Below are positions 1 to 37,885 of a stretch of DNA of 37,885 nucleotides, in pieces; positions within the stretch are counted from its first letter, which is position 1, and each line of letters begins with the position of its first letter. The position numbers and the translations under genes are program-made. This stretch comes from Bacteroidales bacterium (GTDB taxonomy: Bacteria > Bacteroidota > Bacteroidia > Bacteroidales > UBA932), in contig JAKSKE010000015.1 in assembly GCA_024401895.1 (NCBI GenBank), positions 1 through 37,885 of the forward strand, read 5' to 3'. Under the pieces are notes generated by a model. The model was not told the DNA's origin and searched no databases. It saw nothing but the letters and a program-made list of their open reading frames with translations.

Positions 1-53
1 ACCAAACTCTATCTCTCGTGTGTCACTTGACAGCACGAAATTTGACGAAGAAC

Positions 54-152
54 CCTCTGGCGTACGACAGAACAACTTTTGAAGGTCTCCGTCGTACAAA
101 AAGCGCCTCTGGCGTACGACAGAACAACTTTTGAAGGTCTCCGTCGTACAAA
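54..152. repeat. Two direct copies of a 47-bp repeat with internal hairpin
   Basis: Identical 47-bp copies lie at 54-100 and 106-152 (period 52). Each holds an inverted pair GTACGAC ... GTCGTAC whose arms could form a 7-bp stem, extendable by two pairs after one mismatch (GTACGACAGA against TCCGTCGTAC). The perfect identity of the copies suggests recent duplication or homogenisation. Function is unknown. Confidence 0.85.
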
Positions 153-251
153 CAGCAGGTTGGTGTGTATGGAAGGTGATGGGAGCAGTATAGTGGGCTG
201 GGGGCGATTTACAAGCGAGGCGCCCGGGAGAAAGTGGCACCGAGGAGGCGG

Positions 252-301
252 TCCGCGAAGCGGATTGCGAGGACTGTATGAGCCGATGTGCGCTAGCGCA
301 C
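252..301. repeat. Two adjacent short palindromes
   Basis: TCCGC-gaa-GCGGA at 252-264 and the perfect 14-bp palindrome GTGCGCTAGCGCAC at 288-301 lie 23 nt apart. Paired hairpins of this kind are typical of REP-like intergenic elements, but no second copy of this exact pair occurs in the window. Confidence 0.6.
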
Positions 302-369
302 GAAGGCGAGTTCCGCAGCAAAGACGACGAATGCCACTTTTGACAGCCGAGCGCAGTCTGAGCCCCGGC

Positions 370-432
370 CCCGCTGTTCTGCATCCTTCGCCCGCTGTTC
401 TGCATCCTTTGCCCACTGTACCGCTCCCTTCA
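370..432. repeat. 21-bp tandem repeat, about three units
   Basis: Units at 370-390 and 391-411 differ at one base (the next-to-last position is C or T). A third unit at 412-432 is degenerate. Because 21 is a multiple of three, the repeat keeps frames open on both strands, which explains the spurious open frames here. Confidence 0.75.
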
Positions 433-614
433 CCCGCCAAAAGCTCCCGGAATAGGAATCGCGCTTTTCTATCCTTTCAACCCCATTTGGTACCGCCAGA
501 GCCCTGTTTTGTGCACCAACTGAACACCCGCGAGTGACTGAGGTCTATACAAAGGGGCAAAAAATAGACGAAAAGCTAAGCACAAGGCCATAGAACGCCA
601 ACCTTGAACACCGA

Positions 615-625
615 CGAGTGACTCG
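615..625. repeat. Odd-length palindrome CGAGT-G-ACTCG
   Basis: A short inverted repeat centred on a single G. The same core occurs with longer arms at 37838-37854 and, with an A/T substitution, at 28094-28128. A half-degenerate copy lies at about 529-540 (CGCGAGTGACTG). Together they look like a small repeat family. Confidence 0.5.
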
Positions 626-646
626 CGCTGTGTATGCACCCAGGGA

Positions 647-810
647 GGTGAGGAACGAGTCAGTGGGCAAGGAACGGGTCAGGGGGTGAGGAACGAGTCA
701 GTGGGCAAGGGAACGGGTCAGGGGGTGAGGAACGAGTCAGTGGGCAAGGGAACGGGTCAGTGGGTGAGGAACGAGTCAGCGGGCAAGGGAACGCCCAGGG
801 GGTGAGGAAG
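647..810. repeat. 38/39-bp tandem repeat array, about 4.2 units
   Basis: Units begin with GGTGAGGAACGAGTCAG at 647, 685, 724 and 763, with a fifth partial unit at 801 (spacings 38, 39, 39, 38). Each unit has two related halves, GAACGAGTCAGTGGGC and GGGAACGGGTCAGGGGG, so it is an internal near-duplication amplified in tandem. The array stops just short of the rpoN stop codon at 815. Confidence 0.85.
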
Positions 811-814
811 CCGG

Positions 815-2224
815 TTAAAGTTCTTTGCGCCAACGGGCGAGGGGGATGCCGAGCTGGCTGCGGTATTTGGCAATGGTGCGGCGGGCAACCTTGTAGCCGC
901 GCTTTGTCATCTCAACGACCAGCTGCTCGTCGGTCAGCGGCTTCTTCTTGTTCTCGGCATCGATGCATTCCTGCAGAGCCTTTTTGAGTTCACGCGTAGA
1001 AACCTCTTCGCCCTCTGAATTCTCCAAGCCTTCAGAGAAGAAATACTTGAGCGGGAATATTCCGAAATGCGTTTCTATGTACTTGCTGTTCACCACCCTG
1101 GAGATAGTGCTTATGTCGAAGCCGGTACGCTGCGCAATGTCCTTGAGAACCATTGGCCGAAGGTGAGCCTCATCGCCATCGACAAAGTAGTCGTACTGAT
1201 ATTCCAGAATAGCGTTCATTGTCTTTTCAAGGGTATTGTGACGCTGTTTGAGAGCTTCCACAAACCACTTGGCCATATCCATCTTCTGCTTCACGAAAGT
1301 AGCCGCTTCCTTCTGGGCCCTTTCGCCCGAACCCTTCGCATCCATAAGCATCTGGGCGTATTTGCGGTTTATCCTAAGCTCGGGAACCGAAGAACGGGGC
1401 ATCGAGATTTTAAGGGTTCCGCCACTGTCTTCCAGAATAAAGTCGGGGACAATCTGCTGCGCCTGGTCGGCATAGCTGTCGTCTATCTGCCCTCCGGGCG
1501 ATGGATTCAGCTTCACTATGCGTTCAATGGAGGCTTTCATCTCCTCTTCGCTTATTCCCATACGGATCATTATCTTTTGGAAATGACGGTTAGAGAATTC
1601 GTCGAACTGCTCGGTAAGGATTCGGGCAGCCAGCCTGGTAGAGTTGGTTTGCGCGCAGGCCTTGAGCTGCAGAAGCAGGCATTCCTGCAGGTTGCGCGCC
1701 CCCACACCGGCAGGGTCGAACTCCTGAACCACCGAAAGCATCTTTTCGACCTGAGCCGAATCGGTTTCGATTCCTGCGCGGAAGGCCAGGTCGTCCACAA
1801 TGGATTCAAGGTCGCGGCGAAGGTATCCGTCGTCATCCAGGCTGCCTATGATAAAGGCCGCAATGCTGTGCTCCTGTTCAGACAGGTTCCGGAAGCCGAG
1901 CTGATCCATCAGGCTTTGCGTAAAACTTTCCTTTACCGAGAAAGGGCTGTATTCGGGCCGCTCATCCTTCCCCCAGTTATTGACCCTGGTCTTGTATGAG
2001 GGGATGTAATCGTCTTCCTTGAGTTCCTCGATAGAAATGTCGGTAGCCTCCCCGTCGGCGTTTTCATTCGGGTCGGGGGTATCGTCCAGCACCGGATTCT
2101 CCTCAATCTCCTTACGTATGCGCTGCTCCAAATCCTGGACAGGCATTTCTATAAGCTTGATTGTCTGAATCTGAATGGGACTCAGCTTCTGCTGCTGCTT
2201 GAGTTCAAGGGAAGTCTTAAGCAT
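815..2224 (-). CDS. rpoN: RNA polymerase sigma-54 factor
   Basis: A 469-residue sigma-54, which lets RNA polymerase recognise -24/-12 promoters and wait for an AAA+ activator. The N-terminal region I shows the usual Gln/Leu-rich start (LKTSLELKQQQKLSPIQIQ, residues 2-20), followed by an acidic region II, the core-binding domain, a helix-turn-helix region around residues 365-385 (DIAQRTGFDISTISRVVNSK), and the diagnostic RpoN box ARRTIAKYR at residues 447-455. Length is normal for the family. The start lies 1 nt after the stop of the upstream SPOR gene, so the two are surely co-transcribed. No sigma-54 activator gene is visible in the window. Confidence 0.97.
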   Translation of the reverse strand: MLKTSLELKQQQKLSPIQIQTIKLIEMPVQDLEQRIRKEIEENPVLDDTPDPNENADGEATDISIEELKEDDYIPSYKTRVNNWGKDERPEYSPFSVKESFTQSLMDQLGFRNLSEQEHSIAAFIIGSLDDDGYLRRDLESIVDDLAFRAGIETDSAQVEKMLSVVQEFDPAGVGARNLQECLLLQLKACAQTNSTRLAARILTEQFDEFSNRHFQKIMIRMGISEEEMKASIERIVKLNPSPGGQIDDSYADQAQQIVPDFILEDSGGTLKISMPRSSVPELRINRKYAQMLMDAKGSGERAQKEAATFVKQKMDMAKWFVEALKQRHNTLEKTMNAILEYQYDYFVDGDEAHLRPMVLKDIAQRTGFDISTISRVVNSKYIETHFGIFPLKYFFSEGLENSEGEEVSTRELKKALQECIDAENKKKPLTDEQLVVEMTKRGYKVARRTIAKYRSQLGIPLARWRKEL

Positions 2225-2225
2225 C

Positions 2226-2657
2226 TTACTTGCGTATTATATATGCGCGCGGGAATACCTGCTTCACGTTCTTGAGGGCCTCCTCGGCCTCTCTGCGGGT
2301 ATTGAAGGACCCGGCCGAAACCATATAGTACGGGCTGTTGTAGGTTCTTGCGACAGGAGTGTCGGGAAATTCCGACTGAAACATAGAAAGTGCCCGGGAT
2401 GATTCCAAGCGGGCATTCTGGCCGCTGTTGGAATAGATTCTAATACAAAAACTGGTGGCCTGGGGATTTCTTCCCGAAGAAACCCCGACGTGTTTGGGGA
2501 ACTGCCTTGCAACGTCGGCAGGCTGGTCTATGCTGATGCTCTGAGGCATTTCAGAAAAGGCCTTGTGTATAGCGAGGCTGTCCTGGGGAACCTGTCCCGA
2601 AAGACTGAAACAAAGCAGGAACAACCCTGCTGCAAGTAATGCTGAATGCTTTTTCAT
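2226..2657 (-). CDS. Secreted SPOR-domain protein
   Basis: A 143-residue protein with an N-terminal signal peptide (MKKHSALLAAGLFLLCFSLSG, cleavage near residue 21) and a C-terminal SPOR-type domain (about residues 69-143: FCIRIYSNSGQNAR ... YYMVSAGSFNTRREAEEAL). SPOR domains bind denuded glycan strands of peptidoglycan at division sites, so a periplasmic, wall-related role is likely, but the substrate is not shown by the sequence. It is the first gene of a two-gene unit with rpoN. Its ATG lies 5 nt after a TATCTTTG box, predicting a leaderless transcript. Confidence 0.8.
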   Translation of the reverse strand: MKKHSALLAAGLFLLCFSLSGQVPQDSLAIHKAFSEMPQSISIDQPADVARQFPKHVGVSSGRNPQATSFCIRIYSNSGQNARLESSRALSMFQSEFPDTPVARTYNSPYYMVSAGSFNTRREAEEALKNVKQVFPRAYIIRK

Positions 2658-2662
2658 TATTA

Positions 2663-2670
2663 CAAAGATA
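2663..2670 (-). promoter_or_regulatory. -7 promoter box (TATCTTTG) of the SPOR-rpoN unit
   Basis: Read on the minus strand the box TATCTTTG matches the Bacteroidota TAnnTTTG consensus. It is separated from the ATG at 2657 by TAATA only, leaving no room for a leader. It forms a divergent pair with the miaB box 11 bp away. Confidence 0.6.
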
Positions 2671-2681
2671 AGAAATTTATC

Positions 2682-2689
2682 TATCTTTG
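2682..2689 (+). promoter_or_regulatory. -7 promoter box (TATCTTTG) of miaB
   Basis: TATCTTTG matches TAnnTTTG and lies 6 nt before the ATG at 2696. Transcription starting 4-7 nt after the box would begin at or next to the start codon. The box also argues against a start at the upstream TTG (2687), which lies inside it. Confidence 0.6.
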
Positions 2690-2695
2690 CAGCCT

Positions 2696-4033
2696 ATGCG
2701 TAAAGTTTATATCGAAACATACGGCTGTCAAATGAACGTGAGCGACACCGAAGTCGTGTTTGCCATTCTGGCCGCTCACGGATACGAAAAGACAGAAGAC
2801 ATAAATCGTGCCGACGTAATTATGGCCAATACCTGCTCGGTGCGCGACAATGCCGAACAGCGCATTCTGGGACGGATAGAGCAGTTCAACCTTCAAAGGA
2901 AAGCCCGCCCGGGAGTGGTTGTAGGAATACTGGGATGTATGGCAGAGCGAATGAAAGAGGCCCTTCTGGACACCCGGAAAGTAGATATTGTAGCCGGGCC
3001 GGACTCCTACCGCAGCCTTCCGCAACTCATTGAAGCGGCCTGGGGCGGAGGTACGGCAATAAACACCGAGCTCTCCCGCACCGAGACCTACCACGACATA
3101 AAGCCCCTGCGGACATCGGCAAGCGGAGTAAGCGCCTTCATTTCAATAATGCGCGGCTGCAACAATGTCTGCTCCTACTGCGTTGTACCCTATACCCGTG
3201 GTGTTGAGCGCAGCCGCGACGCCCACAGCATTGTGCGCGAGGCCTGCGAATGCTTCGAGAGCGGATTCCGCGAAGTGACGCTGCTGGGGCAGAACGTAGA
3301 TTCGTACCTGTGGACCGCGGCCGACGGCAGTACAGTGAACTTTGCGCAACTGGTGCAAATGGTGGCCCAGGTCTCTCCCCTGCTGCGCGTAAGGTTCTCG
3401 ACCTCTAACCCGCAGGACATCTCCAACGAACTGCTGGAGGTAATGGCGGCCAACCCCAACGTCTGCAGGCACATCCACCTTCCGGTACAGAGCGGCAGCA
3501 ACCGCATCCTCGAAAAAATGCGTCGCCGCTACACGCGGGAATGGTACCTCGAAAGAGTAAGGGCCATAAGGGCAAAAGTGCCCGGATGCTCAATTACCAC
3601 CGACGTCATTGCGGGATTCTGCTCCGAGACCGAAGAAGACCACGCGCAAACCTTGTCGCTTTTCGACGAAGTGGGCTTCGACACCGCATTTATGTTCTAC
3701 TATTCTGAGCGACCGGGAACCCTGGCCGCCAGGAAATACCCCGACGACGTACCTCTGGACATAAAAACCCGCCGGCTCGAAGAAATAATAGCCTTGCAGA
3801 ACCGCAAGAGCCTCGAGGCCTACAAGGCCGACATAGGCAAGCGCTTCGAGGTTCTGGTAGAAGGGCCTTCCAAAAAAGGAACGTCACAGGATGGAGTAAG
3901 GCAGTTGTGCGGACGGGCATCGAACAATAAGATGTGCGTATGGGAGGACACCACCCACAATAGCGGCGACTACGTTACCGTAGAAATTATATCCTGCACC
4001 CAGGCTACGCTTCTGGGACGCCTTATTGAATAG
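2696..4033 (+). CDS. miaB: tRNA-2-methylthio-N6-dimethylallyladenosine synthase
   Basis: A radical-SAM methylthiotransferase that adds the 2-methylthio group to i6A37 of tRNAs reading UNN codons. From the ATG at 2696 it has 445 residues. The N-terminal UPF0004 domain carries the three Fe-S cysteines C11 (YGCQMN), C47 (NTCSVR) and C81 (LGCMAE). The radical-SAM CxxxCxxC motif is C155-C159-C162 (GCNNVCSYC). A C-terminal TRAM domain follows (about residues 380-445). MiaB is preferred over the paralogues MtaB and RimO because of the NTCSVRDNAEQR and RGVERSR motifs. A TTG at 2687 would add three residues but sits inside the promoter box. radC follows 32 nt downstream, probably in the same transcript. 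Confidence 0.93.
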   Translation: MRKVYIETYGCQMNVSDTEVVFAILAAHGYEKTEDINRADVIMANTCSVRDNAEQRILGRIEQFNLQRKARPGVVVGILGCMAERMKEALLDTRKVDIVAGPDSYRSLPQLIEAAWGGGTAINTELSRTETYHDIKPLRTSASGVSAFISIMRGCNNVCSYCVVPYTRGVERSRDAHSIVREACECFESGFREVTLLGQNVDSYLWTAADGSTVNFAQLVQMVAQVSPLLRVRFSTSNPQDISNELLEVMAANPNVCRHIHLPVQSGSNRILEKMRRRYTREWYLERVRAIRAKVPGCSITTDVIAGFCSETEEDHAQTLSLFDEVGFDTAFMFYYSERPGTLAARKYPDDVPLDIKTRRLEEIIALQNRKSLEAYKADIGKRFEVLVEGPSKKGTSQDGVRQLCGRASNNKMCVWEDTTHNSGDYVTVEIISCTQATLLGRLIE

Positions 4034-4065
4034 GGCGCAGGAGCCTTAACTAAACTTATAAAACT

Positions 4066-4755
4066 ATGAAAATCAAAGAATTATGCGCGGAGGACAGACC
4101 ACGCGAAAAAATGCTGTCCAATGGGCCGGGAGCCCTGAGCAACGCCGAGTTGCTCGCTGTCATTCTGCATAACGGGACCGTAGGTCTGAGTGTCCTGGAA
4201 TTGTCTCAGAGGCTGTTGCACAGCGCCGGCGACACCCTTGCCGGGCTGTTTTCTATGGGCACGGGGCAAATGTGCGCAATAAAGGGGATGGGGCCGGCAA
4301 AAGCGACTGAAGTACAGGCCGCACTCGAATTGGGACGCCGTTTCCTTTCAGAACAGAGCCAATGCGCAAGAGTGCCGGTAACCGGGCCCAGAATGATTTA
4401 CGAGCTTATGTACCCGCTGCTCAAATGCCTCGACCACGAGGAATGCTGGGTCCTCTTTCTGAACAGGTCAAACTATATTATGCGCAAACAGCGGATGAGT
4501 ATGGGCGGCGACAATTCCACAGTAATTGACATAAAGCAGATTGCCCGGCTGGCGCTTGAACTCAGGGCCCAATCTATTGTGCTGGTACACAACCATCCAA
4601 GCGGGAATGCCTTGCCCAGCAGGGCCGACACCGAATACACTGCGGCATTGCACAATGCAGTGGGAAGCCTGCAGATAGACCTCCTGGACCACGTAATTGT
4701 GTGCGAACGCGAGTTCTACTCCTTTGCCGAAGAAAAAGTCCTACCTCTTCTTTGA
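4066..4755 (+). CDS. radC: RadC-family JAB/MPN-domain protein
   Basis: A 229-residue member of the RadC (YicR) family. An N-terminal helix-hairpin-helix region (about residues 20-95, with IKGMGPAKATEVQAA) precedes a JAB1/MPN metalloprotease-like domain. The JAMM metal-binding signature is intact: H175-N-H177-P-S179 and D188 (HNHPSGNALPSRAD), with a likely upstream acidic residue at the domain start. Despite the name, a DNA-repair role is not established for the family and the biochemical activity is unknown. It is downstream of miaB on the same strand, and its last 15 bp overlap the 3' end of the convergent Fur-family gene. Confidence 0.9.
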   Translation: MKIKELCAEDRPREKMLSNGPGALSNAELLAVILHNGTVGLSVLELSQRLLHSAGDTLAGLFSMGTGQMCAIKGMGPAKATEVQAALELGRRFLSEQSQCARVPVTGPRMIYELMYPLLKCLDHEECWVLFLNRSNYIMRKQRMSMGGDNSTVIDIKQIARLALELRAQSIVLVHNHPSGNALPSRADTEYTAALHNAVGSLQIDLLDHVIVCEREFYSFAEEKVLPLL

Positions 4756-5169
4756 GGAAGGACGGCATACAAGGCTGATATCTATCCCTTCGAAGCGATA
4801 ACCGCGCCAGCGGCGGCCCTTAAACAGCTTTTCAACCTGTTCGATGACCGTCTGGTCATTGATTTCTATGAAGTGGTGATTCACACGGTCGTACAAATGA
4901 ATGTGGCGTTTGTTGTTGACGTCGAAATAGAGCTTATTGTTGCGGCTCATTCGAAAAGCGTAAACCCCAAGGCTCGAAAGCCAGTTCAAGGTATTGTAAA
5001 CCGAGGCCTCTGAAACAGTTGCAAGATTGTGTTCCTTTATGTATGCCGAAACCTGGTCGGCACTGGCGTGGCAGAGTTGCAACATAGCCTGATGTACGGC
5101 CAGCCTCTGGGGAGTCGCCTTGAAACCTTTTTCGTTGAGTATCTGTTTGAAACGATCAATTTCCGACAT
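4741..5169 (-). CDS. Fur-family transcriptional regulator lacking the structural-zinc cysteines
   Basis: A 142-residue Fur-family repressor from the ATG at 5169 (a longer frame to 5205 would place the start upstream of the promoter box). The winged-helix DNA-binding domain is clear (residues ~1-85; ATPQRLAVHQAML, then recognition-helix region SEASVYNTLNWLSSLGV). The dimerisation domain keeps histidines (KRHIHLYDRVNHHFIEIND) but has no CxxC pairs, which hold structural zinc in typical Fur, Zur and PerR. The regulated metal or signal therefore cannot be assigned. It overlaps the radC end by 15 bp in convergent orientation. Confidence 0.88.
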   Translation of the reverse strand: MSEIDRFKQILNEKGFKATPQRLAVHQAMLQLCHASADQVSAYIKEHNLATVSEASVYNTLNWLSSLGVYAFRMSRNNKLYFDVNNKRHIHLYDRVNHHFIEINDQTVIEQVEKLFKGRRWRGYRFEGIDISLVCRPSSKKR

Positions 5170-5174
5170 AGTTG

Positions 5175-5206
5175 CAAATCTAAAACAAATTCGAATCTTG
5201 GGCAAA
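5175..5206 (-). promoter_or_regulatory. Promoter of the Fur-family gene, with almost no leader
   Basis: On the minus strand TTTG (5203-5206), a 20-nt spacer and TAGATTTG (5175-5182) give a near-ideal Bacteroidota promoter. The -7 box is followed by CAACT and then the ATG at 5169, so the mRNA should start at or within a few bases of the start codon. Confidence 0.7.
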
Positions 5207-5263
5207 AATTTGTGTCTGAGAAGATGCCGGGAGGACTTGAAGAGAGATGTGCGGTGGAAAGTT

Positions 5264-5297
5264 AAAAAAGAGCCGGACGGGGGTCTGGCTCTTTTTT
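5264..5297. terminator. Bidirectional rho-independent terminator after ompA-like gene
   Basis: A stem of AAAAAAGAGCC against GGCTCTTTTTT (5264-5274 / 5287-5297), extended by four more pairs (one G-U) around a 4-nt loop. T-tracts follow on both strands. It ends the minus-strand ompA-like transcript 16 nt after its stop codon. Confidence 0.9.
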
Positions 5298-5313
5298 AAT
5301 ATGTGTAGGATAA

Positions 5314-6510
5314 TTAGTCGGTGAGAATGCTGATTGCAACACGGTTCTTGGCAGGAGTTTCAGATACCTGCTGGGTGTCGCCATAGAATTCTGTGCTAAT
5401 GCGAGATGCATCGATACCCTTCTTCTCCAGAGCGGCCTTAACGGCGTTAACGCGCTTCTCTGAAAGCTTGAGGTTGATTGCAGGAGTACCTGTAGCCTTG
5501 TCGGCATAACCCTTAACAACTACGTTGCAGTCGAGGTTCTTGATAGCGTCGGCAATCTTGTCAATCTTAGCAGACTCTGACTTGCGAATTACAGACTTGC
5601 CAATGAGGAAGTAAATGCTGCGGGTCTCGTCATCGAGAGCACCTGCGAGAGCATTCAGACGAGCCTGACGCTCGGCAGCTTCGCGGGCAGCCTTCTCGGC
5701 AGCGGCTCTTTCAGCAGCTTCGCGGGCGGCCTTCTCGGCAGCAGCCTTCTCGGCAGCTTCACGGGCAGCCTTCTCGGCAGCGGCCTTCTCGGCAGCGGCA
5801 GCGGCGGCGGCAGCGGCAGCAGCCTCGGCAGCGGCTAACTCAGCAGCCTTGGCAGCCTTAGCGGCACCAAAGGTGAACTTAACGCCTGCAAGGAGAGAGA
5901 GGTTCTGATCACACTCGAGGGAACCAAGAGCATTACCTACCTTTGAATTGAACTTGTCGGTAAGAATATTTTCCTGGAATTCGAGAGCAAGTACAACTGA
6001 AGGAGATACACGGAAATCGATTCCACCGCCGAAACGGCCCATAAATGAAGGTGTAGCTTTGGTCCAGTAGTAATTCTCGACAGGAAGCATATCCTTGGGA
6101 CATTCCTTATTGTTGAAACGGAGGTTTCCGCCAATACCAAGGAAGATGTAGGGATTGACAACGCGGGCAGCCTTGAATTTGAAGATATTGCAAATATCAA
6201 GAACAGCGTCGACTGTCAACTGTGCATAATTGAATTTATAAGTCTTCTCAACTGCTTCAAAGATAGCTGTACCCTTGGCCTGGAATCCGGAAAGTTCTCC
6301 ACGTACGCTGAAGCAAGGGAAGAACTGGTATCCTGCGTTGATGCCGATAGTGGGGCCGGTAAGGAGGTCGGTCCACTTTGTGGCCTCACCAGAGGTATAG
6401 CTTGCACCGGCTTTGATTCCCCAGTACCAGGCAGGATAGAAAGTATCCTGAGCCTTTGCTGTTGAAGCAAGGGTAAGCAGAGAAGCCAATACAACTAAGA
6501 ATTTCTTCAT
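5314..6510 (-). CDS. OmpA-family outer-membrane protein with Ala/Lys/Glu repeat linker
   Basis: A 398-residue porin-like protein. A signal peptide (residues 1-20, cut after STAKA) is followed by an eight-strand-type beta-barrel domain (~21-215), an extremely Ala-rich linker (~216-285) and a C-terminal OmpA peptidoglycan-binding domain (~295-398). The latter keeps GYAD (D337) and LSEKR (R353), the Asp and Arg that hold diaminopimelate in the family. The linker contains three 13-residue repeats (AAAEKAAREAAEK/R, residues 243-281) likely to form a long charged helix spanning part of the periplasm. It lies 65 nt downstream of the large lipoprotein gene, with a GC-rich hairpin between. No own TAnnTTTG box is visible, so it may be read through from that gene. 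Confidence 0.92.
   Translation of the reverse strand: MKKFLVVLASLLTLASTAKAQDTFYPAWYWGIKAGASYTSGEATKWTDLLTGPTIGINAGYQFFPCFSVRGELSGFQAKGTAIFEAVEKTYKFNYAQLTVDAVLDICNIFKFKAARVVNPYIFLGIGGNLRFNNKECPKDMLPVENYYWTKATPSFMGRFGGGIDFRVSPSVVLALEFQENILTDKFNSKVGNALGSLECDQNLSLLAGVKFTFGAAKAAKAAELAAAEAAAAAAAAAAAEKAAAEKAAREAAEKAAAEKAAREAAERAAAEKAAREAAERQARLNALAGALDDETRSIYFLIGKSVIRKSESAKIDKIADAIKNLDCNVVVKGYADKATGTPAINLKLSEKRVNAVKAALEKKGIDASRISTEFYGDTQQVSETPAKNRVAISILTD
5668..5784 (-). repeat. 39-bp tandem repeat (3 units) encoding the ompA-like linker
   Basis: Three consecutive 39-bp units encode AAAEKAAREAAEK, AAAEKAAREAAER and AAAEKAAREAAER (residues 243-281). Copy number could vary between strains and would change linker length without breaking the frame. 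Confidence 0.8.
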
Positions 6511-6535
6511 ATTATAAATTTAAGAAGTTTAAAAT

Positions 6536-6554
6536 GGGGCGCACAGGGCGCCCC
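6536..6554 (-). terminator. GC hairpin between the lipoprotein and ompA-like genes
   Basis: GGGGCGC (6536-6542) pairs with GCGCCCC (6548-6554) around a 5-nt loop. On the minus strand it is followed by ATTTTAAA, a weak T-tract, so it may act as a partial terminator or a 3'-end stabiliser that sets the ratio of the two envelope proteins. Confidence 0.55.
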
Positions 6555-6575
6555 GTTCTAATCAAAATCTATCTA

Positions 6576-9500
6576 TTAAAGATTGTAAAGAGTGTAAACC
6601 ATATCGAACTTAAGTGTTCCAACAGAGTACTCCCATTCGCAAGGGATAGTGAATACTATTGTTCCAAGAGCACTGTGCTCCTTGAAAGGAAGTACGAATC
6701 TTGAACCAACGGCGTCAGAAACCCAAGCAGGTGTTGAAGAGAAGAGGTCTTTTGTCTCCTGCGTACCATAAGGTTGACCATTGACAGTGCAAGTCCACTT
6801 TTCGATAGGAGCAACTGTAGGAGCTACGAAACCGTCAGCATTAAGTTTCTCGTTGAAACCATAGCCAGGGCAATCTGCTGTGCGGGTAACGGTAAGAACC
6901 TTAACGTTGCCACGGTTGTGGTCGATGAGATTCTTTGTGAAGTCATCTACGATACCTCTAACATCGAAATCCTGGAAGAGATCGAATTCACCTGCGTGCC
7001 CAGCTTCAAGAGTATCCTTAGCTGTGGTATTGATAACCTTAACAGGAGTCTTGGTCCAGTAAGTAACTTCGATTGTATCAACCTGTGAGAATCCAGCTAC
7101 TGCAGACCAAGCCTTGAGCTTGAATGAAGGCTTATTATATGTATCCCACTGAATCTTGAAAGAAGGATCAAGACTTCCGTCTGTGGTAGATGCAACTGCA
7201 GAGCAAGGAACTGAAGAACCGGTAATGTATTTTACACTTGCAGGGGTCTTGAAGTTTGCAGTAACAGCATCGTTAACATTCTTCTTATCGAAGTTTATAA
7301 TCTTATAGTACTGTGAAAGATTGATGTCGTTGATTACATATGTCCAAGCACCACCAACCTGAAGTGATTTGGCACCTACCTCAACAGAATCCTTAAGGTC
7401 GAATCCTTTGATAGCATTGATTTCAACTTTAACCGTCTTGTTCAGGAGAGTAATAGTGAAATTGAATACTGCAGTCTCGATTGTTGCCTTTGCCTCAATG
7501 GTGTAAGAAGTATTCTTTTTGAACTTATTATTAACGTCTGCAGGAATAGTTACATACAGAGAATCGTCGGCACCAATTGTAATTTTAATATCAGCAGCAG
7601 CAAGGCCGGCAGGACCAGTTGTTTTACCAGTCTCAACAATCTTTGTAGCAGAGATTTGTGCACCGAAACCAGTCTTGAACCAGTTGTGGAGAGCTGTTGT
7701 TTGAGCTGCAGAAGGAGTATCGTTCAGATACCAGGTGTTGTCACCTGCGAAAATGTCATCTACCTTAACGCTTGTCTTGATAGTTGTAGGAACAGTACGT
7801 CCAACATATGCCTCACAAGAAGCGGCAACTTTAACTGCAGGGTGATACTTCTCAACGGTAAGGTCGATATAGTCGTAGTAGTCCTCAGCCTGAACTCCTG
7901 AACCATTAACATAAGGCTCAAGTTTCCAAACAATCATATACTCCTTGTCGGTAGCTGCGAATTTAACGCCAGAGATGGTAACATCGCAGAACTTAGCCTG
8001 ACTCTGAGTAACTGCAAGTGTTGCAGAACCATTTGAAGCGGCGGTAGGATTGAACACACCCTTAGATACCTTAGGATAAATTGAACCAGGATGAGTGTGA
8101 CGGGTTACGTCGGTCTCTGAAAGCCAAGCCTGATACTTGTATGTAGAGTCAGCTTTATAAGCGTCGGGGTGGTTGAATGCAAATTCTGCCTTAAGAGGAG
8201 CAACAGCCTCGTAAGTAGAGATGTGCTTGCCAATTCTCTTAGTATATTTAACTACACCGAGAGTCTTAACTGTACCAAGAGCGATGGGCTCGGTAGCAAC
8301 TTCTGCATAAGCACCAACGAACTCTGCCTTCTCGGGATCGGTAGAACCGGGGAGAGCCTTGATGGCTGCGGTGAGAGTGAGGTCGGTCTTTGAAGCGCTA
8401 GCAGAGAAGAGGTTGTGTGCCTTCTTATCACTAGGATAGGCAGACCATTCAACCTGCTCGTACTCATCAAGAGTGTAGGTTTTCTTGGGAGCAGTGGTAG
8501 TCTCTGTGAAATGAGGAGCAATCTTAGAAGCCTCGATATTAAGATAATCGGCTGTTTCTGCGATGGTAAGAGCCTTGTGGGAGCGAGTCTCATACTTAAG
8601 CTCATAGCCATTGAGGATGTTGTTGTCGGCGAAAGGAAGCTGAGTCTTCCAGTCTGCATCTTCAGCACCAATGTAGAGGTCTGTACCATTAGCCCTAACG
8701 AATACTGTATCTTCATAAGCCGTCTTCGCAGCCTTGAGTTCAGTCTGGAATGTTGGATAGTCAGAAACGGTAGCAACCTTGGCATCACCCTTATACCACT
8801 GGAATTCAATATTAACTGTACCCTCGTAAATAGGTGAAACGGGATCGCTTATACGCTCGAATTCACCGGCTTCGTCTTCACCTGCAACGGTAAGAGTTAC
8901 AAAGTATTTGTTATCTTCCTGAAGAGGTCCAACATCCTTAAGAGCCTTTGTAACGTCGGCGGTTACAGTGATGATTGCACCGTTAGCCTTAACCATATGA
9001 GGTTTGATACCTTCTACAACATACTTTGTCTGAGCACCCTTGGTCCTGTCAAGTGCGTTAAAGAGAGCGTAGGTAACATCTACCTTACCTTCTGCGAACT
9101 GGTCGGCAATAACCTTTGCTGCAGACTCAGGAGCAACGATGAATTCCATATTGAGAATAGACTTCTCGATTGTTCCGAGTTTAACATCCTTAAGCTCGAT
9201 ATCCTTTGCAGGAGCAGCTACGATGTTGGTAAGACGGGCACTCAAAGTTTTAACCTGTGCCTGGAGCTTTGCAATAGCGTCCTGAGCGGCCTTGATGTCT
9301 GTAATGTTCTTGTCGATAAGACCTCTGTTCTCATTGATAAGTCCCAAGTGTGTTTCAAGAGTTGTCTGGATTTCACCAAGAGTTGTCTGGATAACATCGA
9401 TTTCGCCTTCGGCTACAGTTACTCTGCCGTCGAGACCGTCAATTTCTCCCTGAAGCTCGGTAGCTTTTTGAGTAAGAGCTTCGGTGAGAGTGGTCTTAAG

Positions 9501-9947
9501 AGCATCGAGTTTGCCATCGAAGAGAGTCTTGACGTTTTCGATGTCTGTGTTGTGAGTTACAATAAGCTGTGCAAGTTCACCTGCAACCTTTTCATCGAGA
9601 GCGGCGATAGCATCTTTGAGGTCTTCTACATCCTGAGCTTCTTTACCGATGAGCTCGGAGATTGAAGCTGCAAGAACGCCATCCTTTGCTGCAAGTTCAG
9701 CAATGTCGCTAGCGTGGTCTGCAATGATTTGTGCAATTTCTCCAGTGTGCTTTTCGCTGGTAGCGGAAAGCTGGCTGACAGTAGCGTTTGTGCTGTTGAG
9801 GGCATTCTGAAGGGTAGCAACGAGAGCCTGAAGGTCCTTGTTCTGGCTCTGAAGGTCTGCAATCTCCTTTGAATAATCCTTTGTACAGCTGAGTGCAGCG
9901 CCACTAAGCAGCGCGAACACCATCAAAATTTTAAAGAATTTCTTCAT
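6576..9947 (-). CDS. Large coiled-coil surface lipoprotein
   Basis: A 1123-residue protein of unknown function. The N-terminus is a type II signal peptide (MKKFFKILMVFALLSGAALSC, lipid-bearing C21), and the CTKDYSKEI that follows resembles the CTKDYD-type start common in Bacteroidota surface lipoproteins. Residues ~25-245 are a long heptad-rich coiled coil (many Ile/Leu with Ala, Asp, Glu, Thr). The remainder (~250-1123) is beta-rich, with repeated Thr/Val/Lys-rich stretches that look like several immunoglobulin-like or other extracellular modules, though I cannot name a family. It is preceded by a strong promoter and followed by the ompA-like gene. A role in surface architecture is an inference. 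Confidence 0.75.
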   Translation of the reverse strand: MKKFFKILMVFALLSGAALSCTKDYSKEIADLQSQNKDLQALVATLQNALNSTNATVSQLSATSEKHTGEIAQIIADHASDIAELAAKDGVLAASISELIGKEAQDVEDLKDAIAALDEKVAGELAQLIVTHNTDIENVKTLFDGKLDALKTTLTEALTQKATELQGEIDGLDGRVTVAEGEIDVIQTTLGEIQTTLETHLGLINENRGLIDKNITDIKAAQDAIAKLQAQVKTLSARLTNIVAAPAKDIELKDVKLGTIEKSILNMEFIVAPESAAKVIADQFAEGKVDVTYALFNALDRTKGAQTKYVVEGIKPHMVKANGAIITVTADVTKALKDVGPLQEDNKYFVTLTVAGEDEAGEFERISDPVSPIYEGTVNIEFQWYKGDAKVATVSDYPTFQTELKAAKTAYEDTVFVRANGTDLYIGAEDADWKTQLPFADNNILNGYELKYETRSHKALTIAETADYLNIEASKIAPHFTETTTAPKKTYTLDEYEQVEWSAYPSDKKAHNLFSASASKTDLTLTAAIKALPGSTDPEKAEFVGAYAEVATEPIALGTVKTLGVVKYTKRIGKHISTYEAVAPLKAEFAFNHPDAYKADSTYKYQAWLSETDVTRHTHPGSIYPKVSKGVFNPTAASNGSATLAVTQSQAKFCDVTISGVKFAATDKEYMIVWKLEPYVNGSGVQAEDYYDYIDLTVEKYHPAVKVAASCEAYVGRTVPTTIKTSVKVDDIFAGDNTWYLNDTPSAAQTTALHNWFKTGFGAQISATKIVETGKTTGPAGLAAADIKITIGADDSLYVTIPADVNNKFKKNTSYTIEAKATIETAVFNFTITLLNKTVKVEINAIKGFDLKDSVEVGAKSLQVGGAWTYVINDINLSQYYKIINFDKKNVNDAVTANFKTPASVKYITGSSVPCSAVASTTDGSLDPSFKIQWDTYNKPSFKLKAWSAVAGFSQVDTIEVTYWTKTPVKVINTTAKDTLEAGHAGEFDLFQDFDVRGIVDDFTKNLIDHNRGNVKVLTVTRTADCPGYGFNEKLNADGFVAPTVAPIEKWTCTVNGQPYGTQETKDLFSSTPAWVSDAVGSRFVLPFKEHSALGTIVFTIPCEWEYSVGTLKFDMVYTLYNL

Positions 9948-10012
9948 GATGATTAATGAATAGTTAAACAGTTATAAATGGTTTCAATTCTGTTTTCGCA
10001 AAATTTAACGGA

Positions 10013-10044
10013 CAAATATAGGTATTTTTTTTTATCCAAACAAA
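10013..10044 (-). promoter_or_regulatory. Promoter of the coiled-coil lipoprotein gene
   Basis: On the minus strand TTTG (10041-10044), a 20-nt spacer and TATATTTG (10013-10020) match the Bacteroidota consensus well. The predicted leader is about 60 nt. It is divergent from the mraZ promoter. Confidence 0.75.
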
Positions 10045-10085
10045 ATTCCCATTTTTTTTTCGTTTTAGGGCACAATTTTTTTCGG

Positions 10086-10120
10086 TGGAAAATTTTGGAA
10101 TAAATTGGAACAATTTGGAA
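10086..10120 (+). promoter_or_regulatory. Probable MraZ operator: four TGGAA boxes with 10-bp period
   Basis: TGGAA occurs at 10086, 10096, 10106 and 10116, each separated by five bases, directly upstream of the mraZ -7 box. In Escherichia coli MraZ binds direct TGGGN repeats with the same 5-nt spacing upstream of its own operon. The matching architecture, placed in front of mraZ and over the -33 region, supports autorepression of the cluster. Base identity differs (TGGAA against TGGGN), so the assignment is by analogy. Confidence 0.7.
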
Positions 10121-10137
10121 ATATATATGTATATTTG
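10105..10137 (+). promoter_or_regulatory. Promoter of the mraZ-dcw cluster
   Basis: TATATTTG (10130-10137) matches TAnnTTTG. A TTG at 10105-10107, inside the third TGGAA box, gives a 22-nt spacer. Transcription would start near 10142, leaving a leader of about 30 nt before the GTG start of mraZ. This excludes the TTG at 10105 as the mraZ start. Confidence 0.65.
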
Positions 10138-10173
10138 CATCGAATTGCGTATAAGAATAAATCGAAAATCGCT

Positions 10174-10623
10174 GTGACTGCTTTCATAGGGACATATCCA
10201 TCGAAGGTTGACGACAAGGGAAGACTGGTTTTCCCCGCGCCGTTCAAGAAGGCTGTCCCCGAAAACACAGACAAGCGGTTTGTTGTTAAAAAAAGCCTCT
10301 ACGACAACTGTCTGGAAATGTGGCCCTACCCCGAATGGGAAAAGGACACCGACAGAATAAGGGAGAGTCTGGATTTCTTCAATCCGGCACACCTCCAGTT
10401 CTGGAGACAGTATATGCTGGGGTGCAACATTGTAGAGCCCGACCCCAAATTCGGGCGCATATCCATTCCGAAATATCTTCTTGACGCAATAGGAGTCAAC
10501 CGGGAAGTGGTCTTCTTCGGCGTCAATTTCCGTCTGGAAATATGGGCAGAGCAAAATTTCAGAAATGCTCAGGTGCCCACAGAAGATTTTGTCGCCATTG
10601 CAAGAAGCCTCTCCAGAAAATAG
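10174..10623 (+). CDS. mraZ: Transcriptional regulator MraZ
   Basis: First gene of the dcw cluster. From the GTG at 10174 the protein has 149 residues, the usual MraZ length, starting (M)TAFIGTYPSKVDDKGR. It contains the two SpoVT/AbrB-like swapped-hairpin DNA-binding repeats, marked by DDKGRLVFP near the N-terminus and DPKFGRISIP in the second half. MraZ forms ring-shaped oligomers that bind short direct repeats upstream of mraZ and repress the operon. The four TGGAA boxes just upstream fit that role. A longer frame from a TTG at 10105 is unlikely because it begins before the predicted transcription start. rsmH follows after 12 nt. Confidence 0.93.
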   Translation: MTAFIGTYPSKVDDKGRLVFPAPFKKAVPENTDKRFVVKKSLYDNCLEMWPYPEWEKDTDRIRESLDFFNPAHLQFWRQYMLGCNIVEPDPKFGRISIPKYLLDAIGVNREVVFFGVNFRLEIWAEQNFRNAQVPTEDFVAIARSLSRK

Positions 10624-10635
10624 GAGAAGCGACAG

Positions 10636-11538
10636 ATGAGCGAATATCATAATCCCGTATTATTAAAGGAAAGTGTAGATGCGCTGGTGCTGAATGCCCA
10701 CGGTGCATACGCCGACGCAACCTTCGGAGGGGGCGGGCACAGCAGGGAGATTCTGAGCCGGCTGTCGGAAAAAGGCCGCCTTATGGCTTTTGACCGCGAC
10801 GCCGACGCCGCTTCCAATATTCCCGACGACAGTCGTTTTACATTGATACACAATAACTTCCGCTTTATACACAACTATGTGCTGCGGGACTGCCCCGACG
10901 GTTTGGACGGAATCCTGGCCGACCTTGGAGTGTCTTCCCACCAGTTCGATACGGCCCAGAGAGGTTTCTCGTTCCGTTTCAGCGCTCCTCTGGATATGAG
11001 AATGAACGTGCAGGGGACCAAAACAGCAGTTGACGTTGTGAATTCCTATGCGCCGGAGGAGTTGGAAAAGATATTGAGGATATACGGTGAAGTGGACAAT
11101 GCAAGGCGAATGGCAACTCTCATAGAAAGCGCCAGAAGCAAGGCTCCCATTCTTTCAACCGACGACCTGGACAATGCAATTGCGGCCGCCCTGCCTGCCA
11201 ATGCCGGGCACAAGACTCTGGCAAAGGTCTATCAGGCCCTGAGGATTGAGGTGAATGACGAGATGCGCTCGCTGCAGAAGTTCCTGGAAGGAGCGGCCGA
11301 ATCTCTGCGCAAAGGTGGGATTCTGGCGGTAATCACTTACCATTCGTTGGAAGACCGAATGGTGAAGAACTTTATACGCTACGGCAATGCTTGCGGAGAT
11401 GACGTCAGGGATATGTTTGGAAACAGGAGCACTGCGCTGGAGGCAGTGAACCGCAAGCCCATTGTGCCTGCCGAAGAAGAAATAAAAGGTAACACCCGCG
11501 CCCGCAGTGCAAAACTGCGCATAGCAAGAAAGATATAA
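10636..11538 (+). CDS. rsmH: 16S rRNA (cytosine-1402-N4)-methyltransferase
   Basis: A 300-residue RsmH (MraW), which uses S-adenosylmethionine to N4-methylate C1402 in the decoding centre of 16S rRNA. The N-terminal Rossmann motif ADATFGGGGHSREIL and the downstream DGILADLGVSSHQ and RGFSFR motifs are typical, as is the C-terminal VITYHSLEDRMVKNF. Length is normal. It is the second dcw gene, 12 nt after mraZ and 12 nt before the ftsL-like gene. Confidence 0.97.
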   Translation: MSEYHNPVLLKESVDALVLNAHGAYADATFGGGGHSREILSRLSEKGRLMAFDRDADAASNIPDDSRFTLIHNNFRFIHNYVLRDCPDGLDGILADLGVSSHQFDTAQRGFSFRFSAPLDMRMNVQGTKTAVDVVNSYAPEELEKILRIYGEVDNARRMATLIESARSKAPILSTDDLDNAIAAALPANAGHKTLAKVYQALRIEVNDEMRSLQKFLEGAAESLRKGGILAVITYHSLEDRMVKNFIRYGNACGDDVRDMFGNRSTALEAVNRKPIVPAEEEIKGNTRARSAKLRIARKI

Positions 11539-11550
11539 TATATAATAGGA

Positions 11551-11889
11551 ATGGAGTTCAAGGGAATATTAGCGACCATAGGCAACAGTCTGAAGGCAAT
11601 ACTCAAAGGCGAGTTTCTGCTGAGGCTGGGCATTACCAGGTACTTCGGGAAAATAATCTATGTATTCGTACTTATATGTGCGGTTATTTGGATTAGCCTT
11701 ATGATAGACAATACTCTGGGGCAAGTGGAAGACAACAAGAAGATTATTAAGGAGCTCCACACCACCGAGGTTATGAAAACCTATGAACTTGAAAGATACC
11801 GCAGCCGTTCATTCACCAGGAAAAAACTGGAAGAAATGGGTTCCGAGCTGCAGGATCCCGAAAATGCGGCAATTAAAATACACGAATGA
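11551..11889 (+). CDS. ftsL: FtsL-like cell-division protein
   Basis: A 112-residue bitopic membrane protein in the ftsL position of the cluster. A cytoplasmic N-terminal stretch (~1-35) is followed by one transmembrane segment (about 36-55, IIYVFVLICAVIWISLMI) and a short periplasmic coiled-coil-forming segment (~57-100). FtsL joins FtsB and FtsQ and activates FtsW and the division PBP. Sequence identity within the family is low, so the call rests on topology, size and position. Its stop codon overlaps the start of the PBP gene. Confidence 0.82.
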   Translation: MEFKGILATIGNSLKAILKGEFLLRLGITRYFGKIIYVFVLICAVIWISLMIDNTLGQVEDNKKIIKELHTTEVMKTYELERYRSRSFTRKKLEEMGSELQDPENAAIKIHE

Positions 11890-13946
11890 TGGCCAGTGAA
11901 GAAAAGACACAAAACAAAAAGACCGATGCGGTAGGAATTCTCCTATACGCAATTTACCTGCTTATGCTTGTGGCTTCCATAGGCCTCATAGGACGTATCA
12001 TATACATACAGGCATTCTTTGACCCCGACCCGGAGATTGAAAGGATGCTCACCCCGTCGTCGAGAAAGGTTAAAATAGAGGCGAAACGAGGCAATATTCT
12101 GGCCAGGGACGGCAGTCTGCTTGCAACCAGTTACCCCGAATACCGAATTTACCTGGACTGCACCGTTCAGAATGACAGCGTATGGAACAATAATCTGGAT
12201 GCACTGAGCAACGGACTGAGCAAAATTCTGCACCAGCACAGCGGAGCCCAGTACCGCAAACTTCTGTCGGACGGCCGCAAGAACGGGTCACGCTACCTGA
12301 GGCTCGGCGGAGGCGTAGATATGAACGGCCTTAAGAAACTCAGGGAACTGCCAATACTCAACAGCGGAAAGAACAGGGGCGGGCTTATTGTAGAGGCAAA
12401 CAACAAGAGGCATTACCCATACGGCACAATGAGCCGGCGCACCATAGGGTTCGTGAGAGACCGGGAAAGCGGTGTACAGAACAGCCATATTGGACTGGAA
12501 GGCAAATTCGACGAAATCCTGAGCGGAAAGGACGGAAGTTTCTGGACTACCAGAAGCGACTTCGGCCAGGTTCAGAGGTTCGACAGTACCTACGTGAACG
12601 CAATCGACGGGTGCGACGTGCGCACTACCCTGGACGTGAATTATCAGATTATCGCGCACAATGCGCTGAAACAGAATATAGAACCGGAAAAAGACCTGGA
12701 GGGCGGATGCGTGGTGCTTATGGACGTAAAGACCGGTGCAATAAGGGCTATGGTGAACCTGCTTCGAGACAGCAAGACCGGAAACCTGGAGGAAATCTCG
12801 AACCTCGCCATAGGACGCAAGGGAGAGCCGGGGTCGGTATTCAAGAGCAGTTGCCTTATGATGATGCTGGAGAACGGGTATCTGCACAGTCTGGACGAGA
12901 CAATCCCCACCAACCGGGGAGTCCTGGCAGGATACGGCTATGCTCCGGACGTGCACATTACCGACTACGAGAGAAGGTACGGGACAAAGCAGATTCCAAT
13001 CATAGAAGGATTCAAGGTGTCGTCGAACTATATGTTCCGATATCTGGCCGTAAAGCATTACGGCAAACGGCCGCAGGAGTACATTGATAACCTGTATTCC
13101 TACAAGCTGGGAACTCCGTTCGAATTCGACATAGACGGGCTTGCGGCGCCCTCGCTGCCCAATCCCAAGTCGAAATACTGGAGCAAGACCGACCTTACCG
13201 GCGCCGCAACGGGATATGCGGTGGATGAAACTCCGCTTCAGATTCTGTGCTTCTACAATGCAATTGCCGCAGGCGGCCGTATGATGAAACCTTACCTGGT
13301 GGAAAGCATTGAGCAGGACGGAGAAGTGGCCGAGATGCGCGGGCCCGTCGTGCTGGACGAAAACATCTGTTCCAAGGCTACCGCCGACACTCTTACCCGC
13401 GCGCTGCGGGCAGTGACTGAAGAAGGAACGGCCAAGAGGCTCAAGAACGCGAAGTGCAACGTTGCCGGAAAGACCGGAACCGCCAGGGTTGCGCTGGGCA
13501 GCGGAGGATATACCAAAGACGGCAAGAAAAAGCAGCAGGGTACATTCGTGGGTTTCTTCCCTGCAGAAGACCCGCAGTACAGCATTATTTGCACGGTGTA
13601 CTCTTACCTGTCGAACAAGGATTTCTATGGCGGAACCATACCTGCCGCAACGGTGAGAAGCATAGTCGACGACATTTGCGACATTGACCCGTACTGGCAG
13701 CCCGAGGTGCGCCAGAGCGCAGAACTGAAGAAGATGGAGTGCAGGGAGATTAAGATAGAGCAGCCTGCCGGCAATAAACTCAAACTTCCCAACTTTAAGG
13801 GGCTGGGGCTGAACGATGCTCTTTCCATTATAGAAAATATGGGACTTTCCTGCACATACGAAGGACTCGGGCACGTAAGCGAGCAGCTGCCGGGCGCCGG
13901 AGCAACGGTAGAGAAGGGAAGCTGCATTAAACTGAATCTGAAATGA
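11886..13946 (+). CDS. ftsI: Division-specific penicillin-binding protein (transpeptidase) with PASTA domain
   Basis: A 686-residue monofunctional class B PBP that cross-links septal peptidoglycan. One N-terminal transmembrane helix (~18-40) precedes a dimerisation domain and the transpeptidase domain. Catalytic motifs are intact: S317-V-F-K320 (nucleophile and general base), S379-S-N381 and K529-T-G531. The C-terminal ~50 residues (NFKGLGLNDALSIIENMGL ... LPGAGATVEKGS) form a PASTA domain, as in many Bacteroidota FtsI proteins. The ATG pair at 11886 and 11889 overlaps the ftsL stop, so either codon may start the protein. It overlaps murE by 4 nt. Confidence 0.95.
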   Translation: MMASEEKTQNKKTDAVGILLYAIYLLMLVASIGLIGRIIYIQAFFDPDPEIERMLTPSSRKVKIEAKRGNILARDGSLLATSYPEYRIYLDCTVQNDSVWNNNLDALSNGLSKILHQHSGAQYRKLLSDGRKNGSRYLRLGGGVDMNGLKKLRELPILNSGKNRGGLIVEANNKRHYPYGTMSRRTIGFVRDRESGVQNSHIGLEGKFDEILSGKDGSFWTTRSDFGQVQRFDSTYVNAIDGCDVRTTLDVNYQIIAHNALKQNIEPEKDLEGGCVVLMDVKTGAIRAMVNLLRDSKTGNLEEISNLAIGRKGEPGSVFKSSCLMMMLENGYLHSLDETIPTNRGVLAGYGYAPDVHITDYERRYGTKQIPIIEGFKVSSNYMFRYLAVKHYGKRPQEYIDNLYSYKLGTPFEFDIDGLAAPSLPNPKSKYWSKTDLTGAATGYAVDETPLQILCFYNAIAAGGRMMKPYLVESIEQDGEVAEMRGPVVLDENICSKATADTLTRALRAVTEEGTAKRLKNAKCNVAGKTGTARVALGSGGYTKDGKKKQQGTFVGFFPAEDPQYSIICTVYSYLSNKDFYGGTIPAATVRSIVDDICDIDPYWQPEVRQSAELKKMECREIKIEQPAGNKLKLPNFKGLGLNDALSIIENMGLSCTYEGLGHVSEQLPGAGATVEKGSCIKLNLK

Positions 13947-15349
13947 AACTGAACGAACTTATAAAGGGAACCGGTGCCGTTATCCTGCACGGCAGCGCAG
14001 ACGAAGAGATTCTTTCGATAACCTGCGATTCGCGCGAGGCAGGAGAAGGATGTGCCTTCTTTGCAGTAAAGGGAACATCGGCCGACGGCCACGACTATAT
14101 AGAGAATGCCCTGGAGAAGGGTGCCGCCGCGGTAGTTGATGCCGACCGCAGGACCCTGGCGCTGTGCGCAGACAGGTTCTACGGGCATCCGAGCGGTAAG
14201 CTCAAACTGGTGGGAATTACCGGAACCAACGGGAAAACCACTACCGTAACATTGCTGTACAACCTTTTCCGCGGGCTGGGATACGAGTGCGGGCTGCTCT
14301 CTACCATAGCCAACTTCGTGGGTTCCAAGAGGTTGGAGACGCAGAACACCACCGCCGACCCCATTACCATAAATTCTCTTATGGCGCAGATGGTGCAGCA
14401 GGGATGCGAGTACTGCTTTATGGAAGTTAGTTCCATTGGCGTTGAGCAGGACAGAGTTACAGGGTTGGAGTTTGCACAGGGAATATTCTCGAACCTGACG
14501 CACGACCATCTGGACTATCACGGGACATTCGCCGAATACCTGCGCTGCAAAAAACTTTTCTTCGACAATCTTGGCAAAAATGCGGTGGCCATAATAAACG
14601 CCGACGACAAGAACGGCAGGGTGATGGTGCAGAACACTGCGGCCAGAGTGGTAACCTATTCGTGCAGGACTGCCGCCGACCACTGCTGCCGCATAATGGA
14701 GCAGAGTTTCGACGGAATGCTGCTGAAGATAGACGGCACCGAGGTTTGGACCAAGCTCATAGGCCGGCACAACGCCTACAACATTCTGGCAATCTACTGC
14801 GCCGCAGTGGAACTGGGATGCGACAAGACCGAGGCCCTTACCGCCATAAGCCGGCTCCAGAGCGCAAGGGGCAGGCTGGAGAATATTCAGGGACCCGACG
14901 GAACCAACGTTGTCATTGACTATGCACACACGCCGGACGCGCTGGAGAACGTGCTTACCACCCTGCGGGACGTGGCTCCCCAGAGAAAACTGATATGTGT
15001 GTTCGGATGCGGCGGCGACCGGGACAAGACCAAGAGACCCGAAATGGCCGCAATAGCCGAGAAACTGTGCGACACGGTTGTGGTGACGTCGGACAATTCG
15101 CGCACCGAGCGCACCGAAGACATAATTGAGGATATAAAGAAGGGCTTTTCGCCCGCCGGACTGGCAAAGTGCATAAGCATTGCCGACAGAAAGGAAGCCA
15201 TTTGCGCCGCCATTCGGCTGTGCGGGGGAAACTCGACCATTCTGCTGGCCGGAAAGGGGCACGAGACCTACCAGATCATAGGCAAGGAAAAACGCCATTT
15301 CGACGAAAGGGAAATAGTAGAAACATTATTCGGAAAAACTGAAATTTAG
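13943..15349 (+). CDS. murE: UDP-MurNAc-tripeptide synthetase (MurE ligase)
   Basis: A 468-residue Mur ligase that adds the third amino acid to UDP-MurNAc-L-Ala-D-Glu. The ATP-binding loop GTNGKT is at residues 94-99, with the MEVSS and HDHLDYHGT motifs following. The substrate-selecting motif, normally DNPR in meso-diaminopimelate ligases, reads D384-N-S-R387. The Arg that contacts the substrate is kept, so diaminopimelate is still the likely substrate, with the Pro-to-Ser change as a point of interest. It begins 4 nt inside the PBP gene and ends 3 nt before mraY, so translation is probably coupled. Confidence 0.95.
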   Translation: MKLNELIKGTGAVILHGSADEEILSITCDSREAGEGCAFFAVKGTSADGHDYIENALEKGAAAVVDADRRTLALCADRFYGHPSGKLKLVGITGTNGKTTTVTLLYNLFRGLGYECGLLSTIANFVGSKRLETQNTTADPITINSLMAQMVQQGCEYCFMEVSSIGVEQDRVTGLEFAQGIFSNLTHDHLDYHGTFAEYLRCKKLFFDNLGKNAVAIINADDKNGRVMVQNTAARVVTYSCRTAADHCCRIMEQSFDGMLLKIDGTEVWTKLIGRHNAYNILAIYCAAVELGCDKTEALTAISRLQSARGRLENIQGPDGTNVVIDYAHTPDALENVLTTLRDVAPQRKLICVFGCGGDRDKTKRPEMAAIAEKLCDTVVVTSDNSRTERTEDIIEDIKKGFSPAGLAKCISIADRKEAICAAIRLCGGNSTILLAGKGHETYQIIGKEKRHFDEREIVETLFGKTEI

Positions 15350-15352
15350 ACT

Positions 15353-16510
15353 ATGCTGTATCATCTGTTTGAATATCTGAAAAACTGCGGTTGTGACTTT
15401 CCGGGCATCAACCTTATGAACTTCATCTCGTTCAGGGCAATGATGGCCGCAGTTATAAGCCTGTGCGTGTCGCTGATTGCAGGCCGCAGAATCATAAACC
15501 GGCTCAAGGCCGCCCAGATTGGAGAGACAATCCGGGACCTGGGCCTGCAGGGCCAGATGGAGAAGAAGGGAACCCCCACAATGGGCGGAATCATAATTAT
15601 TCTGGCGGTAGTGTGCGGCGCCGTTATGGTGTGCGACCTTACCAACATCTACACGATTCTGATGCTGGTCACTACTCTCTGGTGCGGAGCCCTGGGATTC
15701 GCCGACGACTACATTAAGGTATTCAAACATAACAAGGAGGGACTTTCGGAGAAGAAAAAACTCATATTCCAGTTTGGTCTGGGCCTGATTGTAGCCCTCA
15801 CAATGTGCCTGAGCCAAACAATACACACAGAGCAGATTCTGACCACAATCCCCTTCCTGAAGGCTAACGAATTCGACTATTCGTGGCTGTCGCCTTTCGG
15901 CGGGCAGATTGGGGTGTACTGCACCTGGGGAATTTATATGGCCATCATTATTTTGGTTATCCTGGCCTGCTCGAACGGTGCGAATCTGACCGACGGAATG
16001 GACGGTCTGAGCGCCGGAACGTCGGCGATTGTAGGCGTGGTGCTGGGCGTGCTGGCGTACCTGGGAGGAAACGTGAACGACGCGGCTTACCTCAATATTA
16101 TGTACCTGAGAGATTCCGGTGAAGTAGCGGTGTTTATGGCGGCGTTTGCCGGAGCGCTGCTGGGATTCCTGTGGTACAACAGCTTCCCCGCCGAGGTGTT
16201 TATGGGAGATACCGGAAGCCTTACGATAGGAGGAATAATAGGCGTATGCGCCGTGCTCATAAGAAAGGAGCTGCTGCTGCCTCTGCTGTGCGGAATTTTT
16301 GTGGCCGAGAGTGCAAGCGTGCTCATTCAGAGGCACTGGTTCAAATATACCAGGAAGAAATACGGTGAGGGCCGCAGGGTATTCCTGATGGCTCCCCTGC
16401 ACCATCACTACCAGAAAAAGAATATACCCGAACCCAGGATTGTAAGCCGTTTCTGGGTTGTAGGAATAATTTTAGGCGTGGCAACGCTCGCATTGTTAAA
16501 AATCAGGTAA
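15353..16510 (+). CDS. mraY: Phospho-N-acetylmuramoyl-pentapeptide transferase
   Basis: A 385-residue polytopic membrane enzyme that moves phospho-MurNAc-pentapeptide from UDP to undecaprenyl phosphate, making lipid I. Conserved cytoplasmic motifs are present: A117-D118-D119-Y (the DDY motif), N211-LTDGMDG218 with D214 and D217, the catalytic GDTGS with D286, and the HHH triad 350-352 (APLHHHYQK). About ten hydrophobic segments are visible. Start is the ATG 3 nt after murE; murD follows 3 nt after the stop. Confidence 0.97.
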   Translation: MLYHLFEYLKNCGCDFPGINLMNFISFRAMMAAVISLCVSLIAGRRIINRLKAAQIGETIRDLGLQGQMEKKGTPTMGGIIIILAVVCGAVMVCDLTNIYTILMLVTTLWCGALGFADDYIKVFKHNKEGLSEKKKLIFQFGLGLIVALTMCLSQTIHTEQILTTIPFLKANEFDYSWLSPFGGQIGVYCTWGIYMAIIILVILACSNGANLTDGMDGLSAGTSAIVGVVLGVLAYLGGNVNDAAYLNIMYLRDSGEVAVFMAAFAGALLGFLWYNSFPAEVFMGDTGSLTIGGIIGVCAVLIRKELLLPLLCGIFVAESASVLIQRHWFKYTRKKYGEGRRVFLMAPLHHHYQKKNIPEPRIVSRFWVVGIILGVATLALLKIR

Positions 16511-16513
16511 AAA

Positions 16514-17854
16514 ATGGAAAGAATAGTTGTTTTGGGTGGAGCAGAGAGCGGCGTGGGAGCCGCCGTGCTCGCAAAAGTCAAGGGTTTCGACGTTTTTCTT
16601 TCCGACAACGGGAAGATTAAGGACGAATATGTTCAGACCCTGAAAAAATGGGAAATTCCCTTTGAGGAGGGCGGGCATACCCCCGAACTGGTGCTGAACG
16701 CCAATCAGGTGGTGAAGAGCCCGGGCATCCCCGACACTGCGCCTATGGTAAAGGCTCTGCGCGCCAAGGGAATCAGGATTGTTTCGGAAATAGAGTTCGC
16801 CTGCCACTTCGACAGTGCGAAGAAGATATGCATTACGGGGTCGAACGGAAAAACCACTACCACCTCGCTCATTTACTACCTGCTTAAGAATGCCGGCCTC
16901 AACGTGGGTTTGGGCGGAAACATAGGCAAGAGCTACGCGATGCAGGTAGCGACCGAGAAATTCGACTATTACGTATTGGAAATAAGCAGTTTCCAGCTCG
17001 ACGACACATACAATTTCAGGCCCGACATAGCTATAATTACAAACATAACCCCCGACCATCTGGACCGCTACGACCACAAAATGGAGAACTACGTGAAGGC
17101 CAAGTTCAAGATTACGCGCAACCTGCGGCCCGAGGACTGCTTTATCTTCGACTCCGACGACGCAATTACCATCGGCCACCTGAGCAAGATAGTGATAAAG
17201 GCCAGGATGCTGCCGTTCAGCCAGGAGAAGACGTTGGAGCAGGGTGCCTTCCTGGACAAGGACCGCATTGTAATGCGCGTGGGCCAGAGCCAGAGCGAAA
17301 TCTACCTGAGGGAGCTGTCGCTTGGCGGAAAGCACAACATTTACAATTCTATGGCGGCAGCCCTTGCGGCAAAGGCAAGCGGACTGGACGACGAGACAAT
17401 AAGAATGTCGCTGAAGTCGTTCCTGCCCATCGAGCACAGGCTCGAACCGGTTCTCACGGTGGGCGGAGTGACCTACATTAACGACAGCAAGGCAACCAAC
17501 ATAGATTCGGCCTGGTATGCGCTGGAGTGCCAGACAAGACCCGTGGTGTGGATTGTGGGAGGAAAGGACAAGGGTAACGACTACGGCATTCTGGAGAAAC
17601 TCGTGCGCGAGAAAGTGAAAGCCATTGTGTGCCTGGGAATAGACAACGAAAAGATTCACAAGGCCTACGAGGGAATAGTGGGCAGCGACCGCATAGTGGA
17701 TACAAGGTCGGCCGAGGATGCGGTGAAAGCCGCTGCGGCTCTGGCCAAGGACGGAGACGTGGTGCTGCTGAGCCCCTGCTGCGCAAGTTTCGACCTGTTC
17801 AAGAGCTATGAGGACCGAGGACAACAATTCAAAGAAGCCGTAAGAAAACTGTAA
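16514..17854 (+). CDS. murD: UDP-N-acetylmuramoylalanine--D-glutamate ligase
   Basis: A 446-residue Mur ligase adding D-glutamate to UDP-MurNAc-L-Ala. An N-terminal Rossmann-like UDP-binding domain (VVLGGAESGVGAAVLA) is followed by the ATP loop GSNGKT (109-114), the EISSFQLD and NITPDHLDRY motifs, and the C-terminal domain with INDSKATN. AESGVGAAVL replaces the more usual G-x-S-G-x-A sequence but keeps its shape. The last base of its stop codon is the first base of the ftsW ATG. Confidence 0.96.
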   Translation: MERIVVLGGAESGVGAAVLAKVKGFDVFLSDNGKIKDEYVQTLKKWEIPFEEGGHTPELVLNANQVVKSPGIPDTAPMVKALRAKGIRIVSEIEFACHFDSAKKICITGSNGKTTTTSLIYYLLKNAGLNVGLGGNIGKSYAMQVATEKFDYYVLEISSFQLDDTYNFRPDIAIITNITPDHLDRYDHKMENYVKAKFKITRNLRPEDCFIFDSDDAITIGHLSKIVIKARMLPFSQEKTLEQGAFLDKDRIVMRVGQSQSEIYLRELSLGGKHNIYNSMAAALAAKASGLDDETIRMSLKSFLPIEHRLEPVLTVGGVTYINDSKATNIDSAWYALECQTRPVVWIVGGKDKGNDYGILEKLVREKVKAIVCLGIDNEKIHKAYEGIVGSDRIVDTRSAEDAVKAAAALAKDGDVVLLSPCCASFDLFKSYEDRGQQFKEAVRKL

Positions 17855-19182
17855 TGACCGCTAGCAAGACAAAAAAGACCGGCATATTGAACCGGCTGGA
17901 AGGAGACAAAGTGGTATGGATAATAGTGCTTATGCTTATCCTGCTCTCCATAGTGTGCATATTCTCGTCCACGTCGCGACTTCTGGGACCGGGAGAGACC
18001 CGTCTGGATATGGTGCTGGACCAGCTGAAGACCGTAGGAATGGGCCTGGTGGTCATTTTCCTGTGCTATATATGCCGGTCCACCGAGGTTTACAGGTTCA
18101 TTGCAAGGTGGAGTTTCCTTCTGACCCTTGTACTGCTGCTGTTCCTGCATTTCGGACCTACTACCGGTCCCATAAGGAGTATCAGCCTGAACGCGTCGCG
18201 TCGCGCCATAAGTGTGTTCGGCCTGCAGTTCTTTGTATTCGAGGCGGTGAAGGTGCTAATGATTCTGTATCTGTCGTGGGCGACCGATATGCTGAAGAGA
18301 AACGAGCAGACAGTGTTCGAGCGCTTTGTGCGCAAGCACAATTACAAGCTGCTGATGAGCGAGACCGCCCGCAAGATGTACTACCTTTTCATCCCCTTTC
18401 TCATTACCTGCGTACTGATTCTGCCCGGCAGTAACACTGCCGCCGTGTTCATAGGGTTCATTATGATTCTGACCATTCTGCTGGGAGGCGGCGGAGTAAA
18501 GGATGTGACGCTGCTTTTCCTGCTTGGAGTGGTGCTGCTGGCAGGTTGTTTCTCTATTTACAGCCTTTCGGACGGGAAGGTGTTCCAAAGACTCGGAACC
18601 GCCATTTCGGGCAGCCGTACCACCGGACTCGACGAAATGGAGAAGACGTTCCAGATGGCAAAGACAGCCAAAGAGAAGCAAAAGGCTCTGGACAAACTGA
18701 GGCAGCCCTACAGCGCCCGCATTGCAATAAAGGAAGGCGGAGTGCTGGGCAAGGGTCCCGGACAGAGCACTCAGAGATATATGGTACCCGATGTGTCGGA
18801 AGACTACATATTCAGCTTTATCATTGAAGAATACGGGCTCTGGGGCGCTTTCATTGTTATCTTCCTGTATGTGTCGCTGCTCGCAAGGGGCTCTATAATA
18901 GCCAGGAACTGCGGCAAGGACGAGTTTGCAAAGACAACCGTTGCGGGAATGGTGCTGCTGATTTCTATGCAGGCGTTTCTGCATATGTTCGTGAACGTGG
19001 GCATAGGGCCTACCACCGGACAGACGCTGCCGCTCATCAGCCACGGCAACTCGGCATTTCTGTGCTTCTGTATGGCATTTGGTATAATACTGAGTATGAG
19101 CCGTATAGCACAGCACAGGATAGAGAAGGAAGAACAGGAGGCAAGTTCTCTCGTACACAACGCAGAAGAAACCGAAAACTGA
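17854..19182 (+). CDS. ftsW: SEDS-family septal glycosyltransferase FtsW
   Basis: A 442-residue polytopic SEDS protein that polymerises lipid II at the division site together with the class B PBP encoded three genes upstream. Around ten transmembrane segments are visible. Conserved SEDS features include the periplasmic loop with GKGPGQSTQRYMVPDVSEDYIFS and the C-terminal NVGIGPTTGQTLPLISHGNSA. An extended loop (about residues 250-290, Lys/Glu-rich) lies before the conserved GKGPGQS. The start overlaps the murD stop; murG follows 7 nt after. Confidence 0.95.
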   Translation: MTASKTKKTGILNRLEGDKVVWIIVLMLILLSIVCIFSSTSRLLGPGETRLDMVLDQLKTVGMGLVVIFLCYICRSTEVYRFIARWSFLLTLVLLLFLHFGPTTGPIRSISLNASRRAISVFGLQFFVFEAVKVLMILYLSWATDMLKRNEQTVFERFVRKHNYKLLMSETARKMYYLFIPFLITCVLILPGSNTAAVFIGFIMILTILLGGGGVKDVTLLFLLGVVLLAGCFSIYSLSDGKVFQRLGTAISGSRTTGLDEMEKTFQMAKTAKEKQKALDKLRQPYSARIAIKEGGVLGKGPGQSTQRYMVPDVSEDYIFSFIIEEYGLWGAFIVIFLYVSLLARGSIIARNCGKDEFAKTTVAGMVLLISMQAFLHMFVNVGIGPTTGQTLPLISHGNSAFLCFCMAFGIILSMSRIAQHRIEKEEQEASSLVHNAEETEN

Positions 19183-19189
19183 CGATATT

Positions 19190-20329
19190 ATGGAAAAATA
19201 CAGGGCAATAAGGGCTATAATTAGCGGAGGCGGCACCGGAGGGCATATATTCCCGGCCGTTTCCATAGCAAACAAACTGAAGGAAGTGAATCCCGACACC
19301 GAGATTCTGTTCGTGGGAGCCGAGGGCAAAATGGAGATGGAAAAGGTACCCGCGGCAGGTTACCGCATTGTGGGCCTGCCTATCGTGGGCCTTCAGCGCC
19401 AGCTCAACCTCAGGAATATAATCAATGACCTGGGGGTTCCCTTCAAGCTGATTTCGAGCGTTTGCAAGGCCGGAAAAATCATAGATGAGTTCGAGCCCGA
19501 CATTGTTGTGGGCGTGGGCGGATATGCCAGCGCTCCCCTGCTGTGGAGGGCTGCGGGAAAGAAAATTCCGACCCTTATTCAGGAGCAGAACGGCTTTGCC
19601 GGCCTTACCAACAAGCTTCTGGCAAAGAAGGTGAACTCCATTTGCGTTGCCTACGACGGAATGGACAAGTTCTTCCCCGCCGAAAAGATAGTGAAGAGCG
19701 GAAATCCCATACGCGCCGACATTGTTCCCGCTACCGGGCAGATGGTGCGCCAGGGAATGGAGTTCTATGGTCTGGACTCTGCCCGCAGGCAGATTCTGAT
19801 AGTGGGAGGAAGCCTGGGCAGCCGTACCTTGAACGAAAGTATGAAGCGGTGGATAGAGCAGGGATGCCCCGGCGGAGAAGGAGTGGAAATACTCTGGCAG
19901 TGCGGCAAATACTATAAGAAAGGGATCGATGCCTTTATGAGCGAAGGCCCCGGCAAGGAGTACGGCAGGTTCATTCATCACACCGACTTCATTGCCCGTA
20001 TGGACCTGGCGTATGCGGTGGCCGACGTTGTGGTTTCCCGCTCGGGAGCATCGTCGATATCGGAACTGTGCGCGGCGCAGAAAGCCTGTATCTTCGTACC
20101 TTCACCCAACGTTGCCGAAGACCATCAGACCCACAATGCGATGGCCCTTGTGAACAGGGATGCGGCCCTTATTGTGAAGGATGCCGACGCTCCTGCGCAA
20201 ATGATGGAAAAAGCCATAGAACTGGCGGCAGACCAGCCCAGAATAGAGCTTCTGGAAAAGAACATTGCGGCGCTGGCACTGCGCGACGCCGCCCAAACCA
20301 TAGTTGACGAAATTTACAAATTGATATGA
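19190..20329 (+). CDS. murG: UDP-GlcNAc:undecaprenyl-PP-MurNAc-pentapeptide GlcNAc transferase
   Basis: A 379-residue GT-B glycosyltransferase that converts lipid I to lipid II on the inner face of the membrane. The N-terminal glycine-rich loop GGGTGGHIFP (residues 13-22, catalytic H19) and the second-domain motif GGSLGSRTLN are intact, as is the UDP-GlcNAc site (SRSGASSISEL and PSPNVAEDHQTHNA). The AEDHQTHNA segment is the usual PxxxxxxxQxxNA. The last 4 nt overlap murC. Confidence 0.97.
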   Translation: MEKYRAIRAIISGGGTGGHIFPAVSIANKLKEVNPDTEILFVGAEGKMEMEKVPAAGYRIVGLPIVGLQRQLNLRNIINDLGVPFKLISSVCKAGKIIDEFEPDIVVGVGGYASAPLLWRAAGKKIPTLIQEQNGFAGLTNKLLAKKVNSICVAYDGMDKFFPAEKIVKSGNPIRADIVPATGQMVRQGMEFYGLDSARRQILIVGGSLGSRTLNESMKRWIEQGCPGGEGVEILWQCGKYYKKGIDAFMSEGPGKEYGRFIHHTDFIARMDLAYAVADVVVSRSGASSISELCAAQKACIFVPSPNVAEDHQTHNAMALVNRDAALIVKDADAPAQMMEKAIELAADQPRIELLEKNIAALALRDAAQTIVDEIYKLI

Positions 20330-21684
20330 GAATCGGATATAAACGGGTCTATTTCATAGGTATAGGTGGAATAGGAATGAGCGCGATAGCGCGATTTTAC
20401 AAGTTTCAGGGCTGCGAAGTGAGCGGCTACGACCGCACCGAATCGGCCCTTACCGACAAGCTGGTGGAGGAAGGTATTCCGGTGCACTACACCGACAGTC
20501 CCGAGCTAATCCCCGCTAACGCGAAGGAGACTCTGGTGATTTACACGCCGGCCGTACCCGATAACCTGAGCGAACTGCAGTACGTGAGGCAGAACGGCTA
20601 CAAGATTGTGAAGAGGTCCAGAGCCCTGGGCGAGATTACCCGCGGGCAGAGCTGCCTGGCAGTGGCCGGAACGCACGGAAAGACCACCACGTCAACCCTG
20701 GTAGCCCATATTCTGCAGGAGACCGAAAAAGGCTGCTCGGCTTTCCTTGGGGGAATTTCGAAGAATTACGGCACCAACCTGCTTATGAGCCGCAACAATG
20801 TGGTAGTGGCCGAGGCCGATGAATTTGACCGTTCGTTCCTGCAGCTGTGCCCCAGCATTGCGGCCATCACCGCTATGGACGCCGACCATCTGGACATCTA
20901 CGGCACGCTGGAGAATATGCAGGATGCCTTCCGCAAGTTCGCCGCCCAGGTAAGCGAGACCCTCATTGTAAAGATAGGGCTGCCCATTCGCCAGACCGAA
21001 GTGAGCGCCAGAATATATACCTACGCCTTCGATGACCCGGAGGCCGATTTCCACGCCCAGAACCTGAGGTTGGACAAGGACGGGCATTACACCTACGACC
21101 TGGTAAGGCCCGGTGGAGTTCTGAAGGACATTCGAGTTGGAACGCTGGGTTGGGTGAACGTAGAGAACAGCATTGCAGCCGCAGCCATCTGCCTGTGCTT
21201 CGGAGTTGACGGACAGGTCATAAGGAAGGCCATCGACAGCTATCAGGGCGCCTGCCGCCGCCTGGACGAAAGGTTCAACAGGGACGGACGCACGTACATA
21301 GACGACTATGCCCACCATCCGGCCGAACTGGCCACGGCAATTTCTTCTTTGCGCGGGATTTTCCCCGGACGGAAGATTACCGCCGTGTTCCAGCCGCACC
21401 TCTATACGCGAACGAGAGATTTTGCGCCGGAGTTTGCCGAAGCCCTGAGCGCCGTGGACAAACTGATTTTGCTGGATATTTATCCGGCAAGGGAAGAACC
21501 CATAGAGGGCGTGAGCTCCGAGATAATTTTCAAGGACGTAACGGCCCCCGAGAAGGTTCTCATAACCAAGGAAGAACTTATGCCCCTGCTGGAAAAGGAG
21601 GATATAGACGTGCTGGTGACTTTTGGCGCCGGAAATATTGACAGGTTTATTGAACCTATTACCAAAATGCTGGAGGACAAGTAG
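20326..21684 (+). CDS. murC: UDP-N-acetylmuramate--L-alanine ligase
   Basis: A 452-residue Mur ligase adding L-alanine to UDP-MurNAc, the first peptide-building step. The N-terminal nucleotide-binding motif GIGGIGMSAIARF is followed by the ATP loop GTHGKT (115-120), EADEFDRSFL, TAMDADHLDIYG and the C-terminal DDYAHHPAE, which are diagnostic for MurC. It overlaps murG by 4 nt and ends 2 nt before ftsQ. With murD and murE in the cluster, only murF among the four ligases is missing locally. Confidence 0.97.
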   Translation: MRIGYKRVYFIGIGGIGMSAIARFYKFQGCEVSGYDRTESALTDKLVEEGIPVHYTDSPELIPANAKETLVIYTPAVPDNLSELQYVRQNGYKIVKRSRALGEITRGQSCLAVAGTHGKTTTSTLVAHILQETEKGCSAFLGGISKNYGTNLLMSRNNVVVAEADEFDRSFLQLCPSIAAITAMDADHLDIYGTLENMQDAFRKFAAQVSETLIVKIGLPIRQTEVSARIYTYAFDDPEADFHAQNLRLDKDGHYTYDLVRPGGVLKDIRVGTLGWVNVENSIAAAAICLCFGVDGQVIRKAIDSYQGACRRLDERFNRDGRTYIDDYAHHPAELATAISSLRGIFPGRKITAVFQPHLYTRTRDFAPEFAEALSAVDKLILLDIYPAREEPIEGVSSEIIFKDVTAPEKVLITKEELMPLLEKEDIDVLVTFGAGNIDRFIEPITKMLEDK

Positions 21685-21686
21685 TT

Positions 21687-22454
21687 ATGAAAGCTTCCAA
21701 CATTCCCCTGGCACTGCTTTGCGGCATTCTGGCAGTGCTGATTGTCGCCGGCATTGCAATGGAGAGACGCGATTTTGAAACGCAGGACTGCCGCGGGATG
21801 GAAATAGAAGTGAACGGAGAGTATGCCTTTGTGGACAGGCACGACGTAGGCGACTTTGTAATGTCGAGGTACGCCGACCCCGCCGGAATGAAGGCCTGCG
21901 AAGTGGACCTGTGGCAGATAGAGAACCTGCTCGACTCGCACAGCGCGGTGCTCAAGAGCGAAGTGTGGATGGAAAGCGACAATACCGTTCACGTGAGTCT
22001 GGTGCAGCGCACCCCTGTGATACGCCTGCAGAAAGGGAACGAGGGATTTTACGTCGACAGCACGGGATGTATCTTCCCGCTCCAGAAAAACTTCAGCGCA
22101 AGGGTTCCGGTATTGGACGGCGAAATTCCGGTAAAGATTGAGGCCGGATACAAGGGGCTGGCCGAGACTCCCGAAGAAAGGGAATGGATTGCCCTGGTGC
22201 TGGAAATGGTGAAGGTAATGAAGGACGGAGTGTGGATGGAGAACATAAGCCAGATAAGAGTTGACGGCAAGCGAAATCTGACACTGATTCCCAGGACAGG
22301 AAACGAAAAGATTCATTTCGGAGGGGCCGACGATGCCGCCCGGAAGTTTGCCAGTCTGGGAAAATACTACACACACATAAAGCCTTCGAAAGAGCCGGGT
22401 TATTACAAGAGCGTGGACGTTTCGAACAAAGGAAAGATAATCTGCAGAAAATAA
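21687..22454 (+). CDS. ftsQ: Cell-division protein FtsQ
   Basis: A 255-residue bitopic protein with a single N-terminal transmembrane helix (about residues 6-24, PLALLCGILAVLIVAGIAM) and a periplasmic region containing a POTRA-like part (~30-110) and a beta domain (~115-235). Divergent in sequence, as FtsQ usually is in Bacteroidota; the assignment rests on topology, length and the position between murC and ftsA. FtsQ scaffolds FtsL and FtsB at the septum. ftsA begins 9 nt later. Confidence 0.88.
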   Translation: MKASNIPLALLCGILAVLIVAGIAMERRDFETQDCRGMEIEVNGEYAFVDRHDVGDFVMSRYADPAGMKACEVDLWQIENLLDSHSAVLKSEVWMESDNTVHVSLVQRTPVIRLQKGNEGFYVDSTGCIFPLQKNFSARVPVLDGEIPVKIEAGYKGLAETPEEREWIALVLEMVKVMKDGVWMENISQIRVDGKRNLTLIPRTGNEKIHFGGADDAARKFASLGKYYTHIKPSKEPGYYKSVDVSNKGKIICRK

Positions 22455-22463
22455 TTTTACGAT

Positions 22464-24068
22464 ATGGAAGAAAGATACATTGCAACCGCAGACCTGGGCA
22501 CGTATAAGATTGCCCTTACGGTAGCCCGCATAACAGGTGCCAACACCGAAGTCATCTATTACAACGAGATTCCTTCGGAAGGTATCAGGTACGGCAGCAT
22601 CTTCAACCCCCTGAAGGCGGCGGGCAAACTTCGCGAGAGTGTCAAGCTTGCCGAGGAGAACCTTGGAATTAAGATTGCCCAACTGGTTACGTCTATGCCC
22701 AGAGGGTCGGTGAGGCAGGAAAATGCGCCGGCCAGCATTCCCCGTTCGGCTCCATACAGCTGTATTCTGCAGGAAGAGGTGGACTCCCTCAAGAACATTA
22801 CCCTGGACAACTATCCTTTGTCGGACAGTGGACGGGAGGAAATTTACGGGGCCATTGCGCAGTCGTTCAGCACAGATGACGTAATTAACGCCAACGAAGA
22901 GGACATTGTGGGTGTTCCGAGCGAGAAACTGGAAGGCAATTTCAAGATTTTCGTAGGGGCCAAGAGGGCCGTGGACAATATCTACAATATGACCAATATG
23001 CTGGAGCTGGGTGTGGCAAGAAAGTATTTCCTTCCCGAGATATGCGGCCGCGCCGTGCTCACCGAAGGCGAAATGGAGAACGGTGTGGGACTTATTGAGA
23101 TTGGCGCCGGAGTAACGTCCATCAGCATCTTCCAGAACAATATCCTGCGCTATTATTCTTCCATTCCGTTCGGAGGCAATTCCATTACCAGCGACATTAA
23201 GATGGAATGCAACATAAAGGGCAGCCTGGCCGAGAACATCAAGCGGTCGTTCGGGGCCTGTATGCCCGAGAAGCTGCCGTTCCTGTCGGAAAAAACGCTT
23301 ATGATCCTGAACGACGAGATGGGAACCTCGTACAAGCTGCCGGTGAAGTATCTTTCGGAGATTGTTTCGTGCCGTATGCACGAGATTCTGCAGGCTGTGC
23401 TGTTCCTTGTTCAGGAAAGCGGATACGCCGACAAGCTGCGCGCCGGGCTGGTAGTGACCGGAGGCGGTGCAAATATCATAAACTGCACCAATTACATTAA
23501 GGAAGAGAGCGGATATTCGGTGAGAGTGGGATATCCGCATATAAAGAGTTTCTCTATAACAGAAGACGTCGAGAATTTCGGCGGCACTTCGTCGCTGAGT
23601 TCGGTGGCTATGCTTATGATAGCGCGCGAGGACACTCACCTGAACTGCGCCGAGCCCGTGGACACCACGCGCAAGGAAGCACCCGCGCGGATGGTGGAAA
23701 ATACAGTTCCACAGCCTGCGGCCGAGAAGACTGTACAGACCTGGCCCGAGGCCGGTGCAGCAATGGGCGAGCCCGTATATGAGGAGCCCTTTGTTCCCGA
23801 GAGCAAGCCGTTTGTTCAGGAGAGCACGCCCTTTGTTCCCGAGAGCAAGCCGTTCCACGCAGAGCCCAATCCGGCTCCGAAGCCAGAGGTGAAGCCCAAG
23901 ACTACGGTTAATGCAGACCACTCCCCCGCTCGCCCCGACGAGGAGGAAGACAGGAAAAAACGCAATCCTACGACGGCCAAGCCGAGCTGGGGCGCCAAGA
24001 TTGTTGACAAGGTTGAGAATTTAATGGACAAGACTTTCATTGGAAAGTTGTACGACGAAATGAGATAA
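22464..24068 (+). CDS. ftsA: Cell-division protein FtsA with long repeat-bearing C-terminal linker
   Basis: A 534-residue actin-like ATPase that anchors FtsZ to the membrane. The phosphate-1 (ADLGTYKIALTVA), phosphate-2 (IEIGAGVTSISIF) and adenosine (VVTGGGANI) motifs are visible. The actin-like core ends near residue 390. A Pro/Glu-rich linker (~395-500) follows, with three 7-residue repeats PFVPESK-like at residues 442-462 (21-bp repeats at 23790-23852). The C-terminal ~20 residues (DKVENLMDKTFIGKLYDEMR) form an amphipathic membrane-targeting helix. The linker makes the protein about 110 residues longer than the E. coli form. ftsZ starts 3 nt after the stop. Confidence 0.95.
   Translation: MEERYIATADLGTYKIALTVARITGANTEVIYYNEIPSEGIRYGSIFNPLKAAGKLRESVKLAEENLGIKIAQLVTSMPRGSVRQENAPASIPRSAPYSCILQEEVDSLKNITLDNYPLSDSGREEIYGAIAQSFSTDDVINANEEDIVGVPSEKLEGNFKIFVGAKRAVDNIYNMTNMLELGVARKYFLPEICGRAVLTEGEMENGVGLIEIGAGVTSISIFQNNILRYYSSIPFGGNSITSDIKMECNIKGSLAENIKRSFGACMPEKLPFLSEKTLMILNDEMGTSYKLPVKYLSEIVSCRMHEILQAVLFLVQESGYADKLRAGLVVTGGGANIINCTNYIKEESGYSVRVGYPHIKSFSITEDVENFGGTSSLSSVAMLMIAREDTHLNCAEPVDTTRKEAPARMVENTVPQPAAEKTVQTWPEAGAAMGEPVYEEPFVPESKPFVQESTPFVPESKPFHAEPNPAPKPEVKPKTTVNADHSPARPDEEEDRKKRNPTTAKPSWGAKIVDKVENLMDKTFIGKLYDEMR
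23790..23852 (+). repeat. 21-bp tandem repeat in the ftsA linker
   Basis: Three in-frame units (23790, 23811, 23832); the first and third are identical and the middle one differs at a few bases, encoding FVPESKP, FVQESTP and FVPESKP. This is a likely length-variable, disordered spacer between the actin fold and the membrane helix. Confidence 0.75.
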
Positions 24069-24071
24069 GCT

Positions 24072-25313
24072 ATGGAAGGAGAACTTATACCCAACATCAC
24101 CCCTGCAAGCTGGGTGAAATCTGACTCGATAATAAAAGTCATTGGCATTGGCGGTGGCGGATGCAATGCTGTGAACAATATGTTCAGGCAGAAGATAGAA
24201 GGTTGCAGTTTCATTGTGTGCAATACCGACTCCCAGGCTCTGACCAAAAGTCCTGTTCCGGTTAAAATCCAGTTGGGACAGGGACTCGGCGCCGGCACCG
24301 ACCCTGCAAAGGGACGCAACGCGGCAATCGAGGCCCAGGACGAGATAGCCAGAGTGGCTTTGGACAACGATACCCGGATGCTGTTCATTACGGCAGGTAT
24401 GGGTGGAGGCACGGGCACAGGTGCCGCTCCTGTAATTGCCAAGATGGCCAAGGAGCGCGGCATACTTACCGTAGCGGTGGTTACCCTGCCCTTCAAGACC
24501 GACGGAGACAAGGCCCTGGAGAGAGCCATAGACGGCATTCACGAGCTTGAACTGAACGTGGACAGCCTGCTTATCATAAACAACCAGAAGCTTTTTGCAG
24601 TTTACGGCGACCTGCTCATTCACGAGGCCCTTCCAAGGGCCGACGAGGTCATTACCACAGCTGTGAGAAGCATAGTTGAAATCATTAAGAAGGAAGGCTA
24701 TATTAACGTGGACTTCGAGGACGTTAAGACTATGATGCGCAACAGCGGAATGGCGCTTATGGGAATTGGCGAGGGCCGCGGCAAGAAGAGAATCGAAGAC
24801 GCCGTGAAGAGTGCATTCGAGTCGCCGCTGCTGAACGACTTCAACCTTAAGACTGCCAAGAACGTGCTCATAAACATTACGGTGGCCAGCAGCGAAAAGG
24901 GTATCAAGATGGACGAGATGGACCATTTGAACGACCTTATAGACGAATATACCGGAGGCGCGAACAATTTCAAGCGCGGACTCATCTATAACGACAGCCC
25001 CGACGCCGACGACACCATTCGCATTACGGCAATAGCTACCGGATTCAGATTCAACAAGTTGCTCGGCCCCGAAGTGAAGAAGAGCAATCTTATAATCATA
25101 GACAAGGAATTCAAGTTCGAAGACTCAAACCTGGTGGCAAACAGCGAACTTGAAGACATTCAGGAAGAACGGCACATTGGATTCAACATTAAGGAGAACA
25201 ACCGTACCTTCCATTTCGACCCCGACGTCACTCCCCGGCTGCTGGTGAGGGAGGGACAGGATTTGTCGGATCTTGAGAATACACCTGCAATTAGAAGAAT
25301 ATTGAAAATATGA
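24072..25313 (+). CDS. ftsZ: Cell-division GTPase FtsZ
   Basis: A 413-residue tubulin homologue that forms the Z ring. The GTP-binding signature GGGTGTG is at residues 111-117, preceded by the GIGGGGCNAVNNM loop near the N-terminus; the T7 loop NVDFEDVKTMMRNSGMALMGIG is intact. The linker is short and the extreme C-terminus (DLENTPAIRRILKI) resembles the conserved tail that binds FtsA. No insertion or truncation. The gene overlaps gltX by 4 nt. Confidence 0.98.
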   Translation: MEGELIPNITPASWVKSDSIIKVIGIGGGGCNAVNNMFRQKIEGCSFIVCNTDSQALTKSPVPVKIQLGQGLGAGTDPAKGRNAAIEAQDEIARVALDNDTRMLFITAGMGGGTGTGAAPVIAKMAKERGILTVAVVTLPFKTDGDKALERAIDGIHELELNVDSLLIINNQKLFAVYGDLLIHEALPRADEVITTAVRSIVEIIKKEGYINVDFEDVKTMMRNSGMALMGIGEGRGKKRIEDAVKSAFESPLLNDFNLKTAKNVLINITVASSEKGIKMDEMDHLNDLIDEYTGGANNFKRGLIYNDSPDADDTIRITAIATGFRFNKLLGPEVKKSNLIIIDKEFKFEDSNLVANSELEDIQEERHIGFNIKENNRTFHFDPDVTPRLLVREGQDLSDLENTPAIRRILKI

Positions 25314-26830
25314 AACGGACAAGAGTAAGATTTGCACCCTCTCCTACCGGCCCTCTGCATATGGGCGGGGTGCGCACTGCGCTGTATAACTATCTTTATG
25401 CAAAACAGCACAACGGTGATTTTATACTTAGGATAGAGGACACCGACTCCCACAGATTCGTTCCGGGAGCCGAGAAATACATAATTGACTCGCTACGCTG
25501 GTGCGGAATAGGAATCGACGAAGGAGTGGACGAGCAGGGCAATATGGTGAGCGTGAAGAGCGAGAAGTATCCGCACGCCCCCTACCGTCAGAGCGAGAGA
25601 CGCGCGATTTACCGCCAGTATGCCGAGCAGCTGGTTGCCGCCGGATGGGCCTACTACGCCTTTGATTCGGCCGAGTCGCTGGATAAGGAAAGAGCCGCCG
25701 CCGAGGCGCGGGGAGAAACCTTCATATACAACTGGAGCACGCGGGAGCGCCTCTGCAACTCGCTCACATTGAGCGAGGAAGAATGTGCCATCCGCCTAAA
25801 GGAAAGCACCGGTTGGACAGTGAGGTTCAAGATGCCGCAGGATCGCGTGGTGAAGATGGACGACCTGATTCGCGGGCATATAGAGGTGAACTCTTCGACC
25901 CTGGACGACAAAGTGCTTTGGAAGAGGGCCGACGAATTGCCTACCTATCATCTGGCCAATATTGTGGACGACCATTTGATGGAGATAACCGAGGTCATTC
26001 GCGGTGAAGAATGGCTGCCGTCGCTGCCGCTGCACTATTTGCTGTACGAGGCTTTCGGATGGGAAAGGCCGCGGTTCGCGCATCTTTCGCTGCTGCTGAA
26101 GCCGGTGGGCAACGGTAAGCTTTCGAAGAGGGACGGAGACAAACTGGGATTTCCGGTCTTCCCTATGAAATGGACCAGCCCCGAGGGTGAAACTTCGCAC
26201 GGATACCGTGAGGACGGCTATTTCCCCGAGGCCTTCATTAATATGCTGGCTCTGCTGGGATGGAATCCGGGTACCGAGCAGGAACTTTTCTCGCTCGAGG
26301 AGCTGGTGAAGGCCTTCAGCATTGAAAAAGTCATTAAGTCGGGAGCGAAGTTCAATCCCGAAAAGGCGAAGTGGTTCAATAAGGAATACCTTCGTATGAA
26401 GAGCGACGAAGAGTTGGCCGCGCTGTGGATGCCGGAGCTGAAGGAGAAAGGGGTTGACGCGTCGCCGCAGAAGGTTCTGGAGATTGTGGGGCTGATTAAG
26501 GAGCGCGCGACGTTCGTGAGCGATTTCTGGAACATTGCCTGGTATCTTTTCGAGGCTCCGGTGGAGTATGCTCCCAAGGACGTTGCAAAGTTCTGGAAGC
26601 CCGAGAATACAGAACCGGCGCTGCAGGCGTGCAGGGAATGCAGTACCGGTGAGGAACTGGAGGAGTGGATTCGCGGACGGGAGCTGCCTATGGGTAAGAT
26701 TATGAACTGTATAAGGCTGGTACTCAGCGGTAGCGGAAGCGGTCTGGGTATATGTGAAATCATAAAATACATAGGACACGAGGAAGTTTTGAAACGCTGG
26801 GAGAACGCTCTGGCGGTGCTGGGGAGATAG
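25310..26830 (+). CDS. gltX: Glutamyl-tRNA synthetase
   Basis: A 506-residue class I synthetase charging tRNA-Glu. The HIGH-type motif is P-L-H17-M-G-G (FAPSPTGPLHMGGVRTAL) and the KMSKS-type motif is K270-L-S-K-R274. The C-terminal half holds the anticodon-binding helical domain. Its ATG overlaps the ftsZ stop by 4 nt, so it is translationally coupled to the end of the dcw cluster. truB follows after 43 nt. Confidence 0.96.
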   Translation: MKRTRVRFAPSPTGPLHMGGVRTALYNYLYAKQHNGDFILRIEDTDSHRFVPGAEKYIIDSLRWCGIGIDEGVDEQGNMVSVKSEKYPHAPYRQSERRAIYRQYAEQLVAAGWAYYAFDSAESLDKERAAAEARGETFIYNWSTRERLCNSLTLSEEECAIRLKESTGWTVRFKMPQDRVVKMDDLIRGHIEVNSSTLDDKVLWKRADELPTYHLANIVDDHLMEITEVIRGEEWLPSLPLHYLLYEAFGWERPRFAHLSLLLKPVGNGKLSKRDGDKLGFPVFPMKWTSPEGETSHGYREDGYFPEAFINMLALLGWNPGTEQELFSLEELVKAFSIEKVIKSGAKFNPEKAKWFNKEYLRMKSDEELAALWMPELKEKGVDASPQKVLEIVGLIKERATFVSDFWNIAWYLFEAPVEYAPKDVAKFWKPENTEPALQACRECSTGEELEEWIRGRELPMGKIMNCIRLVLSGSGSGLGICEIIKYIGHEEVLKRWENALAVLGR

Positions 26831-26873
26831 ATTTGAGGTAGATGGATTCCTGGGGTGAATGAGATATTAGAAG

Positions 26874-28031
26874 ATGAGATTTTCCGGCAATATAGAAGAT
26901 TATCCCGACGGGATTGTTCTGGCGATTGACAAGCCGTACCGGTGGACTTCGGCCGACGTGGTGCGCAAGGTCAAGTATGCGGCGAAGCGCCACTTTGGGA
27001 AGAAGAACCTGAAGGTGGGGCACGCCGGCACGCTGGACCCTCTGGCCACCGGCATTCTGCTGGTGTGCATAGGCCCGGCCACCAAGAAGGCCGAGGAGTT
27101 GCAGGCCAGTCCCAAGACATATATTGCGGGGGTAAGTTTCGGTGCCACTACGCCGTCTTTTGACCGTGAGAAAGACATAGACAAAGTGTGCCCGTTGGAC
27201 GGGGTGTCGCTGGAGGCGCTGAATGATGTGCTGCCGTCTTTCATTGGCGAGCAGGAGCAGGTGGCGCCGCTGTTCAGCGCAAAGTCGGTGGACGGGGTCA
27301 GGGCTTATGAGACGGCCCGCCGGCTGCTTAAGGAGTCGCAGCGCAACGGGGTGGAGTTTGACCACAGCGCCGCAGAGCTTTTGCAGACCAATCGGATAAA
27401 TATTTATGACTTGAAGGTGCTGGATTGGCTTTCCTCGCCGCCGGAGGCTGGTGGTTTCGGACCTTCGCTGGCGCTCATCCCTCCCACTTCGTGGGCCCCT
27501 CCCGCTATCAAGCGCGGGTGCTTAGGGTCATCACCGCAGGAGGCTGGTGGTTTCGGACCTTCGCTGGCGCTCATCCCTCCCACTTCGTGGGCCCCTCCCG
27601 CTATCAAGCGCGGGTGCTTAGGGTCCTCGCCCACAGCCTCCTGCGGCGATGACTGGATTTCCGGGGAAGGGTCCGGGGATGAACCTGCCCGGAGCGAAAG
27701 CGACGCGCTCCTCAGAGCGCACGGCGGTGCGGGTATGTTTGCGCAGCAAATCATACGGGAGCAAGGAGCCGAGGGGTCCGGGGATGTGCCCCGGTATGAG
27801 CATACCCGGAACGGAAGAATAAACGTTGCCGACATAAGCGGTTACAATCTGCCAACGGCAATGATAGAAGTCCACTGCAGCAAAGGCACTTACATACGTT
27901 CACTCGCAAGAGACCTTGGTGAAGCACTGGGCAGCGGAGCCTTTATGAGCTCCCTGCGCCGGACCGGCAACGGAGGCTTCACTATTCAACAAGCAATAAC
28001 TCTCGACGAAGCCTTACGGCTTCTGGATTAG
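26874..28031 (+). CDS. truB: tRNA pseudouridine-55 synthase with ~130-residue repeat-derived insertion
   Basis: TruB isomerises U55 in the T-loop of tRNAs. The N-terminal catalytic part is intact: KPYRWTSADVVRKVK and GHAGTLDPLATG with catalytic Asp55. The C-terminal part (about residues 316-385: VHCSKGTYIRSLARDLGEAL, LRRTGNGGF) is also normal. Between RINIYDLKVLDW (ends ~185) and RINVADISGYNLP (~315) lie about 130 extra residues absent from ordinary TruB (usually ~230-300 aa). They are encoded by two 96-bp direct repeats plus a second repeat-rich stretch, giving two copies of EAGGFGPSLALIPPTSWAPP and a Gly/Ser/Arg-rich segment. The insertion keeps the frame. Whether the protein is active, spliced by length heterogeneity or a pseudogene in progress is open; all catalytic parts remain. 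Confidence 0.93.
   Translation: MRFSGNIEDYPDGIVLAIDKPYRWTSADVVRKVKYAAKRHFGKKNLKVGHAGTLDPLATGILLVCIGPATKKAEELQASPKTYIAGVSFGATTPSFDREKDIDKVCPLDGVSLEALNDVLPSFIGEQEQVAPLFSAKSVDGVRAYETARRLLKESQRNGVEFDHSAAELLQTNRINIYDLKVLDWLSSPPEAGGFGPSLALIPPTSWAPPAIKRGCLGSSPQEAGGFGPSLALIPPTSWAPPAIKRGCLGSSPTASCGDDWISGEGSGDEPARSESDALLRAHGGAGMFAQQIIREQGAEGSGDVPRYEHTRNGRINVADISGYNLPTAMIEVHCSKGTYIRSLARDLGEALGSGAFMSSLRRTGNGGFTIQQAITLDEALRLLD
27435..27649. repeat. Palindromic repeat element inserted in truB (two 96-bp direct repeats, inverted ends)
   Basis: Two 96-bp direct repeats start at 27443 and 27539 and are nearly identical for about 87 bp. The whole is framed by a 16-mer box TCRCCGCMGGAGGCTG at 27435-27450 (plus), 27531-27546 (plus) and 27634-27649 (inverted). 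Each repeat carries two hairpins: CCCAC-ttc-GTGGG (27483-27495, and +96) and CCCGC...GCGGG (27501-27518, and +96). The unit length is a multiple of three. The sequence has no stop in the truB frame, in a second plus frame, or in at least one minus frame, which lets it sit inside a gene. Confidence 0.85.
27650..27815. repeat. Second repeat- and hairpin-rich stretch in truB
   Basis: GGGTCCGGGGATG occurs at 27669-27681 and 27774-27786 (105 nt apart), GCGCTC-ctca-GAGCGC forms a perfect hairpin at 27705-27720, and CCCGG pieces recur near 27688, 27790 and 27805. It extends the foreign part of truB to about 27815, again in frame. It differs in sequence from the 96-bp repeat and may be a separate inserted element. 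Confidence 0.6.
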
Positions 28032-28050
28032 ATTATTGATACGCAATTCC

Positions 28051-28095
28051 AAAAACGCCCCGGCACGATTCATTTACGGCCGGGGCAATCTTTTT
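28051..28095. terminator. Bidirectional terminator between truB and the G1P dehydrogenase gene
   Basis: GCCCCGGC (28057-28064) pairs with GCCGGGGC (28079-28086) around a 14-nt loop. AAAAAC precedes and AATCTTTTT follows, so each strand has a T-tract after the stem. It ends both convergent transcripts. Confidence 0.85.
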
Positions 28096-28128
28096 CGTAC
28101 ACACGCGAATGATTCGCGTGTGTACGAA
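28094..28128. repeat. Perfect 35-nt palindrome with single-base centre
   Basis: Left arm TTCGTACACACGCGAAT (28094-28110), centre G111, right arm ATTCGCGTGTGTACGAA (28112-28128): 17 bp of perfect inverted repeat. It lies between the terminator and the stop codon of the minus-strand dehydrogenase gene (28130-28132). Its core ACGCGAAT-G-ATTCGCGT resembles the palindrome at 37838-37854. Protein-binding site, repeat element or a cruciform-prone spacer are all possible. Confidence 0.85.
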
Positions 28129-28129
28129 T

Positions 28130-29470
28130 TTATTCGAAGATGCCGCCGGGGGCGAAAAGGTAGTGTTCGAGCTGAGGAAGGAGGCCGAGGCGGTAAACAA
28201 GGTCAATGCCGGTGAAGCGGCTGCGCATAAAGGGGATTATGGAGAAAGTGCTGCGCAAGTGAGCGCGGCTGACGCAAATCTGCTCCGGCTCGTAAGGAGC
28301 GCCTACCTGCTTGAGATTGCGGTAAACTTCGGAGAAGGGTAGTATTTGCCCTGCTATCTGCTCCTTCAGTTCGGGCCAGGCCCTGCGTATGGCAAAAAGT
28401 TGGGCGTGCAGGCCATCCCTGCCGATGTATTTCGCTTTGGATTCGGTGAGGCAGCGGGCCAGATGCCCGGGCTTGCCTTCGCATACACGGCGTATCTGAA
28501 GTTCCATCTCCTCCCAGGAGGGCCACTCCCCTACCGCCTTGTCTATATCTATGTCCGAAAGGTCCTTGCCCAGCAGGAACTCAAGGGTGGCGGTGCTTAC
28601 AAGCGTCCCAATGCCAACTTTGAAACCGTGTGAGACGTGACGCCCGTCGGGGTAGGCCAGGCCTTCCATATCCCAGCAGTGCGAGAACTGATGCTCGGTG
28701 CCGCTGGCCGGACGGCTGCTCTGCAGCGCCTGCATTGCGAATCCGCTCATAAGCAAGCCTTCGCAAAGGGCCTCGGTGCACGCAACGTCTCCTGCAAGAA
28801 TGTCTGCCGGATGTGAGAGCGACTCCCTAAGTCCGTCCTGCACAAGAGACCAGGAAAACGGGTCGATTTTCTCGGCACCCACACAGTGGGCAAGCATCCA
28901 GTCGGCACCGGCAGGAATCTTTGCAATGAGGTCGGCGTAGCCGCTGGCCGCAAGTTCCTTGGGCGCCGCGGCAGCAATCTCGGGATCCATCACAAAGGCA
29001 TACGGCGCAGGGCAGTCGAATGTCTGTTTGTTGCCATCCTTGGTAATAGAGGCCCCGTATGCGGTAAATCCGTCCATCGAAGCAGCCGTGCCCACGCACA
29101 GATATGGCCTTCCAAGCAGATGGGACACGTATTTGGTGAGGTCATTGATTACCCCCGAGCCCACCGCAACGGCAACGGCATCCTCGGCTTGCAGACGAGC
29201 CTTAAGCATTTGCACGAACGTCCACTCGGCGTATAGGTGGGGGTCGTCGAAAACATACGGGTCGCACTGAAGCACACCTGCCTTGCGGAGGGAGTCGCTT
29301 ACCTGTGCTCCCGCCACCGTCCAGGTATTTGTGTCGGCCACAATTATGGCTCGGGACAAGGGAAAGCACTTTTTAAAGAGCTCCCCGGTACGGCTTACAA
29401 CCCCCGCACCAATGATGCACTCTTTTGTATCTGTAGTCCTTTGAAGGGCCTTTTCAATTTTTGACAACAT
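28130..29470 (-). CDS. sn-glycerol-1-phosphate dehydrogenase (AraM/EgsA family)
   Basis: A 446-residue member of the iron-alcohol-dehydrogenase-like G1P dehydrogenase family, which reduces dihydroxyacetone phosphate to sn-glycerol-1-phosphate, the stereoisomer used in archaeal lipids. The NAD(P)-binding motif GSGVINDL is at residues 104-111, the substrate region TAASMDGFTAYGAS at 128-141, and the likely metal ligands are D180 (SGYADL), H260 (SGTEHQFSH) and H281 (VSHGFKVGIG). Length is typical of bacterial AraM-type proteins (~400-450). It is the last gene of the rpsO-pnp-rpiB strand, 26 nt after rpiB. In bacteria the product may feed a prenylated glycerol phosphate; the partner synthase is not in the window. 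Confidence 0.85.
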   Translation of the reverse strand: MLSKIEKALQRTTDTKECIIGAGVVSRTGELFKKCFPLSRAIIVADTNTWTVAGAQVSDSLRKAGVLQCDPYVFDDPHLYAEWTFVQMLKARLQAEDAVAVAVGSGVINDLTKYVSHLLGRPYLCVGTAASMDGFTAYGASITKDGNKQTFDCPAPYAFVMDPEIAAAAPKELAASGYADLIAKIPAGADWMLAHCVGAEKIDPFSWSLVQDGLRESLSHPADILAGDVACTEALCEGLLMSGFAMQALQSSRPASGTEHQFSHCWDMEGLAYPDGRHVSHGFKVGIGTLVSTATLEFLLGKDLSDIDIDKAVGEWPSWEEMELQIRRVCEGKPGHLARCLTESKAKYIGRDGLHAQLFAIRRAWPELKEQIAGQILPFSEVYRNLKQVGAPYEPEQICVSRAHLRSTFSIIPFMRSRFTGIDLVYRLGLLPQLEHYLFAPGGIFE

Positions 29471-29496
29471 ATCCGGAAGCCGGGGTTCGAGGCGAA

Positions 29497-29919
29497 CTAT
29501 ATTTTTTCTATCCTGCGCAGATGGCGGCCGGCCTCAAAACCGGTTGAAAGCCAAGCTCGAATGCAGGCCAGAGCCATACGGTAGGATATGAAACGCGCCG
29601 GCAGAACCAGCACGTTGGCATTGTTGTGCTCCTTGGCAAGCACGGCCAGTGCGACCCCCCACGAAAGGGCCGCACGTACCTTTTTATGCTTGTTGAGTGT
29701 CATTGCCATACCGTTGCCGGTACCGCATAAGGCTATTCCACAGTCAACCTCGCCGCTGTCGACAGCATTGCCAAGAGCGTGGGCATAGTCGGGATAATCG
29801 CAACTTTCGGTACTGTTTGTACCGTAGTTCACAACTTCGTGGCCCTTTCCCAGCAGATAGCTTATAATGCGGTCTTTATACTCAAAGCCGGCGTGGTCGG
29901 AGCATACTCCGATTCTCAT
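29497..29919 (-). CDS. rpiB: Ribose-5-phosphate isomerase B
   Basis: A 140-residue RpiB/LacAB-family sugar-phosphate isomerase interconverting ribose-5-phosphate and ribulose-5-phosphate. The N-terminus MRIGVCSDHAGFEYK and the ALCGTGNGMAMTLNKHK motif with the catalytic Cys are typical. The ATG at 29919 is chosen because it gives the family start and lies 1 nt after the pnp stop; a frame extending 12 residues upstream would overlap pnp. Cotranscribed with pnp and the dehydrogenase gene. Confidence 0.93.
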   Translation of the reverse strand: MRIGVCSDHAGFEYKDRIISYLLGKGHEVVNYGTNSTESCDYPDYAHALGNAVDSGEVDCGIALCGTGNGMAMTLNKHKKVRAALSWGVALAVLAKEHNNANVLVLPARFISYRMALACIRAWLSTGFEAGRHLRRIEKI

Positions 29920-29920
29920 A

Positions 29921-32320
29921 CTAGAAGATTTCGTCAACGGGTTCCTTGAAGTCATCGGCTACGGGTGCAGGAGCCTCTTCGTGACGGGGACGACGGTCGA
30001 AACGGCGCTCTCCGCGGTCATTGGAACGCTCTCCACGGTCGTGACGGTCGTGATTGCGGTCGCCGCGACGCTCTCCACGGTCGGAACGGTCGCCACGGTC
30101 GGAACGACGCTCTCCCCTATCGCCGCGAGGCTTGCGCTCGGGCTCTACATAACCCTCGGGTTTGGGGGTAAGGGCACGCATAGAAAGACGCATCTTTCCG
30201 GTCTTGGCATCGATTTCGAGCAGTTTTACATCGACCTCGTCGCCAACCTTCAGCACGTCCTCAACCTTAGCGGTCTTGGTCCAGGCAATCTCGCTCACGT
30301 GCAGCAGACCTTCCTTTCCGGGAAGAATCTCAATGAAAGCTCCGAATTCGAGGATGCTTACTACCTTGCCGTGGTAGGTCGTTCCCACCTCGGGAACTGC
30401 GGTAATGCCGTTGATCCAGTCGATAGCCTTCTGCATAGCTTCGGCATCGTTGGAAGCGATGTCAACAACACCCACCGTACCTTCTCCGTTGGGATTGGGC
30501 TGCTCGTCGATGTTGATGGTAGCGCCGGTTTCCTTCTGAATCCTCTGGATTGTCTCTCCGCCCTTGCCAATGATTGCACCAATGAACTCGGAGGCAACGA
30601 TGAGCTGCTGGATGCGGGGAACGAAGGGTTTATAGTCTTCGCGCGGTGCGCTGATGGTCTTGAGCATTTCGCCCATAATGTGCATTCTACCCTGACGAGC
30701 CTGCTCCAGAGCCTTCTCGAGCACCTCGTAGCTGAGGCCGTCAACCTTAATGTCCATCTGCGTAGCGGTAATACCGTCGGCGGTACCGGTAACCTTGAAG
30801 TCCATATCGCCAAGGTGATCTTCGTCGCCGAGGATATCGGTGAGAATTGCATAGCGGTCGTTGGGGCGCTCGGCGTCGGTGATGAGGCCCATCGCAACGC
30901 CGGCAACAGGCTTAGAGATTTGAACGCCGGCATCCATAAGAGCAAGGCATCCTCCGCATACCGAAGCCATTGAAGATGAACCGTTTGACTCCAGGATATC
31001 ACTTACAATGCGAACGGCGTAAGGATTCTCGGGAGCTACGGGAATTACGGGCTTGAGAGCGCGCAGGGCAAGATTTCCGTGTCCTATTTCGCGACGGCCC
31101 ACTCCCCTCTGGCTCTTGGCTTCGCCGGTAGCGAAGGGAGGGAAATTGTAGTGGAGCACAATCTGCTGGTCGTCCTGAATGAGAACCTCGTCGGTCTCTT
31201 TCATATCCATCTTGGTTCCCAGGGTCACGCTGGCCAGAGACTGGGTCTCGCCGCGGGTGAAAATTGCACTGCCGTGTGCGCAGGGCAGATAGTCCACTTC
31301 GCACCAGATAGGACGCACCTGAGTGGTGGTACGGCCGTCGAGGCGGCAGCCTTCGTCCAGAATCATATTGCGCATTGCCTCTTTCTCAACTGCACCGTAG
31401 TAGCGGCCGGCTAGGGCAACCTTGGTATTGTACTCGGCAACCTGGGCGAGAGAATCGCCGGGCTGGGGAATTGTTGCAATGAATTCGTCCTTGATGGCCT
31501 TGAAGCCGGTTTCGCGCTCGTGCTTGGGCTTTGCGCTCTTTGCGAGAGCATAACACTTGCCGTAGCAGAAATCGTAAACCGCCTTGCGCAGTTCCTCGTC
31601 CTCGACGTCGTGCGGATAGTCGCGCTTGTTGACGTCGGTGCCCAATTCCTGCATAAGTTCCTTCTGGAGGCGGCAGTGTTTCTTGATTTCTTCGTGAGCG
31701 AACTTGATGGACTCGAGCATATCGTGCTCGCTAACTTCCTTCATCTCACCCTCAACCATCATAATGTTCTCTTCGGTGGCGGCGACCATAAGTTCAAGGT
31801 CGGCACGCTTCATATCTTCGAATCCGGGGTTGATTACGAACTGTCCGTCGATGCGGCATACGCGCACCTCCGAGATGGGTCCGAGGAACGGAAGGTCGGA
31901 AGTTGCGAGGGCGCAGGAAGCCGCGAGGCCGGCCAGGGCGTCGGGCTGAGTGTCCTTTTCGGCCGATATAAGGGTAACGTTTACAAATACTTCGAGGTGG
32001 AAGTCATCCGGCCAGAGGGGACGTATGGGGCGGTCGATGAGACGGGAGATGAGAATCTCGTAGTCCGATGACTTGCCTTCACGTTTTGTGAATCCTCCGG
32101 GGAAGCGTCCTGCCGAATAATACTTCTCCTTGTAATCTACGGTGAGGGGCATAAAGTCGGTTCCCTCTTTTACTTCTGTGGCTGCTGTAACTGTGGCAAG
32201 AAGCATAGTGCCACCCATTTTAACTACTGCTGAACCGGCCGCCTGCTTGGCGAGCTTTCCGGTTTCGATCTCAATCACGCGGCCATCCGCAAGATTGATT
32301 GTTTTCTTAATTACGTTCAT
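29921..32320 (-). CDS. pnp: Polyribonucleotide nucleotidyltransferase (PNPase) with Arg/Asp/Gly-rich tail
   Basis: A 799-residue 3'-5' phosphorolytic exoribonuclease. Two RNase PH domains (starting [18 protein letters not shown], and the second with [14 protein letters not shown]) are joined by the helical domain and followed by a KH domain (~555-620, [16 protein letters not shown]) and an S1 domain (~625-700, [20 protein letters not shown]). An extra C-terminal tail of about 80 residues is dense in RGD, RGER and SDRGDR repeats, likely an unstructured RNA-binding extension. The gene follows rpsO as in many bacteria, though a terminator sits between them. rpiB starts 1 nt after its stop codon. 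Confidence 0.97.
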
Positions 32321-32480
32321 TTTCTTTTGCTTTACGTCTTTTATTTGAGCTTCTGCTTATATGTGTGCTTCGCTATTTCTTTCTACGTTGCAGGTTTTGG
32401 CTATTGGCGTTTCGGTGTTGGCTTTGTCGGTTACGGGTTTGGGCTTTGCCAGCTTCGGCTGTCGGCGTTTCAGTGCTTTT
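32321..32480 (-). other. pnp leader region with G/T-rich degenerate repeats
   Basis: Between the rpsO terminator and pnp lie 160 nt with degenerate GGCTTTG / GGCGTTT motifs on the plus strand (AAGCC / AAACGCC on the transcribed side). No TAnnTTTG box is visible in front of pnp. It may be an RNA leader controlling pnp, since PNPase autoregulates through its leader in other bacteria, but no specific structure can be supported. Confidence 0.3.
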
Positions 32481-32513
32481 AAAAAAAAGGCGGTGCCGCA
32501 TACGGGCACCACC
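32481..32513 (-). terminator. Rho-independent terminator after rpsO
   Basis: On the minus strand GGTGGTGCC and GGCACCGCC form a 9-bp stem (one G-U) around a 7-nt loop, followed by eight T residues. It lies 21 nt after the rpsO stop codon and should end or attenuate transcription before pnp. Confidence 0.88.
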
Positions 32514-32534
32514 CCTTTGTCTTTCCTATCGTGA

Positions 32535-32810
32535 TTATCGACGGAGACCCAACTCCTTGACGATCTTTCTGTATCTCTCGATGTCAATCTTCTGGAGGTA
32601 ATCCAGAACCTGACGTCTCTTACCTACGAGGCGGAGAAGAGAGCGGCGTGTGACAACGTCCTTCTTGTTCTTCTTGACGTGCTCGGTAAGATGAGCGATA
32701 CGGTAGGAAAATAAAGCAACTTGACTCTCAGGTGAGCCGGTGTCCTTATTAGACTTTCCGTACTTCGCGAAAATCTCCTGCTTTTTCTCTGGCAATAAAT
32801 ATTCAGCCAT
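32535..32810 (-). CDS. rpsO: 30S ribosomal protein S15
   Basis: A 91-residue S15, which binds the central domain of 16S rRNA early in 30S assembly. The conserved helices and the motifs [14 protein letters not shown] and [23 protein letters not shown] are intact. S15 represses its own mRNA through a leader structure in several bacteria. Here the leader is about 95 nt and contains a small perfect palindrome, which could be part of such a control. Promoter, gene and terminator form a complete single-gene unit upstream of pnp. Confidence 0.97.
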
Positions 32811-32883
32811 AGCAGTTTAATTTTTTTTGAGCCTGCCTGCGCGGCCCTGCAGGACCGTTTTGCATTCTCGGGTTAAGCGTTTC

Positions 32884-32898
32884 TGACCACCGTGGTCA
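32884..32898. repeat. 15-nt palindrome in the rpsO leader
   Basis: TGACCAC-C-GTGGTCA lies about 10 nt after the rpsO -7 box, at the start of the transcribed leader. A 7-bp stem with one base in the loop could not form as drawn in RNA without opening pairs, so a DNA operator is as likely as an RNA hairpin. Confidence 0.55.
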
Positions 32899-32907
32899 AA
32901 AATCGGA

Positions 32908-32938
32908 CAAAGATAGTAAATCTGTTTATATTTAGCAA
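32908..32938 (-). promoter_or_regulatory. rpsO promoter
   Basis: On the minus strand TTG (32936-32938), a 20-nt spacer and TATCTTTG (32908-32915) give a clear Bacteroidota promoter. The leader to the ATG at 32810 is about 95 nt. Confidence 0.78.
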
Positions 32939-32988
32939 CTTTTGCAAAAGTGATATCATTGTGAAAACATCCGAGCATTACATTACAA

Positions 32989-33098
32989 GGGCGTTTTTGG
33001 TAATACTTAAGAACCAGCGAGTTGTGAAAATCCCTTCCTCGATCTGACGGAAGGGATTTCTGTAAGCCTCTCATTATAAAGCACTTCTGAAAACGCTC
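32989..33098. repeat. Quasi-palindromic element, copy A (110 bp)
   Basis: Begins GGGCGTTTTTGG and ends CTGAAAACGCTC, an inverted pair. At its centre AAATCCCTTCC (33028-33038) and GGAAGGGATTT (33049-33059) form a perfect 11-bp stem. Each half is roughly the reverse complement of the other, so it aligns with copy B (35304-35414) in both orientations. Its right end abuts a 39-bp tandem duplication at the 3' end of the transposase gene. Confidence 0.85.
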
Positions 33099-33172
33099 AA
33101 AATTCGCCGCGTGTGTCTTGTGCCGTGTGAAGTGCTCAAAATTCGCCGCGTGTGTCTTGTGCCGTGTGAAGT
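33095..33172. repeat. 39-bp tandem duplication over the transposase stop codon
   Basis: Two identical 39-bp copies (33095-33133, 33134-33172) begin GCTCAAAATTCGCCGCG. The second copy encodes the last ~12 residues and stop codon of the transposase; the first repeats that sequence between the stop and element A. Identity suggests a recent event. Confidence 0.9.
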
Positions 33173-34104
33173 GGTGGTGCTGTGCGGCGGGGAGACGGGA
33201 AGTGCAAATACCTGGATATTTCGAAAGATGTGGCGTCGGATATCTTCAAGAGTTGATTCGCAAGTTTATGCGCGACGTTTTCATTAAACCGCAATTCACC
33301 TGCTGTCCCGAACATACCCATCTTTCTGAAGACTTTAAACAATGTCGTGTAATGCCTGTAATTTTCCTTGCTCAGATCTTCCCCGATTTCATAATCCGAT
33401 CCGGTGGTAGATTCCAATGCGATTTTAAGAGATTCGAGACTACCGAATCGGGATACCATTGATTTGTAGTCGATTGCATTATATGAGGAAATGATGAAAT
33501 CACACATCTGTAAGCGTTCCGATACCGATAATTTTTTCATCCACGTTTCCAGAAAGTTATACCGGATAGGGTGCCCGGAGTTTCTTGCCTCAATTACAAG
33601 AGAGCGGGTCCGACTGAAATCTGCAGAACATCTTCGCAATATCATCTCTTCCGAGAACGGGTGAGAATTTGAGTGATATTGAAGAAAGTTCCACCGGTAT
33701 TCAAAAGCTTTGTCGCACGCATTCTTTTCGACAGGATTGTTGAGGATGTATACCAGGCAACTACGACTTTTCTTACCGGATGTTTTCCGACTTTTATTCA
33801 GGCCTTTTTTGAAGTGAAGTATGCGGGTTCCTCCCCTGCTGTTATATTCCAAACTAAAAGAAGACAGCGTTGTACGCATACAGTTTATGATTTCGTTAAG
33901 ATCTCCGTAAAAAGCCACGTGAATATGGTTCAGCATAAGCGTTACCGCAACCAGTGTGACTTTGTACTTTCTAACATTGGTGCACAAAAGACAGAAAAAT
34001 ACGATATAATCCCACTCGGTATAGAATATCACGCCCTTGTCTTCAGAAATCTGACATATGTGATACAATTCTTTTACTCTGTTATTCCTAAACGCCTCAT
34101 CCAT
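33136..34104 (-). CDS. IS200/REP-associated (Y1) transposase-like protein
   Basis: A 322-residue Y1_Tnp-family protein, relatives of which are single-strand-specific HUH nucleases that act on hairpin-forming DNA. The metal-binding HUH motif is H60-I-H62 in LMLNHIHVAFYG. The family segment SCLVYILNNPVEKNACDKAFEYRWNFLQY is clear (residues ~116-143), followed by a C-terminal helical domain ending EISRYLHFPS. The usual catalytic Tyr (Y-x-x-x-[FY]-N) aligns with F83 in SFSLEYN, with Y87 nearby, so activity is uncertain. Start at 34104 is chosen because a TATTTTTG box lies just upstream. The gene is visibly AT-richer than its neighbours, suggesting transfer. Its stop codon lies in a 39-bp duplication next to element A. 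Confidence 0.82.
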   Translation of the reverse strand: MDEAFRNNRVKELYHICQISEDKGVIFYTEWDYIVFFCLLCTNVRKYKVTLVAVTLMLNHIHVAFYGDLNEIINCMRTTLSSFSLEYNSRGGTRILHFKKGLNKSRKTSGKKSRSCLVYILNNPVEKNACDKAFEYRWNFLQYHSNSHPFSEEMILRRCSADFSRTRSLVIEARNSGHPIRYNFLETWMKKLSVSERLQMCDFIISSYNAIDYKSMVSRFGSLESLKIALESTTGSDYEIGEDLSKENYRHYTTLFKVFRKMGMFGTAGELRFNENVAHKLANQLLKISDATSFEISRYLHFPSPRRTAPPLHTAQDTRGEF

Positions 34105-34137
34105 ATTCAACAATTGAATACCTATACAGTATCGATG

Positions 34138-34145
34138 CAAAAATA
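34138..34145 (-). promoter_or_regulatory. -7 box (TATTTTTG) of the transposase gene
   Basis: TATTTTTG on the minus strand fits TAnnTTTG, 33 nt before the ATG at 34104. A TTTG at 34170-34173 gives a 24-nt spacer, longer than usual, so the promoter is probably weak. Confidence 0.45.
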
Positions 34146-34295
34146 TAATAAACCCCACTACACGACATACAAAAAGCTATCTTTCTTTTTTTTAATGTAA
34201 ATTTTAACGTCTTTTTTTAAGAATGCCACCGTCTTGAAATCGCTTTGGGATAATCGGCGAATTATTTATACCTTAATCAATTAAAATTCACATCT

Positions 34296-35288
34296 ATGAG
34301 AATAGGAATACTGGGATGCGGTCACATTGCCGAAAAGATGGCGGCGACGCTCGCCGATATGCCGGAGATGCGTTATGCGGCGGCAGCCCGCGAACTCTCC
34401 CGCGCCCGCGAATTCGCTTCGAGGTACGGTTTTGCCAAGGCTTACGGTTCATATCTCGAACTTGTCGAGGATAAAGACGTAGACCTTGTTTACATTGCAA
34501 CACCCCATTCGTTCCACTACGAACACGCCAGGCTTGCCATCGAACACGGCAAAGCAGTCCTGTGCGAAAAGTCGTTTATGCTCAATGCGCGACAAACAGA
34601 AGAAATTTTTGCTCTGGCGAAAGAAAAAAAAGTGTTCATTACCGAGGCCATATGGACCAGATATATGCCTTTCTCTCTGAAACTCAAAGAGATAGTTGAC
34701 AGCGGATTAATAGGGCATCCTCAATTGCTGTATGCGTCGCTGGCCTATCCCATTTCTCATAAAGAGCGTCTTGTAAAGGCCGAACTCGGCGGCGGCGCCT
34801 TACTCGACGTCGGCGTTTATACCGTCCATTTCGCAAGGATGATGTTCGGAGGCGAGATAGAGTCCATAAGCGGCCAGGCAGTTTTGAACTCTGCGGGAAT
34901 GGATATGCAGGATGTGTTCAGTTTCCGATATGCCGACGGCAGGATTGCCAATCTACAATGCAGCGCCCTGTGCGCTAACGACAGGCAAGGTATAGTGTCC
35001 GGCGACAAGGGTTATCTCGTGATTGACAACATAAACAACCCCCTGGAGGCCAGACTCTACAATCCCGACCACGAGTTGTTGGAAACGTTCAAGGCTCCTG
35101 CTCAGATTACCGGGTTCGAATATCAGGTGCGCGCTTGCGAGGACGCATTGACCCAAGGTCTCGAAGAGTCTCCATATATACCTCACGCCGAAACACTTGC
35201 CGTTATGCGAGTGATGGATGCCCTGCGCTCTGCCTGGGGAGTTGTCTTTCCCGGGGAAAATGCCGGGGGATCTGCAGACACTTTATGA
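34296..35288 (+). CDS. Gfo/Idh/MocA-family NAD(P)-dependent oxidoreductase
   Basis: A 330-residue oxidoreductase. The Rossmann motif GILGCGHIAEKMA (residues 4-16) binds NAD(P), and ATPHSFHYEHARLAIEHGKAVLCEKSF (in parts) is the typical central motif, with the usual EKP reading E91-K92-S93. KVFITEAIWTRYMP and GALLDVGVYTVHFAR are close to the dihydrodiol / D-xylose dehydrogenase subgroup. The substrate is probably a sugar or polyol but cannot be named. The gene stands alone, divergent from the transposase gene, and ends 15 nt before quasi-palindromic element B. No TAnnTTTG box is visible upstream. Confidence 0.88.
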   Translation: MRIGILGCGHIAEKMAATLADMPEMRYAAAARELSRAREFASRYGFAKAYGSYLELVEDKDVDLVYIATPHSFHYEHARLAIEHGKAVLCEKSFMLNARQTEEIFALAKEKKVFITEAIWTRYMPFSLKLKEIVDSGLIGHPQLLYASLAYPISHKERLVKAELGGGALLDVGVYTVHFARMMFGGEIESISGQAVLNSAGMDMQDVFSFRYADGRIANLQCSALCANDRQGIVSGDKGYLVIDNINNPLEARLYNPDHELLETFKAPAQITGFEYQVRACEDALTQGLEESPYIPHAETLAVMRVMDALRSAWGVVFPGENAGGSADTL

Positions 35289-35303
35289 AAGAATTCTAAT
35301 CAA

Positions 35304-35414
35304 GGGCGTTTTCAGAAGTGCTTGGTGTCCAGCGAATTACAGAAATCCCTTCCGCAGTTTGACGGAAAGGATTCCAGCAACTTATTGAATACCAATCGTT
35401 TCCAAAAACAGCCC
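35304..35414. repeat. Quasi-palindromic element, copy B (111 bp)
   Basis: Begins GGGCGTTTTCAG and ends CCAAAAACAGCCC. The central stem is AATCCCTTCCG (35344-35354) with CGGAAAGGATT (35363-35373), one mismatch. Shared with copy A are GGGCGTTTT, CCAGCGA, AATCCCTTCC and TGACGGAA in the same order, and the reverse-strand match GCGTTTTCAGAAGTGCTT. It lies between two convergent genes and could also end transcription. Confidence 0.85.
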
Positions 35415-35481
35415 ACTGTTGTAAGGCATCGTGTAAGGTTTCTGATGGTGAAGGGCGGCGGCGGAGCGATGCCGGAGGGGC

Positions 35482-36315
35482 TTACTGACGGCGGGCTTCT
35501 TCCAAAAGGTCGGCGAAGTGGGCAATGTCACGGCAGATGAGCGAGGGCTGCTTGGGGGCTGCCTGCGCCACTTCGAGCGTGGTTTCGCCACTCAGCACCA
35601 GTACTCCGAAGGCACCGGCGCGGTGAGCCATCTCTATGTCGGTGTAAATGCGGTCTCCAACCATAGCTATCTGCCCGGCCGTCAGGCCAAGGCGCCCCTG
35701 TATTCCGGCAAGCATATTGGGGTCGGGCTTGCCCAGGGTAACGTCCGGTTGCCTGCCGGTGGCGTGCTCGACGCATTTGCAGATACTGCCGCAGTCCACC
35801 AGGACGGTGGGCTGGTCGGTGGGGCATACGCGGTCGGGGTTGGTGGCCAGATAGGGCAGGCCCTGCGAAACCCACCAGGCCGCCCTGCACAGACGGGAGT
35901 AGGTTAGGGTCATATCGAACGAGCCTATGACAATGTCCGGACGGTCATCGGGGCTGTCCGAAGTCAGCTCGAATCCGGCCTCCTGCATCATCGCGCACAT
36001 AGAAGGAGTTCCCAGCACGAAAAGTTTTCGTGCCGATGGGTAATGCGTGCGAATGTAGTCGATCATTGCTATGCTGGTGGTGTACATCTGCTCCGGCGTA
36101 GCATCTATCCCCATCCGCTTTAGCTTGGCAAGGTAGTCCGAGAGCGATTTGGTGGGGTTGTTGGTAAGAAACGAGTAACTGACTCCCATCGCGCGAAGCC
36201 GGGAAAGAAATTCGAGCGTAAACGGGAAAATTGTGTCGGACAGGTAGATGGTTCCGTCCATATCCAGTGCTACGTGCTTGATGGATAGCAGCTTATTCTT
36301 CAATTCCTCTGTCAT
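35482..36315 (-). CDS. HAD-superfamily subclass IIA phosphatase (NagD/AraL-like)
   Basis: A 277-residue phosphatase. HAD motif I is D18-M-D20-G-T (ALDMDGTIYL), motif II is FLTNNPTKS, motif III includes the Lys of LGKPDPNML, and motif IV is GDRIYTDIEMA. A C2-type cap lies between motifs II and III. Members dephosphorylate sugar phosphates and similar small metabolites (NagD, AraL, p-nitrophenyl phosphatases), and the natural substrate here is unknown. It is the last gene of a three-gene minus-strand unit, 16 nt after a lipoprotein gene. In Bacillus AraL sits beside AraM; here the AraM-like gene is 6 kb away. Confidence 0.9.
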   Translation of the reverse strand: MTEELKNKLLSIKHVALDMDGTIYLSDTIFPFTLEFLSRLRAMGVSYSFLTNNPTKSLSDYLAKLKRMGIDATPEQMYTTSIAMIDYIRTHYPSARKLFVLGTPSMCAMMQEAGFELTSDSPDDRPDIVIGSFDMTLTYSRLCRAAWWVSQGLPYLATNPDRVCPTDQPTVLVDCGSICKCVEHATGRQPDVTLGKPDPNMLAGIQGRLGLTAGQIAMVGDRIYTDIEMAHRAGAFGVLVLSGETTLEVAQAAPKQPSLICRDIAHFADLLEEARRQ

Positions 36316-36331
36316 TGCAGTAAATTTTATT

Positions 36332-37123
36332 TTAGAGCTCCGGGGTGCTCATCACCTCGGTAATGCAATTGAGCAGAAAGCCGCTCTTGCCAAGGATGAA
36401 CGCCCGCTCCATAGGCTGGCCGAAGGAGAATATTTCTACAAGGAAGGTCCCCTCGAAACTGTAATTTCCGTCGGGATTTTCTGCCTGCGAAAGTTTGTTC
36501 AAACTTATTTCAAAGCTGTCTTCGTTGCGGTCAACGTCGCAGGTGAGATACCGGGCCTCGATTCCCGTGGCGTTGGAATCGGTTTCCTTCCCGCTGACAC
36601 CCGCGAGCCAGACTCTTTCGTTGGCGTCATCGCTGTGAAGGGCTACGTTTCCTACAACGGATGCCTCATTGCTTACCTTCCATTGCCCCGGCCCTGTACA
36701 GCTCACCAGGAGACTGGCTTCAGAAATACTGTACGGCAGATCCTCCTTGAGTAAATTATAAAGCGCTTCGGCCTCGAGATAGAGCCCCCACTGCGTACCC
36801 GGAGTGCAGATGTCCTTGCCGTTTGTGTCTATAATAAGGGCGGTAAGTCCGCCGGAGAGCAGTACCGCATATTTGTTGTGGTCGTATTGAGCCACCATAT
36901 TGGCAAAGCGGTGGGTCTTGCGCTCTTCGTCATTCACGTTCAGAAAAGCCTGCAGGTCATAGGCAATATCTACAGCAAGGACGGGAGCGGCCACTTTGTC
37001 GTAGAAGAGATTGCAGGCGTAGTTCTTCAGATTGTCCTGCCTGGACGGGATGTACCGGACATTTTTCTGACAAGAACAGAAAAGCTGCAGCAAAACTGCA
37101 AAAACCAGGATATTTCTTTTCAT
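36332..37123 (-). CDS. Predicted lipoprotein of unknown function
   Basis: A 263-residue protein. From the ATG at 37123 it starts MKRNILVFAVLLQLFCSCQK, a type II signal peptide with the lipid-bearing Cys most likely at residue 18. A longer frame adds ten residues upstream of the signal peptide and overlaps the preceding gene, so it is not used. The body is a mixed alpha/beta sequence with no motif I can name. It lies between a beta-barrel gene (10 nt upstream) and the HAD phosphatase (16 nt downstream), an operon that suggests an envelope role. Confidence 0.75.
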   Translation of the reverse strand: MKRNILVFAVLLQLFCSCQKNVRYIPSRQDNLKNYACNLFYDKVAAPVLAVDIAYDLQAFLNVNDEERKTHRFANMVAQYDHNKYAVLLSGGLTALIIDTNGKDICTPGTQWGLYLEAEALYNLLKEDLPYSISEASLLVSCTGPGQWKVSNEASVVGNVALHSDDANERVWLAGVSGKETDSNATGIEARYLTCDVDRNEDSFEISLNKLSQAENPDGNYSFEGTFLVEIFSFGQPMERAFILGKSGFLLNCITEVMSTPEL

Positions 37124-37133
37124 AACTTTCCTT

Positions 37134-37739
37134 TTAAAATCTGTATCCGGCACCTATGGTAAATCCTATGTTCTTCATACTCAGGTTCGATTCGGCAAAG
37201 CCATAGACCCGCTTGCCCACGGTGACGCCCAGAAGCGTGGTGTGGAACAGCGCGTTGAAAGTAACCTTGCCAGCGCTCGAACCGAGAGCAACGCCGAGCC
37301 CAATGTCGGAATAGAGGCTTACCAGGTCGGCCCGCAGATAGGAGAATCTGACCTTTGGCAGAACGTGGAACATAAATCCTTTGTCGGAAGGGAGTTTGAC
37401 TCCAAAGGCGTTGGTCTTATAGTTCCAAAGCGGTGTGTAGCCGAAATCGGCGCAGACCGAAATCCAATTTTTGAAAAAGTGAGAGTATTCTACGCTGAAC
37501 ACCCCCGCAGAATGGGCCTCACTTACAATGTCACGATAGGCATCGCCAAGGGTATAGCCTATGCCGAAGTAATGCGGACCGTAGAATTCGCCCAGAAAAT
37601 AAGCCGGAGAGATGCTCCAGCCCACGCGGACCTCATCCCTGTCGCCACGTGTATTGTACCCCTGTGCCGTTTCGCCGTTTTGTGCGCGCAAAGACACGGA
37701 GAAAGCCAGGACAGTAAGGATTAAAATCAATCGTTTCAT
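37134..37739 (-). CDS. Outer-membrane beta-barrel protein
   Basis: A 201-residue secreted protein. The signal peptide MKRLILILTVLAFSVSLRA is cut before QN. The rest alternates hydrophobic and polar residues with many Gly and aromatic positions and ends in GAGYRF, the terminal-aromatic pattern of outer-membrane barrels recognised by BamA. Small 8-strand barrel of the porin-family type is likely. The ATG at 37739 is chosen because it gives the signal peptide and lies 12 nt after a TAAATTTG box. First gene of the unit with the lipoprotein and the HAD phosphatase. Confidence 0.82.
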   Translation of the reverse strand: MKRLILILTVLAFSVSLRAQNGETAQGYNTRGDRDEVRVGWSISPAYFLGEFYGPHYFGIGYTLGDAYRDIVSEAHSAGVFSVEYSHFFKNWISVCADFGYTPLWNYKTNAFGVKLPSDKGFMFHVLPKVRFSYLRADLVSLYSDIGLGVALGSSAGKVTFNALFHTTLLGVTVGKRVYGFAESNLSMKNIGFTIGAGYRF

Positions 37740-37751
37740 AAGTTTGCCCTG

Positions 37752-37779
37752 CAAATTTAATAAAAATCGGAGAAAACAA
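37752..37779 (-). promoter_or_regulatory. Promoter of the beta-barrel gene unit
   Basis: TAAATTTG on the minus strand (37752-37759) fits TAnnTTTG. A TTG at 37777-37779 lies 17 nt upstream. The leader would be about 5-8 nt. Confidence 0.6.
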
Positions 37780-37837
37780 CCGGCCGAGGTGTGGCGGTGA
37801 CAAGCAAGCCTTGCAAGGCTCCGACAGAAAGCGCAAA

Positions 37838-37854
37838 ACGCGAGTGACTCGCGT
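37838..37854. repeat. 17-nt palindrome ACGCGAGT-G-ACTCGCGT
   Basis: Perfect 8-bp arms around a single G, upstream of the beta-barrel gene promoter. It shares its layout with the palindromes at 28094-28128 and 615-625. Confidence 0.7.
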
Positions 37855-37885
37855 GCGTGCAAACTAGAGGGAGAAGGTTTGGTAG

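Follow-up and report, generated by a model that had tools for sequence, protein, structure and literature searches.

A long insert in the truB gene of an uncultured gut bacterium, probably a member of the genus Cryptobacteroides, is on sequence comparison a composite of two unrelated repeats, here called element A and module B. It is highly likely that element A represents a lineage-specific, non-autonomous and mobile-looking family whose in-frame copies survive as protein loops, and that its copy in this truB was duplicated and had module B added to it. The family itself, its copy number, its covariation, its in-frame positions in many genes, its occurrence in both orientations and its empty sites can all be read from the genomes compared.

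The window, i.e., the whole stretch of DNA analysed (37,885 nt), makes up the entire contig C7 of a draft assembly that counts 64 contigs, totals 1.45 Mb and is 76% complete. Judged by TruB, its nearest relative with a name is Candidatus Cryptobacteroides fimicaballi, at 90% identity over 184 aa and 84.8% identity in the DNA, and the genus was therefore taken to be Cryptobacteroides. Pfam matches on the TruB protein were limited to TruB_N and TruB_C_2, and the NCBIfam TruB model was matched in two stretches with 166 bits against a cutoff of 151. The features discussed below are as follows.

26874-28031, + strand: truB, tRNA pseudouridine-55 synthase; a single open frame of 385 aa running through the insert
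27432-27809, + strand: whole insert relative to element-free truB loops (approximate limits, from comparison with relatives)
27432-27527, - strand: element A unit 1 (left arm and core); strand reading GGGAGGGG; match to covariance model R1 at 27452-27535
27528-27623, - strand: element A unit 2, repeating unit 1 in tandem (97%); match to model R1 at 27548-27632
27527-27546, + strand: left arm (outer helix H0) of the unit-2 palindrome; inverted repeat
27634-27653, - strand: right arm (outer helix H0), inverted, closing the palindrome; inverted repeat
27597-27619, - strand: H-type pseudoknot of unit 2; position read by hand, supported by family covariation
27616-27619 with 27606-27609, - strand: pseudoknot stem S1 of unit 2, AAGC/GCTT; read by hand
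27610-27614 with 27597-27601, - strand: pseudoknot stem S2 of unit 2, CCCGC/GCGGG; read by hand
27660-27798, + strand: module B, a second dispersed repeat, in frame; defined by own-genome matches and missing from Ca. C. fimicaballi truB

The truB insert and its counterparts in the genus

The first-pass annotation of this DNA had described an insertion of about 130 residues at 27435-27815 and treated it as one repeat. The insertion is real, the catalytic-domain loop having 128 residues against 20 or fewer in 23 of 60 truB rows from the genus, which also supply the empty site that had been proposed for relatives; its ends, however, were refined by those relatives to about 27432 and 27809. Both 96-bp direct repeats that had been noticed are present and 97% identical, one unit being, to judge from its sequence, a local tandem duplication of arm and core. 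The 16-mer box likewise recurs as claimed, with three exact matches at 27435-27450 (+), 27531-27546 (+) and 27634-27649 (-), the third of them inverted; with up to 3 mismatches the window had 6 occurrences, compared with 1.22 in shuffled sequence. Positions 27527-27546 and 27634-27653 form an inverted repeat of 20 nt (95%). The notion of a single repeat was not borne out, as 27660-27798 is a second dispersed repeat lying outside the palindromic element.

TruB was found in 59 of the 61 Cryptobacteroides genomes searched, and the survey of its loop, in which the two halves of the protein were matched separately, comprised 60 rows representing 59 distinct loci (L055 and L109 are an identical locus). 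Rather than being conserved among relatives, the loop ranges from 12 to 128 aa over these loci, that of the window being the longest, and Ca. C. fimicaballi is the only relative to have part of the insert of the window (46 aa, one unit). The lengths for L093 and L105 are rough, since the match to their first half stopped at residue 157, and L048 is truncated by the end of its contig. In all 59 distinct loci the loop length was a multiple of three and free of stops. The strict element A core was found in the truB loop of eight of 59 genomes, the window included, while four other species (G212, G411, G314, and G428) carry a second multi-copy repeat family there, with 18, 25, 7, and 9 matches in their respective genomes, truB included. 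A variant palindrome in the loops of L047, L060, and L086 stands outside the element A counts. The truB of one near relative (L157, among 56 loci) is out of frame with stops and its match ends early, perhaps through an error of the draft. Among element-free truB genes, the one nearest to that of the window shares about 78% aa identity with it in the N-terminal part, and no target duplication was legible at this divergence.

Orientation varies at this site. Between G395 and G293 the truB flanks run in the same direction and the element is inverted, with 90.8% identity over 131 bp, the first conserved part of truB being 73.5% identical. This could reflect a flip of the core within its arms or the arrival, in reverse, of a related copy at this site; an inversion in place is likely but not certain, because the element (91%) is more alike than the gene (73%).

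In an AlphaFold2 model of the TruB of the window (33 sequences, mean pLDDT 72.5, pTM 0.64), the kind of check suggested earlier for an exposed loop, the insert is predicted as an unstructured loop that lies between catalytic-domain strands. Residues 192-311, between the strands 173-186 and 328-335, had a pLDDT below 50; outside the insert, ten-residue means were 57-98, most of them above 83, and the best structural matches of the model were TruB enzymes.

Module B has nine other pieces at seven other places of its own genome (E < 0.01), on contigs C4 (88% over 139 bp), C25 (two places), C23, C58, C3, and C14; several of these sit at contig ends, and their gene context was judged by eye from open-frame lists. 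In Ca. C. fimicaballi (L134) the truB loop has 46 residues and holds one element A copy with related arms, and neither the tandem duplication nor module B was found in it. The simplest history, given this single copy and the lack of B, is that the truB copy common to both would have been duplicated in tandem (arm and core) in the lineage of the window and that module B would have been inserted beside it, both events in frame. Within truB, the tandem duplication and module B were seen in the assembly of the window only.

Several further repeats were observed in passing. In the window, a perfect 17-bp inverted repeat with a 1-nt spacer lies immediately 3' of truB (28094-28128); 54-156 consists of two units of 51-52 bp in tandem (98%), whose ends are inverted and which resemble by eye a stretch of own-genome locus L069, so that they may be a further dispersed hairpin; a 49-nt inverted repeat (82%) joins 33048-33096 and 35306-35354, 2.2 kb apart, and is adjoined on the former side by a perfect 39-bp tandem duplication (33095-33172); and 633-812 is a tandem array with 19-20 bp spacing. 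On contig C4 of the same genome, an ORF resembling thioredoxin reductase by eye (L062:2-1171, - strand) contains about 90 in-frame residues of short PATAAQ-type tandem repeats, a different way to lengthen a loop. Elsewhere in the genus, G422 has two adjacent truB-like matches (G422:C2:9565-10874), and the truB loop of L056 (G400) shows two palindromes by eye, one of them ending in a TCATTTCGAG...CGAGAAATCT hairpin which we take to be a widespread repeat type.

Core, pseudoknot and arms of element A

The structure of element A, which with its arms measures about 90-160 bp, was studied in 93 distinct copies recognised by a strict core pattern in the collected loci, a pattern that favours well-kept copies. 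A consensus fold of 24 copies by RNAalifold pointed to downstream pairing by the loop of the first hairpin. Stem S1 is fully paired in 84 of the 93 copies, with 11 stem sequences, and S2 in 89, the maxima with shuffled partners being 43 and 46, respectively; 88 of the 89 paired copies fall into four S2 variants (CCCGT/ACGGG, CCCGC/GCGGG, CCCTC/GAGGG, and CCCAT/ATGGG). Double-sided change was counted in 83 cells of the 24-copy alignment against a shuffled mean of 31, a value reached by none of 500 shuffles, and the whole structure on this alignment scored better than all 500 shuffles and all slid versions; the alignment was chosen for good arms, and both controls leave relatedness in. From this sequence covariation, the core is read as an H-type pseudoknot (S1 and S2) followed by further small hairpins and enclosed by inverted arms. 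In Rfam, neither the window region (E <= 5) nor seven loci carrying clean copies (E <= 1) had a relevant match, such hits as there were being unrelated or below threshold.

Arms of at least 14 nt (14-35 nt) with at most 1 mismatch were present in 61 of the 93 copies and in none of 279 swapped-arm controls; in the other 32, the arm test found no arms of 14 nt. The arm sequences differ between nearly all copies, in contrast to ordinary transposons with their common ends, yet remain complementary. Only 34 of 1275 arm pairs shared 14 or more positions, the strongest cases being L081/L088/L092 (truB), L013/L016, and L099/L103 (truB). Four own-genome copies beyond the 93-copy set (L268, L272, L274, and L276) have related arms, and the sharing of arms by these dispersed copies speaks for arms travelling with the element. 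An origin of the arms as inverted copies of the flanking target sequence was considered and set aside; by eye it is suggested at truB of L081, L088, and L092 and at aroE of G386. Complementarity could have been kept during change either by compensatory selection or by copying from arm to arm in replication, for which quasi-palindrome correction provides the background.

Open frames on both strands, to which the first-pass annotation had drawn attention, are real but not special. A pre-adaptation to coding, visible as an excess of open frames, was rejected: 334 of 558 frames of the 93 cores are open, compared with 357 (sd 10) in dinucleotide shuffles, and the openness thus follows from base composition (67% G+C).

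Copies in other genes and genomes

In a BLAST search of its own genome, the palindrome matched truB only at E <= 0.001, so that a covariance model was needed; the genome search that had been recommended therefore failed in its simple form and succeeded with model R1, which gave at least 10 matches, two of them the truB units. The other eight, together with the module B pieces, supply the further copies on which the idea of a repeat family depended; among the own-genome matches, that on C11 is without arms and that on C14 has a degenerate core. The same model had at least 9-48 matches in 12 of 14 other Cryptobacteroides genomes, and no match in G107 and G222 among the candidates scored. All these counts are lower bounds, as up to 150 candidates were scored per genome, and the genomes are nearly all drafts, mostly metagenome assemblies. 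Across 119 genomes from the order, searched with stricter filters, matches at E <= 1e-4 were confined to the own genome and G550. BLAST with the truB element at E <= 0.01 hit 113 of the 398 family genomes, the own genome among them, many of the matches being short.

A hand list places 38 copies within 18 kinds of gene, among them truB, aroE, rlmB, rlmI, rsmE, ksgA, recG, dnaX, and xerC. A copy was counted as in-gene from domain matches, with domains flanking it on both sides or a profile that continues across it; outside truB such copies were found as spanning open frames, so gene-breaking insertions would escape. Eight loci near a frame end or beyond the matched domain (L191, L192, L195, L223, L226, L283, L285, and L289) were left out as ambiguous.

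The clearest counterpart to truB is aroE, in which the element sits in frame at the same loop in five genomes, with an empty site in eight relatives. Here the C-rich strand is coding in two genomes and the G-rich strand in three, and the arms differ among genomes, those of G289 and G312 being partly alike. Of ten listed element loci outside aroE, two are in genes (tsaB and xerC). A further 39 loci were taken in order of E-value, aroE copies (L229 being by aroE) and one contig-end copy excluded and gene scans limited to loci spanned by a long open frame; nine of them fall within conserved genes, namely prmC, rlmB (two), rsmE, a ferredoxin-type gene, rlmI, ygiQ, the gene of a FAD-dependent enzyme, and dnaX, the last with two element copies. 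Among 29 loci from the family BLAST, many from other genera, one is in a gene (aroE of G386). The own genome has one more in-gene copy, in rlmI (L264).

For the near-complete genome G308 (five contigs), the best 20 of 31 copies comprised 10 in genes, 3 ambiguous and 7 without a supported spanning gene. The hosts are ksgA, rsmF, dnaX (upstream domains alone matched, the downstream HemN_C match falling below its cutoff), rlmB, recG, two tldD/pmbA-type genes, a hemN-type gene, xerC, and queH. Four of these seven were scanned for split genes: two (L281 and L282) lie between different genes, L263 had a family match on one side and L290 on neither.

The coding strand of the 38 in-gene copies is C-rich in 24 and G-rich in 14. 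As the open frames of the element are themselves divided 214 to 120 between the strands, the in-gene orientation fits a simple open-frame filter. By name, many of the hosts are enzymes that modify RNA or act on translation components (truB, rlmB, rlmI, rsmE, ksgA, rsmF, tsaB, queH, and prmC).

Origin of the insert and comparison with known systems

The reading we prefer is that element A copies would have spread through Cryptobacteroides genomes as passengers, moved by some enzyme. Copies would have been lost where they broke genes and would persist, in frame, in tolerant protein loops, where they would be translated as flexible loops and probably be selectively neutral. The position of the site, in a loop that joins two strands, would explain why TruB tolerates its insert. 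The earlier idea of a mobile-looking palindromic family tolerated in coding DNA, similar in logic to that of Rickettsia, is thus supported.

That the loop merely varies in length through local duplication, with no mobile element, would account for the differences in truB loop length between species and for the 96-bp repeat, itself a tandem duplication; we consider it most improbable, because the same core recurs in numerous copies per genome, within unrelated genes as well as in the spaces between them, and because module B has pieces at seven other places. A misjoining of repeats into the truB of a metagenome-assembled genome is equally hard to credit: it would be favoured by the draft state of the genome and by the several module B pieces at contig ends, but a separate assembly of a related species (L134) has the element at the same place, seven other genomes have the strict core at truB, and both truB halves are in one frame. 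The strong covariation of the pseudoknot core, and its presence inside many genes, could also point to a structured or ribozyme-like intervening RNA that is excised from the mRNA or bypassed in translation, which would leave TruB free of the insert. This appears very unlikely, since excision or bypass would not need the frame that is kept, free of stops, in the 59 truB loci and five aroE cases, and since a folding RNA should have one sense orientation whereas both orientations are coding. The arm mismatches (23 G.T against 11 A.C) lean towards RNA of the G-rich strand and are not decisive. A group I or II intron or an intein is likewise opposed by the Rfam searches, with no family above chance, and by the Pfam result, with TruB domains only.

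Mobilisation as a REP/REPIN-type element by a RAYT (Y1 tyrosine) transposase deserves some consideration, although it is doubtful. Y1 transposase matches are frequent in Cryptobacteroides (46 of 61 genomes, in 43 above the Pfam cutoff), many of them in open frames near 290-370 aa, and REPs are known as palindromes inserted in genes, truB included (PMC3733652). Element cores, however, lie within about 1.5 kb at one of 28 Y1 loci, about the estimate from copy density, and element A, apart from its greater length, has a pseudoknot, arms peculiar to each copy and no constant tag, GTAG and CGTC occurring anywhere on either strand in 25 and 27 of the 93 cores, respectively. As a separate observation, a hairpin with a 19-bp stem starting TGGGAGGG stands beside a Y1-transposase match in two species (L239 and L242, from G289 and G312, about 1830-1890) and is perhaps a RAYT-associated hairpin distinct from element A. 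A more speculative proposal, to which we give little weight, is that element A stands for a mobile structured nucleic acid of a new class, in which the pseudoknot is recognised as folded ssDNA or RNA, the arms are rebuilt by template switching, the core can flip, and loops of RNA-modifying enzymes, TruB above all, serve as landing sites in several phyla. Template switching, if true, would keep each copy a near-perfect hairpin despite its own arm sequence.

Protein-coding palindromes are best known from Rickettsia, Wolbachia and, as REPs, some other bacteria. Here a single gut genus (at least 200 genomes) has up to dozens of copies per genome, with a large share in conserved genes, and its many species, in which a given gene can be found occupied, empty or with the element reversed, make the entry of selfish DNA into proteins, and the importance of the new loops, testable. 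The copy-specific complementary arms form a natural record of compensatory selection or of arm-to-arm copying. The literature covered, at the level of titles and the beginnings of abstracts and with subscription papers mostly outside, held no such report for Bacteroidota or Cryptobacteroides or for a pseudouridine synthase. The suggestion of novelty for Bacteroidota accordingly met no contradiction there, but is tempered by PMC3733652, which in the part consulted lists CGTC-type repeats in Bacteroidetes. Palindromes inside truB are, according to the same source, not new in bacteria, being known in Proteobacteria (S. maltophilia, E. litoralis, S. alaskensis, and R. conorii, in the last as RPE-1), and this repeated targeting of truB here and there calls for an explanation.

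Element A shares with REPs the position of palindromes inside ORFs, truB among them, GTAG- and CGTC-tagged REPs lying inside ORFs of several species (PMC3733652). However, REPs are 20-40 bp long with a tag at one end, whereas element A is multi-helix, and in contrast to REP/RAYT systems its copies do not flank the transposase gene. Like MITEs it is short, with inverted ends and many copies, but its inverted ends are mostly not common to the copies, and it has neither an identified parent insertion sequence nor a target duplication legible at the divergence compared. PARCELs are also dyad-symmetric DNA that codes and has spread between genomes, yet they consist of 25-residue protein units repeated in tandem, in ORFs of no assigned function (PMC2996958), whereas element A lies in housekeeping enzymes. 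The closest likeness is to the palindromic elements of Rickettsia and Wolbachia, multi-copy palindromes of about 100-150 bp found in frame in unrelated genes and in intergenic DNA; RPEs, of which R. conorii has 44 of ~150 bp, are nearly half in ORFs (PMC10969869), and their peptides lie at solvent-exposed positions (PMC3767692); for TruB, the model has the insert as a loop of low confidence. Element A differs from these in belonging to another phylum, in its covarying pseudoknot core and copy-specific complementary arms, and in occurring in either orientation at truB and aroE in different species, and may thus be described, by analogy and on a comparison of descriptions only, as RPE-like.
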